The notes beneath the pieces are model-generated. The model made no database searches, was not told the origin of the DNA, and saw nothing but the letters and a program-made list of their open reading frames with translations. Below are positions 1-64,000 of a stretch of 64,000 nucleotides of DNA, one piece after another. The translations under genes were made by a program, and so were the position numbers. Source of the stretch: Burkholderia sp. BCC0506 (lineage in GTDB: Bacteria > Pseudomonadota > Gammaproteobacteria > Burkholderiales > Burkholderiaceae). Where the stretch lies: assembly GCF_902833145.1 (NCBI RefSeq), contig NZ_CADFEN010000011.1, forward strand, positions 239,531-303,530, given 5' to 3'. The stretch's first letter is position 1; every line of letters starts with the position of its first letter.

Positions 1-63
1 CTCAACACGCAGGGCGTCGAGTTCGGGCACGCGACCTTTCCGTTCGAATTGCAGGCGGCCTGA
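1..63 (+). CDS. C-terminal end of an unidentified protein
   Basis: An open frame enters from the left edge and stops at TGA (61-63). Only the last 20 residues are visible (…ATFPFELQAA). Codon use is typical of the surrounding genes, so it is probably the tail of a real gene, but the fragment is too short to identify. The next gene (LysR, minus strand) converges on it. Confidence 0.45.
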   Translation, partial: LNTQGVEFGHATFPFELQAA

Positions 64-132
64 ACGCCGTCGCCGCGCCGCGGCCGCCGGCCCGCGATCC
101 GGCCCGCGATCCGGGCCGCGCGTCGGCGCGGG

Positions 133-1107
133 CTACGCGCGTGCGTCGCGAATCTTCGCGAGTTCGCGCTCCGACAGCTCGCCGATCTGCGCGAGGTGTT
201 CCGCGAGAAAATCCTTCAGCACCCGCAGCTTCGCCGAGCTGCGCCGGTTCGCCAGGTACGCGATGTAGATGTATTCGCCGGTCAGCCGGTTGTGCAGCCG
301 GTAGCGCGGCAGCACGGCCTCGAGCTGGCCGCTCGCGAGCAGGTCGCGCACCAGCCAGATCTCGAATTCCGCGATGCCGAGCCCCGCGCAGGTCGCCTCC
401 AGCAGCAGCTCCGAATGGTCGGTGACGAGATTGCCGGCCGGCAGCACGCTGTGCCGCGTGTCGCCCCTCACGAGATCCCAGCGCGGATCGCCTTCCGGGT
501 GCACGTAGCGCAGGCAGTTGTGGTGCTTCAGGTCGTCCGGCGTTGCCGGGCGACCGCAGCGCTCGAGGTAGCCGGGCGTCGCGCACAGGATGCTGTCGTT
601 GCGCGACAGCCGGTGGACGACCAGGTTGTCCAGGTAATTCTCGCCTTCGTGGATGTCGAGGTCGAAGCCGCCGGCCACGAGGTCGTTGTGGTTGTCGGTG
701 AGCCGCACGTCGAGCTGGATCGTCGGATAGCGTGCCAGGAACGGCGCGATCAGCGGCGCGAGATGACGGCGGCCGAACGCGACCGGCGCGGTGAGCTTCA
801 GCGGGCCGCTCGGCTGCGCATTCAGCTCGGCGACGACGCGCAGCGTGTCGTCGAGATCGGCGATCAGCGTGACCGCGCGTTCCAGGTAGATATGACCGGC
901 TTCGGTGAGCGTCACGCTGTGCGTCGAGCGGTGCAGCAGCGCGACGCCGAGCGCCTCCTCGATCGCCGTCACCTTGCGCGCGACGGTCGACGTCGACACG
1001 TGCATCTCCTTCGCGACCGCCGAAAAACTCCCCGTTTCGACCACGCGCACGAACGCGCGCATCGCGCCCAGATGATCGATGCCGGTTTCTCTCGCGCCTT
1101 TTTTCAT
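133..1107 (-). CDS. LysR-family transcriptional regulator
   Basis: About 324 residues, the usual LysR length. The N-terminal winged helix-turn-helix is visible: [20 protein letters not shown] followed by [22 protein letters not shown]. An effector-binding domain of the periplasmic-binding-protein type follows from about residue 90. I place the start at the ATG at 1105-1107 (MKKGARET). A GTG at 1131 in the same frame would add eight residues. The gene is divergent from aspA with about 140 bp between starts, the usual arrangement for a LysR protein and its target, so control of the aspA-permease pair is a reasonable inference. The effector is not evident. Confidence 0.88.
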
Positions 1108-1236
1108 TCGATTCTCGCTGTTGCGTCCCACGCAAAACCGCTTTCGATAATACAGAAGGGAGCTTGTTTTTGCAAAGGCATAGAATGCGAACCCGTCGCG
1201 TCGGGAAGCGACGGACCACGAGCGGCACGAGACAAT

Positions 1237-1244
1237 CAGGAGGG
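1237..1244 (+). promoter_or_regulatory. ribosome binding site deciding the aspA start
   Basis: The purine-rich stretch CAGGAGGG lies 4 nt upstream of the ATG at 1249. It selects this start although the frame stays open for more than 1 kb upstream. Confidence 0.7.
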
Positions 1245-1248
1245 CACG

Positions 1249-2655
1249 ATGGCAGAGAACGGCTTCCGCGTCGAAGCGGATCTTTTAGGCAAACGAAGCA
1301 TTCCGGACACCGCCTATTACGGCGTCCACACGCTGCGCGCGAAAGAGAACTTCGACATTTCGGGCCGCACCATTGCGTCGCTGCCGTACCTCGTGATGGC
1401 GCTCGCGTCGGTGAAGGAAGCGGCGGCCGATGCCAATTGCGAACTCGGGCTGCTGCCGCGGCCGTACCGCGATGCGATCGCCGCCGCGTGCGTCGAGATC
1501 CGCGAAGGGCGGCTGCACGACCAGTTCGTCGTCGACGTCATCCAGGGCGGCGCCGGCACGTCGACCAACATGAACGCGAACGAGGTGATCTGCAACCGCG
1601 CGCTCGAAATCATGGGGCACGCGCGCGGGCAGTACGAATACCTGCATCCGAACGAGCACGTCAATCTCGCGCAGAGCACCAACGACGTGTATCCGACCGC
1701 GATCCGGATCGCGACGTGCTTCGCGGTCGAGCACCTGCTCGAAGCGATGGCGCGGCTGCGCGATGCGTTCGCCGAGCGCGCCGACGCGTTCGCCGGCTTG
1801 CTCAAGCTCGGCCGCACGCAGTTGCAGGACGCGGTGCCGATGACGCTCGGCCAGGAATTCTCGACCTACGCGGTGATGCTCACCGAAGACATCGCGCGGC
1901 TGCAGGAGGCCGGCTGGCTGATTCGCGAGATCAACCTCGGCGCGACCGCGATCGGCACGGGCATCACCGCGCATCCGCAGTACGCGGAGAAGGCGCTGGC
2001 CGCGCTGCGCCGCATCACCGGGCTCGACCTGAGCACCGCGCCGAACCTGATCGAGGCGACGCAGGATTGCGGCGCGTTCGTGCAGGTGTCGGGTGTGCTC
2101 AAGCGCATCGCCGTCAAGCTGTCGAAGATCTGCAACGACCTGCGGCTGCTGTCGAGCGGCCCGCGCGCGGGCTTCGGCGAGATCAACCTGCCGCCCGTGC
2201 AGGCCGGCTCGTCGATCATGCCCGGCAAGGTGAACCCGGTGATCCCGGAAGTCGTCAACCAGGTCGCGTTCGAGGTGTTCGGCAACGACGTGACCATCAC
2301 CTTCGCGGCCGAGGCCGGCCAGCTTCAGCTCAATGCGTTCGAACCGGTGATCGCGAGCGCGCTGTTCCGCAGCTTCAGCCACCTGACGGCCGCCTGCACG
2401 ACGCTCGCGCAGCGGTGCGTGAGCGGCATCACCGCGAATCCCGAGCGGCTGCGCGAAACGATGGAGCGCTCGGTTGCGCTCGCGACCGCGCTGAACCCGT
2501 ACATCGGCTACAAGCGCGCGACCGCCGTGGCCGCCGAAGCGCATGCGACCGGCAAGTCGATCCGCGAGGTCGTGCTGGCGCGCGAACTGATGACCGCCGC
2601 ACAACTCGACGAAGCGCTGCAACCCGAAGCGCTGATCCGCCCGCGCGCGTTCTGA
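1249..2655 (+). CDS. aspA: aspartate ammonia-lyase (aspartase)
   Basis: A 468-residue cytosolic enzyme that reversibly deaminates L-aspartate to fumarate and ammonia. It belongs to the fumarase/aspartase superfamily. Visible hallmarks are the N-terminal [12 protein letters not shown]-like segment (here [16 protein letters not shown]), [11 protein letters not shown] around residue 105, and the signature loop [11 protein letters not shown] starting near residue 320, which carries the catalytic serine. The length matches E. coli AspA (about 478). The downstream permease starts 77 bp after the stop on the same strand and looks like an asparagine carrier, so the pair would import asparagine or aspartate and feed fumarate to the TCA cycle. 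No asparaginase gene is in view. Fumarase is the only realistic alternative, and the N-terminal sequence favours aspartase. Confidence 0.93.
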
Positions 2656-2732
2656 CACCGGCCGCGCTCGCGGCCGTACCGAAAGCGCCCCTGCGCGGGG
2701 CGCGACACATCAACAAACGACGGAGACTCACG

Positions 2733-4238
2733 ATGAAACACCCCAGCGAGCGCCCGGCCGGCCAGGCCGGCGGCGCGGACGCCGTTCATGCCGACCCCGA
2801 TGCGATGTTCGCGTCGCACGAAGCCGGCTATGCGAAGCAGTTGAAGCCGCGGCACGTGCAGATGATCGCGATGGGCGGGGCGATCGGCACCGGCCTCTTT
2901 CTCGGCGCGGGCGGCCGCCTGCAAAGCGCGGGGCCGGCGCTCGCGCTCGTGTATCTGGTGTGCGGCGTGTTCGCGTTCCTGATCATGCGCGCGCTCGGCG
3001 AACTCGTGATGCACCGGCCGACCAGCGGCAGCTTCGTGTCGTACGCGCGGGAGTTCATGGGCGAGCGCGCATCGTTCGTCGCGGGCTGGATGTACTACCT
3101 GAACTGGGCGACGACCGGCATCGTCGACATCACCGCGGTCGCGATCTACATGAAGTACTGGGCCGTGTTCACCGACGTGCCGCAATGGGTGTTCGCGCTC
3201 GGCGCGCTCGGAATCGTGTCGGTGATGAACATGATCGGCGTGAAGGTGTTCGGCGAGATGGAGTTCTGGTTCTCGCTCGTCAAGGTCGGCACGCTCGCGG
3301 TGTTTCTCGCGGTGGGCGCCGTGTTTCTCGCGAGCGGCCATCCGGTCGCGGGGCAGATGACGGGGCTGCATCTCGTCGCGGATCACGGCGGGATCTTCCC
3401 GCACGGGATCCTGCCGGCCGTGCTGATCGTGCAGGGCGTCGTGTTCGCGTATGCGAGCATCGAGCTCGTCGGCGTCGCGGCGGGCGAGACGGCCGACGCG
3501 CGCAAGGTGCTGCCGAAGGCGATCAACAGCGTGATGTGGCGCATCGCGCTGTTCTATGTCGGCTCGGTCGTGCTGCTGACGCTGCTGCTGCCGTGGACCG
3601 CGTACAGCGCGCACGAAAGCCCGTTCGTCACGTTCTTCAGCAAGCTCGGCGTGCCTTACGTCGGCACCGTGATGAACGTCGTGGTGCTGACGGCCGCGCT
3701 GTCGAGCCTGAACTCCGGCCTTTATTCGACGGGGCGCGTGCTGCGCTCGCTCGCGATGGGCGGCTCGGCGCCGCGCTTCGTGTCGCGGATGAACGCGCGC
3801 GGCGTGCCGTACGGCGGAATCCTGATCACGGTCGCGATCAACGCGATCGGCGTGCCGCTGAACTACATCGTGCCGGCGCAGGCGTTCGAGATCGTGCTGA
3901 ACATGGCGTCGCTCGGGATCATCACGACGTGGGGCTTCATCGTGATGTGCCAGATCCTGTTCCGCCGCGCGGTCAATCGCGGCGAGATGAAGGCCGTGTC
4001 GTTCCGGATGCCCGGCGCGCCGTTCACGTCGTGGCTCACGCTCGCGTTCCTCGTCGGCGTGCTGGTGCTGATGGCGTTCGACTATCCGGGCGGCACCTGG
4101 ACCATCGCGACGATTCCGGTCGTCGTGCTCGCGCTGGTGATCGGCTGGAAGCTCGCGAAACGCGGCGCCGAGCGCGAGCGGGCGGCGGCGATGCCCGCAT
4201 CCGTGCACGCCGTGGCGGATCCTGCGCGGAACGCGTGA
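2733..4238 (+). CDS. ansP: amino acid permease, probably L-asparagine permease
   Basis: A 501-residue inner-membrane carrier of the APC superfamily (AAT family) with about 12 hydrophobic helices. The family motif [18 protein letters not shown] is at about residues 46-63, and [21 protein letters not shown] follows helix 2. AAT members import one or a few amino acids with protons. The long N-terminal tail, the [26 protein letters not shown] segment and the position just after aspA favour the AnsP group over GabP, ProY or LysP, but specificity cannot be read with certainty. The start is the ATG at 2733, preceded by CGGAGA. It probably forms an operon with aspA. Confidence 0.82.
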
Positions 4239-4258
4239 CGAGCGCGTAACGTCATGCG

Positions 4259-4296
4259 CCGGGGGCGCCGGTCCGTTCGCGGGCTGGCGCCCCCGG
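4259..4296. terminator. bidirectional hairpin between convergent permease and esterase genes
   Basis: A perfect 11-bp inverted repeat, CCGGGGGCGCC (4259-4269) and GGCGCCCCCGG (4286-4296), with a 16-nt loop, lies in the gap between two convergent genes. There is no long T run, so it may need Rho or simply block exonucleases. Confidence 0.6.
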
Positions 4297-4317
4297 TGCG
4301 TTCGGTTCGAATTCAGT

Positions 4318-5007
4318 TCAAATTCGGTTCAATCCGGCGCGCTCGCCGACCCATCGGCCGAAATCGCCGGCCATCTCCGCGGTCAGCTCGTGACCGGCCG
4401 CATACAGCCGCGTGTCATGTGCGACGCCGAGCGCCGTCAGCTTCGCGTCGGCCGTGTCGGCCCACGCGACGGGCAACTTGTCGTCGAAGCGGCCGTGCAT
4501 CACGAGCGCGTGCAGCGTGCTCAATGCATCGCGCGGCGCGATCAGCGGATCGATTTCCGGCAGGATGCGGCCGCACAGCACCGCGAATGCGGAGATGTCG
4601 CCCGGCGACGTCAGGCCGACGCTCGCGCTCATGATGCCGCCCTGGCTGAAGCCGGCGATCACGGTCGGCAACGCGGAGGCCGCGCCATCCTGCTTGCGCA
4701 GCGCATGCAGCAGCGTGATCAGTTGCACGCGGCTCTTGTCCGCCCGCGCCGCATCGATTTCAGGGCCGTTCGGGCCGAAACGCACCGGAAACCACGCATG
4801 CTGATTCGGCCCGAACGTGAGCGGCCCGCGCAGGAACGCGATTTCGATACGTGGATCGATCGCGTCGGCCACGTTCAGCAGGTTGGTCTCGTTGCCGCCG
4901 ACGCCATGCAGCAGCAACAGGCGGGCGGCGGGGCGGCCGGTGGCCGGGCGCAACCGGTACTGGAGGCCGGATCCGGAGTCGGTGGTCAGCGGCAGGACGT
5001 CGGTCAT
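4318..5007 (-). CDS. alpha/beta-hydrolase, phospholipase/carboxylesterase family
   Basis: 229 residues, the size of the small carboxylesterase/acyl-protein thioesterase family (YpfH-like). The order of motifs fits: an oxyanion segment LLLHGVGGNETNLL near residue 33, the nucleophile elbow GFSQGG (catalytic Ser), then HGRFDD with the acid and AAGHEL with the histidine. No signal peptide is seen, so it should be cytosolic. Substrate is unknown. It is transcribed away from the VapBC pair and converges on the permease. Confidence 0.8.
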   Translation of the reverse strand: MTDVLPLTTDSGSGLQYRLRPATGRPAARLLLLHGVGGNETNLLNVADAIDPRIEIAFLRGPLTFGPNQHAWFPVRFGPNGPEIDAARADKSRVQLITLLHALRKQDGAASALPTVIAGFSQGGIMSASVGLTSPGDISAFAVLCGRILPEIDPLIAPRDALSTLHALVMHGRFDDKLPVAWADTADAKLTALGVAHDTRLYAAGHELTAEMAGDFGRWVGERAGLNRI

Positions 5008-5229
5008 TGCAGGGGTCCGAAAGGGGAGCGATGCGACAGTCTAGAGCGGGCGGATCGGCAGGGGAATCGCCGGGGCGGGATTGATTGTTTCGTGACGGGA
5101 ACGAATCGGGCACGGTCCGGTACGGGAACGCTCGCGATGTCGCGCGCCCATGCGTGGATGGACCGTCCGGATAGATGCCGACTACAGGCCGATCGGACGA
5201 CTCGTCATTCTCATGTGCAGTTAATAAAA

Positions 5230-5249
5230 TAGATACATTCTGTAGATAC
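5230..5249. promoter_or_regulatory. direct repeat upstream of the toxin-antitoxin pair
   Basis: Two copies of TAGATAC (5230-5236 and 5243-5249), 13 bp apart, sit in an AT-rich patch 14 bp before the antitoxin ATG. Antitoxins usually bind their own promoter, and repeats one helical turn apart are plausible operator half-sites. Confidence 0.35.
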
Positions 5250-5263
5250 GTGAGGGCGGAAAG

Positions 5264-5506
5264 ATGGATACTGCAAAGCTCTTCAAGCATGGCGGCTCGC
5301 AGGCTGTCCGGTTGCCGAAAGATTTCCGCTTCGATACGGCCGAGGTCCGCATCCGTCGCCACGGGGCGGCCGTCATTCTCGAGCCGATGCCGCAAGACTG
5401 GGCCTGGCTGGCACCGCTGATCGGCCCGGTCGACGCCGATTTCGAGGCTGCCGCGACCACGCAGCCGGCCGCTCAGGAGCGCTCGGGTCTGGACGTGTTC
5501 GAATGA
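5264..5506 (+). CDS. vapB: VapB-type antitoxin (AbrB/SpoVT-like DNA-binding)
   Basis: 80 residues. The N-terminal half (AKLFKHGGSQAVRLPKDFRF) is the swapped-hairpin AbrB/MazE-type DNA-binding motif typical of VapB antitoxins. The C-terminal part carries an EPMPQDWAW segment and an acidic tail that would wrap around the toxin. It neutralises the downstream PIN toxin and, with it, represses the operon. Its last four bases overlap the toxin start (ATGA at 5503-5506), indicating translational coupling. Confidence 0.88.
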   Translation: MDTAKLFKHGGSQAVRLPKDFRFDTAEVRIRRHGAAVILEPMPQDWAWLAPLIGPVDADFEAAATTQPAAQERSGLDVFE

Positions 5507-5910
5507 AGTTCCTGCTGGATACCAACGCGGTGATCGCCATTCTCAAAGGCGAGCCGGCGATGCTGGCCCGGTTGCATGCCTGGCAGCCGGCCGATTTCGG
5601 GATCCCTGCGATCGTCGCGCATGAGCTTTGTTACGGCGCGTACAAGAGCCAGCGAGCGGCCGCGAACGTCGCGCGGGTCGAGGCGCTGCAATTCGAGGTC
5701 GTATCGTTCGACACCGAGGATGCCCGGCATGCGGGCGAAATCCGGGCGCACCTGATCGCGGCCGGCACGCCGATCGGCCCTTGCGACGCATTGATCGCAG
5801 GGCAGGCGCGTGCCCGGCAGCTGGTGCTCGTCACGCACGACGTCCGCGAATTCGAGCGTGTGCCGGGGTTGCAATTCGAAGACTGGCTTGCCGAACCGAG
5901 CGCGGGCTGA
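5503..5910 (+). CDS. vapC: VapC-type PIN-domain toxin (ribonuclease)
   Basis: 135 residues, the full length of a PIN-domain toxin. The four metal-binding acids are in place: Asp6 in FLLDTNAVI, Glu41 in AHELCYGA, Asp95 in PCDALIAG and Asp113 in VTHDVREF. VapC toxins cut RNA, often tRNA or rRNA, when the antitoxin is degraded. All catalytic residues are intact, so it is likely active. A second, truncated PIN gene lies at 29.5 kb. Confidence 0.9.
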   Translation: MKFLLDTNAVIAILKGEPAMLARLHAWQPADFGIPAIVAHELCYGAYKSQRAAANVARVEALQFEVVSFDTEDARHAGEIRAHLIAAGTPIGPCDALIAGQARARQLVLVTHDVREFERVPGLQFEDWLAEPSAG

Positions 5911-6310
5911 ACGGCAGGTCGTGCAGGGTCGGTATTCACGAAGCGGCCGGGCAAACACCGCATCGATCATGAAAAGATGCCAAAACAAATCCCCTCGTCG
6001 ATAATGCGCAAACGTTTTACCGGCATTCAATAAAACGGATTTTGCGGACATGAATAAAACAATGAATATCCGCTATTCCGGCGATTCGGCGAGTACCGCT
6101 GCCTTACTGGGCATGGCGGCCGGAAGTTAACGGCAAATCCGCAAAAAACTTTAGGATTTTCCCCTCGCAATTATTCATTTCATTTTCCTCAATGACCGAT
6201 TGATTTTCGGTCATCGGACCGTCATACAGCATCCCCGATAATTCGGCGCTCACATTCTTTCAATAGACCAAAGGGCGATCGAACCCGGATCGCTGCGGGG
6301 AGCTGTACTC
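5911..6310. other. AT-rich intergenic region upstream of the chemosensory operon
   Basis: This 400-bp gap is much richer in A and T than its neighbours. It holds a perfect inverted repeat ATGACCGA/TCGGTCAT (6192-6199 and 6207-6214), matching TTTTGCGGA/TCCGCAAAA segments further left, and a 26-codon frame (6050-6130, MNKTMNIRYSG…) with no convincing ribosome site. I regard it as promoter and regulatory DNA for the next operon. Confidence 0.45.
6192..6214. promoter_or_regulatory. inverted repeat, candidate operator of the chemosensory operon
   Basis: Perfect 8-bp arms ATGACCGA and TCGGTCAT with a 7-bp spacer lie about 100 bp before the kinase start. A further partial copy (CGGACCGTCAT) follows at once. 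This is a plausible site for a dimeric regulator. Confidence 0.4.
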
Positions 6311-8698
6311 ATGACCATCCGTCATCGCATTACGCTGCTAGTCGTCCTGACGTTCTTCGCGCTGTCCGCGATCGGCATCTATGCCGTGTACCAGACGCGC
6401 AAGAGCGCGTCCGAGGTGCGTCAGGTCACCCAGGGAATCGTGCCGAGCGCGCTGGCGTCGGCCGATCTCGTCGCCGATGTGAAGAACATCCAGATCGCGA
6501 CGATGACGCTCGTCTACGCACCCGACGCGAACACCGCCGCACAGGCGCGCGACGAACTGAAGGCGAAGCAGGCCGCACTGCGCGCCGCACTCGACGCGCA
6601 GGCGAAGTCGGCGGTCGGCCAGGCGCAGGTCGGGCTCGTCTCGCAGGCGAAGGAGAGCGCCGCGAACTATTTCGCGGCCATCGACGACACCGTGAAGATG
6701 AAGGCGGACGGCAAGACCGAGATGGCGCAGGCCTACCTGTTCGCGAATGTCGCGCAGTATCGCGACGAACTCGAAAGCATCGTCGACACGCTGCGCGTCG
6801 AGAAGAACCGCCAGAAGGACGACGCGATCGGCGCGCTGAACGGGATGCTCGCGACCACGGCGACCGCGATCGCGGGCGTCGCCGGCACGGTGATCGTGCT
6901 GCTGACCGCGCTCGGCCTCGTGCTGTATCGCCAGATCACGCGCCCGCTGATCGGGATGCAGACGGCGATGAGCGAGATCGCGACGAGCCAGGATTTCACG
7001 CGACGCGTGCCGGTGGGCCGGATGGACGAAATCGGCCATTCGATCGTCGCGTTCAACGGGATGATCGAGAAGATCCAGGAGAACGCCGCGCAACTGAAGC
7101 AGAAGACGGCCGACATCCAGGCGATGCTGCAGAACATGCAGCAGGGCATCCTGACCGTCGTCGAGGGCGGCGTCGTGCATGCGGAGTACTCGGCGTACCT
7201 CGAAACCATCTTCGAGACGAACGACATCGCCGGCCGCGACCTGATGGCGCTCGTGTTCGACGATTCGGCGATCGGCGCCGATGCGCGCTCGCAGGTCGAT
7301 GCGGCCGTGCACGCGTGCCTCGGCGAGGACAGCATGAACTTCGAATTCAACGAACACCTGCTCGTCAACGAAGTCGCGAAGCGGATGCCGGACGGTCGCG
7401 AGAAATGGCTCGACCTGAGCTGGTCGGCGATCACCGACGAGACCGATACGGTCGTGCGCCTGATGCTGTGCGTGCGCGACGTGACCGAGATCCGCGAGCT
7501 GACCGCGCAGGCCGGCGAACAGCAGCGGCGCCTCGAGATGATCGGCGAGATCCTGTCGATCAGCCAGGACAAGTTCCACGATTTCGTGCACAGCGCGAAG
7601 GGTTTCCTCAGCGAGAACGAGCGGATGATCCGCCAGCACGAGCGCGCCGATCACTCGATCGTCGCGGCGCTGTTCCGCAACATGCACACGATCAAGGGCA
7701 ATGCGCGCACGTACAGCCTCCAGCATCTGACGAACATCGTCCACGAAGCGGAGCAGGCGTACGAATCGCTGCGCTGCGCGGACAGCGGCCCCGAGTGGAA
7801 CCGCGACGCGCTGATGGAGGATCTGGCGCGCGTACGCGAAGCCGTCGACCACTACGCGACGATCAACGCGGTGACGCTCGGCCGCAGCGGCGAGCCGGCG
7901 CCGGATGGCGCCGATTTCCTGATGGTCGAGCGTGCGCACATCAGCGAGAGCCTGCGCGTGCTCGACGGCGCCGATCCGGCGAACGCGTCCGACTGGCACG
8001 CGGCGCGCGATGCCGTGCGGCGCATGCTGAGCCAGCTCGGCACGCAAGGCATCGGCGACGTGCTCGGCGGCGTGATCGAGTCGCTGCCGTCGCTCGCGGC
8101 CGAGCTCGGCAAGCCGGCGCCCGTCGTGCATATCGACAGCCACGGCCAGCGCGTGCGCAGCGAGATCGTCGCGACGCTGAAGAACGTGTTCATGCACCTG
8201 CTGCGCAATGCGATCGACCACGGGATCGAATCGTCCGACGAGCGGCGCGCGTCCGGCAAGGCCGCGTCCGGCACGATCGACATCGCGGTCGGCGTCGGCG
8301 GCGGCGAGCTGTGGTTCGTGCTCGGCGACGACGGCCGCGGCCTCGCGCTCGACCGGATTCGCGGCATCGCGCGCGAGCGCGGCTGGATCGATGCCGACGG
8401 CGAAGCGGCGCTGTCCGACGAGGAGGTCGCCGAGCTGATCTTCCGGCCCGGCTTCTCGACCGCGCAGACGGTGACCGAAGTATCGGGGCGCGGCGTCGGC
8501 ATGGACGCGGTGCGCAATTTCCTGAAGCGCGACGGCGGCGATATCGCGCTGCGTTTCACCGACGATCGCGTCGGGGCGCCGTATCGCACGTTCGAGACGA
8601 TCGTGTCGCTGCCGGCACGCTTCGCGGCGGATGGTGCCGCGCATGGCGCGGGGCCCGCGCAGCGGGCGCGCGTCGCGGATATCGGCGCGGCGGAGTGA
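6311..8698 (+). CDS. membrane-bound CheA-like histidine kinase with MCP-type sensor
   Basis: 795 residues. Order: TM helix at about 8-27, a four-helix-bundle-like periplasmic sensor to about 178, second TM helix about 182-205, HAMP (RQITRPLIGMQTAMSEIA), a PAS-like segment about 270-395, an HPt domain with phospho-acceptor His459 (MHTIKGNARTYS), then a CheA-type ATPase with the N box (LLRNAIDHGIE), DDGRGL, GFSTAQTVTEVSGRGVGMD. The CheW-like C-terminal domain of true CheA is absent: the protein ends just after the ATPase. It therefore fuses receptor and kinase in one chain and would not need CheW. It should phosphorylate the CheY two to four genes downstream. The start ATG has GGGGAG upstream. 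Confidence 0.85.
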   Translation: MTIRHRITLLVVLTFFALSAIGIYAVYQTRKSASEVRQVTQGIVPSALASADLVADVKNIQIATMTLVYAPDANTAAQARDELKAKQAALRAALDAQAKSAVGQAQVGLVSQAKESAANYFAAIDDTVKMKADGKTEMAQAYLFANVAQYRDELESIVDTLRVEKNRQKDDAIGALNGMLATTATAIAGVAGTVIVLLTALGLVLYRQITRPLIGMQTAMSEIATSQDFTRRVPVGRMDEIGHSIVAFNGMIEKIQENAAQLKQKTADIQAMLQNMQQGILTVVEGGVVHAEYSAYLETIFETNDIAGRDLMALVFDDSAIGADARSQVDAAVHACLGEDSMNFEFNEHLLVNEVAKRMPDGREKWLDLSWSAITDETDTVVRLMLCVRDVTEIRELTAQAGEQQRRLEMIGEILSISQDKFHDFVHSAKGFLSENERMIRQHERADHSIVAALFRNMHTIKGNARTYSLQHLTNIVHEAEQAYESLRCADSGPEWNRDALMEDLARVREAVDHYATINAVTLGRSGEPAPDGADFLMVERAHISESLRVLDGADPANASDWHAARDAVRRMLSQLGTQGIGDVLGGVIESLPSLAAELGKPAPVVHIDSHGQRVRSEIVATLKNVFMHLLRNAIDHGIESSDERRASGKAASGTIDIAVGVGGGELWFVLGDDGRGLALDRIRGIARERGWIDADGEAALSDEEVAELIFRPGFSTAQTVTEVSGRGVGMDAVRNFLKRDGGDIALRFTDDRVGAPYRTFETIVSLPARFAADGAAHGAGPAQRARVADIGAAE

Positions 8699-8702
8699 CG
8701 GC

Positions 8703-9449
8703 GTGATCGTGCAGGCTTGGATGATGCAGATGGCCGCCGCGCTGGCGGGCGGCGCGATCGTCGCGGTGGCGGCGGCGCTCGTGTTTCGTATGATGCGCAT
8801 GCGGCTCGTCGCGTCGATGGCGCGCGACGCGCGGGCGTTGCGCGATGCGCTCCGCGCGGCCGAGGGGCGGGCGCAAGAGGCGGCGTCGGCGCATGCGGAA
8901 GCGGCCGACGCATGGGCGCAACGCGAGGCGCAGCTCGAGGAGACGCTGACACGCGAAGCTTCCGCGAACGGCGCGCAGCGCGATGCGTTGCAGGCGCTGT
9001 CGGCAGACCGTGCGGCGCTCGCGCAGCACGCGATGAAGATCGCCGACGAAGCCGCGCGCCTGCGCGGGCTCGCCGGCACGTTCGAGCGCTGGCACGAGCA
9101 GATGATCTCGCTGACCACGCAGAACCAGGACATGCGGACGAAGAACCAGGAACTGTCGGCGATCGTCGCGCACGTGTCGATCGTGTCGCTGAACGCGTCG
9201 ATCGAGGCCGCGCGCGCGGGCGCGGCCGGGCGCGGCTTCTCGATCGTCGCGAGCGAGGTGCGCGGGCTGGCCGCGCGCTCGCAGCAACTGTCGAACAGCT
9301 ATCGCGACAGCCTGAACCGCAACGATCTCGTGACGGCCGCGACGTTCCAGGACATCCAGGCCGGCGGCAAGATGATCACGGCCGCGCTCGCGACCGTCGA
9401 GACGCTGGCCGGGCAACTGCACGCGCGGATCGAAGGAGAGGCCGCGTGA
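8703..9449 (+). CDS. short MCP-like signalling protein
   Basis: 248 residues from the GTG at 8703, chosen because GGAG (8692-8695) stands 7 nt before it. An ATG at 8721 is the alternative. One N-terminal membrane helix is followed by a coiled coil and a shortened methyl-accepting signalling hairpin: SLNASIEAARAGAAGRGFSIVASEVRGLAARS. This tip normally contacts CheA and CheW. There is no periplasmic sensor and the methylation helices are very short, so it may act as a scaffold or relay for the kinase rather than as a receptor. It begins 4 bp after the kinase stop and overlaps the next gene. Confidence 0.75.
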   Translation: MIVQAWMMQMAAALAGGAIVAVAAALVFRMMRMRLVASMARDARALRDALRAAEGRAQEAASAHAEAADAWAQREAQLEETLTREASANGAQRDALQALSADRAALAQHAMKIADEAARLRGLAGTFERWHEQMISLTTQNQDMRTKNQELSAIVAHVSIVSLNASIEAARAGAAGRGFSIVASEVRGLAARSQQLSNSYRDSLNRNDLVTAATFQDIQAGGKMITAALATVETLAGQLHARIEGEAA

Positions 9450-10027
9450 TCAGTGCGCAGGCGAGGGCCGGTTTCGAACGGATATTCTTCGATGCGGCGC
9501 GCACGCGGCTCGCCGCCGGCGGCGCGTGCGACATCCGGCCGGCCGCCGGTCACGAACCCGATGCGCCCGAGCGGGCGCACGCGCAGTCGCGATGGAAGCC
9601 GAAGGTGCCCGAGCATGTCGTGGCGCTGACGATCTCCGCGCTGCATTTCCGCCTGCTGCTCGCGCTGCGCTTCAGCGACGACGACGCGACACGCCGCCAT
9701 TTCGCCGGCGCGACGGCAGGCACGGGCAGCCAGCGGCCGCTGACCGAAGCGTTCATGGAAGTGGCGAACCTGTGTTGCGGCGCGATCAACCAGGCGCTGA
9801 CCGTGCCGTTTCCCGATCTGGGGATGTCGACGCCTTACCTGCTGAGCGGCGCGAGCATCGACTACATGCACGCGCTCGCCCCCGATTACGTGGCCGCGTA
9901 CGACCTGACGCTCGACGGCGACGTGCGGGTCGGCGCGACGCTGTGCGTGTGCGCGAACGCGCCGGTCGATTTCCACGTGCCGGAAACGGCCACGGTGGAA
10001 GCCGGCGGCGAGCTCGAACTGTTCTGA
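9446..10027 (+). CDS. CheX-like chemotaxis phosphatase protein
   Basis: 193 residues from a GTG overlapping the previous stop (GTGA), with AAGGAGAG upstream. The segment FMEVANLCCGAINQAL resembles the helix of CheC/CheX phosphatases that approaches CheY-P. CheX proteins remove phosphate from CheY. The first 50 residues are unlike CheX. The protein ends in GGELELF, nearly the same tail as the next gene product (AGELELF), which suggests the two are related or share a partner. The assignment rests on the helix pattern and operon context only. Confidence 0.55.
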   Translation: MISAQARAGFERIFFDAARTRLAAGGACDIRPAAGHEPDAPERAHAQSRWKPKVPEHVVALTISALHFRLLLALRFSDDDATRRHFAGATAGTGSQRPLTEAFMEVANLCCGAINQALTVPFPDLGMSTPYLLSGASIDYMHALAPDYVAAYDLTLDGDVRVGATLCVCANAPVDFHVPETATVEAGGELELF

Positions 10028-10049
10028 CCGACCATCAGGAATCCATCAG

Positions 10050-11009
10050 ATGACCGAAGACCAACCCGTCAGCAAGGTGCTCGTGCTCGACGACAGCCGC
10101 GTGCATGCCGATGCGATCAAGCGTTTCTGCGACGCGCACAACCTGGTCGGCCTGACCGTGCGGCGCGGCCGGCTGCTGAAGGTGCTGCGCTCGAACATCG
10201 ATCTCGGCGCGATCCTGCTCGCCGAGGATTACGGCGGCTCGCCGGCCGAGAGCGCGATCATCGCGACGCAGATCGACGCGTTGCGCCCGGAGCTGCCGAT
10301 CATCCTGCGCCGCGAATCGCTCGCGTCGCGCGACGGGCTGCCCGATGCGCTCGCGCGGGTCGCGTGCGCGGCCTACGTCGCCGACGACATGACGCCGCTC
10401 GAGCGCGCGATCGACGAATACCTGTTCGGCCGCGACTACCCGAACGCGCTGGTGCGCGGCATCTCGGAGATCACCGAGGCGCGCATCGACGGCCTGTTCC
10501 CGGGCATGACGATCGAGCACGATACGCCGTGCATCGTTCGCGACCAGATCATCTTCGGCGAGGTGTTCAGCCTGATCGCGCTCGAAAGCGCGTGGTGCCG
10601 CGGCTACATGCTGCTGCAGACGAGCGAGCAGCCGCTGCTCGACATGCTCGGCGGCACGCGCGACGGCGGCCGCGCGCCGGATTTCCGCGACGTGAACAGC
10701 GTGCTCGGCGAGCTGACCAACCTCGTGTGGGGCGCGTTCAAGAACCGCTATCTCGGCGACGCCGAGGCGCTGGCACGCCATCCGGTGCAGGTGCCGCTCG
10801 TCGTCAATCACAAGCAGAAGTTCATTTCGTTCGGCGGCGACTGTCCGCAGCTCTGTTTCAAGTACCGGATGACCGATCCGGCGTCGGGGCGCTCGGTCTG
10901 TCTCGACCAGCGTTTCGTGTTCAGCCTGAGCTGGTCGCCGGAGGATTTCCGCGAATCGGGGCAGGATGTCGGGCCGATGGTCGAGGCGGGCGAACTCGAA
11001 CTGTTTTGA
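10050..11009 (+). CDS. receiver-like domain fused to a CheX-like domain
   Basis: 319 residues. The N-terminal 120 look like a response-regulator receiver (KVLVLDDSRVHADAIKRFC), but the phosphorylation region is degraded: where IVSDxxMP is expected the text reads ILLAEDYGGS, so phosphorylation is doubtful. The C-terminal part from about residue 140 is CheX-like, with a NSVLGELTNLVWGAFKNR helix matching the ELxNxxxG pattern, and ends in AGELELF. It may be a phosphatase or a docking platform for CheY in this operon. Confidence 0.6.
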   Translation: MTEDQPVSKVLVLDDSRVHADAIKRFCDAHNLVGLTVRRGRLLKVLRSNIDLGAILLAEDYGGSPAESAIIATQIDALRPELPIILRRESLASRDGLPDALARVACAAYVADDMTPLERAIDEYLFGRDYPNALVRGISEITEARIDGLFPGMTIEHDTPCIVRDQIIFGEVFSLIALESAWCRGYMLLQTSEQPLLDMLGGTRDGGRAPDFRDVNSVLGELTNLVWGAFKNRYLGDAEALARHPVQVPLVVNHKQKFISFGGDCPQLCFKYRMTDPASGRSVCLDQRFVFSLSWSPEDFRESGQDVGPMVEAGELELF

Positions 11010-11038
11010 ATTCAGCAACAACGCAAGGGGAACACGAC

Positions 11039-11404
11039 ATGGCAAAGATTCTGGTGGTCGACGATTCGGGCACGGTGCGCGACGAAGTGGCCGGCTTCCT
11101 GCGCAATCACGGGCTCGACGTCGCGACGGCCGTCGACGGCAAGGACGGGCTCGCGAAGCTCAAGGCGACGCCCGGCGTGCGCCTCGTGATCAGCGACGTG
11201 AACATGCCGAACATGGACGGCCTGACGATGGTCGAGAAGATTCGCGGCGAGCTGGCGAACACGACGGTCAACGTCGTGATGCTGACGACCGAAAGCAGCC
11301 CGGCGATGAAGGAGCGCGGCAAGGCCGCCGGCGTGAAGGGCTGGATCGTGAAGCCGTTCAAGGGGGATGCGGTGCTCGATGCGCTGAAGAAGCTCGCGGG
11401 CTGA
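11039..11404 (+). CDS. cheY: CheY-like single-domain response regulator
   Basis: 121 residues: a complete receiver domain and nothing else. ILVVDDSGTVRDE carries the acidic pocket, ISDVNMPNMDGL the phospho-Asp, MLTTE the conserved Thr and VKPFKG the conserved Lys. With no output domain it must act through protein contacts, as CheY does. AAGGGG lies 9 nt upstream. It is the last gene of the operon and the obvious phosphate acceptor of the CheA-like kinase. Whether it addresses flagella or another target is not shown. Confidence 0.85.
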   Translation: MAKILVVDDSGTVRDEVAGFLRNHGLDVATAVDGKDGLAKLKATPGVRLVISDVNMPNMDGLTMVEKIRGELANTTVNVVMLTTESSPAMKERGKAAGVKGWIVKPFKGDAVLDALKKLAG

Positions 11405-11767
11405 CGCGCTCCTCGCCGGAGCGGGCTCGAGCGAGGGCCCGCATTCGACGCTGCGGTTCGGGGCGGGTGGCCGCTGCGTTGCCTGCCGGCGCCGGCGCGA
11501 GCGGCACATCGCGGCGATCCTGCCTTTGCGGGGCATCGCACCCGACCTGATCGCCGGATAGCCGCGCGGAAGCCGCGCAACGGCGCCGTTGACGCGCGAC
11601 GGGCATGGCCGTTGCGCAATGGCCCGCGGTGCACTCGTGCGTCGACGCCGCTGGACGCCGTGCGCAATGTGGAGGACCATTTCGTGACGATGCCGCGAAC
11701 GGCCGGGCACGATTTCCGTCCGGCCGCGCCGCATCGAATCCTGCCGAACCCCGTCGAGCGGAACACC
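11405..11767. other. intergenic region after the chemosensory operon
   Basis: No convincing gene. It holds a weak hairpin GCGGGC/GCCCGC (11421-11442), possibly a terminator for the operon, and a perfect 14-bp palindrome CAACGGCGCCGTTG (11578-11591) that could be an operator of the hydratase gene. Confidence 0.4.
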
Positions 11768-12562
11768 ATGGAACCCATTCACGAGACAGCCGAGCCGATC
11801 CTGTTGCGCGACGCGCACGACGGCGTCGTCACGCTGCGCCTGAATCGCCCGCAGCAGTTCAACGCGTTGTCCGAGGCGATGCTGTCGGCGCTGCACGATG
11901 CATTCGATACGCTGGCGGCCGATCCGCACGTGCGCTGCGTCGTGCTGGCCGCCGAAGGCAAGGCGTTCTGCGCCGGCCACGACTTGCGGCAGATGCGCGG
12001 CAAGCCCGAACTCGACTACTACCGCACGCTGTTCGCGCAGTGCAGCCGCGTGATGCTCGCGATGCGCGCGTTGCCGGTGCCGGTGATCGCGCGCGTGCAC
12101 GGCATCGCGACGGCGGCCGGCTGCCAGCTCGTCGCCGCGAGCGACCTCGCGATCGCGGCCGATACCGCGCGCTTCGCGGTGTCGGGGATCAACGTCGGGC
12201 TGTTCTGCTCGACGCCGGCCGTCGCGCTGAGCCGCAACGTCGCGGCCAAGCGCGCATTCGACATGCTGATGACCGGGCGCTTCGTCGATGCGGCGACGGC
12301 CGCCGCGTGGGGGCTCGTCAACGAAGCGGTGCCGGAGGACGCGCTCGATGCGGCCGTCGCGCGCAAGGTGGCCGAGATCGTCGCGAAGAGCCCGGCCGCG
12401 GTGCGGTATGGCAAGCAGATGTTCTATCGTCAGCGCGAGTTGCCGCTCGACGAAGCGTATGCATACGCGGGCGACGTGATGGCGCGCAACATGATGGAAG
12501 AGGACGCGGGCGAAGGGATCGACGCGTTCCTCGAGAAGCGCAAGCCGACGTGGCGTTCGTGA
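11768..12562 (+). CDS. enoyl-CoA hydratase/isomerase family protein
   Basis: 264 residues from the ATG at 11768, the normal crotonase length. The frame is open further upstream but without crotonase similarity. The fold is visible in VVTLRLNRPQQFNALSEAML, the oxyanion-hole segments KAFCAGHDLRQM and IATAAGCQLVAASDLAIA, and a helical C-terminal third. These enzymes hydrate or isomerise acyl-CoA double bonds. The usual hydratase glutamate positions are hard to verify: the family has many off-type members and no other fatty-acid gene is nearby, so the substrate is unknown. Confidence 0.8.
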   Translation: MEPIHETAEPILLRDAHDGVVTLRLNRPQQFNALSEAMLSALHDAFDTLAADPHVRCVVLAAEGKAFCAGHDLRQMRGKPELDYYRTLFAQCSRVMLAMRALPVPVIARVHGIATAAGCQLVAASDLAIAADTARFAVSGINVGLFCSTPAVALSRNVAAKRAFDMLMTGRFVDAATAAAWGLVNEAVPEDALDAAVARKVAEIVAKSPAAVRYGKQMFYRQRELPLDEAYAYAGDVMARNMMEEDAGEGIDAFLEKRKPTWRS

Positions 12563-12658
12563 TGCGTTGACGGCGGCGGGCAGCGCGCGCGTCGTTGTGC
12601 GACGCGCAACGACGGACCGCGTCGTCGTCGGCGCGCGTGGGGGCGCTGCAAAGCGAAC

Positions 12659-12677
12659 GGGCCGCCCGAGGCGGCCC
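12659..12677. terminator. bidirectional hairpin between convergent genes
   Basis: GGGCCGCC (12659-12666) and GGCGGCCC (12670-12677) form a perfect 8-bp stem with a CGA loop between the hydratase (+) and alanine racemase (-) genes. Confidence 0.6.
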
Positions 12678-12748
12678 GCAAGCAGATAGACAGCACGGCA
12701 TGCGCGGCGACGCGGTCACGTACCGCCGCCGCGACGCAGCGCCGCCGA

Positions 12749-13870
12749 TCAGCGCCCGTGGCTCCCCGTCCGCAGCGCCGGCTGCACGGTCGACGCGCCG
12801 GGCGGCACGATCACGACCGGCACGCGGCGCGCGAGCGCGCACATCAGCTCGTAGCCGATCGTGCCGCTGGCCTCCGCGACATCGTCCACCTTCACCTGAT
12901 CGCCCCACAGCTCGACGCTCGAGCCGATGCCCGCGTTCGGGCACGGCGTCAGGTCGACGGTCAGCATGTCCATCGACACGCGGCCGACGACGCGCGTCAT
13001 CACGCCGTCCACCGCGATCGGCGTGCCGGTCGGCGCGTGGCGCGGATAGCCGTCCGCGTAGCCGCACGCGACGACGCCGATGCGCATCGCCCGGTCGGCC
13101 GTGAAGCGGCGGCCGTAGCCGACGGTTTCCTGCGGCGTCAGCGTCTGCACGCCGATGATCCTGCTCGTCAGCGTCATCGCGGGTATCAGCGGCGTGTCGG
13201 CGATATGCCGCGTGGCGCCCGTCGGCGACGCGCCGTACAGGATCGTGCCGGGCCGTACCCAGTCGCGGTGCGCGCGCGGATGCCACAGCACGGCCGCCGA
13301 ATTCGACACCGAGCGCTCGCCCGGAATCCCGGCCGTGGTCGCGTCGAACTGTTCGAGCTGCCAGTCGACCTCGCCTTCGTCGGCGTTCGCGAAATGCATC
13401 ATCAGCGTGATCTTGCCGATCGACGGCGCGCCCGCCGCGCGTTCCCACGCGGCGCGGAACGCGGCCGGCCGGTAGCCGAGCCGGTTCATGCCGGAATTCA
13501 TCTTCAACTGGATGTCGATCGGCTGGCGCGGCTTCGCGGCGATCAGCAGGTCGAGCTGTTCGTCGCAGTGCACGGCGACCGTCAGCCGGTGGCGATCGGC
13601 GAGTTCGACGTCGGCCGGCTCGAAGATCCCTTCGAGCAGCAGCACGGGCTTGTCCCAGCCGAGTTCGCGCACGCGCACGGCTTCGTCGAGATCGAGCAGC
13701 GCGATGCCGTCGGCGGCCGCGAGGCCCGGGTAGATCCGTTCGATCCCGTGACCGTATGCGTTGGCCTTGATCACGGCCCACACGCGCGATTGCGCGGCGG
13801 TGCGGCGGATGAAATCGAGGTTGCGGCGGACGGCGTCGGGGCGGATATGGGCGACGATGGGACGGGGCAT
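12749..13870 (-). CDS. alr: alanine racemase
   Basis: 373 residues. A PLP enzyme that interconverts L- and D-alanine for peptidoglycan. The cofactor lysine is Lys35 in [10 protein letters not shown], and the N-terminal barrel is followed by the C-terminal beta domain with GYADGYPRH and [11 protein letters not shown]. The catalytic tyrosine lies in [11 protein letters not shown]. Length is typical. It is a single gene facing the hydratase, and the MAPEG gene is divergent. Burkholderia usually carry both an alr and a catabolic dadX. No dadA neighbour is seen, so alr is the safer name. Confidence 0.92.
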
Positions 13871-14171
13871 GGCAAGGGCTCGGGTCGGATGTCGTGCGGC
13901 GCACCAGGGCGCGGAGTGAAACGGCGGCTTGGCGCGATCGCGCGCCGAGCCAGTGTCGAGCGCTATCTTATTGGTGTTCGACCAGTTTTAATTAACGTAT
14001 TTGTCGACGATTTGGTGGAAATTTTGGTGCCGACACGGGCAGGGCGCCGTCGTCCGCGGTCCGCGCGGCCGAGTCTCCCGTCTACAAAATCGGTGCGCGA
14101 ACAGGACCGCCAATGTTAAGCTCCCCGCGATCTTGTCATTGTTCAATGTAACCATAACGGAGGAGACTTTG
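13871..14171. other. divergent promoter region between alr and the MAPEG gene
   Basis: 300 bp without a gene. It contains an AT-rich patch (13965-14020), presumably the alr promoter on the minus strand, and a small inverted repeat CATTG-TT-CAATG (14137-14148) just before the downstream ribosome site. Confidence 0.35.
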
Positions 14172-14543
14172 ATGACGACGTCCCAGCTGTGCCTGTTCAT
14201 CGTGGCGCTGTTGCCGTTCGCGATGACGTTTCTCGCCAAGGCCCGCAAGGGTTACGACAATCGTACGCCGCGCGATTACCTGGCGAAGCTCGAAGGCTGG
14301 CGCGCCCGCGCGCAGGCCGCGCATCAGAATTCGTGGGAAGCGCTCGCGCTGTTCACGGCCGCGCTGGTGGTGGCATGGCACAACGGCGCGAACGTGCATC
14401 GCGTCGACCAGCTCGCGATGGCGTTCGTCGCGATCCGCATCGTCTATATGCTGATGTACCTGCTGAACTGGGCGTCGCTGCGTTCGCTCGTGTGGTTCGG
14501 CGGGATGGCGTGCGTCGTCGCGCTGTTCTTCGCGACACCGTAA
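14172..14543 (+). CDS. MAPEG family integral membrane protein
   Basis: 123 residues with four predicted membrane helices, matching the small bacterial MAPEG (membrane-associated eicosanoid/glutathione metabolism) proteins. The loop after helix 1 (DNRTPRDYLAKLEGWRARAQAAHQNSWEAL) contains the typical R-A-x-x-A-x-x-N-x-x-E/W pattern of the family, where glutathione-binding residues occur. A strong ribosome site CGGAGGAG precedes the ATG. The function of bacterial members is poorly known. Confidence 0.8.
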   Translation: MTTSQLCLFIVALLPFAMTFLAKARKGYDNRTPRDYLAKLEGWRARAQAAHQNSWEALALFTAALVVAWHNGANVHRVDQLAMAFVAIRIVYMLMYLLNWASLRSLVWFGGMACVVALFFATP

Positions 14544-14551
14544 AGCGGCGG

Positions 14552-14573
14552 GCAGGCCACCCGTGCGGCCTGC
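14552..14573. terminator. hairpin between convergent MAPEG and LysR genes
   Basis: GCAGGCC (14552-14558) and GGCCTGC (14567-14573) with an 8-nt loop fill the short gap between the two convergent stops. Confidence 0.5.
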
Positions 14574-14588
14574 GCTGCATGGCGGCCG

Positions 14589-15536
14589 TCAGGCGCCGCC
14601 CGCGCCTCGTGCGTGACTGTCGTTGGATGCGGGCGCAACCTTCTTCGCGACGAACGGCGGCGCGTCCGCTTCGCTGCGCAGGAATGCGATCAACGGATCG
14701 AGCAGCCGATGCCGCGTCGACGGATGGCGGCGCAGCACGAAGCGCCATGACGCGTCGCGCGAGAGGCCCGGCACCAGCGGCACCAGGCGGCCGCTGCGCA
14801 GTTCGGGCTCGATCAGCGGCATGCGGCCGAGCGCGATGCCCGCGCCGCCGACGGCCGCGCCGATCACCTGGCTGAAGCTGCTGTAACGGACGATCTTCGT
14901 CTCGAAGTCGTCCGGCAAGCCGAAATGCACGGCCCAGTTGCGCCAGTCGATCTCGGGGCTGTCCTCGTGCATCTCCTGCAGCAGGCGCGACCGGCAGACG
15001 TACCCCGATGCGTACGGAAACAGCTCGGGGCTGCAGACCGGAAACACGGTTTCCCGCATCAGCACGTCGTCGTCCGCGCGCAGCCGGTGCGCGGGCACGT
15101 GCACGATCGCGAGGTCGACGCCGCTGCGCGCGAAATCCGGCTCGTGGTCGAGCACGACCGCATGCAGCGGGGTGTCGGGATGAAGCGACGAGAATTCCGC
15201 CAGACGGCGCGCGAGCCACATCGACGAAAACGGCGCGTTGGCGGACACGGTGAGCCGTTGTGCGGTGCCGCGAATCTCGGCGCACGCATCGGTGAGACGC
15301 GCCAGCGCGTCGCCGACGGCCGGCAGCAGGCGCGCCCCGGCCGGCGTGAGGCTGATGCCGCCGAGCCCCGTGCTGCGTTCGAGCAGCCGCGCGCCGAGCG
15401 ATTCTTCGAGCGACCGGATCTGGTGGCTGACCGCGCTGGTCGACACGTTCAGCTCGGCCGCCGCGCGCGCGAACCCGCCGAGGCGGACGGCCGCCTCGAA
15501 GGCACGCAGCGCGCTGAGGGGAGGAAGGTGCGACAT
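14589..15536 (-). CDS. LysR-family regulator, GcvA-like
   Basis: 315 residues. The start LPPLSALRAFEAAVRLGGFARAAAELNVSTSAVSHQIRSLEE is typical of the GcvA/AmpR branch of LysR proteins. The effector domain follows from residue 90 (LTVSANAPFSSMWLARRL). It is divergent from the large ABC transporter gene with 120 bp between starts, so that transporter is the likely target. The inducer is not evident. The last 20 residues are polar and probably disordered. Confidence 0.88.
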   Translation of the reverse strand: MSHLPPLSALRAFEAAVRLGGFARAAAELNVSTSAVSHQIRSLEESLGARLLERSTGLGGISLTPAGARLLPAVGDALARLTDACAEIRGTAQRLTVSANAPFSSMWLARRLAEFSSLHPDTPLHAVVLDHEPDFARSGVDLAIVHVPAHRLRADDDVLMRETVFPVCSPELFPYASGYVCRSRLLQEMHEDSPEIDWRNWAVHFGLPDDFETKIVRYSSFSQVIGAAVGGAGIALGRMPLIEPELRSGRLVPLVPGLSRDASWRFVLRRHPSTRHRLLDPLIAFLRSEADAPPFVAKKVAPASNDSHARGAGGA

Positions 15537-15549
15537 GCGGGGTATTGTA

Positions 15550-15560
15550 GTTGACTCAAC
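15550..15560. promoter_or_regulatory. short dyad in the LysR/ABC transporter promoter region
   Basis: GTTGA-C-TCAAC is a perfect interrupted palindrome in the 120-bp divergent gap, 13 bp from the LysR start. It could be part of a LysR binding site. The evidence is only the symmetry and place. Confidence 0.25.
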
Positions 15561-15656
15561 ACCCGTTGAAAAATCATCTTTTGCCGCGCGCGGGCGGCGC
15601 GGGTAGCCTCGATCCGGTCAAGAAAAACGCAACGAAACAACCGACTGGAGCGCTTC

Positions 15657-18600
15657 ATGTATTTCGACCGACGACTATGGGCAATGATGGCCGGACTGCG
15701 CTGGCGGGTGGCGGCGGCCGTCGCGCTCGGGCTGCTCGCGATGGGTGTCGGCATCCTCCGCTTCGTGTTTCTCGGCCGCGTGCTGGCGCTGGTGTTTTCC
15801 GGCGCGCCGGCGCGCGGCATCGGCGAGGCCGTCGTTGCAACGGCGGCCTGCGTGCTGCTGCGTGCATGGCTCGATCATCGCCGCACGGTGCTCGCGCAGC
15901 ACACGGCGGGCCGCGTGCAGGCCACGCTGCGCGCGCGGCTGTTCGACCGGATCGCCGCGCTCGGCCCCGCCTGGTTCAGCGGCGAACGCACGGGCGGCGT
16001 GATGCTGGCCGTCGTCGACGGCGTCGAGCAACTGCAGACCTTCTTCGGCGTCTACCTGCCGCAGCTCGTGATCGCCGCGTGCGCGCCGATCATGATCTTC
16101 GCGGTGCTCGCGTGGTGGGACGTGCCGACGGCCGCGATCCTGCTGGTCGCGGCGCTCGTCACGCTTGCGCTGCCGCAGCTCGTGCATCGCGCCGACAAGC
16201 GCGCGGCGCTCGCCCGTTCGGCCGCGTTCAAGGCGTTCGGCGAGGAGTTTCTCGACGCGGTGCAGGGGCTGCCCACGCTGAAGGCGTTCGGGCAGAGCAG
16301 CGCGTTCGGCGCGAAGCTGGCCGCGAAGGCGCGCGCGTTGTCGAACAGCACGTTCTGGGTGCTCGCGCTCGGGCTGCTGACGCGGCTCTTCACGGACCTC
16401 GGCACCGGCCTCGGCGCGGCCGCGGCGATCGCGGTCGGCGCGTGGCGCGTGCGGCACGGCGACATGAGCCTTGAAGCGCTGCTGATCGTGCTGATGGCCG
16501 GCAGCGAGATCTTCCGGCCGCTGCGCGACCTGCGCGCGGTGCTGCACCAGGGGATGATCGGCCAGTCGGCGGCGAATGCGGTCCATGCGCTGCTCGACGC
16601 GGACAGCCATGCGCGTTCCGTCGACGCGCCGCGCGTGGCGGGCCTGCGACCGGAGATCGCGTTCGACCGCGTCCGCTTCGCGTATCCGGGGCGCCGCGCG
16701 GATGCGCATGCGGCGCTGAGTTTCTCGGTGCGCGAGGGCGAGACGGTGGCGATCGTCGGGCCGAGCGGGGCCGGCAAGTCGACCATCGTGCGCCTGCTGC
16801 TGCGCCAGCACGACGCGCAGGGCGGCGCGGTCCGGATCGGCGGACACGACGTGCGCACGCTCGATGCCGACCAGGTGCGCGAGATGATCGCGGTCGTCGC
16901 GCAGGATGCGACGCTGTTCGATGGCAGCGTCGCCGACAACCTGCGGCTCGGCCGGCCGGATGCGAGCGACGCGGACATGATCGCCGCCGCGCGCGCGGCC
17001 AATGCGCACGATTTCATCTCGGCGCTGCCCGACGGCTATGCGACGCGCATCGGCGAACGCGGGCTCATGCTGTCGGGCGGCCAGCGCCAGCGCATCGCGA
17101 TTGCCCGTGCGCTGCTGCGCGATGCGCCGATCCTGTTGCTCGACGAGGCGCTGTCGTCGGTCGATGCGGAGAACGAAGCGCTGATCCAGCAGGCGCTCGA
17201 CCGGCTCACGCGCGGACGGACGACGCTCGTGCTCGCGCACCGGCTGTCGAGCGTGATCGGCGCCGATCGCATCCTGGTGCTCGACCAGGGCCAGGTCGTC
17301 GACGAAGGCACGCATGCGGCGCTGATCGCGCGCGACGGCCCGTATCGCCGGCTGATGGGGCCGCAGCTGGAGGCCGTCGCCGAATCCGTCGGCGCGGCGG
17401 CCCCGGCGGGTACGGCCGCCCGCGCGTCGTCGGGCCCGCAGGTGCGGCCGCTGAACGACGACGCGGCGACGATCGGCTGGCCGGAAACCTTGCAGACGCT
17501 GCTGCGTTTCGTGCGTCCGTGGAAGGGCAAGGTGGTGCTGACCGTGCTGTTCGGGATCGGCCGCGTGCTCGCGTTCATCGGCGTCGGCGTGCTCGGCGCG
17601 CGGGTGGTCGGCGCGGTGCCGACCGGCGATGTCGGCACCGGGCTGGTTGCCGCGCTGCTCGCGATCGCGCCGGTCGCGGCCGTGCTGCACTGGCTCGAAT
17701 CGTGGCTCGCGCACGACATGGCGTACCGGCTGCTCGCGGAAATGCGCATCGCGCTGTTCGCGACGCTCGAACGGCTCGCGCCGGCCGGGCTGCTGCGTCG
17801 CCGTTCGGGCGATCTCGTGTCGCTCGCGACGCAGGACGTCGAGACCGTCGAATATTTCTACGCCCATACGCTGGCGCCCGCGTTCGTCGCGGTGCTCGTG
17901 CCGGCCGCCGTGCTGGCGTTGCTCGCGTCGGTCGCGTGGCCGCTCGCGCTCGTGCTGCTGCCGTTCCTGCTGTGGGCCGGGCTGGCCCCCGTGCTGGCCC
18001 GCCGCGACGTCGACCGGCTCGGCACCGGCGCACGTGAAGCGCTCGGCCGACTCGGCGCGCACCTGACCGAAACGATCCAGGGCCTCGCGGAACTGACCGC
18101 GTTCCAGGCGATCGCGCGCCGGCGCGCGGCGTTCGTGGCCGAGGTCGATGCGTATCGCCGGCAGCGGGCGAAGCTGCTCGACGATCTGTCGACGCAAAGC
18201 GCCGCGCTGGAGGTCGCGAGCGGGCTCGGCGGGCTGGCCGTCGCTGCGCTCGGCGCGTGGTTGTGCGCGCGCGGCTGGTTTCCGCGCGAGTCGTTGCCGC
18301 TGCTGGTGCTGGTCGCGGTGGCCGCGTTCATGCCGGTGGCCGAAATCGGCCAGGTCGCGCGCCAGCTTGCCGACACGATCGCGTCGACGCGCCGCCTGCG
18401 TGCAGTGGAGAAGGAGCCGGTGACGGTGACGGACGGCGCGCACGCGATGCCAGGCAATCCGGCGGTGCGGTTCGACGCGGTGTCGTTCACGTATCCGGGG
18501 CGCGGCGTGCCCGCGATCGACCGCGTGAGCTTCGAGGTGGCGCCCGGCAGCACGGTCGCGCTGGTCGGCGCATCGGGCGCCGGCAAGTCGACCGTCGCGA

Positions 18601-19196
18601 GCCTGCTGCTGCGCTTCTGGGATCCGCAGCAGGGCCGCGTGACGCTCGGCGGCGTCGACCTGCGCGACCTGCGGCTCGACGACCTGCGGCAGCACATTGC
18701 GCTCGTCGCGCAGGATACCTACCTGTTCAACGACACGCTCGAAGCGAACATCCGGCTCGCCGCGAACGACGCGTCCGACGCTCGCGTGCAGCGCGCGATC
18801 GACCACGCGGCGCTCGGCGACTTCGTCGCGCGGCTGCCGGACGGGCTCGCGACGCGCGTCGGCGAGCGCGGCGTGCAGCTGTCGGGCGGCCAGCGCCAGC
18901 GTGTGGCGATCGCGCGCGCGTTCCTGAAGGATGCGCCGGTGCTGATCCTCGACGAGGCGACGTCGCACCTCGACACGATCAGCGAGCAGCAGATCCGCGC
19001 GGCGCTGGAGGACCTGATGACGCAGCGCACGTCGATCATCATCGCGCACCGGCTGTCGACCGTGCGCAATGCGGACCTGATCCTCGTGATCGAGCAGGGC
19101 GCCGTGATCGAGGCCGGGCGCCATGCGGACCTGATGGCGCGGCAGGGCGCGTATGCGCGGCTCGTGTCGCATCAGGCGAGCGGGGTGGCGGCGTGA
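15657..19196 (+). CDS. fused CydDC-like ABC exporter (two half-transporters in one chain)
   Basis: 1179 residues: TM domain 1, nucleotide-binding domain 1 (Walker A GPSGAGKST near 368, LSGGQRQR near 472, LLLDEALSSVD near 494), TM domain 2 from about 600, nucleotide-binding domain 2 (Walker A GASGAGKST near 970, LSGGQRQR near 1075, LILDEATSHLD). Each half has about six helices. The first half has the YLPQL and GLPTLKAFGQ motifs of CydD, and the total equals CydD plus CydC. CydDC exports glutathione/cysteine or heme-linked reductant and is needed for cytochrome bd assembly. No cydAB genes are nearby, so the substrate is inferred only. Both ATP sites look intact. Confidence 0.8.
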   Translation: MYFDRRLWAMMAGLRWRVAAAVALGLLAMGVGILRFVFLGRVLALVFSGAPARGIGEAVVATAACVLLRAWLDHRRTVLAQHTAGRVQATLRARLFDRIAALGPAWFSGERTGGVMLAVVDGVEQLQTFFGVYLPQLVIAACAPIMIFAVLAWWDVPTAAILLVAALVTLALPQLVHRADKRAALARSAAFKAFGEEFLDAVQGLPTLKAFGQSSAFGAKLAAKARALSNSTFWVLALGLLTRLFTDLGTGLGAAAAIAVGAWRVRHGDMSLEALLIVLMAGSEIFRPLRDLRAVLHQGMIGQSAANAVHALLDADSHARSVDAPRVAGLRPEIAFDRVRFAYPGRRADAHAALSFSVREGETVAIVGPSGAGKSTIVRLLLRQHDAQGGAVRIGGHDVRTLDADQVREMIAVVAQDATLFDGSVADNLRLGRPDASDADMIAAARAANAHDFISALPDGYATRIGERGLMLSGGQRQRIAIARALLRDAPILLLDEALSSVDAENEALIQQALDRLTRGRTTLVLAHRLSSVIGADRILVLDQGQVVDEGTHAALIARDGPYRRLMGPQLEAVAESVGAAAPAGTAARASSGPQVRPLNDDAATIGWPETLQTLLRFVRPWKGKVVLTVLFGIGRVLAFIGVGVLGARVVGAVPTGDVGTGLVAALLAIAPVAAVLHWLESWLAHDMAYRLLAEMRIALFATLERLAPAGLLRRRSGDLVSLATQDVETVEYFYAHTLAPAFVAVLVPAAVLALLASVAWPLALVLLPFLLWAGLAPVLARRDVDRLGTGAREALGRLGAHLTETIQGLAELTAFQAIARRRAAFVAEVDAYRRQRAKLLDDLSTQSAALEVASGLGGLAVAALGAWLCARGWFPRESLPLLVLVAVAAFMPVAEIGQVARQLADTIASTRRLRAVEKEPVTVTDGAHAMPGNPAVRFDAVSFTYPGRGVPAIDRVSFEVAPGSTVALVGASGAGKSTVASLLLRFWDPQQGRVTLGGVDLRDLRLDDLRQHIALVAQDTYLFNDTLEANIRLAANDASDARVQRAIDHAALGDFVARLPDGLATRVGERGVQLSGGQRQRVAIARAFLKDAPVLILDEATSHLDTISEQQIRAALEDLMTQRTSIIIAHRLSTVRNADLILVIEQGAVIEAGRHADLMARQGAYARLVSHQASGVAA

Positions 19197-19593
19197 GCCG
19201 CGCGGCGTCCGCGCGCCGTCGTCGGGCGACGCCGGGCGCATTCCGCAGCCTGCGTTGAGCCGAGCCGGCGGTTGCCGGCGTTGCGCGCGCGGCCGTGCCG
19301 GCACGGCGCGTCACCTTCTCTGCCCGTACCGCGTTCCACCGGTGCGGCGCGATCCGGCGGGGCGTTCCGCGCCGCCGGCCTCCCGTTTTCTTCCGATCTA
19401 TCCGCGCCCGCGCGGCCCGGGTTTGCCTCGATGCATTTATGTGTTGCGGACTTTTTTGTTGTCGTAGTATCGCCATTGACAACACTTGTTGCACTAAGGT
19501 CTAATTCGACATCGCATGTTGCGGTGCGGCTTGATGTCGTCACTTCGCCGGCCCGTTGGCCGGTTACATCGCTCAATCATGCGGAGAGAAACC
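19197..19593. other. intergenic region before glnH
   Basis: About 400 bp with no credible gene. The left part is GC-rich with a 16-bp palindrome GCCGTGCCGGCACGGC (19292-19307) that may help terminate the ABC transporter transcript. The right part is AT-rich and carries the glnH promoter. Confidence 0.45.
19476..19505 (+). promoter_or_regulatory. sigma-70-type promoter of the glnHPQ operon
   Basis: A perfect -35 box TTGACA (19476-19481) and a good -10 box TCTAAT (19500-19505), 18 bp apart, lie about 90 bp before the glnH start, in an AT-rich patch. Confidence 0.6.
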
Positions 19594-20346
19594 ATGAGTC
19601 GCCGTTCCTTCCTGAAAGCCGTCGCGGTCGTCGCCGCGCTCGGCGCCAGCCTCGCGCACGCGGACACCAAGACGCTCGTCGTCGGGACCGATACGTCGTT
19701 CATGCCGTTCGAGTTCAAGCAGGGCGACAAGTACGTCGGCTTCGATCTCGATCTGTGGGCCGAGATCGCGAAGGACCAGGGCTGGAAATACACGATCCAG
19801 CCGATGGATTTCGCGGGCCTGATCCCGGCGCTGCAGACGCAGAACATCGATGTCGCGCTGTCGGGGATGACCATCAAGGAAGAGCGGAAGAAGGCGATCG
19901 ACTTCTCCGCGCCGTACTACGACAGCGGCCTCGCGGCGATGGTGCAAGCCGGCAACACGTCGATCAAGTCGATCGACGACCTGAACGGCAAGGTGATCGC
20001 CGCGAAGACGGGCACCGCGACGATCGACTGGATCAAGGCGCACCTGAAGCCCAAGGAGATCCGCCAGTTCCCGAACATCGACCAGGCCTATCTCGCGCTG
20101 GAAGCCGGCCGCGTCGACGCGGCGATGCACGACACGCCGAACGTGCTGTTCTTCGTGAACAACGAAGGCAAGGGCAAGGTGAAGGTCGCGGGCCAGCCGG
20201 TCAGCGGCGACAAGTACGGGATCGGCTTCCCGAAGGGCAGCGCGCTCGTGCCGAAGGTCAACGCGTCGCTCGTGAAGATCAAGGCCGACGGCCGGTACGC
20301 GCAGATCTACAAGAAGTGGTTCGGCGCCGAGCCGCCGAAGATGTGA
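19594..20346 (+). CDS. glnH: glutamine ABC transporter periplasmic binding protein
   Basis: 250 residues from the ATG at 19594. The mature part is very close to E. coli GlnH as I remember it: LVVGTDTSFMPFEFKQGDKYVGFD, IQPMDFAGLIPALQTQNID, RKKAIDFSAPYY and a final YKKWFGAEPPK. It binds glutamine (or a related amino acid) in the periplasm for the GlnPQ importer. The signal peptide is unusual: it starts MSRRSFLKAVAVVAALG, which matches the twin-arginine consensus S-R-R-x-F-L-K, so export by Tat rather than Sec is possible. The cleavage site is probably after AHA (residue 23). Confidence 0.88.
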   Translation: MSRRSFLKAVAVVAALGASLAHADTKTLVVGTDTSFMPFEFKQGDKYVGFDLDLWAEIAKDQGWKYTIQPMDFAGLIPALQTQNIDVALSGMTIKEERKKAIDFSAPYYDSGLAAMVQAGNTSIKSIDDLNGKVIAAKTGTATIDWIKAHLKPKEIRQFPNIDQAYLALEAGRVDAAMHDTPNVLFFVNNEGKGKVKVAGQPVSGDKYGIGFPKGSALVPKVNASLVKIKADGRYAQIYKKWFGAEPPKM

Positions 20347-20412
20347 GCGTGACCACGCACCATGGCGCGGCCAAGTGGCCGCGCCGGTCTTGAATCGAAC
20401 GGGGAGCGACAC

Positions 20413-21069
20413 GTGAATTTCGATTGGTCGGCGATCTGGACAGCGCTGCCGGACCTGATGGACGGGGTCCGGCTGACGGTGTTCATCGCATTTTTCGGGC
20501 TGGTGGGCGGCTTCATCGTCGGGATGATCGCGGGGATGTTCCGCGCATACGGACCGAAGGCGATGAACGTGCTCGCACAGGTTTATATTGAATTGATCCG
20601 CGGCACGCCGATCGTCGTGCAGGTGATGTTCCTGTACTTCGCGCTGCCGCTGCTCGCGCATATCCGCATCGACGGCCTGACGGCCGCGATCATCGCGATC
20701 ACCGTGAATTCCGGCGCGTATCTCGCGGAAGTGGTGCGCGGCGCGCTGCTGTCGATCCCGAAGGGGCTGACGGAAGCGGGGCTCGCGATGGGCCTGTCGA
20801 TGCCGCGCGTGCTGCTGAAGGTGGTCGGGCCGCTCGCGTTCCGGCGGCTGATTCCGCCGCTCGGCAACCAGTGCATCGTGAGCCTGAAGGACACGTCGCT
20901 GTTCATCGTGATCGGCGTGGGCGAGCTGACGCGCAAGGGGCAGGAAATCATCGCGGGCAATTTCCAGGCGGTCGAGATCTGGACGGCGGTGGCCATCATC
21001 TACCTGATATTGACCGGCGTGATGACGCTGACGCTGCGGCTCGTCGAGAAGAGGATGCGTATCCTATGA
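20413..21069 (+). CDS. glnP: glutamine ABC transporter permease
   Basis: 218 residues from the GTG at 20413, with GGGGAG 6 nt upstream. E. coli GlnP has 219. About five membrane helices and the conserved cytoplasmic EAA loop ([25 protein letters not shown]) that docks on the ATPase are visible. The motif [16 protein letters not shown] is typical of polar amino acid permeases. It forms a homodimer in the inner membrane and works with glnH and glnQ. Its stop overlaps the glnQ start (ATGA). Confidence 0.9.
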
Positions 21070-21794
21070 GCATGATCGAATTCCAGAACGTGTCGAAGAG
21101 CTTCGGCCACCTGCCGGTGCTCAAGCATATCGACCTGAAGATCGACGCGGGCGAGGTGGTCGTCGTGATCGGTCCGTCGGGCTCGGGCAAATCGACGATG
21201 TTGCGCTGTATCAACGCGCTGGAGAAAATCACCGACGGCGAGCTGCTCGTCGACGGCCAGAGCGTGCGCGGCAACGCGGCCACGATCCGCAACATCCGGC
21301 TCGAAGCCGGCATGGTGTTCCAGCAGTTCAACCTGTTCCCGCAAATGACCGCGCTCGAGAACGTGATGTTCGGGCCGATCCAGGTACGCGGCGCGTCGCG
21401 TGCCGATGCGCGCGACCAGGCGATGGCGCTGCTCGACAAGGTCGGCCTCGAATCGCGCGCGAATCATTACCCGTCGGAACTGTCGGGCGGCCAGCAACAG
21501 CGTGTCGCGATCGCGCGGGCGCTCGCGATCCGGCCGCGGCTGATGCTGTTCGACGAGCCGACCTCGGCGCTCGATCCGGAGCTGCGCCACGAAGTGCTGA
21601 AAGTGATGCAGGATCTCGCGACCGAAGGGATGACGATGATCGTCGTCACGCACGAGATCGGCTTCGCGAAGCGGGTCGGCACGCGGCTGCTGTTCATGGA
21701 TCAGGGCGGCATCGCCGAGGACGGCCATCCGGTCGACCTGATCGACCGGCCGCCGACGCCGCGCCTGAAGGAATTCCTGAAACACGTGTCCTGA
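21066..21794 (+). CDS. glnQ: glutamine ABC transporter ATPase
   Basis: 242 residues. Walker [11 protein letters not shown]-loop [16 protein letters not shown], signature [16 protein letters not shown], Walker [15 protein letters not shown] and the switch His in VVTHE are all present. This is the polar amino acid ATPase family (GlnQ/HisP). Its ATG overlaps the glnP stop, so the two are coupled. The C45 hydrolase gene follows after only 20 bp, extending the operon. Confidence 0.92.
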
Positions 21795-21814
21795 CTGGAA
21801 CCGAACCCTCCGAC

Positions 21815-22864
21815 ATGCCGCTTTCCCTTTCCCCCGTCATCGCCGGCACGCCGTTCGACATCGGCGTGCGCCTCGGCGAGCTCGCCCGCCCGGTATTCGA
21901 CGCGTACATGCAGCAGAGCCGCGCATGGCAGGCCGTGCGCCGCTGGCGCGGCCATCCGTTCGTCGATGCGCTGCGGCAGGCCGCGCTGGCCGCGTACCCC
22001 GATCTCGTCGCGGAACTGGACGGGATCGCGGCAGGCATCGGCTGGCCGGCCGAGGACATCTTCCTGTGGAACTGCCGCGGCGAGCTGATCCACAACGCGC
22101 CGGACGGCTGCACGACGCTTGCCGCGCGCGATGCGAACGGCACGCGCTGGATCGCGCACAACGAGGACGGCGATCCGTACCTGCGCGAACGCTGCCTGCT
22201 CGTCGACGTGCAGCCGGCGGGCAAGCCGGGCTTCATCAGTTTCTACTATCCCGGCTCGCTGCCGGGCCATACGTTCGCCGCGAACCGCGCGGGCATCGCG
22301 CAGGCGATCAACAACCTGCGGATCCGCACGCCGGCGCCCGGCGTGCCGCGCATGATTCTCGCGCGCGCCGTGCTCGACGCGACGTCGCTCGACGCGGCGG
22401 CCGACGTGCTGCGATCGCATGCGCGCGCGAGCGGCTTTCATCACACGATCGGCGCGACCGGCGATGCGCGAGTGCTCAGCATCGAGGCGAGCGTCGCGCG
22501 CTGTTCGATCGTCGACGTCGCGCGGCTGGCCGGGCACGCGAATCATCTCGTGCATGCCGGTTGCGACGCGGAAGCACAGATCGTCACGCAGTCGTCGGCC
22601 GACCGCCAGCGCCGCATCGATGCGCTGACGCCCGGTATCGACACGATCGACGCAGCCGCGCTGCTGAGCGTGCTCGGCGATCGCGCGCCGGAAGGGCTGC
22701 CGATCTATCGCGACGATCCTGCCGATCCCGACGACGAGAACACGCTCGCGACCGCGGTGTTCGAGATTCATGACACCGCGATCGACTTCACCGTTCATCA
22801 ACACGGCACGCCGCGCTTCGCGACGCGTATCGTGCCGTCCGGACGCGCGCCCCGCGCATCCTGA
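21815..22864 (+). CDS. C45-family peptidase / acyl-CoA:6-APA acyltransferase-like N-terminal nucleophile hydrolase
   Basis: 349 residues. DGCTTLAARDANGTRWIAHNEDG contains the autocatalytic Cys99 expected of the C45 (penicillin acyltransferase-like) Ntn hydrolases, and GHTFAANRAGIAQAINNL and HANHLVHAG are further family segments. The members self-cleave before the Cys and then hydrolyse or transfer amide-linked acyl groups. No signal peptide is seen, so it should act in the cytosol on something imported by glnHPQ. Lying between an amino acid importer and an aminotransferase, it probably releases an amine or amino acid from an N-acyl or peptide conjugate. Confidence 0.75.
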   Translation: MPLSLSPVIAGTPFDIGVRLGELARPVFDAYMQQSRAWQAVRRWRGHPFVDALRQAALAAYPDLVAELDGIAAGIGWPAEDIFLWNCRGELIHNAPDGCTTLAARDANGTRWIAHNEDGDPYLRERCLLVDVQPAGKPGFISFYYPGSLPGHTFAANRAGIAQAINNLRIRTPAPGVPRMILARAVLDATSLDAAADVLRSHARASGFHHTIGATGDARVLSIEASVARCSIVDVARLAGHANHLVHAGCDAEAQIVTQSSADRQRRIDALTPGIDTIDAAALLSVLGDRAPEGLPIYRDDPADPDDENTLATAVFEIHDTAIDFTVHQHGTPRFATRIVPSGRAPRAS

Positions 22865-22879
22865 TCCATGAGGCCACGC

Positions 22880-24214
22880 ATGACGACCGTTTTCCATCGC
22901 GCCCCGCGCGCCACCTTGCCCGTCGCCGTCGCAGGCGACGGCATCGAGATCATCGATTCGACCGGCAAACGCTATATCGACGCGTGCGGCGGCGCGGCCG
23001 TATCGTGTCTCGGCCACAGCAACCAGCGCGTGATCGACGCGATCAAGCGGCAGGCGCAGCAATTGCCTTACGCGCATACGTCGTTCTTCACGACCGACGT
23101 GGCCGAGGAACTGGCCGACCGGCTCGTCGACGGCGCGCCGGCCGGGCTCGACCACGTGTATTTCGTGTCGGGCGGCTCCGAGGCGATCGAGGCCGCGCTG
23201 AAGCTCGCGCGCCAGTATTTCGTCGAGAAGGGCGAGCCGCAGCGCCGTCATTTCATCGCCCGGCGCCAGAGCTATCACGGCAACACGCTCGGCGCGCTCG
23301 CGATCGGCGGCAACGCATGGCGGCGCGAGCCGTTCCTGCCGCTGCTGATCGAAGCGCACCACGTGAGCCCGTGCTATGCGTACCGCGATCAGCTTGCCGG
23401 TGAAACCGACGAAGCGTACGCGCAGCGCCTCGCCGACGAGCTCGAACGGAAGATCGTCGAACTCGGCGCGGAAAACGTCGCGGCGTTCGTGGCGGAAACG
23501 GTGGTGGGCGCGACGGCCGGCGCGGTGCCGCCGGTGCGCACCTACCTGAAGAAGATTCGCGCGGTGTGCGACAAGTACGGCGTGCTGCTGATCCTCGACG
23601 AGATCATGTCGGGGATGGGGCGCACGGGCTACCTGTATGCGTGCGACGAAGACGGCGTCGCGCCCGATCTGCTGACGATCGCGAAAGGGCTCGGCGCGGG
23701 CTACCAGCCGATCGGCGCGACGCTGGTGAGCGAGCACATCTATCGCACGATCGTCGACGGCTCGGGCTTCTTCCAGCACGGTCACACCTACCTCGGCCAC
23801 GCGACTGCCTGCGCGGCCGCGCTCGAAGTGCAGCGCGTGATCGCCGAAGACAAGCTGCTCGACAACGTGAAGGCGCGCGGCGAGCAACTGCGTGCGTCGT
23901 TGCGCGAGCACTACCGCGCACATCCGCATGTCGGCGACGTGCGCGGCCGCGGGCTGTTCGTCGGCATCGAACTCGTGCGCGATCGCGACACCAAGGCGAC
24001 GTTCGACCCCGCGCTGAAACTGCATGCGGCGGTCAAGCGCGAAGCGATGCAGCGCGGCTTGATGGTGTATCCGATGGGCGGCACGATCGACGGCGTGCAC
24101 GGCGATCACATCCTGGTCGCGCCGCCGTTCGTGTGCACCGCGCAGCAGATCGACACGATCGTCGAGCGGCTGTCCGGTGCGATCGGCGCGGCGCTCGCGT
24201 CGGCCGGCGCTTGA
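22880..24214 (+). CDS. class III PLP-dependent aminotransferase
   Basis: 444 residues from the ATG at 22880, chosen because GAGG stands 6 nt upstream. An ATG at 22868 is also in frame but has no ribosome site. Visible marks: the substrate-entry segment ACGGAAVSCLGHSNQRVI, the cofactor-binding SGGSEAIEAALKLARQY, YHGNTLGALAIGG, the PLP aspartate in LILDEIMSGMGRTG and the Schiff-base Lys269 in TIAKGLGAGYQPIGA. Class III enzymes transaminate omega-amino groups or diamines. Specificity is not readable. It probably acts on the amine released by the neighbouring hydrolase. Confidence 0.85.
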   Translation: MTTVFHRAPRATLPVAVAGDGIEIIDSTGKRYIDACGGAAVSCLGHSNQRVIDAIKRQAQQLPYAHTSFFTTDVAEELADRLVDGAPAGLDHVYFVSGGSEAIEAALKLARQYFVEKGEPQRRHFIARRQSYHGNTLGALAIGGNAWRREPFLPLLIEAHHVSPCYAYRDQLAGETDEAYAQRLADELERKIVELGAENVAAFVAETVVGATAGAVPPVRTYLKKIRAVCDKYGVLLILDEIMSGMGRTGYLYACDEDGVAPDLLTIAKGLGAGYQPIGATLVSEHIYRTIVDGSGFFQHGHTYLGHATACAAALEVQRVIAEDKLLDNVKARGEQLRASLREHYRAHPHVGDVRGRGLFVGIELVRDRDTKATFDPALKLHAAVKREAMQRGLMVYPMGGTIDGVHGDHILVAPPFVCTAQQIDTIVERLSGAIGAALASAGA

Positions 24215-24239
24215 ATCCCGACCTCACTCCCTTCTCACC

Positions 24240-24794
24240 ATGACGGACAGACTGCCTCCTTTCGATCCCGCATCGGCCACCGACGAACAGAAGGCCGTGC
24301 TCGCCGACATTCTCAGCGGCCCGCGCGGCAACCTGAACGGGCCGTTCCTCGGCTGGATCGCGAGCCCGGAGCTGGCCCAGCACGCGCAGAAGCTCGGCGC
24401 GTTCTGCCGCTATCGCACGGGGCTGCCGCTGCGCCTGTCGGAGCTCGCGATTCTCGTGACGGCCGCGCGCTGGCGCTCGCAGGCCGAGTGGCACATCCAT
24501 CATCCGATCGCGCTCGACGCCGGCGTGCCGGCCGCGACGGCCGACGCGATCCGGCTCGGCGTCGCGCCCGCCTTCGAATCGGACGACGACGCGCTGATCC
24601 ATGCATTCGCCACCGAGCTTTACGACACGCGCCGCGTGAGCGATGCGACGTTCGCGCGGGCGCGGGCGCGCTTCGGCCACGAGACCGTGGTGAACCTCGT
24701 CGCGCTGCTCGGCTATTACGCGCTCGTCGCGATGACGCTCAACACGTTCGATATGCGCGCGGACGGACAAACTGATTTGCCGTTTCCGGAATAA
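24240..24794 (+). CDS. carboxymuconolactone decarboxylase (CMD) family protein
   Basis: 184 residues. The helical CMD/AhpD fold is suggested by GPRGNLNGPFLGWIASPELAQHAQKLGAFCRYRTGLPLRLSELAILVTAARW and EWHIHHPIALDAGV. The CxxC pair of the peroxidase AhpD subgroup is missing, so it is not an AhpD-type reductase. The EWHIHH motif is typical of the large subgroup of unknown function. It is the last gene of the glnHPQ operon, 25 bp after the aminotransferase. Confidence 0.75.
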   Translation: MTDRLPPFDPASATDEQKAVLADILSGPRGNLNGPFLGWIASPELAQHAQKLGAFCRYRTGLPLRLSELAILVTAARWRSQAEWHIHHPIALDAGVPAATADAIRLGVAPAFESDDDALIHAFATELYDTRRVSDATFARARARFGHETVVNLVALLGYYALVAMTLNTFDMRADGQTDLPFPE

Positions 24795-24849
24795 TCGCCG
24801 CCGGCGCGTGCGTCGGCGGCAGGTCGCACGCGCGTCCGGATTGCCCGAA

Positions 24850-24869
24850 AAGCCCGTTTGCGCGGGCTT
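24850..24869 (+). terminator. hairpin ending the glnHPQ operon
   Basis: AAGCCCG (24850-24856) and CGGGCTT (24863-24869) with a 6-nt loop lie 56 bp after the last stop. Only a short T-rich stretch follows. Confidence 0.55.
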
Positions 24870-25001
24870 GTCGGCGTTTCGGCGCGGATCGACCGACCCT
24901 CTCGACACGTCGTGACAGGCACGCCGCAGGATCTCGCCGTCAGAGCAGGAAATTTTCCCCGTACCTAGAATTCCGGCAAACAGCTTACGGGGGAAATATC
25001 G

Positions 25002-25901
25002 ATGCGCTGGGTCCTGTTGATCGTGTTCATTGCGTGTGTCGTGTACACGCATCGGCGCGGCAAGGTTCGGCACCCGTTGTTCAGGCAACTCTCCGACCAC
25101 TCGACCTTCACCGCACCGCTGAACTGCTTTTCGTACGCGTTCTCGTCGGTGCCGACCACGCCGTTTCTCGACCCGGATCATTTTCCGGAACTCGCGGTGC
25201 TGCAGCGCGAATGGCGCACGTTCCGCAGCGAAGCGCTCGCGCTGCGCGACGCGAGCCGGATCAAGGCGTCGGGCGAGTACAACGACATCGGTTTCAATTC
25301 GTTCTTTCGCCACGGCTGGAAGCGCTTCTACCTGAAGTGGTACGACGCGCCGCATCCGTCCGCGCGGGCATTGTGTCCGCGCTCGGTCGAGATCCTGTCG
25401 CGGATTCCGTCGATCAAGGCGGCGATGTTCGCGCAGTTGCCGCCGGGCGGGAAGCTCGGGCTGCATCGCGATCCGTATGCGGGTTCGCTGCGCTACCACC
25501 TCGGGCTCGATACGCCGAACGACGACGCGTGCCGGATCGTCGTCGACGGCGAATCGTATGCATGGCGCGACGGCGAGGCCGTGATGTTCGACGAGACGTA
25601 CCTGCACTGGGCCGAAAACCGGACCGCGCACGATCGCGTGATCCTGTTCTGCGACATCGATCGCCCGATGAAATATCGCTGGGCGCAGCGCGTCAACGAT
25701 GCGTTCGGGCAACTGCTGATGCGCGCGGCCGCGTCGCCGAACGAAACGGGCGATCGCACGGGCGGGCTCAATCGTGCGTTCAGATACCTGTATGCGATTC
25801 GCCGTGCCGGCAAGCGCCTGAAGGCGTGGAATCGCACCGTGTACTACATCGTCAAGTGGCTGCTGTTCGGCGGAATCGCGGTCGCGATCTTCTGCATCTG
25901 A
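25002..25901 (+). CDS. lpxO: lipid A hydroxylase (aspartyl/asparaginyl beta-hydroxylase family)
   Basis: 299 residues with a hydrophobic helix at each end, the layout of LpxO (about 302 in Salmonella), which 2-hydroxylates an acyl chain of lipid A in the inner membrane using iron, oxygen and 2-oxoglutarate. The iron ligands fit HxD…H: His155 and Asp157 in GLHRDPYAGSLRYHLGL and His202 in YLHWAENRTAHDRVILFCD, the last also holding the 2-oxoglutarate arginine. A good site GGGGGAAA precedes the start. The gene is monocistronic by spacing. Confidence 0.82.
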   Translation: MRWVLLIVFIACVVYTHRRGKVRHPLFRQLSDHSTFTAPLNCFSYAFSSVPTTPFLDPDHFPELAVLQREWRTFRSEALALRDASRIKASGEYNDIGFNSFFRHGWKRFYLKWYDAPHPSARALCPRSVEILSRIPSIKAAMFAQLPPGGKLGLHRDPYAGSLRYHLGLDTPNDDACRIVVDGESYAWRDGEAVMFDETYLHWAENRTAHDRVILFCDIDRPMKYRWAQRVNDAFGQLLMRAAASPNETGDRTGGLNRAFRYLYAIRRAGKRLKAWNRTVYYIVKWLLFGGIAVAIFCI

Positions 25902-26069
25902 CCGACGAGGGCGGGCGGCCTTTTTCTCGTCTGACGATAGTGCGGCGCGATATCGCACCGCGCCGGCGGCCTTCGCCGTCAGCAATGCAACGAAATGTAT
26001 TCGTACGGGATCGGCGGACGCTGGCCGGGTATGATGGCTTGTTCACGTGGACAGGATCGGTGAGCAAGC

Positions 26070-26846
26070 ATGACGAGTACCCGTAAAACCATGATGATCG
26101 CCGGCGGGCTCCTGGTCGCCGCGGCCGGCTCCGCATACGTGATGCTGCTGCGCGCGGACCACCGCGCGATCGAGGACGCCGGCATCGGCGATTCGGCCGC
26201 GCCTGCCGCCGCGGCGCCCGCGGGCAACGGTCACGCGGTGCAGGGTGCGATCGCGCCGTCGGCGCCGGCCGCCGCGACCGCAACGAAGCAGGCGGCTGCC
26301 GCTGCGCCCGCACCCACGCCCGCACCGGCCGCGACCGCGCGCGCCGGCACCGTACCGGCGGCCGCTCCCCCCGTTCCAGTGGTCAGCGACAAGCCGCAAC
26401 CGGTGACGAAGCCGGCCGCGCCGCCGCCGAAGGTCAACGTCGTGACGGTGGATGCACAGGGTTCGACCCCGCCGACACCGACGCCGGCCGTCAAACCCGC
26501 TCAGCCGGCTGCGCCTGCGCAGGTCACGCACCGCGCGCCGCGCAAGCGCGACGGGCTCGAACGCCACGCAGCCGCCGCGCCGGCCGCGACGAAATCCGAA
26601 ACGCCGGAGACGGCCGCGCTCGTCAGGGAATCGGCGAAGCTCGATCCGTCGCTGCCGCCGCCGTCGATGTCGTCGATGCCGCCGATGTCGGCGAGCACCG
26701 GTTCGTATCGGCAGGGAAGTGCGTCGTCCGGCGCGAATCCGGTGGCGGCCGCGATGACCGAACAACTGGTCAGGCAGTCGAGCAGTTTCAAGCCGACGGC
26801 GCCTGCGCCCGTGCCGGCAGACGGCGGCCCGACCGCGACCAAGTAA
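26070..26846 (+). CDS. membrane-anchored Pro/Ala-rich protein of unknown function
   Basis: 258 residues. A single N-terminal membrane helix (about residues 8-25, MMIAGGLLVAAAGSAYVMLL) is followed by an almost wholly disordered Ala/Pro/Thr-rich region and a short Ser/Met-rich tail. No catalytic motif is seen. It resembles periplasm-spanning linkers of the TonB type in composition, but it lacks a recognisable TonB C-terminal domain. Codon use is normal for the window, so I take it as real. Confidence 0.6.
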   Translation: MTSTRKTMMIAGGLLVAAAGSAYVMLLRADHRAIEDAGIGDSAAPAAAAPAGNGHAVQGAIAPSAPAAATATKQAAAAAPAPTPAPAATARAGTVPAAAPPVPVVSDKPQPVTKPAAPPPKVNVVTVDAQGSTPPTPTPAVKPAQPAAPAQVTHRAPRKRDGLERHAAAAPAATKSETPETAALVRESAKLDPSLPPPSMSSMPPMSASTGSYRQGSASSGANPVAAAMTEQLVRQSSSFKPTAPAPVPADGGPTATK

Positions 26847-26870
26847 GCATCGCGTCGTCTGCATAAAAAG

Positions 26871-26902
26871 GGCCCCGCACGCCGACCAAGGCATGCGGGG
26901 CC
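26871..26902 (-). terminator. Rho-independent terminator of ahpF (bidirectional)
   Basis: GGCCCCGCA (26871-26879) and TGCGGGGCC (26894-26902) form a 9-bp stem. On the minus strand it is followed by CCTTTTTATGC, so it is a classical terminator for ahpF, and it also faces the plus-strand gene before it. Confidence 0.8.
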
Positions 26903-26940
26903 AAGAGAGACAAACGGTGATGCCGGCGGGCCGACGTCCG

Positions 26941-28539
26941 TCAGGCGGCGACCGCTTCTTCGGCCTGCGGCTGCGCGGTTGCCACCGGCGCCACGTCTTG
27001 CCGGATCAGGTGGTCGAACGCGCCGAGCGACGCCTTCGCGCCTTCGCCGACCGCGATCACGATCTGCTTGAACGGCACCGTCGTCACGTCGCCGGCCGCG
27101 AACACGCCCGGCACCGACGTCGCGCCGCGCGCATCGACGACGATCTCGCCGTGCTTCGACAGCTCGACCGTGCCTTTCAGCCATTCGGTGTTCGGCACGA
27201 GGCCGATCTGCACGAACACGCCTTCGAGATCGATGCGCTGCGTGTCGCCCGAGCGCAGATCCTTGTAGACGAGCCCGTTCAGCTTGCTGCCGTCGCCGGT
27301 CAGCTCGGTCGTCTGCGCCTGCGTGACGATCGTCACGTTCGGCAGGCTGCGCAGCTTGCGCTGCAGTACTTCGTCCGCGCGCAGTTGCGCGCCGTATTCG
27401 ATCAGCGTGACTTCCTTCACGATACCGGCGAGGTCGATCGCGGCCTCGACGCCCGAGTTGCCGCCGCCGACCACCGCGACACGCTTGCCCTTGAACAGCG
27501 GGCCGTCGCAGTGCGGGCAGTACGCGACCCCGCGGTTGCGGTATTCGCGCTCGCCCGGCACGTTGATTTCGCGCCAGCGTGCGCCGGTCGCGAGGATGAT
27601 CGTCTTCGCCTTCAGCACCGCGCCGTTCGCGAGGCGGATCTGGTGCACGTCGCCCGGAATCAGCGCGTCGGCGCGCTGCACGTCCATGATGTCGACGTCG
27701 TACTGCTTCACGTGCTGCTCGAGCGCGGTCGCGAACTTCGGTCCTTCGGTTTCCTGCACCGACACGAAGTTCTCGATCGCCATCGTGTCCAGCACCTGGC
27801 CGCCGAAACGCTCGGCGACGACTCCCGTCACGATGCCCTTGCGTGCCGAGTAGATTGCCGCGGCCGCGCCGGCAGGGCCGCCGCCGACGATCAGCGTGTC
27901 GAATACCGGCTTGTTCTCGAGCGACTTCGCCGCGCGTTCGCCGGCGCCCGTATCGAGCTTCGCGAGGATTTCCTTCACGCTGCTGCGGCCCTGGCCGAAC
28001 GACGCGCCGTTCAGGAACATCGTCGGCACGGCCATGATCTGGCGCGACTCGACTTCGTCCTGGAACAGCGCACCGTCGATCGCGACGTGGCGGATGCGCG
28101 GGTTGATCAGCGACATCACGTTCAGCGCCTGCACGACTTCCGGGCAGTTCTGGCACGACAGCGAGAAATACGTTTCGAATGCGTAGTCGCCGTCGAGCGC
28201 GCGGATCTGTTCGATCACGTCGTCGTCGAGCTTGATCGGATGGCCGCCCGTCTGCAGCAGCGCGAGCACGAGCGACGTGAATTCATGGCCCATCGGGATG
28301 CCGGCGAAGCGGATGCCGGCCGGCTTGCCGGGCTCGCCGATCGAGAACGATGGCTTGCGCTCGGCGTCGTCGCGGCGTTCGGTCACGGTCACGCGATCCG
28401 TCAGCGACGCAATCTCGTTCAGCAGCGCCAGCAGTTCCTGCGATTTCGCGCTGTCGTCGAGCGAGGCGACGAGTTCGATCGGGCGCGTGATCTTGTCGAG
28501 GTACGCTTTGAGTTGGTTCTTGAGATTGGCGTCGAGCAT
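26941..28539 (-). CDS. ahpF: alkyl hydroperoxide reductase subunit F
   Basis: 532 residues from the ATG at 28537-28539 ([20 protein letters not shown]), which lines up with the E. coli start. The frame extends 13 codons further upstream, without homology. The N-terminal double thioredoxin fold carries the redox pair in [10 protein letters not shown]. The flavoprotein part has [17 protein letters not shown] for FAD, the second redox pair in [10 protein letters not shown], and [15 protein letters not shown] for NADH. It passes electrons from NADH to AhpC. It lies 123 bp downstream of ahpC, with two hairpins between them. Confidence 0.95.
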
Positions 28540-28598
28540 GGCGTTTCGGATTCCGTATTGATCATTCTGGTCGGGCACGTCGTGCCGGAGGAGGGCGC

Positions 28599-28655
28599 GG
28601 GCCGCGCGAGGCGGCCCGTGGCGATGCTTGTCGCGCGCCTCGTGCGAGGCGCGCG
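28599..28655 (-). promoter_or_regulatory. two hairpins between ahpC and ahpF
   Basis: The 123-bp gap holds CGCGCGCCTCG-TG-CGAGGCGCGCG (28632-28655) and GGGCCGC/GCGGCCC (28599-28617). Neither has a T run. They may act as a partial terminator or mRNA stabiliser, keeping ahpC expressed above ahpF. Confidence 0.5.
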
Positions 28656-28662
28656 GCGATCG

Positions 28663-29226
28663 TCAGATCTTGCCGATCAGGTCGAGCGACGGGGTCAGCG
28701 TTTCCGCGCCCGGCGTCCACTTGGCCGGGCACACTTCACCCGGGTGCGCGGCGATGTATTGCGCGGCCTGCACCTTGCGCAGCAGTTCGCCTGCGTCGCG
28801 GCCGATGCCGTTGTCGTGGATTTCGCACAGCTTGATCTCGCCTTCCGGGTTGATCACGAACGTGCCGCGCAGCGCCATCCCTTCTTCCTCGATCAGCACG
28901 TCGAAGTTGCGCGACAGCGTGAGCGTCGGGTCGCCGACCAGCGGGTACTTGATCTTGGCGATCGTGTCCGACGTGTCGTGCCATGCCTTGTGCGTGAAGT
29001 GCGTGTCGGTCGACACGCCGTAGATTTCGACACCCAGCTTCTGGAATTCCGCGTAACGGTCGGCGAGGTCGCCCAGTTCGGTCGGGCACACGAACGTGAA
29101 GTCGGCCGGGTAGAACACGACGACGGACCACTTGCCCTTGAAGTTCTCTTCCGAGACGGGCACGAATTCGCCGTTGTGGTAAGCGGTTGCCTTGAACGGC
29201 TTGATTTGGGTGTTGATGATCGGCAT
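28663..29226 (-). CDS. ahpC: alkyl hydroperoxide reductase subunit C (peroxiredoxin)
   Basis: 187 residues, as in E. coli. The peroxidatic Cys47 is in FYPADFTFVCPTE and the resolving Cys166 in HPGEVCPAKW. The protein is a cytosolic typical 2-Cys peroxiredoxin that reduces H2O2 and organic peroxides, recycled by AhpF. The start is well supported by AAAAGGAA 8 nt upstream. OxyR control is usual for the family, but I could not define an OxyR site in the upstream 230 bp. Confidence 0.96.
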   Translation of the reverse strand: MPIINTQIKPFKATAYHNGEFVPVSEENFKGKWSVVVFYPADFTFVCPTELGDLADRYAEFQKLGVEIYGVSTDTHFTHKAWHDTSDTIAKIKYPLVGDPTLTLSRNFDVLIEEEGMALRGTFVINPEGEIKLCEIHDNGIGRDAGELLRKVQAAQYIAAHPGEVCPAKWTPGAETLTPSLDLIGKI

Positions 29227-29456
29227 CTGGACAATTCCTTTTCGTCAGGGGTGAGTGGAGTGTTGCCAGTATCCGGGTTCACCCCGAGCTTGTGAAATTG
29301 CTTGTTTCAATCCGCGGCATCGGGATTTTCTATCTGCTTCCGGCCCTTGATTGGTAGGCGGGGAGGGCGGCGGACATCGACGCGGGCGGCACCCCGCTCG
29401 GCATGAGCGCGGCCGGGGGATGTGCCGGGAAGGCGTATGCGCTCGCGTACGCCGGC

Positions 29457-29663
29457 TTAGATCTGATACGGCACGCGAACGCCGGGTTCGGAGGCGGGAA
29501 AGTCCTTCGTGTTGCGCGACACGAGCAGCAGACCGTTCACTTGCGCCGATGCCCACACGATTGCGTCGGGCAGGCGTATCCGGCGGTCCTTGCGAATCGT
29601 CGCGGCGCGATTGGCAACCGTGCTGTCGAGTGCGATGACATCGAACGACGCGAGCCATGCCAT
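29457..29663 (-). pseudogene. truncated VapC/PIN-domain toxin remnant
   Basis: 68 codons remain. The C-terminal half of a PIN domain is clear (RLPDAIVWASAQVNGLLLVSRN followed by TKDF, with the third and fourth acids). The N-terminal half with the first catalytic Asp and the Glu is missing. The sequence directly upstream is the end of the LysR gene, so the front of the toxin gene was lost at that junction. No antitoxin gene is nearby. It is likely nonfunctional debris of a toxin-antitoxin locus. Confidence 0.7.
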
Positions 29664-29673
29664 GGGGCCCCGC

Positions 29674-30570
29674 TCAAATCCCCGCCATCTTCCGCAACCA
29701 CGCCGCCAGCCGCCTGGCCCCGTCCGGCATGTCCGCGTCCTCGCGCGTGCACAGGTAGTAGTCGCGCCCGTCGTCGAGCGCGTGATCGAACAGTTTCACG
29801 AGCTCGCCGTTCGCCAGTTCGCGCTGCACCAGCGGCGCGCGCAGCAGCGCGGCGCCGAGATCCGCGCGGGCGGCGCTCAGCGTGAGCTGGCCATCCTCGA
29901 ACATCGGCCCGACCGCGTGCGACACGTGCCGCACGCCGGCGCCCTGCAGCCAGTTGACCCACGTGCTGCGATCCTCGTCGTGCACGAGCGGCGCGCGCGC
30001 GAGATCGGCCGGCGTGCGGAACGGCCCGTGACGCTTCAGGAACGACGGGCTGCACATCGGCACCATCGCGCCCGGCAGCAGCCGCTCGCAGCGATAGCCG
30101 GGCCAGTCGCCGGTGCCGAAGCGGATCGACAGGTCCGACGCATCGCTTCGATAGTTGCGGTGATGCGCGTACAGCACCGTGACGTCGACATCGGTGTTGT
30201 CGGCCAGGAACGCGTGCAGCCGGGGAATGAACCAGCCGATGCCGAGCAGCGGAATCAGGCTGACGGTGATCTGTCGCAGCGACGAACGGTCGCGCACGAA
30301 GCGCGTCGCGCTGCGCAGCACCGAGAACGCCGCGCTGATCGACCGGTAGTAGTCGCGTCCTTCGTCGGTGAGCGCGAGCAGCCGGCCTTCGCGCACGGTC
30401 AGCGGCGTCTGGATGAACGCTTCGAGCAGTTGCAGCTGATGGCTGACCGCCGACGGCGTGATGTCGAGCTCGGCCGCCGCCGCGGTGACCGAGCCCAGAC
30501 GCGCAAACGCTTCGAACGCACGCACCGCGCGCAGCGGCGGATCGTGCGGCAATTGTTCGATATTTTTCAT
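29674..30570 (-). CDS. LysR-family regulator, GcvA-like
   Basis: 298 residues. The HTH region is LRAVRAFEAFARLGSVTAAAAELDITPSAVSHQLQLLE, close to the GcvA/AmpR branch. It is divergent from the three-gene thiazoline/carbamoyl operon with 178 bp between starts, which contain strong inverted repeats, so it very likely regulates that operon. The last 10 bp before the PIN remnant show no terminator. Confidence 0.88.
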   Translation of the reverse strand: MKNIEQLPHDPPLRAVRAFEAFARLGSVTAAAAELDITPSAVSHQLQLLEAFIQTPLTVREGRLLALTDEGRDYYRSISAAFSVLRSATRFVRDRSSLRQITVSLIPLLGIGWFIPRLHAFLADNTDVDVTVLYAHHRNYRSDASDLSIRFGTGDWPGYRCERLLPGAMVPMCSPSFLKRHGPFRTPADLARAPLVHDEDRSTWVNWLQGAGVRHVSHAVGPMFEDGQLTLSAARADLGAALLRAPLVQRELANGELVKLFDHALDDGRDYYLCTREDADMPDGARRLAAWLRKMAGI

Positions 30571-30606
30571 GTGTCAAATTTTATCGAAAAGTCAGGGTAA
30601 GCGGCA

Positions 30607-30720
30607 ACATGAAAATATTCTTTATTTACAGCTGCATAGGGTAATGTGACGGGAACGGCATAAGCATCCAACCATTGGGTATTTGGGGTTTGGATGCTGA
30701 ATATTTAATATTTTTCATGT
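30607..30720. promoter_or_regulatory. nested inverted repeats in the divergent LysR/operon promoter region
   Basis: Inner repeat: AGCATCCAA (30663-30671) and TTGGATGCT (30690-30698), perfect 9-bp arms. Outer repeat: ACATGAAAATATT (30607-30619) and AATATTTTTCATGT (30707-30720), near-perfect. The whole gap is AT-rich. These are good candidates for LysR-type binding sites. Confidence 0.55.
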
Positions 30721-30748
30721 TTTTGATCCGACTGACCGATCCCCGCAC

Positions 30749-31915
30749 ATGAAAATCGCTTTCCTCTCCGCCAGCGTCGCCTTCTCGGCGGTCGCCCTCG
30801 TCGCTTCCGTTCCCGCATTCGCGCAGTCCGCTCCACAGACGGTCCTGATCGGTCTCGCCGCGCCGCTCACCGGCCCGTCCGCGCGGATCGGCAAGGACTT
30901 GCAGAACGGCGCGCAACTCGCGATCGACGACGCGAACGCGAAGCATCCGACCATCGGCGGCAAGCCGGTCGTCTACCAGCTCGTCGCGGCCGACGACCAG
31001 TCCGACCCGCGCACGGCCGTCGCGGTCGCGCAGCAACTCGTCGACCGGCACGTGATCGGCGTCGTCGGTCACTGGAACACGGGCTGCAGCGTGCCGGCGT
31101 CGCGCGTGTACCGCGATGCGGGCATTCCGCAGATCGCGCCGGCCTCCACCGGCCATCAATACACGCAGCAGGGCTACGCGACGGCGTTTCGCATCATGGG
31201 TCACGACGATGCGGGCGGCCACTTCACCGGTGCGTACGCGGTGAAGACGCTGAAGGCGAAGCGCATCGCGGTGATCGACGATCGCACGTCGTTCGGCGCG
31301 GGGCTGGCCGACCAGTTCATCAAGGGCGTGCAGGCGAACGGCGGCACGATCGTCGATCGCCAGTACGTGAACGACAAGACGACCGACTTCAGCGGCGTGC
31401 TGACCGCGATCAAGGGCAAGCGCGCGGATCTCGTGTTCTTCGGCGGCCTCGACGCGCAGGCCGCGCCGATCGCGCGCCGGATGCGCCAGCTCGGCGTGAA
31501 CGCGCCGCTGCTCGGCGCGGGCGGCTTCGTGAGCCAGACCTTCCTGTCGCTCGCCGGCAAGGACGGCGACGGCGTGGCGGCGCTCGAACCGGGCCTGCCG
31601 CTCGACCGGATGCCGGGCGGCAAGGCATTCGACACGCAATACCGGGCGCGCTTTCACGCGCCGATCGAGCTGCATGCGCCGTTCGCGTACGACGCGGCCG
31701 CCACGCTGATCGCGGCCGCGCAGAAGGCCGGCACGACGCAACCGGCGAAGCTGGTCTCGGCCGTTCGTGCGGTCGACCGGCCCGGCGTGACGGGGCGTAT
31801 CGCGTTCGACGCCGAAGGCAACCTGAAGGATCCGGCCTTCACGATCTACCAGGTGCGCGGCGGCAAGTGGGCCGTCGTCGACGTGCTCGGCGGCGCGCGC
31901 ACCGCAACGAAGTAA
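30749..31915 (+). CDS. periplasmic substrate-binding protein of branched-chain amino acid/amide type (LivK-like)
   Basis: 388 residues. A Sec signal peptide (about 1-26, ending PAFAQS) leads into a two-lobe binding protein: VLIGLAAPLTGPSARIGKDLQNGAQLAIDDANAK, GHWNTGCSVPASRVYRDAGIPQIAPASTG and RVDRPGVTGRIAFDAEGNLKDP at the end. The LivFGHM permease and ATPase genes are not adjacent, so it must share a transporter encoded elsewhere or act as a chemoreceptor ligand carrier. From its operon the ligand is probably a cysteine precursor or an amide rather than leucine. Confidence 0.85.
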   Translation: MKIAFLSASVAFSAVALVASVPAFAQSAPQTVLIGLAAPLTGPSARIGKDLQNGAQLAIDDANAKHPTIGGKPVVYQLVAADDQSDPRTAVAVAQQLVDRHVIGVVGHWNTGCSVPASRVYRDAGIPQIAPASTGHQYTQQGYATAFRIMGHDDAGGHFTGAYAVKTLKAKRIAVIDDRTSFGAGLADQFIKGVQANGGTIVDRQYVNDKTTDFSGVLTAIKGKRADLVFFGGLDAQAAPIARRMRQLGVNAPLLGAGGFVSQTFLSLAGKDGDGVAALEPGLPLDRMPGGKAFDTQYRARFHAPIELHAPFAYDAAATLIAAAQKAGTTQPAKLVSAVRAVDRPGVTGRIAFDAEGNLKDPAFTIYQVRGGKWAVVDVLGGARTATK

Positions 31916-31940
31916 CGACAAAACCACCCAGACGATCCCC

Positions 31941-32462
31941 ATGACAGAAGCGAACCAGACATCCGCCGCCGCCGAGGACACGCGCCTCGGAATCCTCGCG
32001 CGGCGCCGCATCGAAGCGGAAATCATCAAGCCGATCTACGAGATCATGAAGCGCGAGTTCGGCGCCGAGCGCGCGCAGGCCGTGATCGCGGAAGCCGTGC
32101 GCGGCGCGGCCGTCGACGCGGGGCGAACGTTCGCCGCGCAGGAGCCGGGCGGCACGAGCGTGAAGTCGTTCATCGCGCTGCAGGTGCTGTGGGAGAAGGA
32201 CGATGCGCTCGACGTCGAGGTGCGGCGCGCGGACGACGCGCACTACGACTACGACGTGCATCGCTGCCGCTACGCGGAGATGTATCACGCGATGGGGCTC
32301 GGCGAGATCGGGCACCTGCTGAGCTGCGCGCGCGACAGCCATTTCATCCAGGGTTATGCGCCGGACATCGCGCTCACGCGCACGAGCACGATCATGCAGG
32401 GCGGCACGCGCTGCGATTTCCGCTATGCGCTGCAACGCGCGCCGGAGAACGGCGATGCATGA
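31941..32462 (+). CDS. L-2-amino-thiazoline-4-carboxylic acid (ATC) hydrolase family protein
   Basis: 173 residues, matching the ATC hydrolase family from what I recall: an N-terminal helix pair (IEAEIIKPIYEIMKREFG) and a C-terminal domain with DYDVHRCRYAEMYHAMGLGEIGHLLSCARDSHF. Family members open the thiazoline ring of ATC to N-carbamoyl-L-cysteine or S-carbamoyl cysteine, and many homologs act on unknown compounds. Two conserved Cys (in HRCRY and LSCARD) are present. The last 8 bp overlap the next gene, the expected carbamoylase, which supports the assignment. Confidence 0.7.
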   Translation: MTEANQTSAAAEDTRLGILARRRIEAEIIKPIYEIMKREFGAERAQAVIAEAVRGAAVDAGRTFAAQEPGGTSVKSFIALQVLWEKDDALDVEVRRADDAHYDYDVHRCRYAEMYHAMGLGEIGHLLSCARDSHFIQGYAPDIALTRTSTIMQGGTRCDFRYALQRAPENGDA

Positions 32463-33705
32463 CGCTACCGTGGCCATGCCGCGTGTCGACGGCGATCGTC
32501 TGTGGGCGTCGCTCGAACGGATGGCGCAGATCGGCGCGACGCCGAAGGGCGGCGTCTGCCGTCTCGCGCTGACCGATCTCGACCGCGAGTCGCGCGACCT
32601 GTTCGTGCAGTGGGCGCGCGACGCCGGCTGCACGGTGCGGGTCGACCGGATGGGCAACGTGTTCGCGCGCCGCGCAGGCCGCAAGCCCGATGCCGCACCG
32701 GTGATGACGGGCTCGCACGCCGACTCTCAGCCGACCGGCGGCCGCTACGACGGCATCTACGGCGTGCTCGGCGGGCTCGAGGTCGTGCGCGCGCTGAACG
32801 ATGCGGGTATCGAGACCGAGCGCCCGATCGACGTCGTGATCTGGACCAACGAGGAGGGCTCGCGCTTCGCGCCGGCGATGGTGTCGGCCGGCGTGTTCTC
32901 GGGCGTCTATACGCTCGAATACGGGCTGTCGCGCACCGACGGCGCGGGCCGGACGATCGGCGAGGAGCTCGAACGGATCGGCTATGCGGGCGCGGAGCCG
33001 GTCGGCGGCTATCCGGTGCACGCCGCGTACGAACTGCATATCGAGCAGGGCGCGATTCTCGAACGGGCCGGCAAGACGATCGGCGTCGTGACGGCCGGGC
33101 AGGGGCAGCGCTGGTACGAGGTGACGCTCACCGGTGTCGACGCGCACGCGGGCACGACGCCGATGGCGTTCCGCCGCGATGCGCTGGTCGGCGCCGCGCG
33201 GATGATCTCGTTCATCGAAGTGCTCGGCCGCCGTTACGCACCGGATGCGCGCGCAACGGTCGGGATGATCGAGGCGCGGCCGAACTCGCGCAACACGGTG
33301 CCCGGCGGCTGCTTCTTCACGGTCGAATTCCGTCATCCCGACGATGCGGTGCTCGACGAACTGGACGCGGCGCTGCGCGTGGAACTCGCGCGCGTGGCCG
33401 ATGAAACCGGCCTCGGCGCACGGATCGAGCAGATTTTCACGTATGCGCCGGTGCCGTTCGCGCCGCGCTGCATCGACGCGGTGCGCGACGCGGCCCGGGC
33501 GCTCGGGCTGTCGCACATGGATATCGTGTCCGGCGCGGGCCATGATGCCTGCTATGTCGCGCGCGTCGCGCCGACCGGCATGATCTTCGTGCCGTGCGTC
33601 GACGGGCTGAGCCACAACGAGGCCGAAACGATCACGCCCGAATGGGCGACGGCCGGCGCCGACGTGCTGTTGCGCGCGGTGCTGCAGAGCGCGCAGGAAG
33701 CGTGA
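32455..33705 (+). CDS. Zn-dependent N-carbamoyl amino acid amidohydrolase (M20/hydantoinase-carbamoylase family)
   Basis: 416 residues from the ATG at 32455. The metal-site motifs are GSHADSQPTGGRYDGIYG, TNEEGSRFAPAM, ELHIEQG, GVDAHAGTTPM and GAGHDACYV, with SHNEAE near the end, as in N-carbamoyl-L-amino acid hydrolases and allantoate amidohydrolases. It releases an amino acid, CO2 and ammonia. After the ATC hydrolase it would produce L-cysteine from N-carbamoyl-L-cysteine. Overlap with the previous gene suggests coupling. Allantoate amidohydrolase is the main alternative. Confidence 0.82.
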   Translation: MHDATVAMPRVDGDRLWASLERMAQIGATPKGGVCRLALTDLDRESRDLFVQWARDAGCTVRVDRMGNVFARRAGRKPDAAPVMTGSHADSQPTGGRYDGIYGVLGGLEVVRALNDAGIETERPIDVVIWTNEEGSRFAPAMVSAGVFSGVYTLEYGLSRTDGAGRTIGEELERIGYAGAEPVGGYPVHAAYELHIEQGAILERAGKTIGVVTAGQGQRWYEVTLTGVDAHAGTTPMAFRRDALVGAARMISFIEVLGRRYAPDARATVGMIEARPNSRNTVPGGCFFTVEFRHPDDAVLDELDAALRVELARVADETGLGARIEQIFTYAPVPFAPRCIDAVRDAARALGLSHMDIVSGAGHDACYVARVAPTGMIFVPCVDGLSHNEAETITPEWATAGADVLLRAVLQSAQEA

Positions 33706-33713
33706 GCGCGACG

Positions 33714-33753
33714 GGCGCGGCCGCGGGCCTGCGCGGGCGCGCCCGGCCGCGCC
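33714..33753. terminator. long GC-rich hairpin between convergent genes
   Basis: GGCGCGGCCG (33714-33723) and CGGCCGCGCC (33744-33753) form a perfect 10-bp stem in the 73-bp gap between the carbamoylase (+) and cytochrome (-) genes. Confidence 0.6.
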
Positions 33754-33778
33754 GGTTCTGTGTCGCCTGTATGTTCCG

Positions 33779-34615
33779 TTACTTCTCCGCCTTGCGCCGC
33801 GCCCTATACGCGAGATACGCGACGATCTGGTCGAGTTCGCGGTCGCTCAGCTGATCGGGCGGAAACGCCGGCATGCTGCGGCCCGGCCAGTCGCGCACCG
33901 ACGCCGGGTTGCGGATGTAGCGGCGCAGCGCGGTGGGCTGGAAGTAGTCGACCGGGTTCATCGGCGTGTTCAGGTCGGGGCCGGCGTGGCTGCTGCCCGC
34001 GCCGTCGATGCGGTGGCACGCGAGACACTGCGTGACGAACAGGCGCTGGCCCGCGCGCGCCGGATCGTTCGCGGCCACTGCGGCGTCGACGGCGAGCGAC
34101 GGCCAGCGCGCGAGCGGCGACGATTCGATCGTGATGCGCACGATCTGGTACGGCCACTGTTCGCCGCGCACCGACGACGCGTCCGGCCCGAGCCAGACGA
34201 GATAGAACGGCCCCGCGCTGACCTGCTTGCCGGGCAGCTTCGGCCACGGATGGGCCGGATCCTCGATCGCGAGCCACGGGATCGCGCCGGCCGGCGCGCG
34301 GCGGCGCACGAGATCGAGCGGCAGCTGCGCGGCGAAACCGTCGGCCGCGCGCGTTTCGAGCACGCCGTCGGCCGGTAGCGGCGTATCGCCGAGCAGCGCG
34401 GCGAACGGCACCGCGCGGAACGTCATCGGCCGGCCGTATGCGATGTCGCGCGGCACGTGGATGTCGGCCGCATCGGCGCGCGCGAGCAGCGTCTGGCGGG
34501 CGAGGGCGCGGCTCGTGCCGTCGGTGTCGAGTTCGAGCGTGGACTGGGCCGACACGCGTTGCCCGAGCAGGCAAACCGTCAGCAGCACGAGCGAAAACCA
34601 CTGGCGCTTCAGCAT
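33779..34615 (-). CDS. periplasmic c-type cytochrome with an N-terminal oxidoreductase-like domain
   Basis: 278 residues from the ATG at 34613-34615, preceded by GGAG. Signal peptide 1-25 (cut near VSA-QS). A 150-residue domain follows with the pattern GRPMTFRAVPFAALLGD and PWLAIEDPAHPWPKLPGKQVSAGPFYLVW, resembling sulfite-oxidase/molybdopterin-type beta folds, though no Mo-binding Cys is evident. The last 90 residues are a mono-heme cytochrome c: CLACH heme site, then Met in SMPAFP as the sixth ligand. The frame is open for another 117 codons upstream but without signal peptide logic. Partner and role are unknown. Confidence 0.75.
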   Translation of the reverse strand: MLKRQWFSLVLLTVCLLGQRVSAQSTLELDTDGTSRALARQTLLARADAADIHVPRDIAYGRPMTFRAVPFAALLGDTPLPADGVLETRAADGFAAQLPLDLVRRRAPAGAIPWLAIEDPAHPWPKLPGKQVSAGPFYLVWLGPDASSVRGEQWPYQIVRITIESSPLARWPSLAVDAAVAANDPARAGQRLFVTQCLACHRIDGAGSSHAGPDLNTPMNPVDYFQPTALRRYIRNPASVRDWPGRSMPAFPPDQLSDRELDQIVAYLAYRARRKAEK

Positions 34616-34895
34616 TCGTTCTCCGGGAAGGGGCGTTCCGGCGGCGGCAAGGGGCGGGACGCCGCGGCCGATGGAAGGAATCGGGCGACAGTCTATCCGG
34701 TACGGGCGGCGCTGGCGAATCCGACGAGGAAAGGTGAGGCGGCCGTGATTGAACGGGTCGCGACGGCGGGCCCGGCTAACGGGCGCCGGATGGGCGAGGT
34801 GCTTTCGCCGCGCCGTCCGGACGGCGAAGGCGAAGGGTACGGGCGCGACACGGTCTGCTCGCGCTCGCGACGTTGCGCGACCGGGCCGGCCGCCG

Positions 34896-36164
34896 TCAGC
34901 GACGCGAACACGTCGCTTCGTTCTTCGGCATCGGCGTGCCGCGCTCCGGTTCGAAATCGGCTTCACGCAACCCCGACGGCGTCAGCGACACGAAATGCAT
35001 CGCCGTGCCGCGCGCCGGGAAGCCGGCGATGCCGGTCGAGCCCCACGGAACCGGCGAGCGCTGCACGCCGCTCACCGTCATGTCCGCCGGCGCAAGCGCA
35101 AGCGTCAGCAGCCGCCCGTCGCGGGTCGGCACATAGGCATGCGTGCCGGCGACGCCGATGTCCGATTCGCGCACGGACGCGGGCAGGCAATCGAGCGTCG
35201 CCGTGCGGCGGCCGTCCGGCGCGATCAGCATCGCGACGCCGCGATCGTCCGCCGTCGTCGTGACGACGAGGAAACGGTCGATCTCCGGCACATAGGCAGC
35301 CGAATACACGTAGTACTGGATCGCGTCGTTCAGCGTTCCGCGTTTGTCCAGTTTCGCGCTGACCGGGTCGAACATCGCGTATTCGAGCGTCGCATCCGTG
35401 CTGCCGTCGATGAATTTCTGCCACACGAGCAGCGCGTTGCGCGGCGAGCCCGCGATCACGGGCCACCACTCGCGGCGGCGCGGCGCGACCGCGACGCGGT
35501 TCAGCACGCGCCCGGCCGCGTCGTAGGTTTTCAGGTAGACGCCGTTGCCGCTGCCGAGGTTGTCGACCCCGCCGCCGTTGACCCAGTCGGCCGAGTAGAA
35601 CACGACGAAGCGGTCGGCGACCGTCGCGACATGCCCCGAATGGCCGCCCGATTCGACGTCGTTCGGGTAGGGCTTGATCGGCTTCAGGTCGCGGCGGTAG
35701 ACGCCGTAGCGCTGGCTGACTTCCTGCGGCGTGTTCCAGCCGTCCTCGAACGTGACGAAGATGTCGCCGCGCGCGTTCTGCGCGATCGATACCGGCTCCT
35801 GCGCCTCGGGGCGGCTGATGAACGTGCGGACGTGCTGCACGCGCGGCTCGCCGGGCAACCATTCGCCGACGTACACGTCGTGCGGCCAGCTGCCGCCGCG
35901 CCGCGCGCCGCGCGGCACGATGCCCGAGCTGCTGAAGAACACCCAGCGTTTGCCGTTGCCGGCGTCGGCCACGCCGATGCCATGCATGAAGCGCCGCGGG
36001 TCGCCGGTGTCCTGCGGCGCCGGGGCGCCCGACACGGTGACCGTATGCACGACCGGCGCGCCGGCACAGGCCGGCGGCGACGCCGTGCCGATGCCGCCCG
36101 CGCCGCAGAGCGCCGCGGCGGCCAGCCGCACGAGCGCCTGTACCGGGCGCGTTCGTCGCATCAT
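34896..36164 (-). CDS. secreted protein of unknown function, coupled to glmS
   Basis: 422 residues with a Sec-type signal peptide (about 1-34, ACAGA). The body has repeated Gly/Asp-rich beta-strand segments ([63 protein letters not shown]) spaced about 50 residues, which looks like a beta-propeller. No catalytic motif is recognised. Its ATG overlaps the glmS stop (ATGA, 36161-36164), so it is probably the last gene of the pga operon and may serve in the outer-membrane or matrix stage of the polysaccharide. Confidence 0.55.
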
Positions 36165-37984
36165 TCGACGGTCACCGATTTCGCGAGGTTGCGCGGCTTG
36201 TCGACGTCGGCGCCGCGCGCGCAGCCGACGTGATACGCGAGCAGTTGCAGCGGGATCACGTTGACGATCGGCGACAGCAGGTCGCCCGATTCGCGTACGC
36301 GGATCAGGTGCGTGTCGCGATCGGCGTCGATCTCGAGCTGATTGCCGGCCAGCACGTAGAGCCGCCCGCCGCGCGCACGCACCTCGGCCATGTTCGACTT
36401 CAGCTTCTGGAACAGGCGGTCGTCCGGCGCGATCGTGACCACCGGCATCGCGCTCGTGACGAGCGCGAGCGGCCCGTGCTTCAGCTCGCCGGCCGCATAG
36501 CCTTCCGCATGGATGTACGACACCTCCTTGAGCTTCAACGCACCTTCCATCGCGATCGGGAAATGGATCCCGCGGCCGAGGAACAGCGCGTTCTCGGTGC
36601 GGGCGAACTTCGCGGCCCAGCCCATGATCTGCGTCTCCAGCGCGAGCGCGTGGCCGATGCGCTCGGGCAGCGCGCGCAACTGCTTCAGGTGCGTCGCGAC
36701 TTGCGCGGCATCGAGCCGGCCGCGCAGTTGCGCGAGCGTCAGCGTCAGCACGAACAGCGCGACGAGCTGCGTGGTGAACGCCTTGGTCGACGCGACGCCG
36801 AGCTCGATGCCGGCCCGCGTCAGGAACCGCAGCGGCGCATTGCGCGCGATCGTGCTGGTCGCGACGTTGCAGATCGCCATCGACAGTTCCTGGCCCATCG
36901 CACGCGCCTGCTCGATCGCGCCGATGGTGTCGGCCGTTTCGCCCGACTGCGAGATGCCGACGACGAGCGTGCGCGGATCGGCCACCGTGTCGCGGTAGCG
37001 GAATTCGCTGGCGATCTCGACCTGCGCGGGCACGCCCGCGATGCTTTCGAGCCAGTATTTGGCGGTCAGGCCCGCGTAGTAGCTGGTGCCGCAGCCGAGC
37101 AGCAGCACGCTTCTCACGCGCGACAGCAGCGCGCGCGTGCCTTCCGTCGCGTCGAACAGCGCCGGCGAGATCGTGTCGATGCCGTCGAGCGTGCTATCGA
37201 TTGCCTTCGGCTGCTCGAAGATCTCCTTCTGCATGAAGTGCTGGTACGGGCCGAGCGCGGCGTCGTCCGCGCGCGCCTTCACTTCGCACAACGGGCGCCG
37301 GGCTTCCTGTCCGCCCGCGTCGACCACGGCGATGCGATCCGGCGTGATCAGCGCGACGTCGCCGTCCTCCAGGTACACGAAGCGGTCGGTCAGGTCGCTG
37401 AGCGCCGCGCAGTCGGACGCGAGGTAGTTCTGCTCGGCGCCGATGCCGATCACGAGCGGCGAGCCGGCGCGCGCGGCGACGAGGCGCTGCGGTTCGCGTG
37501 CGCTGAGCACCGCGATCGCGTACGCGCCGTGCAGCCGTTTGACGGCGCGCACGACCGCGTCGAACAGGTCGTCGCGATAGAGGCTGTGGATCAGGTGCGC
37601 GATGACTTCGGTATCGGTCTGCCCGCGAAACGTATAGCCGCGTTCGCGCAGCTCGACGCGCAGCGTGTCGTGGTTCTCGATGATCCCGTTGTGCACGACG
37701 GCGATCGTGTCGCCCGACATGATCGGGTGCGCGTTCATTTCGGATGGCGCGCCGTGCGTCGCCCAGCGCGTATGCGCGATGCAGGTCTGCGCTTCGAGAC
37801 CGAGCGTCAGCACGCGATCCTGCAGGTCCGTCACGCGTCGCAGCGTGCGTTCGCTGCGCAGGCGGCCGTCGCCCTGCACGGCGATGCCGCACGAATCGTA
37901 GCCGCGATATTCGAGCCGGCTCAACGCATTGACCAGTTGCGGCACCTGATTGTTCAGGCCGCTTGCTCCGACGATTCCGCACAT
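36161..37984 (-). CDS. glmS: glutamine-fructose-6-phosphate aminotransferase (isomerizing)
   Basis: 607 residues, the full length of GlmS. It makes glucosamine-6-phosphate from fructose-6-phosphate and glutamine, the first step to UDP-GlcNAc. The glutaminase domain begins MCGIVGASG with Cys2 the nucleophile and has [17 protein letters not shown]. Two SIS isomerase domains follow ([25 protein letters not shown]), and the C-terminus [15 protein letters not shown] is the conserved catalytic tail. Being inside a pga operon, it is probably an extra copy raising precursor supply for poly-GlcNAc. I cannot see whether a housekeeping glmS exists elsewhere. It starts 118 bp after pgaD. Confidence 0.95.
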
Positions 37985-38102
37985 GATTCACCTCGTCTCC
38001 AGGAAGTTGCCGGCTGACGCGCGACGCGCGCCAGCACGATGTCGGGAGCGATGCCACGTCGCGCGGCAGGCGTCGCGCGCGGCGCGGCATGTCTCCGGCG
38101 AG

Positions 38103-38591
38103 TTATTCGCGGGGCTGCGGCCCGGCATGCGCGACCCATTCGATGCCCGAAATCGACCCGTTCGCATCGTGCGACGCGACGAGAATGCGCGTCGTGCGCC
38201 GCGCGCCGCGGCGGCGGGCGCTCGCGATCGCGGTCGGCGGCACGGAGCGCACCTTCACGCTGGCCGAGCGCCGCAGCATCTTCGACACGCGCAACCGGTA
38301 TGCGAGCGGATGCACGACGCGTCCCGCGATCAGCCACATGACGATCGTGCCGGCGATCAGCGCGATGCTCGTCACGTAGAACACGATCTGCTCGATCGGC
38401 ATCTCGGCCTCGTTGAACGGCAGCAGGTAGCGGTACGTGTAGATGCAGATCGATGCCCAGACACCGCCGACCAGCGCGGGCCGCACGAGGCGGAACCATG
38501 CGACGAGCACGGGCCCGACGATGCTGCCGCGTTCGGCGATCAGGTCGCGCGGGGCGCGCAGGGAAAGGTCAATAATCGGCGCGTTCTTCAT
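38103..38591 (-). CDS. pgaD: poly-N-acetylglucosamine biosynthesis protein PgaD
   Basis: 162 residues, similar to the size of E. coli PgaD (137). Two membrane helices (about 42-60 and 78-100) are followed by a basic cytoplasmic tail. PgaD is a small inner-membrane partner of the PgaC synthase and, with it, binds cyclic di-GMP in E. coli. The sequence is poorly conserved, and the call rests largely on size, topology and the position after pgaC, whose end it overlaps by 23 bp. Confidence 0.8.
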   Translation of the reverse strand: MKNAPIIDLSLRAPRDLIAERGSIVGPVLVAWFRLVRPALVGGVWASICIYTYRYLLPFNEAEMPIEQIVFYVTSIALIAGTIVMWLIAGRVVHPLAYRLRVSKMLRRSASVKVRSVPPTAIASARRRGARRTTRILVASHDANGSISGIEWVAHAGPQPRE

Positions 38592-39840
38592 GTTGAATGC
38601 CTCGGTCGGGACTGACCCAAACGGCGCGCTTGCCGCGGCCCCGCAGCACGACGGCGGGCAGGGCGACGACGGTGGTGATCATGCTGATCAGCCAGAACGC
38701 GACGGGGTACCAGATGGTGTCAAGGAAGTACATCAGGAGTTTTTCGTCGTAACGACGATCGATCATGCTGCCGATGATCAGCTGCAGGATGCAGGTCGCG
38801 ACCAGCAGCATCCCGTGCCAGTGCGGCACCACGGATACATGCCAGTTCGGCGGAAGCGGGTAGACGACGTCGATCAGCGCGAGCAGCAGGATGAACGACA
38901 TCGAGTACGCCCACGCGATGCCGATCAGGTATTCGGCGAACAGCGGCCACATCATCATCTGCGTGGGCCGCATCAGCGTGCCCGCGTACTTGAGCAGCAC
39001 CTGGATGCCGCCCTTCGACCAGCGCAGCCGCTGCCGGTAGAGCCCCTTGACCGTCTCCGGCATCAGGATCCAGCTGAGCGCGTGCGGCTCGTACACGACG
39101 CGCCAGTCGCGGCACTGCAGCTTCCAGCTGATGTCGATGTCCTCGGTCAGCATGTCCGAGCTCCAGTAGCCGACGTCGGCGAGCGCGGTCTTGCGGAACA
39201 TCGTGATCACGCCCGACACCGTGAAGATGCGGCCGTACACCTGCTGCGTGCGCTTGATCAGCCCGACGATTGACGAAAACTCGCCGACCTGCATGCGGCC
39301 GAGCAGCGACGTGCGCGTACGGATACGCGGGTTGCCGGTCACCGCGCCCACGCCCGGGTCGGTCAGGAAATGTTCGAGCATCCAGCCGATCGCGTCGTGC
39401 GCGAGCAGCGCGTCGCCGTCGATGCAGAGCAGGTACTCCGCGTTCGACACGGCCGCCGCGGTCGTGAGCCCGACCGCCTTGCCTTCGTTGCGCGCGTGAT
39501 GGATCACGAGCAGCCGGGGGATCTCGACGGCCAGCTCGTTGAGGATTTCGCCGGTACGGTCCTTGCTGCCGTCGTTGACCGCGATGATGTCGTAGTTCGG
39601 ATACTGCATGCCGTTCAGGTGGCCGATCACGCTGCGCGCGTTCGCGGCTTCGTTGAAGCACGGCACGACGATCGAGACCTTCGGGATGCCGCTCGACGCG
39701 ATCGTGCGCGTCGACAGCTCGCGGCCCTCTTCGAGCAGGAAGTAGTGCACGACGCCGCCGATCATCCACAGATACGACATGAAGAACGGATAGTAGAAGA
39801 CGAAATCCTGCAGGCGCTGGATGAGGCTGTGGGTGGTCAT
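38569..39840 (-). CDS. pgaC: poly-beta-1,6-N-acetylglucosamine synthase
   Basis: 423 residues from the ATG at 39838-39840. A processive family-2 glycosyltransferase in the inner membrane: N-terminal helices, then SIVVPCFNEAANARSVIGHL, the UDP-sugar site CIDGDALLAHD, the acceptor-site TEDIDISWKL, the QRLRWSKGG motif and three or four C-terminal helices. It polymerises UDP-GlcNAc. The start overlaps the pgaB stop by 4 bp. The reading frame is open for much further upstream on this strand only because it runs antisense through pgaB and pgaA. Confidence 0.94.
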   Translation of the reverse strand: MTTHSLIQRLQDFVFYYPFFMSYLWMIGGVVHYFLLEEGRELSTRTIASSGIPKVSIVVPCFNEAANARSVIGHLNGMQYPNYDIIAVNDGSKDRTGEILNELAVEIPRLLVIHHARNEGKAVGLTTAAAVSNAEYLLCIDGDALLAHDAIGWMLEHFLTDPGVGAVTGNPRIRTRTSLLGRMQVGEFSSIVGLIKRTQQVYGRIFTVSGVITMFRKTALADVGYWSSDMLTEDIDISWKLQCRDWRVVYEPHALSWILMPETVKGLYRQRLRWSKGGIQVLLKYAGTLMRPTQMMMWPLFAEYLIGIAWAYSMSFILLLALIDVVYPLPPNWHVSVVPHWHGMLLVATCILQLIIGSMIDRRYDEKLLMYFLDTIWYPVAFWLISMITTVVALPAVVLRGRGKRAVWVSPDRGIQHEERADY

Positions 39841-41933
39841 GGCGTCTTGGTTCCCTGCGATTGCTGCATCTGCATCAGCGCGTTGATCGAGGTGGGATCG
39901 AGGCGCGACTTCAGCGACATCACGTCGCGCATCGCGTCGAGCTCCGGCTGGCCGTTCAGGAAGTTGTCGGGGTAGTAGCCGAAATTCACCGCGCCTTCGC
40001 TGCGCAGCCGCCGCATCTGCGCGAGCAGCGTGCTGGCCGGCACCGCCTTCTGTCCGTGCCAGTCGTATGACTGCAGTTCGAACACGGTGCGCTGCAGCCC
40101 GCGCTGCTTCGTGCGCACCGCCTTCACGAGCTGGTCGAGCCAGCCTTGCGGATCCTTCGCCTGTTCCATGTACGGCATCGCCATCAGCGCGACGTAGTCG
40201 TAGGCCGCGAGGAAATCGTCGTAGTTCTGCGCGTACCACGCTTCCGACTCGGGCTTGAGCACCGGCATCGCGAAGAGGTTGCGCGCGGTCAGCACGTCGC
40301 CGACGTTCTGGTGGGCCAGCACGATCTGCTCGAGCTGCCGGGTCATGTCGATCAGGTGGCGCGTTTTCTGGCGCGTCCAGCGTTTCATCAGGTCGGGGTT
40401 CTCGCGGATCTTGCCGACGTCGGCCGGCAGGCCCCATTGCGAATAGGTGCGCAGCGCATGCCGGCTCGCGTCCTCGTAGTCGTCGAGCACGGCGTCGTCG
40501 CTGAACAGGATGCCGCTGAACGACGCGTGCTTGCTGAGATCCTCGTAGATCTGCTGGATCATCAGCCGCGCATCGGGATCGAACGGGCTCAGCCGGAACA
40601 CCCGCGTGCCGTTCTCGCGGGCCGGCGCGCCGCCGAACGCGCTCACGGCTTCGAGCGAGCGGAGCTTGTCGGCCGGCGGCCGGAACGCGAGCACCGGCAT
40701 CCACGCGTACACCTGCACGTTGGAGCGCGTGTTGAGCTGCCACGCGGCACGCGAGAACAGGTCGGAGCGCATCGGCAGGTGCCGGTTCGGGAAATACACC
40801 GCTTCGGCCACGCCCGTGCCCTTCGGGTCCGCATACGCCTGCAGGTACACGGATTTGGGCTGCATCCGGTAGATGCGCTCGATCAGCTTGCCGAGATTCG
40901 CTTCCTGCCGCGCGGGATCGGGATCGTAGACCTGGTCGAGATCGACCTGCACGGTGCGCTCCGGCACGTCGACGTCGCCGCGGTTGGCCGCCGGCTCGCG
41001 CATCGAGCGCTCGAACCCGCCGATATCGACGTCGTACATCATCAGGATCCGTCTCAGCCGGTCGAGCGGCACGTCGGGCGTATTCGGGCCGGCATCGAGA
41101 CTGAACTGGATGTCCATGCCGAGCGACGTCGAGATCTGGCGCACCGGCTGATTTTCCGCGCCGTATGGCCACACCATCGAACGCGCCACGATACCCGTGC
41201 GTTCCTTGATTTGCCGCACGCACGTCTGCAAGTCGTCGTGCACGCGTGCGTGGAACTCGGCGTCGGTTTCGTAGCGCTTCTGGTCCTTCAGGTAAAGATG
41301 CGACGTGGTCGCCGGCAACTCGTTGCCTTGCGGGTTCGCGACCGCGCCATGATGGAGATTGTGGGTGTGGCAGCCGAGCTCGACGAATTCCGACTGGCCG
41401 AGCTTCTTCACCTCGTCCCACGACAGGAAGTAGTCGCGCGGCACCTGCACCTTGTCGCTGATGCGGATCGGCGTATCGGGCGGCGTATCGATCCACGCGG
41501 TGACGAGGCCCATCACGGCCGGATACTTGAAGCGCTCGAGCAGCGGCAGCACCTTCGTGTAGTGGCTGCGGAAGCCGTCGTCGAACGTGAGCAGGACCGA
41601 ACGCGGCGGCAGCGGCTTGCCGCCGCGGCGCGACTCCTCGATCTGCTTGACCGTGATGGTGTGGTAGTTGTTGGTCTGCAGCCACGAGAAGATCGCGGTC
41701 AGCGTGCCGGTATCGACCGCGAACGGATCGATTATCGCGGTCGGCGACGAAAACGACGCCATCAGGTTGTCGCGCACGTCGTGCATGCAGATCACGCGAA
41801 ACGTCTTGCCGTCGGCCGGATCGGACGGCGGCAGCAGGTCGATCATCCTGGCGTGGGTCACGCCAGGGAACAGCGAACAGGCGGCAAACGTGCCGAGGCA
41901 TCCGCACATGAAGGTCCGTCTGGATTGCAGCAT
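39837..41933 (-). CDS. pgaB: poly-beta-1,6-N-acetylglucosamine N-deacetylase
   Basis: 698 residues. An N-terminal signal with possible lipobox (GTFAACS) suggests an outer-membrane lipoprotein facing the periplasm, as in E. coli. The polysaccharide deacetylase (CE4) domain shows MHDVRDN, LTFDDGFRSHYTKVLPLLE and CHTHNLHHG, the metal ligands and base. The C-terminal half (about 320-690) is a (beta/alpha)8 glycoside-hydrolase-like domain (SVYLQAYADPKGTGVAEAVYFPNR). It removes part of the acetyl groups so that the polymer can be exported. 15 bp separates it from pgaA. Confidence 0.94.
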   Translation of the reverse strand: MLQSRRTFMCGCLGTFAACSLFPGVTHARMIDLLPPSDPADGKTFRVICMHDVRDNLMASFSSPTAIIDPFAVDTGTLTAIFSWLQTNNYHTITVKQIEESRRGGKPLPPRSVLLTFDDGFRSHYTKVLPLLERFKYPAVMGLVTAWIDTPPDTPIRISDKVQVPRDYFLSWDEVKKLGQSEFVELGCHTHNLHHGAVANPQGNELPATTSHLYLKDQKRYETDAEFHARVHDDLQTCVRQIKERTGIVARSMVWPYGAENQPVRQISTSLGMDIQFSLDAGPNTPDVPLDRLRRILMMYDVDIGGFERSMREPAANRGDVDVPERTVQVDLDQVYDPDPARQEANLGKLIERIYRMQPKSVYLQAYADPKGTGVAEAVYFPNRHLPMRSDLFSRAAWQLNTRSNVQVYAWMPVLAFRPPADKLRSLEAVSAFGGAPARENGTRVFRLSPFDPDARLMIQQIYEDLSKHASFSGILFSDDAVLDDYEDASRHALRTYSQWGLPADVGKIRENPDLMKRWTRQKTRHLIDMTRQLEQIVLAHQNVGDVLTARNLFAMPVLKPESEAWYAQNYDDFLAAYDYVALMAMPYMEQAKDPQGWLDQLVKAVRTKQRGLQRTVFELQSYDWHGQKAVPASTLLAQMRRLRSEGAVNFGYYPDNFLNGQPELDAMRDVMSLKSRLDPTSINALMQMQQSQGTKTP

Positions 41934-41948
41934 TACGCCATCTCCTTG

Positions 41949-44600
41949 CTAAAACGGCAGGTTGACCGACAGGAAGCCGGTTTCCGAGCGCTCGCGCTGG
42001 CCGTCGTACGCGTGGCTGCTGACCTCGACGCCGTAGCTCAGCGTGATGTCGTGCTTGAACGTCCACGCGTGCTCGAGGCGCGCGCTCCACAGCGGGCTGG
42101 TGCCGAAGCCGCGCTCGTTGTACGCGCCGCCCGATACCGACACGCGCTGCTGCAGCCCCGTGTCGCCCTTCTTCCACAGCGTCAGCTGGTGCATGACGGT
42201 CGCGGCGGCCGCATAGTCGCGACCGGGGCTGAAGTAGGGCGCGTCGTGACGCGTGTTGCTGTCGGTACCGAGATTCAGCGAGACGTTGACGAGCTGGTTC
42301 GCGGACGTGTACACGCGCTGCGTCGCCGTCGCCGCGATCTCCTGGTGCAGGTTCGAATCGCTGTAGCGGCTCACGCCGTAGCTCAGCTTGACTTCGCGCC
42401 GGTCGTTCTGGCGATACACGACCTCGACGTTCGCGGAGCGGCCCCAGATGTGCGCGGCATACGCCTTCCACGGCAGCGAGTTGTCGTTGGTGTCGAGCCC
42501 GGCGCTGACGGTCCAGTAGTCGTTCAGTGCGTACGCGATCGTCCCGCGGCCGCCGGTTCGGCCGTCTCCGCCGAGCGAGCGCGTGACCTCGCCCAGCACG
42601 GTGAGCGGCCCGTGCCGGTAGTCGCCGCCGATGCCCGTGCGTGTGCGGCTGACGCTGCCGCCGTCGGTTTGCGCATGGCCGTAGAACGTATGCGCGAAGA
42701 CCCGCCAGTTGTCGCCGAACGGTTGCGAGTAGATGTAGCTGTCCGACGTGAAGCTGTTGTCGGCCAGCGCGCTGTTGCCGTGCTCGAAACTCACGTCGGT
42801 CGTGAACACCGGGCTGCGATAGGCCTTGTAGTCGCGCTTGAAGCCGCGCACGGCGCCGCTGTCCGGGAACGTGTTGCCCAGCGTCTGGTCGACGGTCTTC
42901 GCGGTCGCGTAGTCGTCCGCCGTCAGCGACGCGCGGCCGAGGCCCGCGAGCATCTCGACGCTGTCCGGGTGATCGGTCAGCGAGGCGCGATACATCGAGA
43001 TCGCCTGGCGCGGATGCGACTGGCCCGACACTGCATCGGCGTGCGCGGCGCGGATCTCCGCGTTGAACGGCACCTCCTTCTCGAGTTGTTCGAGGGCGGC
43101 GATCCCCTGGTCGACGTGACCCGTGAAGATCAGGTACTGCGCGCGCAGCCGGTAGTAGCGCAGATAGTCGCTTTCTCCGGGGCCGACGTTGGTCACCTGC
43201 TTGACCGGCGGCAGCGACTTCTCCATGTCGTCGAGCACCTGCTTCGCCTGCGGCGCACGCCCCTGGTCGACGTACGACCAGAACAGTCCTTCGCGCAGCT
43301 CGATCGGCTGCGTGCGGGCGCCGTACTGGAAGCCGCGGGTCGCGCGATCCGTCGGCGACGCGGTGGCCTGCTTCAGCGCACGCGCGTACACGGCGTTCGC
43401 CTTGACCGGCTCGCCCAGGTACAGGTACGCGTCGCCGACGGCCGCCAGTGCGTCGATCGAGATTTCCGCGTTGGACGGAATCGTCTCGAACGTCGCGACG
43501 GCCGTCTTCATGTCGCCGCGTGCCGCAAGGGCGACGACCCGGTCGCCCGCGAGTGCGGTGCGGACCGGGGTGTACTCGGGGGTGGGCGGTATCCGCTTGT
43601 CGAGGTCGTCCGCCGCACGCAGGGCGCTGTCGATTCCGTCGAAGCGGTCCGAACTCGTCATCGAACGCGACTTGTCGCGTCCGCCGCGCACCTGCTGGCG
43701 AATCGACAGCTCTTCCAGTTGCGCGATGTCGACGGCGGAGAACGCATCGGGCCGCGCCTTCGCTTCGTCGAGCGCCTTGACCGCGCCGCCGCTCGCCGCG
43801 AGGCCGAACACGTCGTTGCGCACCGTCGCGACGTCGGCCGTGCGGAGGTTCGGCGCCTGCGCATTCGGTGCCTGGACGTCGGGCCCTTGCGATCGCTGGA
43901 TCGACTCGCCGGGGAGTTGCGCGCCGGGCGACTGTGAATTCGGTTGCTGGGGCGACGGCGGTTCGGCGTGGGGCGGCTGGGTCACGGGTGTCGGCGAATT
44001 CGGCATCGGCATGCCGGCTGCCTGCGCGGTGAGCGTCGGCGTGGCGGGCGTCGCTGCCGTAGCCGGCGGTGCGGCGGTCGCGGCCTGGGCGAGCTGCTGC
44101 GGCGCATCCGACGCTTGCGCGCGTGGCGCGGGCGTATCGGGCGGCGCGGTGTCGAATGCCTGCGCGAGCAGCATCGGTGCGGTCGACGCCTGCGCGGCCG
44201 GCGCAGGTGCATTCGACGACGTTGCGACCGGCACGGGGGCGCCCGGCTGCGCGGCATCGGGGTCCACCACGACCGTGGTCGGCATCGCCGGGTTCGGCGC
44301 CTGCGCGGCCTGCATCGACGCGTCCGAGGCCCGCGCGATCGGCGTCGGCGCAAGAGGCGGCTGCGTGCCCGAACCCTGGGCGGCCTGCATCGACGCACCC
44401 GTCGGTCGCAGGTCGGGCGGCAGCGTATCCGGCGCGCCGCGGGAGCCGGCGATTTCACCCGTACTGCGCGGTTCCGCGTCGCCTTCGGCGGCAAGGCACG
44501 AGCCGGACGCGACGAGCAGGCACAGCAGCGGCGCATGCAGGAGGATCCGCCGGTTCGGCGGAATGACGGTGGTGCATTGTTGGTGACGATTGTTGGCCAC
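41949..44600 (-). CDS. pgaA: poly-N-acetylglucosamine export porin with unusual N-terminal low-complexity region
   Basis: 883 residues (E. coli PgaA about 807). Signal peptide to about residue 38 (SCLAAEG), then about 190 residues of Ala/Pro/Gln-rich sequence with recurrent MQAAQ, then TPR-like helices (EQLSIRQQ… to about 570), and a C-terminal 16-strand beta barrel ending SVNLPF with the terminal Phe expected for outer-membrane insertion. The Ala/Pro-rich stretch is absent from E. coli PgaA and probably forms a flexible spacer in the periplasm. It exports the deacetylated polymer. Confidence 0.88.
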   Translation of the reverse strand: MANNRHQQCTTVIPPNRRILLHAPLLCLLVASGSCLAAEGDAEPRSTGEIAGSRGAPDTLPPDLRPTGASMQAAQGSGTQPPLAPTPIARASDASMQAAQAPNPAMPTTVVVDPDAAQPGAPVPVATSSNAPAPAAQASTAPMLLAQAFDTAPPDTPAPRAQASDAPQQLAQAATAAPPATAATPATPTLTAQAAGMPMPNSPTPVTQPPHAEPPSPQQPNSQSPGAQLPGESIQRSQGPDVQAPNAQAPNLRTADVATVRNDVFGLAASGGAVKALDEAKARPDAFSAVDIAQLEELSIRQQVRGGRDKSRSMTSSDRFDGIDSALRAADDLDKRIPPTPEYTPVRTALAGDRVVALAARGDMKTAVATFETIPSNAEISIDALAAVGDAYLYLGEPVKANAVYARALKQATASPTDRATRGFQYGARTQPIELREGLFWSYVDQGRAPQAKQVLDDMEKSLPPVKQVTNVGPGESDYLRYYRLRAQYLIFTGHVDQGIAALEQLEKEVPFNAEIRAAHADAVSGQSHPRQAISMYRASLTDHPDSVEMLAGLGRASLTADDYATAKTVDQTLGNTFPDSGAVRGFKRDYKAYRSPVFTTDVSFEHGNSALADNSFTSDSYIYSQPFGDNWRVFAHTFYGHAQTDGGSVSRTRTGIGGDYRHGPLTVLGEVTRSLGGDGRTGGRGTIAYALNDYWTVSAGLDTNDNSLPWKAYAAHIWGRSANVEVVYRQNDRREVKLSYGVSRYSDSNLHQEIAATATQRVYTSANQLVNVSLNLGTDSNTRHDAPYFSPGRDYAAAATVMHQLTLWKKGDTGLQQRVSVSGGAYNERGFGTSPLWSARLEHAWTFKHDITLSYGVEVSSHAYDGQRERSETGFLSVNLPF

Positions 44601-44705
44601 GGTGTCTCCTCACTTTGAAACGAACACATCGGTTGCGCGCCCGACGGCGCGCGTCGCCGGCCGTCGCCCCCGCCGGGCGGCGAGGCCCGGCGGCATCCGG
44701 CCGGT

Positions 44706-45452
44706 TCAGAGGCGGTTGCGGATCGCTTGTCCAAGCAGCGCGCGCGATTCGCTGTTCCTCGGGTCGATGGCGAGTGCACGGCTCGCGTTTTGCTCCACAC
44801 AGCTCCATTCGTCGATCTGTGCGCACCAGCGCGCCTTGGCCAGCGCGCGGGCGCCTTCCAGCTCATCGTGCGTGACGCTCGCGGCTTCCATGTGCGAGGT
44901 ACCGGCGATATACGATTGCGGTGGCTGTTTCGGCACGGGGTCGGGGTGTTTTCTCGCGCGCGCCAGCGCTTGCGAACGCGAGGTCCGATGCGCATCGCCG
45001 GGGCGCGCCGTGCGGCTGCCGGCCGACGCGGCGTGCGGGGCGGCTGCGAGCCTCGTCGGCGGCACATGCGCCGGGCGGTGTCTCGCGTCGGAGCGTGCCG
45101 CCGCTTGCGGCGGCACGGCCGGTTCGGCCACGGCAGACACGGCGGGCGCGGTCGATGCCGAGGGCGTTGCCGGCTGCGCTTGCGCGACCGTCGACGGCGA
45201 GCTGGCGGGTGCGGACGCGCCGCCGGTCGCGGCCACGATGAACTTGCGGTACTTGCCGACGGCGGTTCCGATCACGTCGGCGATATCGTGCGTCACGCTC
45301 GCATGGCCGACCCTCGCGTCTCGTTCGACGTACGCGAAGGCACCGAAGATCGCGGCAAAGGCGGCGACGCTGAGCGCCGCATTCTTTCCCGGACCCCACG
45401 AGGGTTTCGGCTGACGGGCGGGCGAGCCGTCCGGTCGTTCTGCACGGGTCAT
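44706..45452 (-). CDS. membrane protein with disordered linker and TPR-like tail, pga-associated
   Basis: 248 residues. A hydrophobic helix lies at about 27-43 (ALSVAAFAAIFGAFAYV), followed by a long Ala/Pro/Ser-rich part and a C-terminal 50-residue segment (ALAKARWCAQIDEWSCVEQNASRALAIDPRNSESRALLGQAI) that looks like one and a half tetratricopeptide repeats. No enzyme motif is seen. It is the second gene of the operon, 105 bp before pgaA, and may be a scaffold for the export complex. Confidence 0.6.
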   Translation of the reverse strand: MTRAERPDGSPARQPKPSWGPGKNAALSVAAFAAIFGAFAYVERDARVGHASVTHDIADVIGTAVGKYRKFIVAATGGASAPASSPSTVAQAQPATPSASTAPAVSAVAEPAVPPQAAARSDARHRPAHVPPTRLAAAPHAASAGSRTARPGDAHRTSRSQALARARKHPDPVPKQPPQSYIAGTSHMEAASVTHDELEGARALAKARWCAQIDEWSCVEQNASRALAIDPRNSESRALLGQAIRNRL

Positions 45453-45513
45453 TCACAACTCCTTGATTCGATACGTTCTCCGGATGACGCGATCGGAGCG
45501 GGGCGTGCGACGT

Positions 45514-45939
45514 TCACCATCGCAACTGCGTCGTGAGCGTGCCCGTCTCGACGATCGCGAACTGGGTGGCTCCCTGATAGGTTCCTTCGACCCGGTAGCT
45601 CGCATCCGGCACGCTGAACAGGCAGCGCGATCCCGATGCGTTGAATTCGACGAGCACGCGCCCATGCCGGCGCAGGCGCACCTGCACGTTGGAGAGCGGC
45701 TGCCCGGTGCTCCCCGACAGGAACGACACGCCCAGGTTGTACGGGCGTCCGTCCGGGGGAAGGGGCGCGGTACCGTCGATCCGCGCGTCGCCGCAGATAT
45801 ACGAAATCACGTACCGGTCCGCCCCCGGGGCGGACGCCGGCGACGAGGCCGCCGGTGTCTGGGCCATGGCGTTCATGCAGAGCGTGGAAAGCACGGCGCT
45901 CAGGAAAGGGCGAGCATGCTGTCGAAGCGAAGGTGACAT
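45514..45939 (-). CDS. secreted small protein of unknown function, first gene of the pga operon
   Basis: 141 residues with a signal peptide (about 1-26, NAMAQ). The rest reads like one beta-sandwich domain: VRLRRHGRVLVEFNASGSRCLFSVPDASYRVEGTYQGATQF resembles the carboxypeptidase-regulatory/transthyretin-like folds found in surface proteins. A GGGAG ribosome site stands before the ATG. It is the most upstream gene before a long AT-rich gap, so the operon promoter should lie just above it. Confidence 0.6.
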   Translation of the reverse strand: MSPSLRQHARPFLSAVLSTLCMNAMAQTPAASSPASAPGADRYVISYICGDARIDGTAPLPPDGRPYNLGVSFLSGSTGQPLSNVQVRLRRHGRVLVEFNASGSRCLFSVPDASYRVEGTYQGATQFAIVETGTLTTQLRW

Positions 45940-46077
45940 TGAAATCTCCCGTCCGGAATCGATGACGTGTATCGACTCCGAGTCGAATTTGCCAACGTTC
46001 TTTTTGCGACACGCTATTGATACACGATGGCTTTTGAACCAACAACCGCGTGTGGCCGGAATGGGACGGGGTGAAAG

Positions 46078-46095
46078 ATCCTATTTAAATAGGAT
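46078..46095. promoter_or_regulatory. 18-bp perfect palindrome, candidate operator upstream of the pga operon
   Basis: ATCCTATTTAAATAGGAT is perfectly self-complementary. It sits about 140 bp upstream of the first pga-operon gene, where a repressor or activator would act. Confidence 0.5.
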
Positions 46096-46273
46096 AAGGA
46101 AGGATTGATGAGGATTTCTTAATGCTGATGAAAGTCGATATTGCCGAACACGAAAATTGCTCGTCGGTAGCGATGATCGAGCACGCTTTGAGTCACGTAG
46201 GAGGTATCGACCTTCGTGCCGAAAAATAACGACTGATAAAAGAAACTATTGCGGCTGTATTCGAGGAGATTCG

Positions 46274-46384
46274 ATGAAGATCGGAATACAGGTCGCGCAT
46301 CGTGAAATGAGGGTGCGACGTTTTGGATTAATCCGGCTGTTACAGGTAAATGGAAACTTGTGTAACAAGGTATTTCTGTCTTAA
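46274..46384 (+). CDS. possible 36-residue small protein
   Basis: ATG at 46274 with GAGGAG (46263-46268) 5 nt upstream, an unusually good ribosome site for this window. The product (MKIGIQVAHREMRV…) is basic and has no recognised motif. It could be a real small protein, or the match may be chance within AT-rich DNA. Confidence 0.28.
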   Translation: MKIGIQVAHREMRVRRFGLIRLLQVNGNLCNKVFLS

Positions 46385-46443
46385 AAATGGGGCTGAATAT
46401 TCTTACTTAATGCGTAAAGCAGTAAAAAGTACGACATGAATTA

Positions 46444-46455
46444 GCAAACGTTTGC
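46444..46455. promoter_or_regulatory. 12-bp palindrome GCAAACGTTTGC
   Basis: A perfect palindrome with the CAAACGTTTG core common among LacI/PurR-type operators. A related half-site (GCAAACGTTTT) occurs at 6007-6017. Confidence 0.3.
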
Positions 46456-46572
46456 GTTTTATCGAAATCGATTACGGGGCGGTGCGGGATTTTACGGAGT
46501 CCGACGGGATTATCGATTGCTATCGAGAGAATGCGCGTGCGCGCCGTGGATGTTCACGGCGCGCACGCTGCG

Positions 46573-47568
46573 TCAACGGCTGCCGGCCGCGCTTCGCCGC
46601 GCGCTGCGCATCGCCGGTGCAGCCGCGTCGTCGGTGCCGAGCGCAGCGTCTGCGGCGGCGCGCGGCCGGTTCATGATGTAGGCCCACAGCTGCTCGGCCG
46701 CGAGCCCGCGCTTGCGCGCCGATCGATACAGGCGGATTTCGAGTTCGGTGATCCAGTCGCCGGTGCCCGCGCACACGAGCGTGCCGTCCGCGAGTTCCTT
46801 CGCGACGCAGCTTTCCGGCAGCCAGCCGATGCCGTGCCCGGCCATGACCATGCCTTTCAGCGCCTCGGACATGTGCGTCTCGAAACACCGGTGCAGCACA
46901 TATGGCTCGGTCGCGTTCAGCAGCAGCATTTCGACGACATTGCCGAGAAAGGCGCCCGACGAATACGCGAGCAGCGGCAGCGGGGCATCGGGCGTGCCGG
47001 GCAGCCGGAACACCGGCCTGCCGAGCGCATCGGGTGTCGACACGGGCAGGATCCGCTCGACGCCGAGGCTGACGAACGGGAAGTGGTTCGGGTCGAGCAC
47101 GATCGGCAACTGCGGATGGTGATAGCCGAGCAGCAGGTCGCATTCGCCTTCGACCAGTTGCTGCACGCCTTCCGGTACGTTCACCGCATTGACGCGGGCC
47201 GTCACGTGGCCGACCTCGCTGTTGAGCTGCTTCAGCCATTCGGGAAACAGCGTGAACACGAGCGTATGGGCGACGGCGAAACGCACGACCTGGTCGCTTG
47301 CCGCGAACTGGTCGTAGCCGTTCACGAGATTGCGCGCCGCATACATGCTGCGCAGGATGTCCGCGGCGAGCCCGCGGAACATCTGGCCGGCCGGCGTCAG
47401 CGCGATCGGGTTGATGCTCCGGTCCACCAGCTTCGCGTCCATCCAGGTTTCGAGGGCGGCGATTCGTCTGCTGAACGCCGACTGCGTCAGGTGCCGGTGA
47501 CGCGCGGCCCGGGAAAAGCTCTTGGTATCCGCCAGGCTCAGGAAATCTTCAAGCCATTTTGCTTCCAT
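46573..47568 (-). CDS. LysR-family regulator, HypT-like
   Basis: 331 residues. The start MEAKWLEDFLSLADTKSFSRAARHRHLTQSAFSRRIAALE matches the layout of E. coli HypT (YjiE), the hypochlorite-responsive LysR protein (there ETKWLYDFL, SQPAFSRRIRALE). The C-terminal domain also follows its pattern (SSMSELLKxxxxxGxGIAWLPE; here THMSEALKGMVMAGHGIGWLPE). It lies between the pga operon and the ATP-grasp cluster, pointing toward the former. Its real target is not shown. Confidence 0.85.
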   Translation of the reverse strand: MEAKWLEDFLSLADTKSFSRAARHRHLTQSAFSRRIAALETWMDAKLVDRSINPIALTPAGQMFRGLAADILRSMYAARNLVNGYDQFAASDQVVRFAVAHTLVFTLFPEWLKQLNSEVGHVTARVNAVNVPEGVQQLVEGECDLLLGYHHPQLPIVLDPNHFPFVSLGVERILPVSTPDALGRPVFRLPGTPDAPLPLLAYSSGAFLGNVVEMLLLNATEPYVLHRCFETHMSEALKGMVMAGHGIGWLPESCVAKELADGTLVCAGTGDWITELEIRLYRSARKRGLAAEQLWAYIMNRPRAAADAALGTDDAAAPAMRSARRSAAGSR

Positions 47569-48147
47569 TTCGATCTTCGCTTTTTATAGTCGGGCGCCTG
47601 AAAGGCGGCGCCGTCTGCTGCACCAACGTTCTAGCGTACCGCGCCTCGCGCCGCTTGGGCCGATGTTTTTTTTCGATGGGTGTCAGTCGAAATATGCATG
47701 GGCGTTGTCGGCGGGATTACGGCTGCATAGCGTTGAGGGGCCGGACCGGTTAACCGGACAGTTCATCGCGTCGGACTGTCCCGGCTGCCCGGACGGCACT
47801 TCCCCAAGGGCCGGCTGCGCCGTGTGCGTGCCGGCCCGCCCGCTCATGCCGGTGCCGGCCCCGTCGCTTTTGGTGCAGTGCAGATTGCACATCCGTGACA
47901 CGCGGGGGAACTATGTTCGTCGGATGCGGCGCAGCATCGGCCGTGCGCGTCGGCGGCGCAGCGCGAGTGCATGTCGCATCGGCCATTGCACCGTTATGGT
48001 GCGAAATGCCGCGCGGGCGTGCCTGGCGCGGCGCCAAAAACAGGGGGATATCGACGGGAGCGAACACGGCACGTTCCTTGCAAAGCATTGGTTACGCCGG
48101 TCCGGCATGCGCAATGCCGGGGAAAACGATCGATGGAGAAAAAATCG
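47569..48147. other. intergenic region upstream of the ATP-grasp/transglutaminase operon
   Basis: About 580 bp without a convincing gene. Notable are the palindrome CCGGTTAACCGG (47746-47757) followed directly by GGACAG/CTGTCC arms (47756-47761 and 47776-47781). The promoter of the large downstream operon should be here. Confidence 0.4.
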
Positions 48148-49563
48148 ATGAAGCCATTCGATGAAATGCTGCAATCCGGCGACATGGTAAGGGCGCCTTA
48201 CGCGCGCCTGAAGCAATGGCTCGACACGCAGGATCCCGCGAGCCTCGCCCAGAAGGCCCATGACGCGGAAGGCGTATTCCGCAAGACGGGCATCACGTTC
48301 GCCGTCTACGGCGACGCGGAGGCCGCCGAGCGGCTGATTCCGTTCGACATCGTGCCGAGGATCATCTCCGGCGCGGAATGGAGCCGGCTGTCGCTCGGCA
48401 TCGAGCAGCGCGTGATGGCGCTCAACGCGTTCCTCGACGACATCTACCACCGCCAGGAAATCGTGCGCGCGGGCATCGTGCCGAAGCACCTGATCGCGCA
48501 CAACGACGCGTTCATCCCCGAGATGATCGACTTCCGGCCGCCCGGCAACGTTTACACGCACATCATCGGCGTCGACATCGTGCGCACGGGCGAGAACGAA
48601 TTCTACGTGCTGGAGGACAACGCGCGTACGCCGTCCGGCGTGTCGTACATGCTGGAAAACCGCGAAACGATGATGCAGCTCTTTCCGGAGCTGTTCCAGC
48701 AGGTAAAGGTGCGCCCGGTCGAAACCTATCCGCAGATGCTGCGCCAGTCGCTCGCGGCCGTGTGCCCGCCGGGCGGCAACACCGACAACCCGACCGTCGC
48801 GGTGCTCACGCCCGGCATCCACAATTCCGCGTACTACGAACATTCGTTCCTCGCCGACCAGATGGGCGTGCACCTCGTCGAGGGCAGCGACCTGCAGGTG
48901 ATCGACGGCCGTGTCGCGATGCGCACCACCGAAGGCTTCCAGCCGATCGACGTGCTGTACCGCCGCGTCGACGACGCATTCCTCGATCCGCTCACGTTCC
49001 GCCCGGATTCGGTGCTCGGCGTGGCGGGCATCATGGACGTGTACCGCGCGGGCAACATCACGATCGCGAACGCGCCGGGCACCGGCATCGCCGACGACAA
49101 GGCGATCTACTCGTACATGCCGGAGATCGTCGAGTTCTACACGGGCCGCAAGGCGCTGCTGGAGAACGTGCCGACCTGGCGCTGCGGCGAGGCCGACAGC
49201 CTCAAGTACGTGCTCGCGCATCTCGACGAACTCGTCGTGAAGGAAGTGCACGGTTCGGGCGGCTACGGGATGCTGGTCGGGCCGTGCGCGTCGAAGGCCG
49301 AGCTCGACGCGTTTTCCGCGAAGCTGCGCGCGCGTCCCGCGAACTACATCGCGCAACCGACGCTCGCGCTGTCCACGACGCCGATCCTGACCGACGCCGG
49401 CCTCGCGCCGCGCCACGTCGACCTGCGGCCGTTCGTGCTGGTGTCGGACCGGATCCGCATCACGCCGGGCGGGCTCACGCGCGTCGCGCTGAAGGAAGGA
49501 TCGCTGGTCGTCAACTCGAGCCAGGGCGGCGGCACCAAGGACACCTGGGTGCTGGCCGACTGA
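48148..49563 (+). CDS. circularly permuted ATP-grasp type 2 protein (COG2308)
   Basis: 471 residues from the ATG at 48148, which has GGAG 9 nt upstream. An ATG at 48133 is the alternative. The sequence follows the circularly permuted ATP-grasp family (DUF404/DUF407): IIGVDIVRTGENEFYVLEDNARTPSGVSYMLENR, VLTPGIHNSAYYEHSFLA, YRRVDDAFLDPLTFRPDSVLGVAGI, and NPPG-type nucleotide-site segments (NAPGTGIADDKAIYSYMPEI, VVKEVHGSGGYGMLVG). ATP-grasp enzymes couple a carboxylate to an amine using ATP. Comparative studies predict these form peptide or amide bonds, with no confirmed substrate that I know of. First gene of the operon. Confidence 0.9.
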   Translation: MKPFDEMLQSGDMVRAPYARLKQWLDTQDPASLAQKAHDAEGVFRKTGITFAVYGDAEAAERLIPFDIVPRIISGAEWSRLSLGIEQRVMALNAFLDDIYHRQEIVRAGIVPKHLIAHNDAFIPEMIDFRPPGNVYTHIIGVDIVRTGENEFYVLEDNARTPSGVSYMLENRETMMQLFPELFQQVKVRPVETYPQMLRQSLAAVCPPGGNTDNPTVAVLTPGIHNSAYYEHSFLADQMGVHLVEGSDLQVIDGRVAMRTTEGFQPIDVLYRRVDDAFLDPLTFRPDSVLGVAGIMDVYRAGNITIANAPGTGIADDKAIYSYMPEIVEFYTGRKALLENVPTWRCGEADSLKYVLAHLDELVVKEVHGSGGYGMLVGPCASKAELDAFSAKLRARPANYIAQPTLALSTTPILTDAGLAPRHVDLRPFVLVSDRIRITPGGLTRVALKEGSLVVNSSQGGGTKDTWVLAD

Positions 49564-49627
49564 GCCGGACGCGACCGCGCGCGCCGGAGCCGGCGCGCGA
49601 ACCGAACGAAGACGGAGTGGACACGAG

Positions 49628-50569
49628 ATGCTTCTGGGACGTACTGCAAGCGGGCTCTACTGGATGTACCGCTATATCGAACGCGCGGAGAACATCGCGC
49701 GCATCGTCGACGCCGGGCTGCGGATGGCGCTCACGCGCACGGCCGACGCGCCGGCCGAATGGTCGTCGGTGCTCGTCAGCTCGGGCGCGGACGACGGCTA
49801 TTGGCAGAAATACGACGCGTATGCGGCCGATACCGTGACCGACTACCTGCTGCGCGACCGCGACAACCCGTCGAGCGTGCTGTCGTGCATCGAGGCCGCG
49901 CGCTCGAACGCGCGGATGGTGCGCACGGCGCTCACGCGCGAGGCGTGGGAAAGCGTGAACGGCGCGTGGCTCGCGCTGCGCCGCGCGTTCGCGCAGCCGG
50001 TGCCGGAAAGCGAGCTGCCGGCCGTGCTCGACCAGGTGAAGCGCGAAACCGCGCTGATCCTCGGCAGCTTCTACAGCACGATGCTGCGCAACGAGATCTT
50101 CGATTTCGCGCAGATCGGCGCATTCATCGAACGCGCGGACAACACCGCGCGGATCATCGACGTGAAGTACCACCTGCTGCTGCCGTCGGTGTCGCACGTC
50201 GGCACGATCCTCGACAACTACCAATGGGAGACGATCCTGCGCTGCGTCGCCGCGCACCGCTCGTACCGCTGGGTGTACGACGTGCAGTACAAGCCGCTGA
50301 ACATCGCCGACTACCTGATCCTGAACGGCCGCATGCCGCGCTCGCTGCGCTATTGCTACGGGCGCGTCGTGTCGAGCCTGAACCTGCTCGCGAAGGATTA
50401 CGGCGTGACACACCCGTGTCACGACACGGCCACGAAGATCCTGCAAATGCTGTCCGATACCTCGGTCGAGCGGATCTTCAAGAGCGGCCTGCACGAGTTC
50501 CTGACCGACTTCATCGGCCGCAACAACAGCCTCGGGCTCGAAGTCGCCCAGGCTTACAACTTCGACTGA
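49628..50569 (+). CDS. alpha-E domain protein (COG2307)
   Basis: 313 residues, wholly alpha-helical. It begins LLGRTASGLYWMYRYIERAENIARIVDAGLRM, the conserved first helix of the alpha-E family, and contains SNARMVRTALTREAWESVN and ERADNTARIIDVKYH, rich in paired Glu and Arg. Its function is unknown. It always accompanies the circularly permuted ATP-grasp and is fused to it in the fifth gene of this operon, so the two very likely form a complex. GGAGTGG precedes the start. Confidence 0.9.
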   Translation: MLLGRTASGLYWMYRYIERAENIARIVDAGLRMALTRTADAPAEWSSVLVSSGADDGYWQKYDAYAADTVTDYLLRDRDNPSSVLSCIEAARSNARMVRTALTREAWESVNGAWLALRRAFAQPVPESELPAVLDQVKRETALILGSFYSTMLRNEIFDFAQIGAFIERADNTARIIDVKYHLLLPSVSHVGTILDNYQWETILRCVAAHRSYRWVYDVQYKPLNIADYLILNGRMPRSLRYCYGRVVSSLNLLAKDYGVTHPCHDTATKILQMLSDTSVERIFKSGLHEFLTDFIGRNNSLGLEVAQAYNFD

Positions 50570-50577
50570 GACTTGCC

Positions 50578-51561
50578 ATGCGACTCGCCATCCGACACAT
50601 TTCGCGTTATCAGTTCGACGAACAAGCCAGCCATGCGCTGCAACGGCTGCGGCTGCGCCCGCAGTCCGGCCCCGGGCAGACGGTGCGCGCGTGGCAGGTC
50701 ACGATCGACGGCGTCGAGCCGACGCTGTCGTACGCCGACGGGCTCGGCAACCGGATCGACCTCGTGCGCCACGATCGCGGCGCGAAGGACGAGATCGTCG
50801 TCGTGGCGGCCGGCGTCGTCGAGACGCAGGACCGCGCGGGCATTCTCGGGAACCCGGAAGGCTATGCGCCACCGTGGATCTTCGAGCGCGAGACCGCGCT
50901 CACGAAAGCCGGCGACACCGTGCGCGCGCTCACCGACGCGCTGCCGATCGAGCCGCACGGCCTCGACGCGTTGCACTGGCTGATGACGGAAGTGCACGGC
51001 CGCATCGCGTACGCGCCGAACCTGGCCGCCGACGCGCCCGTCGATGCGGAAACGGCGCTGCAAAGCGGCGAGGGCACGAGCCGCGACCATGCCCATGCGT
51101 TCATCGCGGCCGCTCGCGTACTGAAGATTCCCGCGCGCTACATCTCGGGCTACGTGCTGGCCGACAGCGCGATGCAGCGCATCGCCGACGCGAAGCAGAA
51201 TGGGGTGGACGTCGAGGCGGAGGAAGCGCTCGCGTTGCAGAGCGCCGAGGGTATGCAGCAGGCGCTCGGCGCGTCGCATGCCGTGCAGTCGCAGTCGCAG
51301 GGGCAGTCGCAGGCGGCGCTCGGCGCGCAGCCGCAGGCCGCTGCGCTGATGCAGCAGCCGGCCGGCCATGCCTGGGCCGAGGCCTATGTCGAAGGGCTCG
51401 GCTGGGTCGGCTTCGATCCGTTCATGAACCGTTGCCCGGACGAACGCTACGTGCGCATCGCGGTCGGCCTCGACCATCGCGACGCGCAGCCGGTGACGGG
51501 GCTCGGCGCGACGGCCGTCGCCGTCGAGATCAGCGTCGTGCAGACGCCCGAACTCGTCTGA
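50578..51561 (+). CDS. transglutaminase-like protein with Ser in place of the catalytic Cys
   Basis: 327 residues. The N-terminal beta domain (MRLAIRHISRYQFDEQASHALQRLRLRPQ) and the transglutaminase core are both present. The His (264, GHAWAEAYVEGLGWVGFDP) and Asp (280) of the triad are kept, but where the family has G-x-C-R-D the text reads GTSRDHAHAF: Ser168 replaces Cys. Between the nucleophile position and His264 lies an inserted stretch of about 70 residues rich in Gln and Ala (SQSQGQSQ). It starts 8 bp after the alpha-E gene. It is either noncatalytic, perhaps a binding subunit, or uses Ser. Confidence 0.85.
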   Translation: MRLAIRHISRYQFDEQASHALQRLRLRPQSGPGQTVRAWQVTIDGVEPTLSYADGLGNRIDLVRHDRGAKDEIVVVAAGVVETQDRAGILGNPEGYAPPWIFERETALTKAGDTVRALTDALPIEPHGLDALHWLMTEVHGRIAYAPNLAADAPVDAETALQSGEGTSRDHAHAFIAAARVLKIPARYISGYVLADSAMQRIADAKQNGVDVEAEEALALQSAEGMQQALGASHAVQSQSQGQSQAALGAQPQAAALMQQPAGHAWAEAYVEGLGWVGFDPFMNRCPDERYVRIAVGLDHRDAQPVTGLGATAVAVEISVVQTPELV

Positions 51562-51654
51562 CCCGCCGCGCGTTTCCGCCGAATCCGCCACGCCGGGCCG
51601 CCGCGTCGAAAGCGACGCGGCGTGCACGGTCGGCCCAACCCGATCCGAGCTCCC

Positions 51655-54600
51655 ATGTCCATCCACGTCGCGCTGCATCACACCACCCGCTATCGCTACG
51701 ACCGGCTCGTCAACCTCGGCCCGCAGGTCGTGCGGCTGCGGCCCGCGCCGCATTGCCGGACGCCGATCCTCGCGTATTCGATGACGGTCGAGCCCGCGCA
51801 GCACTTCATCAACTGGCAGCAGGACCCGTTCTCGAACTACCTCGCGCGGCTCGTGTTTCCGGAGCGCACGGAGCACTTCGAGATCACGATCGATCTCGTC
51901 GCCGAGATGTCGGTCTACAACCCGTTCGACTTCTTCCTCGAAGCGAGCGCGGAACAATACCCGTTCAGCTATGACGACGCGCTGAAGACCGAGCTCGCGC
52001 CGTATCTCGCGTGCGACCCGCAGACGAGCGCCGCGCCGCTGTTCCGCGCGTATCTCGACGGCGTCGACCGCACGCCGGCCGGCACCGTGAACTTCCTCGT
52101 CGCGCTGAACCAGCAGCTTCAGCGCGACATCGGCTATCTCGTGCGGATGGAGCCCGGCGTGCAGACGCCCGAGCAGACGCTCGAACTCGCGTCCGGCTCG
52201 TGCCGCGACAGCGCGTGGCTGCTCGTGCAGCTGTGCCGCCATCTCGGCATCGCCGCGCGCTTCGTGTCGGGCTACCTGATCCAGCTCACGCCCGACGTCA
52301 AATCGCTCGACGGCCCGAGCGGCACGTCGGTCGACTTCACTGACCTGCACGCGTGGTGCGAGGTCTACCTGCCGGGCGCCGGCTGGATCGGCTTCGATCC
52401 GACGTCGGGCCTGCTCGCCGGGGAAGGGCATATTCCGCTCGCCTGTACGCCGCAGCCGACCAGCGCCGCGCCGGTCGAAGGCCTGATCGACGAGTGCGAA
52501 GTGTCGTTCGAGCACGAGATGACCGTGACGCGCGTGTATGAATCGCCGCGCGTGACGAAGCCGTATACGGAATCGCAGTGGGACGCGGTGCTCGCGCTCG
52601 GCACGCAGGTCGACGGTGCGCTGGCGGCCGGCGACGTGCGGCTCACGCAAGGCGGCGAGCCGACCTTCGTGTCGATCGACGATCGCGACGGCGCCGAATG
52701 GAACACCGATGCGCTCGGCCCGACCAAGCGCGGCTATGCGACCGAACTCGTGCAGCGGCTGCGCGCCGAATACGGCGACGGCGGCTTCCTGCATTTCGGG
52801 CAGGGCAAGTGGTACCCGGGCGAGCAACTGCCGCGCTGGGCGCTGTCGATCTTCTGGCGCGCGGACGGCCAGCCCGTGTGGCACGATCCGTCGCTGTTCG
52901 CCGACGAGCGCGAGCCGTCCTCGTACACCACCGACGACGCGAAGCGCTTCATCGATGCGCTCGCCGCACGGCTGAACCTGACGGACGAATTCATCCGGCC
53001 CGGCTACGAGGACGTCTGGTACTACCTGTGGCGCGAGCGCCGGCTGCCGGTCAACGTCGATCCGTTCGACGCGCGCCTCGACGACGAACTCGAACGCGCG
53101 CGGCTGCGCAAGGTGTTCGAGCAGCAGCTCGACAGCGTGGTCGGCTACGTGCTGCCGGTGAAGCGCGTGGACGACACGCCAGGCCTCGACGGGCCGCGCT
53201 GGCAGACGGGCCCGTGGTTCTTCCGCGACGAGCGGATGTACCTCGTGCCGGGCGATTCGCCGATGGGCTATCGGTTGCCGCTCGATTCGCTGCCGTGGAC
53301 GGCCCGCGCCGACTATCCGTATCTCGTCGAGCGCGATCCGTTCGCGCCGCGCGACGCGCTGCCGGATGCCGCCGCCATTCGCGCCCGCTACGCGGGCCCG
53401 GCCGACGCGCCGCGCTACCTGGCCGGCGTGCATCGCGAAGCGCCCGCGCAGACCGTGATGCAGTGGCGCGACGACGGCACCGCCGCGAGCGCTCGCGCGC
53501 GCGCCGCGGACCCGCATCGCCGGCCCGAGCGCTTCGAATCGGCCGCATGGATCACGCGCACCGCGCTGTGCGTCGAAGTGCGCAACGGCATCCTGTACCT
53601 GTTCATGCCGCCGCTTGCCGCGCTCGAGGATTATCTCGACCTGCTCGGCGCGATCGAGCTGACCGCGCACGCGCTCGGCGTGAAGCTCGTGCTCGAAGGC
53701 TATCCGCCGCCGCGCGACGCGCGGCTGAAGCTGCTGCAGGTGACGCCCGACCCCGGCGTGATCGAGGTGAACATCCATCCGGCCGCGAGCTTCGACGAGC
53801 TCGTCGACCACACCGAATTCCTGTACGACGCGGCGTGGCAGTCGCGGCTGTGCAGCGAGAAATTCATGGTCGACGGGCGGCACGTCGGCACGGGCGGCGG
53901 CAACCACTTCGTGCTCGGCGGCGCGACGCCGGCCGACAGCCCGTTCCTGCGGCGCCCGGATCTGCTCGCGAGCCTGATCGCGTACTGGCACAACCATCCG
54001 TCGCTGTCGTACCTGTTCTCGGGGCTGTTCATCGGGCCGACGAGCCAGGCGCCACGTGTCGACGAGGCGCGCAACGACCAGCTCTACGAGCTCGACATCG
54101 CATTCGCGGAGATCCAGCGCAACAAGCTGCTGTTCGGGCAGGACATGCCGCCGTGGCTCGTCGATCGCGTGCTGCGCAACCTGCTGATCGACGTGACGGG
54201 CAACACGCACCGCAGCGAGTTCTGCATCGACAAGCTGTATTCGCCCGATTCGTCCACCGGCCGGCTCGGCCTGCTCGAACTGCGCGCGTTCGAGATGCCG
54301 CCGCATGCGCGGATGAGCATCGTGCAGCAACTGCTGCTGCGCGCGCTGGTCGCGCGCTTCTGGGCTGCGCCGTACACGACGCCGCTCACGCGCTGGGGCA
54401 CCGCGCTGCACGACCGGTTCATGCTGCCGGCGTTTCTTCAGATGGATTTCGACGATGTGCTGACCGAGCTGCGCGACGCGGGTTTCGGGTTCGATCCGGC
54501 GTGGTTCGCGCCGCACTTCGAATTCCGTTTCCCGCTGTTCGGGCAGATCGCGGTGAACGGGATGCAGCTGTCGCTGCGCGGCGCGCTGGAACCGTGGCAC

Positions 54601-55068
54601 GTGATGGGCGAGGAGGGCGCGATCGGCGGCACGGTGCGCTACGTCGATTCGTCGGTCGAACGGCTCGAAGTGCGCGTGACGGGGCTGAACGACAACCGGT
54701 ACGTCGTGACCGTCAACTGCCGCGCGCTGCCGCTGCAGCCGACCGGCACCGTCGGCGAATACGTCGCGGGCGTGCGCTACAAGGCGTGGTCGCCGCCGTC
54801 GGCGCTGCATCCGACCATCGGCGTGCATGCGCCGCTCACGTTCGACATCGTCGATACGTGGCTGCAGCGCTCGCTCGGCGGTTGCCGGTATCACGTCGCG
54901 CATCCGGGCGGCCGCAACTACGCGACGTTCCCCGTCAATGCCTACGAGGCCGAGAGCCGCCGGCTCGCGCGCTTCGTCGAGATGGGGCATACGCCGGGGC
55001 GGATGGAGGTCGCGGCTGCCGCGCCGAGCCGCGAATTCCCGTTCACGCTCGATTTGCGACGGCCGTGA
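51655..55068 (+). CDS. transglutaminase fused to DUF2126 putative amidoligase
   Basis: 1137 residues from the ATG at 51655. Residues 1-290 are a transglutaminase with complete triad: Cys183 (GSCRDSAWLLVQLCRHLG), His232 (DLHAWCEVY), Asp248 (GFDPTSG). The remaining about 830 residues are the DUF2126 region, e.g. LTQGGEPTFVSIDDRDGAEWNTDALG, GQGKWYPGEQLPRWAL, VEVRNGILYLFMPPL and GGGNHFVLGG, which has been predicted to be an amidoligase of the glutamine-synthetase-like fold. Its partners are the two ATP-grasp proteins. Confidence 0.9.
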   Translation: MSIHVALHHTTRYRYDRLVNLGPQVVRLRPAPHCRTPILAYSMTVEPAQHFINWQQDPFSNYLARLVFPERTEHFEITIDLVAEMSVYNPFDFFLEASAEQYPFSYDDALKTELAPYLACDPQTSAAPLFRAYLDGVDRTPAGTVNFLVALNQQLQRDIGYLVRMEPGVQTPEQTLELASGSCRDSAWLLVQLCRHLGIAARFVSGYLIQLTPDVKSLDGPSGTSVDFTDLHAWCEVYLPGAGWIGFDPTSGLLAGEGHIPLACTPQPTSAAPVEGLIDECEVSFEHEMTVTRVYESPRVTKPYTESQWDAVLALGTQVDGALAAGDVRLTQGGEPTFVSIDDRDGAEWNTDALGPTKRGYATELVQRLRAEYGDGGFLHFGQGKWYPGEQLPRWALSIFWRADGQPVWHDPSLFADEREPSSYTTDDAKRFIDALAARLNLTDEFIRPGYEDVWYYLWRERRLPVNVDPFDARLDDELERARLRKVFEQQLDSVVGYVLPVKRVDDTPGLDGPRWQTGPWFFRDERMYLVPGDSPMGYRLPLDSLPWTARADYPYLVERDPFAPRDALPDAAAIRARYAGPADAPRYLAGVHREAPAQTVMQWRDDGTAASARARAADPHRRPERFESAAWITRTALCVEVRNGILYLFMPPLAALEDYLDLLGAIELTAHALGVKLVLEGYPPPRDARLKLLQVTPDPGVIEVNIHPAASFDELVDHTEFLYDAAWQSRLCSEKFMVDGRHVGTGGGNHFVLGGATPADSPFLRRPDLLASLIAYWHNHPSLSYLFSGLFIGPTSQAPRVDEARNDQLYELDIAFAEIQRNKLLFGQDMPPWLVDRVLRNLLIDVTGNTHRSEFCIDKLYSPDSSTGRLGLLELRAFEMPPHARMSIVQQLLLRALVARFWAAPYTTPLTRWGTALHDRFMLPAFLQMDFDDVLTELRDAGFGFDPAWFAPHFEFRFPLFGQIAVNGMQLSLRGALEPWHVMGEEGAIGGTVRYVDSSVERLEVRVTGLNDNRYVVTVNCRALPLQPTGTVGEYVAGVRYKAWSPPSALHPTIGVHAPLTFDIVDTWLQRSLGGCRYHVAHPGGRNYATFPVNAYEAESRRLARFVEMGHTPGRMEVAAAAPSREFPFTLDLRRP

Positions 55069-55228
55069 TCGTCCGATGACAGGGCGGACGACGATGCGCG
55101 GTGCGCGACCTCCCGGCGGCCGCGCCGGAGTGCTAGGATGCGGGCAGATTGCGGCCGCGCGCCGCGGGAGTTTGCCGCCGGTGCGGCGGCGCGCCTGCGC
55201 GGTCGCACCCTGACGACGGAACGACATC

Positions 55229-57877
55229 GTGCCGCCCATTGACACCGACCATCTCGCCGCCCTCGACGCGATGCCCACGCTCTTCGATTCCGGCGCTCAG
55301 CCGGACGCCGCCGAACTGGCCGCCGCGCTCGCGGCGCCGGCGGCCGCCGGCCGCTACGACGAACTGCGCGGCAGCGCGGCCGGCCTGAACGCGCCCGCGC
55401 TCGCGCCCGCATGGCGCAGCTTCTTCACGTCGATCGGCAGCGACGGCGTGGCGGACCTCGACCGCCGCGCCGACGCGCTGCACCGGCGCATGCGCGAGAA
55501 CGGCCTGTTCTACCAGTTGCACGAGCAACGGGTCGGCGACGGTGCGACCGGCCCGTGGTCGCTCGACCTGCTGCCGCTGATCGTCACGCCCGAGGACTGG
55601 GTCGCGATCGAGCGCGGCGTGCTGCAGCGCGTGCGGCTGCTCAACGCGACGCTGGCCGACCTGTACGGGCCGCAGACGATCCTCGAGCGCGGGCTGCTGC
55701 CGCCCGCGCTCGTCACGGGCCACCCCGGCTACCTGCGCGCGATGCGCGGCGCGCGCGTGCCGGGCGATACGTGGCTGCACGTCGTCGCATTCGATCTCGC
55801 GCGCGGCCCGGACGGGCAGTGGCGGATCGTCGCGCAGCACACGCAGGGCCCGGCCGGGCTCGGCTACCTGCTCGAGAACCGGCTGATCGTGTCGCGGCTC
55901 TTTCCGCGCGGGTTTCGCGGGCTGCGCGTGCAGCGTCTCGCATCCGCGTACCGTGCGCTGCTGCAGAGCATGCAGTCGCTCAGCCCCACCGCGAGGAATT
56001 CGCGGATCGTGCTGCTGACGCCGGGGCCGCACAGCGCGACCTATTTCGAGCATGCCTATCTCGCGCGCTATCTCGGCCTCACGCTCGTCGAAGGCGGCGA
56101 CCTGACCGCGCGCGACAACCGCGTGTTCCTGAAGACGCTGAGCGGGCTCGAACCGGTACACGGCATCCTGCGGCGCGTCGACGATGCGTGGCTCGACCCG
56201 CTCGAACTGCGGCCCGACTCGATGCTCGGCGTGCCGGGGCTGCTGCAGGCCGTGCGCGCGGGCAACGTGCTGCTCGCGAACGCACCGGGCTCGGGCTTCC
56301 TCGAATCGCCGGCGATGCTCGGCTTCATGCCGCGTCTCGCGGAAAGCCTGCTCGGCGAAACGTTGACGCTGCCGGCCGTGCATTCGTGGTGGTGCGGCGA
56401 GGCCGCCGCGTGCGACGACGCGCTGCCGCAGCTCGCGCGCGGCATCGTGAAGGCGTCCTATCCGCCCGACGTGCAGGAAGGCGGCGCATTCGAACCGGTG
56501 ATCGGCGCGCGGCTCACGCAGGCGCAACTGGCGGAGTGGCGCGCGCGGATTCTCGCGCGGCCCGAACACTACACGGTGCAGGCCGACCTGCCGTTGTCGC
56601 AGGCGCCGACCTGGCCGCGGCCCGATGCGCCGGACGGCAACGGCAGCGCGCGCATCGTGCCGAAGCCGATGCTGCTGCGCGTCTTCGCGCTCGCGGATGG
56701 CGCGCAGCGCTGGCGGCTTCTGCCGGGCGGGCTGTCGCGGGTCGGCACGCGCGATGCGCTGTTCAATGCGCCGATGCCGCGCGGCGGCAGCACCGTCGAT
56801 ACGTGGGTGATGACCGAGGGCATCGTCGATTCGACGACGCTGCTGCAGACGCACCTCGGCCCCGACGACCTGGTCGAGCGGCCGCGCGCGATCGCGAGCC
56901 GCGCGGCCGAGAACCTGTTCTGGCTCGGCCGCTACACCGAGCGCGCGACCAACCTGATGCGCCTCGCGCGTGCCGCGCTCGAACGGCTGCGCGGCGAGGA
57001 CGACGTCGACAGCCCCGCGCATCTCGAGCTGATTGACACGCTGTGCCGCGACACCGGGCTGATCGCGGCCGACGCGCCGCACGCCGTCGATGCGCCGCGT
57101 GCGTTTCAGTACGCGCTCGCGACGTCGCTCACACGCGGCGCCGACCGCACGTCGGGGATCGCGTCGTGCCTGTTCGGCATGCGCGGCGCGGCTGCCGCGA
57201 TCCGCGAGCGGCTGTCGAGCGATCAGTGGCGGCTGATCGACGACGCGACGCAACTGTTCGCGGACAGCGCAGGGGAGCCCGAAGCGGAGGAACAGATCGG
57301 CAACGAGGCGCTGCAGTTGCTGGAACGCCTCGGCCTGCTGCTCGGCGCGATCACCGGCGCGCAGACCGACAACATGACGCGCGACGATGGCTGGCGATTG
57401 CTGTCGATCGGCCGGCAGATCGATCGGCTCGACTTCCTGTGCAGCGTGCTCAAGTTCGCGTTCGACGAAGGCGCCGTGCATCGGCAGGACGGCTTCGAGC
57501 TCGTGCTGGAACTGTTCGACAGCACGATCACGTTCCGTTCGCGGTTCCAGCGCGGCTTCGACGTCGCGCCGCTGCTGTCGCTCGTCGTGCTCGATACCGA
57601 CAACCCGCGCTCGCTCGGCTGGGTCGTGCAGGCGCTGCGCGGCCGGTTGACCAAGGTCGAGCGCAGCGAAGGCTATGCGCTGTCCGAGTTGGCCGAGGCG
57701 ATTCCGGACATTCCCGCATGGTCGCTGCACGAGCTGTGCGAGACCGCCGAAGGCGGCCGGCACGACAAGCTGCTCGCGGCGCTCGACACGACGGTGAAGG
57801 CAGTCTGGGAACTGTCGAACCGGATCGGTGAGCGCTATTTCAGCCACGTGCGCGAGGCGGGCAGGACGCTATGGTGA
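55229..57877 (+). CDS. fused circularly permuted ATP-grasp and alpha-E protein
   Basis: 882 residues from a GTG at 55229 (the frame has no better start nearby; an ATG at 55271 is possible). Residues about 40-530 are the ATP-grasp part (LTPGPHSATYFEHAYLARYLGL, LRRVDDAWLDPLELRPDSMLGVPGLL, ANAPGSGFLESPAMLGFMPRL), the C-terminal 320 the alpha-E part (ENLFWLGRYTERATNLMRLARAAL from about 560). It is thus a one-chain paralog of the first two genes of this operon. Relative to the first ATP-grasp the N-terminus carries about 60 extra residues. The end overlaps the last gene by 7 bp. Confidence 0.9.
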   Translation: MPPIDTDHLAALDAMPTLFDSGAQPDAAELAAALAAPAAAGRYDELRGSAAGLNAPALAPAWRSFFTSIGSDGVADLDRRADALHRRMRENGLFYQLHEQRVGDGATGPWSLDLLPLIVTPEDWVAIERGVLQRVRLLNATLADLYGPQTILERGLLPPALVTGHPGYLRAMRGARVPGDTWLHVVAFDLARGPDGQWRIVAQHTQGPAGLGYLLENRLIVSRLFPRGFRGLRVQRLASAYRALLQSMQSLSPTARNSRIVLLTPGPHSATYFEHAYLARYLGLTLVEGGDLTARDNRVFLKTLSGLEPVHGILRRVDDAWLDPLELRPDSMLGVPGLLQAVRAGNVLLANAPGSGFLESPAMLGFMPRLAESLLGETLTLPAVHSWWCGEAAACDDALPQLARGIVKASYPPDVQEGGAFEPVIGARLTQAQLAEWRARILARPEHYTVQADLPLSQAPTWPRPDAPDGNGSARIVPKPMLLRVFALADGAQRWRLLPGGLSRVGTRDALFNAPMPRGGSTVDTWVMTEGIVDSTTLLQTHLGPDDLVERPRAIASRAAENLFWLGRYTERATNLMRLARAALERLRGEDDVDSPAHLELIDTLCRDTGLIAADAPHAVDAPRAFQYALATSLTRGADRTSGIASCLFGMRGAAAAIRERLSSDQWRLIDDATQLFADSAGEPEAEEQIGNEALQLLERLGLLLGAITGAQTDNMTRDDGWRLLSIGRQIDRLDFLCSVLKFAFDEGAVHRQDGFELVLELFDSTITFRSRFQRGFDVAPLLSLVVLDTDNPRSLGWVVQALRGRLTKVERSEGYALSELAEAIPDIPAWSLHELCETAEGGRHDKLLAALDTTVKAVWELSNRIGERYFSHVREAGRTLW

Positions 57878-58920
57878 CGACGAAGGGCGCACCGAAAACG
57901 CCATCCGGTTCCGGCAACGCACGGCCGGCGGCAGCACCGGCCCCGACCGCGCCGGCCGCACCGGCCGCCGTCGCGCCAGGCCGGTTGCTGCGCGTCACGC
58001 ACGATACGGAATACCGTTACGCCGCGCGTGTCGAATCCGCGCAGCACCAGGCACGCCTGCAACCGCTCGCGACGCCGCGTCAGCAGGTGCTGTCGTTCTC
58101 GCTCGACATCGAGCCCGCACCGGAATCGGTCGGCACCGAACTCGACGCGTTCGGCAATGCGCGCGCATCGTTCGCGCTGAACCAGCCGCACGATACGCTG
58201 CTGGTGCGCAGCCGCAGCACCGTGCGCGTGATGCCGCCCGTGTGGTCGCTCGGCGCGCGCGGCGAGCCGCCGCCCGCGATCGCGCGCCCGGACGCAGCGC
58301 ATGCCACCGCGTGGGAGGCCGTGCGCGAGCGCTTGCGATTCCGTGCGGGGCAGCCTTACGACGCGGCGAGCGAGTTCGTGTTCGCGTCGCCGCACGTGGC
58401 GTGCGATCGCGAACTCGCCGCGTACGCGTCCGCCAGCTTCACGCCGCAACGGCCGCTCGTGCAGGCGGCGTGGGACCTGATGCGGCGCGTGCATGCCGAT
58501 TTCGCGTACACGCCGAACAGCACCGACATCACGACGTCGGCGCTCGACGCGCTGCGGTTGCGCAAGGGCGTGTGCCAGGATTTCGCGCACGTGATGATCG
58601 GCGCGCTGCGCTCGCTCGGGCTCGCCGCGCGGTACGTCAGCGGTTACCTGCTCACGCAGCCGCCGCCTGGCCAGCCGCGGTTGATCGGCGCCGACGCGTC
58701 GCATGCGTGGGTGGAGGTGTACGACCCGGCGTGGCCCGAGGACAACGGCTGGCTGCAGCTCGATCCGACCAACGATCGCGCGCCGGGCGACGACTACGTG
58801 ATGCTGTCGGTCGGCCGCGACTACGCGGACGTGACGCCGCTGCGCGGCGTGATCCGCGGCGGCGGCGCGGATCAGGAGTTGAAGGTCGGCGTGACGGTCG
58901 AGCCGCTCGATACGGCGTGA
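57871..58920 (+). CDS. transglutaminase-like protein
   Basis: 349 residues. A 40-residue Ala/Pro-rich N-terminal tail is followed by the same beta domain and transglutaminase core as its operon partners: Cys235 (GVCQDFAHVMIGALRSLGLAARYVSGYL), His278 (SHAWVEVYDPAW) and Asp298 (LDPTND). All three triad residues are in place, unlike the third gene. Bacterial members may act as cysteine peptidases on cross-linked peptides. Its start overlaps the fusion gene, and it closes the operon. Confidence 0.9.
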   Translation: MVTTKGAPKTPSGSGNARPAAAPAPTAPAAPAAVAPGRLLRVTHDTEYRYAARVESAQHQARLQPLATPRQQVLSFSLDIEPAPESVGTELDAFGNARASFALNQPHDTLLVRSRSTVRVMPPVWSLGARGEPPPAIARPDAAHATAWEAVRERLRFRAGQPYDAASEFVFASPHVACDRELAAYASASFTPQRPLVQAAWDLMRRVHADFAYTPNSTDITTSALDALRLRKGVCQDFAHVMIGALRSLGLAARYVSGYLLTQPPPGQPRLIGADASHAWVEVYDPAWPEDNGWLQLDPTNDRAPGDDYVMLSVGRDYADVTPLRGVIRGGGADQELKVGVTVEPLDTA

Positions 58921-59098
58921 CGGTACCGCCGGGCGAGGCTCGCACGCTTTAAGTCTTCGTTAATTCTGCACGCCTAGCATCGTGATGTCGGCGAACGGTT
59001 CGGACTCCCGTCCGGCGCGCCGGCGGCACGCGCGGGTGCGTCGACGTCACGGCGCCGCGCCGTCGCGCATCGCCATTTCCACGCAACGGCGGCAGACC

Positions 59099-59371
59099 AT
59101 GATCAAGAACTTCGACTACACGCTCGGCAACGAGACGATTTCGCTTTGCGCGAGCTTCGGCGCGGGCCCGGCGTTCCGCCGCGTGCTCGTGAGCCGTGCG
59201 GATTCGATGGAGACGCTGGTGGTGCTCGACGCCCGGGGCCTGTCGGGTTTGCTGAAGGTGGCGACCGAAGAGCCGGAAGGGCTGCTCGACGACGCGATCC
59301 GCAAGGTCGGCGACGAACAGCTCGTCGAGCGGGCGATCCGCGGCCGGACGATCGTCGAAGCCGCGTTGTGA
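59099..59371 (+). CDS. small conserved-looking protein of unknown function
   Basis: 90 residues, alternating charged and hydrophobic (FDYTLGNETISLCASFGAGPAFRRVLVSRADS…). Codon use is normal for the window and the plus-strand frame is open, but the ribosome site is weak. No signal peptide or domain is recognised. It converges with the iminopeptidase gene. Confidence 0.5.
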   Translation: MIKNFDYTLGNETISLCASFGAGPAFRRVLVSRADSMETLVVLDARGLSGLLKVATEEPEGLLDDAIRKVGDEQLVERAIRGRTIVEAAL

Positions 59372-59432
59372 TCGGGCGGCGCGTGAGTGTGCCGGCAGGC
59401 ACGGAAACACGCGCCGCGTTGCACTGCGTCGC

Positions 59433-60693
<1,261 letters not shown>

Positions 60694-61845
60694 ATGAACC
60701 ATCGCGTCACGCAGTTGACCGGGTTGCGCGCCGTCGCGGTCGCGATGGTCGTGGTCGGACACGCCGAGCATGTATTGCCCGGCGGCTATACGGGCTGGTA
60801 TGCGCCGTTGCGGCTGATCGCCGACGGCCGGCTCGGCGTGCTGATCTTCTTCGTGCTGAGCGGTTTCCTGATCACCAACGTGCTGCGCGCCGAATTCGCG
60901 CGCACGGGCGGCATCGCGCTGACGTCGTTCTACGTGCGCCGCGCGCTGCGGATCTGGCCGGCCTGCTACGTGTATCTCGCGGCCGTCGCGATCGTCGCAT
61001 TCGCCGGCGGGTTCGACGTCGACCGCCGGCAGTGGCTCTATGCGGCGCTGCACCTGTGGAATTACTCGGCGTGGTTCGGGCTGACCGGCGCCAACGCACT
61101 GCATCCGGACGGCGCGTGGTACCTCGGCCATTTCTGGTCGCTCGCGCTCGAGGAGCAGTTCTATTGGTTCTGGCCGCTGCTGTTCGTGTTCGGCATGCGC
61201 CGCGCCGGCACGCGCTGGCTGGTCGCGCTGATCCTGATCGTGCCGCTCGTGCGCACCATGACGTACTTCGTTGCACCGGCGCTGCGCGGGCAACTCGGGA
61301 TGATGCTGCACACGGGCGTCGATCCGATCCTGATCGGCTGCTATGCGTCGCTCAACCGCGAACGGCTCGAAGCGTGGATCGGTTCGTGGCGCGATGAGGC
61401 GCGCATCGTGACGGCGCTCGTCTTCGTCGTGCTGGTCGGCATGCCGCTCGCCGAACACCGGCTCGGCGGCTTCTGGAATGCGACGTATGGCGTGACGCTC
61501 GAAGCCGCGCTGATCGCGATCGTGATCGTCGTGCTGAATTTCCGCGGCGAATTCTGGTGTGCGCGCTGGCTGCGCGCCGGGCCGGTGGTGTTCGTCGGCA
61601 CGATTTCGTTCAGCCTCTATCTGTGGCAGCAGCCGTTTGCGAATCCGCGATTGCCTGTGCCGCATGGGTTTCCGCTCGGCATCGTTTGGGCGCTGATTGC
61701 CGCGACCGCCAGCTATTTCCTCGTCGAAAAACCATTCCTGCGGCTGAAGGATCGCTATACGGCGCGCGAGGCGCGACGCGTGCGGGACGATGCGTTGCTG
61801 ATGCCGGCGCCCACCGATGCGATCGGGCCGAAGGTGGTGGAGTAG
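60694..61845 (+). CDS. acyltransferase 3 family membrane protein (OafA/YrhL-like)
   Basis: 383 residues from the ATG at 60694, preceded by CGGAAA. About ten membrane helices. The N-terminal marks of the family are LTGLRAVAVAMVVVGHAEH (catalytic His) and LGVLIFFVLSGFLIT, followed by FYVRRALRIWPACYVYL and LGHFWSLALEEQFYWFWPLLF. It would transfer an acyl group, often acetyl, to a sugar of a surface polysaccharide or lipopolysaccharide. No glycan operon surrounds it. Confidence 0.9.
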   Translation: MNHRVTQLTGLRAVAVAMVVVGHAEHVLPGGYTGWYAPLRLIADGRLGVLIFFVLSGFLITNVLRAEFARTGGIALTSFYVRRALRIWPACYVYLAAVAIVAFAGGFDVDRRQWLYAALHLWNYSAWFGLTGANALHPDGAWYLGHFWSLALEEQFYWFWPLLFVFGMRRAGTRWLVALILIVPLVRTMTYFVAPALRGQLGMMLHTGVDPILIGCYASLNRERLEAWIGSWRDEARIVTALVFVVLVGMPLAEHRLGGFWNATYGVTLEAALIAIVIVVLNFRGEFWCARWLRAGPVVFVGTISFSLYLWQQPFANPRLPVPHGFPLGIVWALIAATASYFLVEKPFLRLKDRYTAREARRVRDDALLMPAPTDAIGPKVVE

Positions 61846-61874
61846 GTGGGCGGGGCGGTGTCGCGCCCGCGGTA

Positions 61875-62693
61875 TTACTTGAAGCGTTTCATCGCGGCGG
61901 GCGAGTACCAGAAGTTCCGGAACATGTCGATTCCATAGGACTTGCCGTCGTAGTGGACGATCGTGTGCGCCGTGCGCTTGCCCGTATCCGAGTATTCACC
62001 GTTCTTGCGCTGCGTCTGCGTGATGTGGGTCGTGATCGACAGGTCGGCGAAGCCGTGGCTCGACGTTTTCTCGACGGCGATCGTCATGCGGGCCTCTTCG
62101 CTGCGCGCATCGCCCGCACCCGGGCCACAGGCGTCGCCTTCGACGCTGACCCAGCCGTACAGATTCGTGCCGAACACCGGGCGGATGCGGCTGCCTTCGC
62201 GCACCCACAGCGTCAACTCTTCACCGGTGTTGGCATCGGGGCAGCTCGGCCCGCGCGCGCTGCTGGTAAACACGACGCCGAACGCGCGCACGTCGGGCGA
62301 CAAGCGGTAGGGCGCCGTATCGATGCGGTAGCTGTTCTCGCCGATCTCAGTCGCAGCATCCTCCTCGATCACCGATCTATCGGCCGCCACGACCTTGCCG
62401 CCCTCGACGAGCGCGATGACCTGCAGCTTTTCGCTATCGTCGGGATTCTTGCTCTTCGGCAACGAATCGAAGGCGACGGCCGCGATCGTCGTTTCCGGCG
62501 CGTTCGGCATCGCTTTGCATGCCGACGCGACGACGAGCCGGTCCGCGTCGCGCGTGGCGAGGCGGGCGCTCGCGATGCCGGCCCAGCGGGCGACGGCTGT
62601 GACGGTTTCGTCGCTGCAAGGCCGGCTGTCGGCGGCGTGAGCGATGGGGGCGGTGGCGAGCGCCAGCAGCGGGGCGAAGTGCAGGATTCTCAT
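61875..62693 (-). CDS. secreted protein of unknown function
   Basis: 272 residues with a signal peptide (about 1-20, APIAHA). The mature part has four Cys in two likely pairs (RPCSDE with SACKA; GPSCPD with GDACGP) and a beta-rich pattern. No recognised domain. The start is the ATG at 62691-62693, though the ribosome site is poor; the frame is open further upstream without a signal sequence. Its stop lies 29 bp after the end of the convergent acyltransferase gene. Confidence 0.65.
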   Translation of the reverse strand: MRILHFAPLLALATAPIAHAADSRPCSDETVTAVARWAGIASARLATRDADRLVVASACKAMPNAPETTIAAVAFDSLPKSKNPDDSEKLQVIALVEGGKVVAADRSVIEEDAATEIGENSYRIDTAPYRLSPDVRAFGVVFTSSARGPSCPDANTGEELTLWVREGSRIRPVFGTNLYGWVSVEGDACGPGAGDARSEEARMTIAVEKTSSHGFADLSITTHITQTQRKNGEYSDTGKRTAHTIVHYDGKSYGIDMFRNFWYSPAAMKRFK

Positions 62694-62867
62694 TGTCGCG
62701 ATCGGAAATATGTACTCTTGGACGTTTATGGCTCTCGCTTGGCGGCCCGCAAGGGCCAGTCGAGATTGCGGAAAGCGGATGGTCGTGCCATTGCTTGACG
62801 ACGTGTAGCCGGCGATCTGGCGCTTGCGACTGTCCCGAGCCGCAAGCCGCGTCGGCATTGGAGTTCG

Positions 62868-63510
62868 CTACACAAGCCCTTGAGCGGTCATCGCCAACAA
62901 TAGTCGTTCAGCGCCGATGCCGAAACCGGCGCCCTCCCGATATGCACCGCCACCCACCACTTGCTGTTGTGCTCCGAGTTCGGTGCAGCGCATTTCGAAA
63001 CCGCGACCGTTCAGATAGTAGCTGAGACCCCTGCGGGCCGAATCGTCGATTTCATAGCGAAGGCCGAGTGAATCGAAAAAGCCGATCGCGACTTCCTGGC
63101 TGCGTTTGACTGCGGCTTCCGGGTCGGGGCACAGATATTCAAATCCCAGTTGGGAGAATTCGCGATAGCGACCGGCTTGAGGTCGTTCATAGCGGTAGCA
63201 TCGAGCGACATAAAACAACATCCGCTCTCGTTGTCGACCCAGCAACTCGCTGCAGCGCTCCTGAAACAGTGCCGTCGCCTCAGGAATCAGGCAGCACGCG
63301 CGTCCCTTCTTGTCGGGAAACGCCCACATCTGGCCGATGATCTCGCTGCCCCCGGCTTTTTGAATGAATGTATCTTGCGACCACAACGCCGGAACAATCG
63401 CTTCCTCTGCTCCAACGTTAGTGAAGATAGCTCCGGAATTGGTTTTCCAGAGCACGAATTTGCGCGGCTTCCTTGCCGACGATGAAGCGTGTTCCGCGGA
63501 CCATGGTCAT
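62868..63510 (-). pseudogene. short histidyl-tRNA-synthetase-like protein, frame disrupted
   Basis: A gene with an excellent ribosome site (AGGAG, 7 nt before the ATG at 63508-63510) codes for 30 residues (VRGTRFIVGKEAAQIRALEN…SYLH) and then meets TAA at 63418-63420. Skipping one base restores a 183-residue frame with the class II HisRS pattern: CYRYERPQAGRYREFSQLGF (motif 2), RRGLSYY (as RGLDYY in HisRS) and GGGAYREGAGFGIGAERLLL (motif 3). Joined, it would have about 213 residues, only the catalytic core, lacking the anticodon domain. It is either a pseudogene by a single-base insertion, a sequencing error, or a frameshifted gene. Confidence 0.65.
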
Positions 63511-63539
63511 GAGCGTTCTCCTGGGGGTGGAAAATAAAA

Positions 63540-63558
63540 AAGGCGCCGTAGGCGCCTT
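63540..63558 (-). terminator. Rho-independent terminator in the leader of the HisRS-like gene
   Basis: AAGGCGCC (63551-63558 region read on the minus strand), TAC loop and GGCGCCTT form a perfect 8-bp stem followed on the minus strand by TTTTTATTTT (63530-63540). It ends only about 30 bp before the ATG, so transcription from upstream must read through it. This is a typical attenuator position. Confidence 0.75.
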
Positions 63559-63603
63559 GGTCGTTTATACAGGAAGGGGGAGCTGCAATCCCGGATATCC
63601 TGC

Positions 63604-63684
63604 TATGGACGTAACGAACCACGGCGCATCGAGTGACGGCCGTGATGATGACGGGATGGGTTCGGGGCGTTACGGAGTGCCATG
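63604..63684 (-). promoter_or_regulatory. possible histidine leader-peptide frame
   Basis: The 26-residue product has four His codons, three of them consecutive (CAT CAT CAC, then CAC four codons after), and ends before the intrinsic terminator that leads into a HisRS-like gene. This is the layout of transcription attenuation by histidine. The ribosome site is weak, so it is tentative. Confidence 0.4.
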
Positions 63685-63915
63685 CCGGTCATATTGGCAC
63701 ATTCATTCTGGTTTGTGAACCTATCCACATGTCTCGGAGGCCACGACGTGATCTCAAGGACCAAACGAGTTACGTGGCTAAAGATCGTCGACGATTTATC
63801 CTTTGTCGCCGACTGACCGCATTCCGGTAGAATGCCGACAGCGTGTCCCATGTCCCGCCGAAATTCGCGAAGAACAATAAAAAAGGTTCATCGCAGGAAA
63901 CCGTGGAGGGTTTGA

Positions 63916-63971
63916 GAGCAATTGCGTAACCTGACGCCTGACTTTAAGGACGTCAGGAGAGGCAATTGCTC
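63916..63971. repeat. composite inverted repeat
   Basis: Outer arms GAGCAATTGC (63916-63925) and GCAATTGCTC (63962-63971), inner arms CCTGACG (63930-63936) and CGTCAGG (63951-63957), separated by 4-nt internal gaps on each side and a 14-nt loop. The right side includes AGGAG (63955-63959), so folding would hide that ribosome site. Confidence 0.6.
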
Positions 63972-64000
63972 GATCGCAAGGCACTTCAGGCACTGGGCTG

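Follow-up and report, generated by a model that had tools for sequence, protein, structure and literature searches.

A six-gene ATP-grasp, transglutaminase and DUF2126 cluster of Burkholderia with a probable link to nitrogen limitation

Burkholderia sp. BCC0506 (genome size 7.29 Mb) carries six plus-strand genes, here called g1 to g6, that span positions 48148–58920 of the window, the whole 64,000-nucleotide stretch of DNA that we analysed, and they raise the question of what such a cluster makes or cuts, and under which conditions. An earlier interpretation made from the letters alone (the sequence-only reading) had described bond-making enzyme types sitting beside folds that cut or transfer bonds, with no known natural product or target. 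The domain content supports the first of these statements, and the open-licence literature that we searched likewise contained no substrate for a cluster of this kind. A peptide-synthesis system of ATP-grasp, Alpha-E, transglutaminase and DUF2126 proteins was reportedly predicted by Iyer, Abhiman, Burroughs and Aravind in 2009, and it is said to combine one active and one inactive ATP-grasp. The Burkholderia cluster contains the same families, with a circularly permuted ATP-grasp, an Alpha-E protein, a transglutaminase and a transglutaminase-DUF2126 fusion in one neighbourhood, and by motif residues it too pairs an intact with a degenerate ATP-grasp. It differs from the 2009 system in its extra Ser-type transglutaminase (g3), in the lack of the associated NTN-hydrolase peptidase Anbu throughout the genus, and in having all six genes together behind one candidate NtrC/sigma54 promoter. 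In kind, the system goes back to the 2009 prediction; what is new here is a sharper, testable physiological context. As a whole the sequence-only reading was partly supported, and it had overlooked the promoter, the published NtrC dependence of orthologous genes (PMC5491218), the two-module structure and the missing Anbu.

Gene arrangement, active-site residues and folds

The cluster opens with g1 (48148–49563), a circularly permuted ATP-grasp ligase (Pfam PF14403, 550 bits; PF04174, 487 bits), followed by the Alpha-E helical protein g2 (49628–50569; PF04168, 306 bits) and the transglutaminase-fold protein g3 (50578–51561; PF01841, 65.6 bits; PF08379, 60.4 bits). In g4 (51655–55068) an N-terminal transglutaminase domain (C183, H232, D248) is fused to DUF2126, which has a glutamine-synthetase-like fold; g5 (55229–57877) is an ATP-grasp with degenerate motifs fused to Alpha-E, and g6 (57871–58920) is transglutaminase-like (PF01841, PF08379) with Cys235, His278 and Asp298 intact. 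All six domain assignments of the sequence-only reading score far above the Pfam cut-offs, and its cluster boundaries, 48148 and 58920, agree with the ATG of g1, which has GGAG at about 48136, and with the stop codon of g6. Of the junctions it described, the small gaps are present (64, 8, 93 and 160 bp in order), but there is one overlap rather than two, between g5 and g6 (57871–57877).

That the six genes form one operon is left unproven by the 160-bp gap between g4 and g5 and by the scope of the published NtrC data. The genes I35_5080-83 of B. cenocepacia H111, for which PMC5491218 gives expression data, match g1–g4 in order and families, and the main text of that paper names these four without locus tags for the next two, corresponding to g5 and g6. 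A gene-neighbourhood comparison, which had been suggested earlier as a check, shows all six genes in identical order in B. cenocepacia CMCC(B)23006, at 89–98.5% identity and behind the same NtrC/sigma54 composite. No more than 6 kb separates g4 from both g5 and g6 in 31 of 34 loci from the phylum and in 69 of 80 named loci, several of the exceptions stopping at contig ends, and the arrangement is therefore not a product of chance. A B. cenocepacia record shares 97.1% identity with the g4 protein. By Kyte-Doolittle hydropathy none of the six proteins has a strongly hydrophobic segment (the highest mean over 19 residues is 1.34), so all look cytosolic. Comparison of the window with seven relatives gives dN/dS values of 0.03–0.23 across all six genes, and the low values of g3 (0.16–0.20) and g5 (0.06–0.15) indicate that both of these odd proteins are kept by selection.

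The two ATP-grasp proteins, which had both been taken for ligases, have very different motifs. In g1, residues E156, D157, N158, K365, GGYG at 371–374, D425 and N456-S-S-Q459 are invariant in 22 of 22 proteins, and the protein aligns over almost its whole length with PDB 3n6x, titled a putative glutathionylspermidine synthase (831 bits). In glutathione synthetases the E and the N of the motif are metal-binding, and with these residues intact g1 is probably active as a ligase. In the g5 family the equivalents of E156, N158, D425, N456 and the whole GGYG are kept in none of 46 proteins; Lys persists at the position of K365 in 32 of them, Asp at that of D157 in 18 and Gln at that of Q459 in one. 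Judged by these losses, g5 is a predicted pseudo-ATP-grasp/Alpha-E protein without the standard catalytic set, and the Alpha-E protein g2 is likewise predicted to be without it.

Structure comparison of a moderate g4 model (pLDDT 72.5, pTM 0.64) found a glutamine-synthetase fold in DUF2126, with weak E-values of about 0.05 against glutamine synthetase (GS) when Foldseek alone was used. The superfamily fold is common to GlnA, GmaS, 1-naphthylamine GS and YbdK; DUF2126 differs from these amide ligases in its low identity (about 10%), its large insertions and its fused N-terminal transglutaminase domain. DUF2126 is probably a ligase of the GS fold, although the shared fold itself shows no activity. 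Across 21 relatives from the phylum, g4 is 56–71% identical.

Of the three proteins that had been called transglutaminases, the N-terminal domain of g4 and g6 have the expected Cys-His-Asp triad, but g3 does not. All 40 of the g4 domains sampled have the triad, and so do 130 of 130 g6-type rows, which include Anbu-type transglutaminases, after removal of duplicates and of rows shorter than 200 residues. In g3 the nucleophile Cys is replaced by Ser168, with His264 and Asp280 retained, and Ser-His-Asp is found in all 12 distinct Burkholderia sequences, the window's included, and in both Achromobacter sequences. A diverged g3 relative in one member of the genus (G267) has Cys. At 19 loci of other Burkholderiaceae (L159–L177) the Anbu-type transglutaminase has Cys in 18 and Ser in one; the protein with Ser (L162/L219) falls below the length filter.

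Probable nitrogen control of the cluster and its relatives

Ahead of g1, on the plus strand, the palindrome GCACC-N5-GGTGC at 47988–48002 is the sole exact match in the window to what we take to be the NtrC consensus, and we read it as NtrC-box-like. It is followed by a putative sigma54 -24/-12 promoter, cGGCACG-N4-TTGCA, at 48067–48082 on the same strand, 81 bp ahead of the g1 start, recognised by the consensus GGcacg-N4-ttGC given in PMC5491218. Neither site is remarkable by itself in the window, being no rarer than chance: the NtrC box with one mismatch allowed has 3 matches against 5.2 expected, and the sigma54 site is the sole match at two mismatches or fewer where 7.7 are expected. The sigma54 site ahead of g1 is conserved in the genus, and each of the 11 genus genomes contains the composite of both sites, defined as lying 45–75 bp apart, exactly once, a reversed control pattern giving 0. 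In nine of these genomes the match stands immediately before g1. In G212 it precedes a second stretch of g1-g2 type (L260), the main copy there being cut by a contig end, and in G267 it is found some 300 bases short of a contig end (contig C1), in a stretch with no family gene. No sigma54 site is present ahead of g5 in the window. Judged by promoter class, the cluster is most likely tied to nitrogen limitation.

Second stretches of g1–g3 type genes are found in two other members of the genus, at L260 (G212, contig C3) and L261 (G267, contig C13); the reading frames of the G212 stretch look interrupted.

Expression data on related genes point the same way, and our promoter survey extends them. 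The g1–g4 orthologues I35_5080-83 are stated to be 6- to 9-fold lower in an ntrC mutant of B. cenocepacia H111 (PMC5491218). In P. putida, PP_2685 and PP_2688 are given as up by 4.44 and 3.99 log2 units on nitrate versus ammonium (PMC8050072), PP_2685-2688 are described as likely under NtrB/NtrC (PMC7801951), and PP_2685-2687 together with the neighbouring PP_2689, a putative endoribonuclease, are listed as raised in nitrogen limitation (PMC3325844).

For the survey we examined the heads of such operons in 80 named loci and the window, a head being a g1, g3 or g4 gene for which 230 bp or more of sequence was available and whose nearest 300 bp upstream held no family gene on the same strand (n = 103; starts estimated by alignment to the window protein). 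A site had to agree with at least 9 of 11 consensus positions, GG and GC being fixed, within the 220 bp upstream. Such sites precede 87 of the 103 heads, whereas sequences resampled 100 times from the dinucleotide chain of each region give 7.3 on average and 13 at most; on the reverse strand the count is 21, attributable to divergent heads that share a region. The block with a sigma54-type site is also present in Pseudomonas fluorescens (L132 and L138–L141). At 10 of 11 positions the count is 59, with 7 on the reverse strand and a null mean of 1.2 (maximum 4). Of the 66 groups formed by taxon label and gene, 53 contain a head that reaches 9 of 11 and 40 contain one that reaches 10 of 11. The 16 heads that score lower than 9 include those of Serratia, Marinobacter, Accumulibacter, and Acidobacteria and Azospirillaceae MAGs, as well as both Caballeronia heads (g1 and g4) and both heads of Paraburkholderia locus L107.

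With a different score, applied to loci L034–L147 and L207–L246 and the window, a site precedes 33 of the 79 heads of g1 type and 28 of the 99 of g4 type but none of 19 g5 heads or nine Anbu heads, the rate in 3000 random stretches being 1.3%. NtrC-like boxes at 9 of 10 positions are found at 28 of 79 g1 heads and 18 of 99 g4 heads versus 7.1% of random stretches, and because the enrichment at g4 heads is only mild, another activator may act there. By these sequence criteria, sigma54-type promoters precede the operons in many genera, which makes the question of what is made or cut testable under nitrogen limitation. Among the open-licence literature matches listed we found no report of sigma54 control as a general feature of DUF2126 operons, and the term 'DUF2126' is itself absent from the open-licence literature searched.

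Distribution, Anbu and neighbouring genes

The system is widespread and strongly conserved, with DUF2126 in 46 of 150 phylum genomes and in 51 of 120 family genomes, including all 11 of the genus. Both g1 and g2 lie within 9 kb of g4, before, after or opposite it, in 19 of 34 phylum loci and 35 of 80 named loci, counts in which many loci stop at contig ends. In other Burkholderiaceae g1, g2 and a transglutaminase gene are followed by Anbu in 16 of 19 loci (L159–L177, examined with 1.5-kb flanks). The Anbu operon, as seen in P. putida (PP_2685-2688), Y. bercovieri and these Burkholderiaceae, has the order ATP-grasp, Alpha-E, transglutaminase that corresponds to g1-g2-g3, and nitrogen control is common to it and the cluster. 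The cluster departs from that operon in that Anbu is gone, a DUF2126 block is present instead, and g1 and g2 are on separate, long tree branches.

An Anbu profile matches 73 of 120 family genomes, yet none of the 11 genus genomes, which rules out a copy elsewhere in the genome; Burkholderia sp. TSV86 also has none. The Pfam proteasome family, which matches one gene in this genome that we take to be HslV, is the wrong probe because true Anbu, matched by PDB 5loy and others, escapes that family. We also considered DUF2126 as a replacement that excludes Anbu, and rejected this since Anbu accompanies DUF2126 in 33 of the 40 genomes of the family that have DUF2126 but lie outside the genus; the seven that lack it all belong to one genus (g112). 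The two modules, the DUF2126 block and the set of g1, g2 and transglutaminase genes that elsewhere precedes Anbu, can thus occur in one genome. A link between Anbu loss and the Cys-to-Ser change in g3 is likewise unsupported, as two Achromobacter genomes have a Ser-type transglutaminase beside DUF2126 and Anbu, and it is further countered by the Ser of the Anbu-operon transglutaminase at L162/L219. In trees, the Burkholderia g1 and g2 form long separate branches among the rows listed, and g1-g2-g3 may or may not be a simple remnant of a local Anbu operon. The Burkholderia arrangement persists under purifying selection without Anbu, the protein on which PMC6376114 and PMC5666114 centre.

We compared neighbouring genes at 114 loci (L034–L147). 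Among open reading frames of at least 80 or at least 90 aa, no tag, precursor, export or transporter gene recurs beside the block in the gene clusters listed, and a shorter tag gene would escape; within this scope the loci bear out the earlier statement that the cluster encodes neither export nor a precursor peptide. An HlyD-type gene follows g6 at one locus, and relatives of the one ABC-ATPase representative tested are found no more than 400 bp from a family gene at two. A RidA-like gene (representative PF14588) is found 3' of g6, on the same strand and within 400 bp, at 12 loci, mostly of Comamonadaceae (e.g. L111:17457-17948). A putative zinc metallopeptidase gene (representative PF15887) has a family gene no more than 400 bp away at 10 loci (e.g. 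L095:17804-18952, and L088); it was rejected as a regular member of the block, since it directly follows g6 on the same strand in just two Achromobacter loci.

Possible functions

We favour, tentatively and at somewhat less than an even chance, a nitrogen-limitation response system in which a conjugate-then-release cycle salvages nitrogen from amines, peptides or proteins. When nitrogen is short, phosphorylated NtrC and sigma54 RNA polymerase would turn on g1–g4 and perhaps g5–g6. The g1 ATP-grasp, with its glutathione-synthetase/YgiC-like fold, and DUF2126 of g4 would spend ATP on coupling a carboxylate with an amine, and the transglutaminase domains that have the Cys-His-Asp triad, in g4 and g6, would then cleave or transfer the amide. 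The Alpha-E protein g2 and the pseudo-ATP-grasp/Alpha-E protein g5 could be structural or regulatory partners, and g3, with its Ser, a substrate-holding or altered hydrolase subunit. The logic of such a cycle would be comparable to that of gamma-glutamylation routes for amines. What we observe is the gene content, the promoter and its conservation, the intact and lost motifs, the folds and the purifying selection; the reaction, what it acts on, the part played by each protein and the salvage of nitrogen are what we infer, and NtrC control does not prove salvage. For the related Yersinia operon, PMC6376114 states that the proteins form no detectable complex, and that Anbu cleaved no tested peptide; the paper also describes ATP cleavage by a related ATP-grasp, with no substrate reported.

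A small peptide or amide metabolite made under nitrogen limitation, be it a storage compound, osmolyte, signal or secondary metabolite, would suit the glutathione-synthetase-like ATP-grasps, which make small peptides, and the related fold of Cp1B, described as making a small-molecule amide in E-64 biosynthesis (PMC12568646). We nevertheless regard it as unlikely, because an outlay of nitrogen on a product during nitrogen shortage is improbable, because genes for export, tailoring or a precursor do not recur in the vicinity (the single HlyD-type gene aside), and because the wide distribution and high conservation of g4 suggest primary metabolism. Similar neighbourhood evidence bears on the idea that the cluster serves catabolism of one specific external nitrogen source, such as an amide, a polyamine conjugate or a peptide, rather than general salvage. 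Members of the NtrC regulon are typically source-specific, H111 being described as co-regulating polyamine, dipeptide and urea systems (PMC5491218), and the RidA-like gene after g6 fits this idea, but no transporter recurs next to the block, which leaves it unlikely in our view.

The Pup ligase has the same superfamily fold as GS, and nitrogen-starvation protein tagging like actinobacterial pupylation deserves consideration on this account. Here the GS-fold ligase and the ATP-grasp would add a peptide or glutamyl tag, and the transglutaminase-fold enzymes, with Anbu where present, would detach tags or degrade the tagged protein. The GS-like fold of DUF2126, the nitrogen control of the cluster and the proteasome-like Anbu adjoining the related operon in other Burkholderiaceae all agree with such a function, and tagging has been proposed for the Anbu operon (PMC6376114). 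We judge it unlikely for this cluster: Anbu is missing from the genus, the cluster has no AAA+ unfoldase, no tag gene of the lengths compared recurs beside it, and PMC5666114 considers it less likely that Anbu takes part in a peptide-synthesis system, preferring a role in protein degradation. A still more speculative version, which we consider very improbable, is a proteasome-free, pupylation-like conjugation in Gram-negatives, induced by nitrogen starvation, in which DUF2126 and g1 would mark proteins or amines with a glutamyl group or a peptide, the Cys-type transglutaminase domains would remove the mark, and the Burkholderia Ser-type transglutaminase would be a reader or a serine-type hydrolase replacing the lost Anbu chamber.

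Three genes near the cluster lie on the minus strand. Immediately upstream and divergent is a LysR-type regulator (46573–47568; PF03466, PF00126), and to the left is a PgaA-like outer-membrane protein (41949–44600; PF21197), probably for poly-N-acetylglucosamine export. Convergent with g6 is an alpha/beta hydrolase (59433–60554; PF00561) with proline-iminopeptidase-like motifs by eye, and between the two a short plus-strand open reading frame runs from about 59099.
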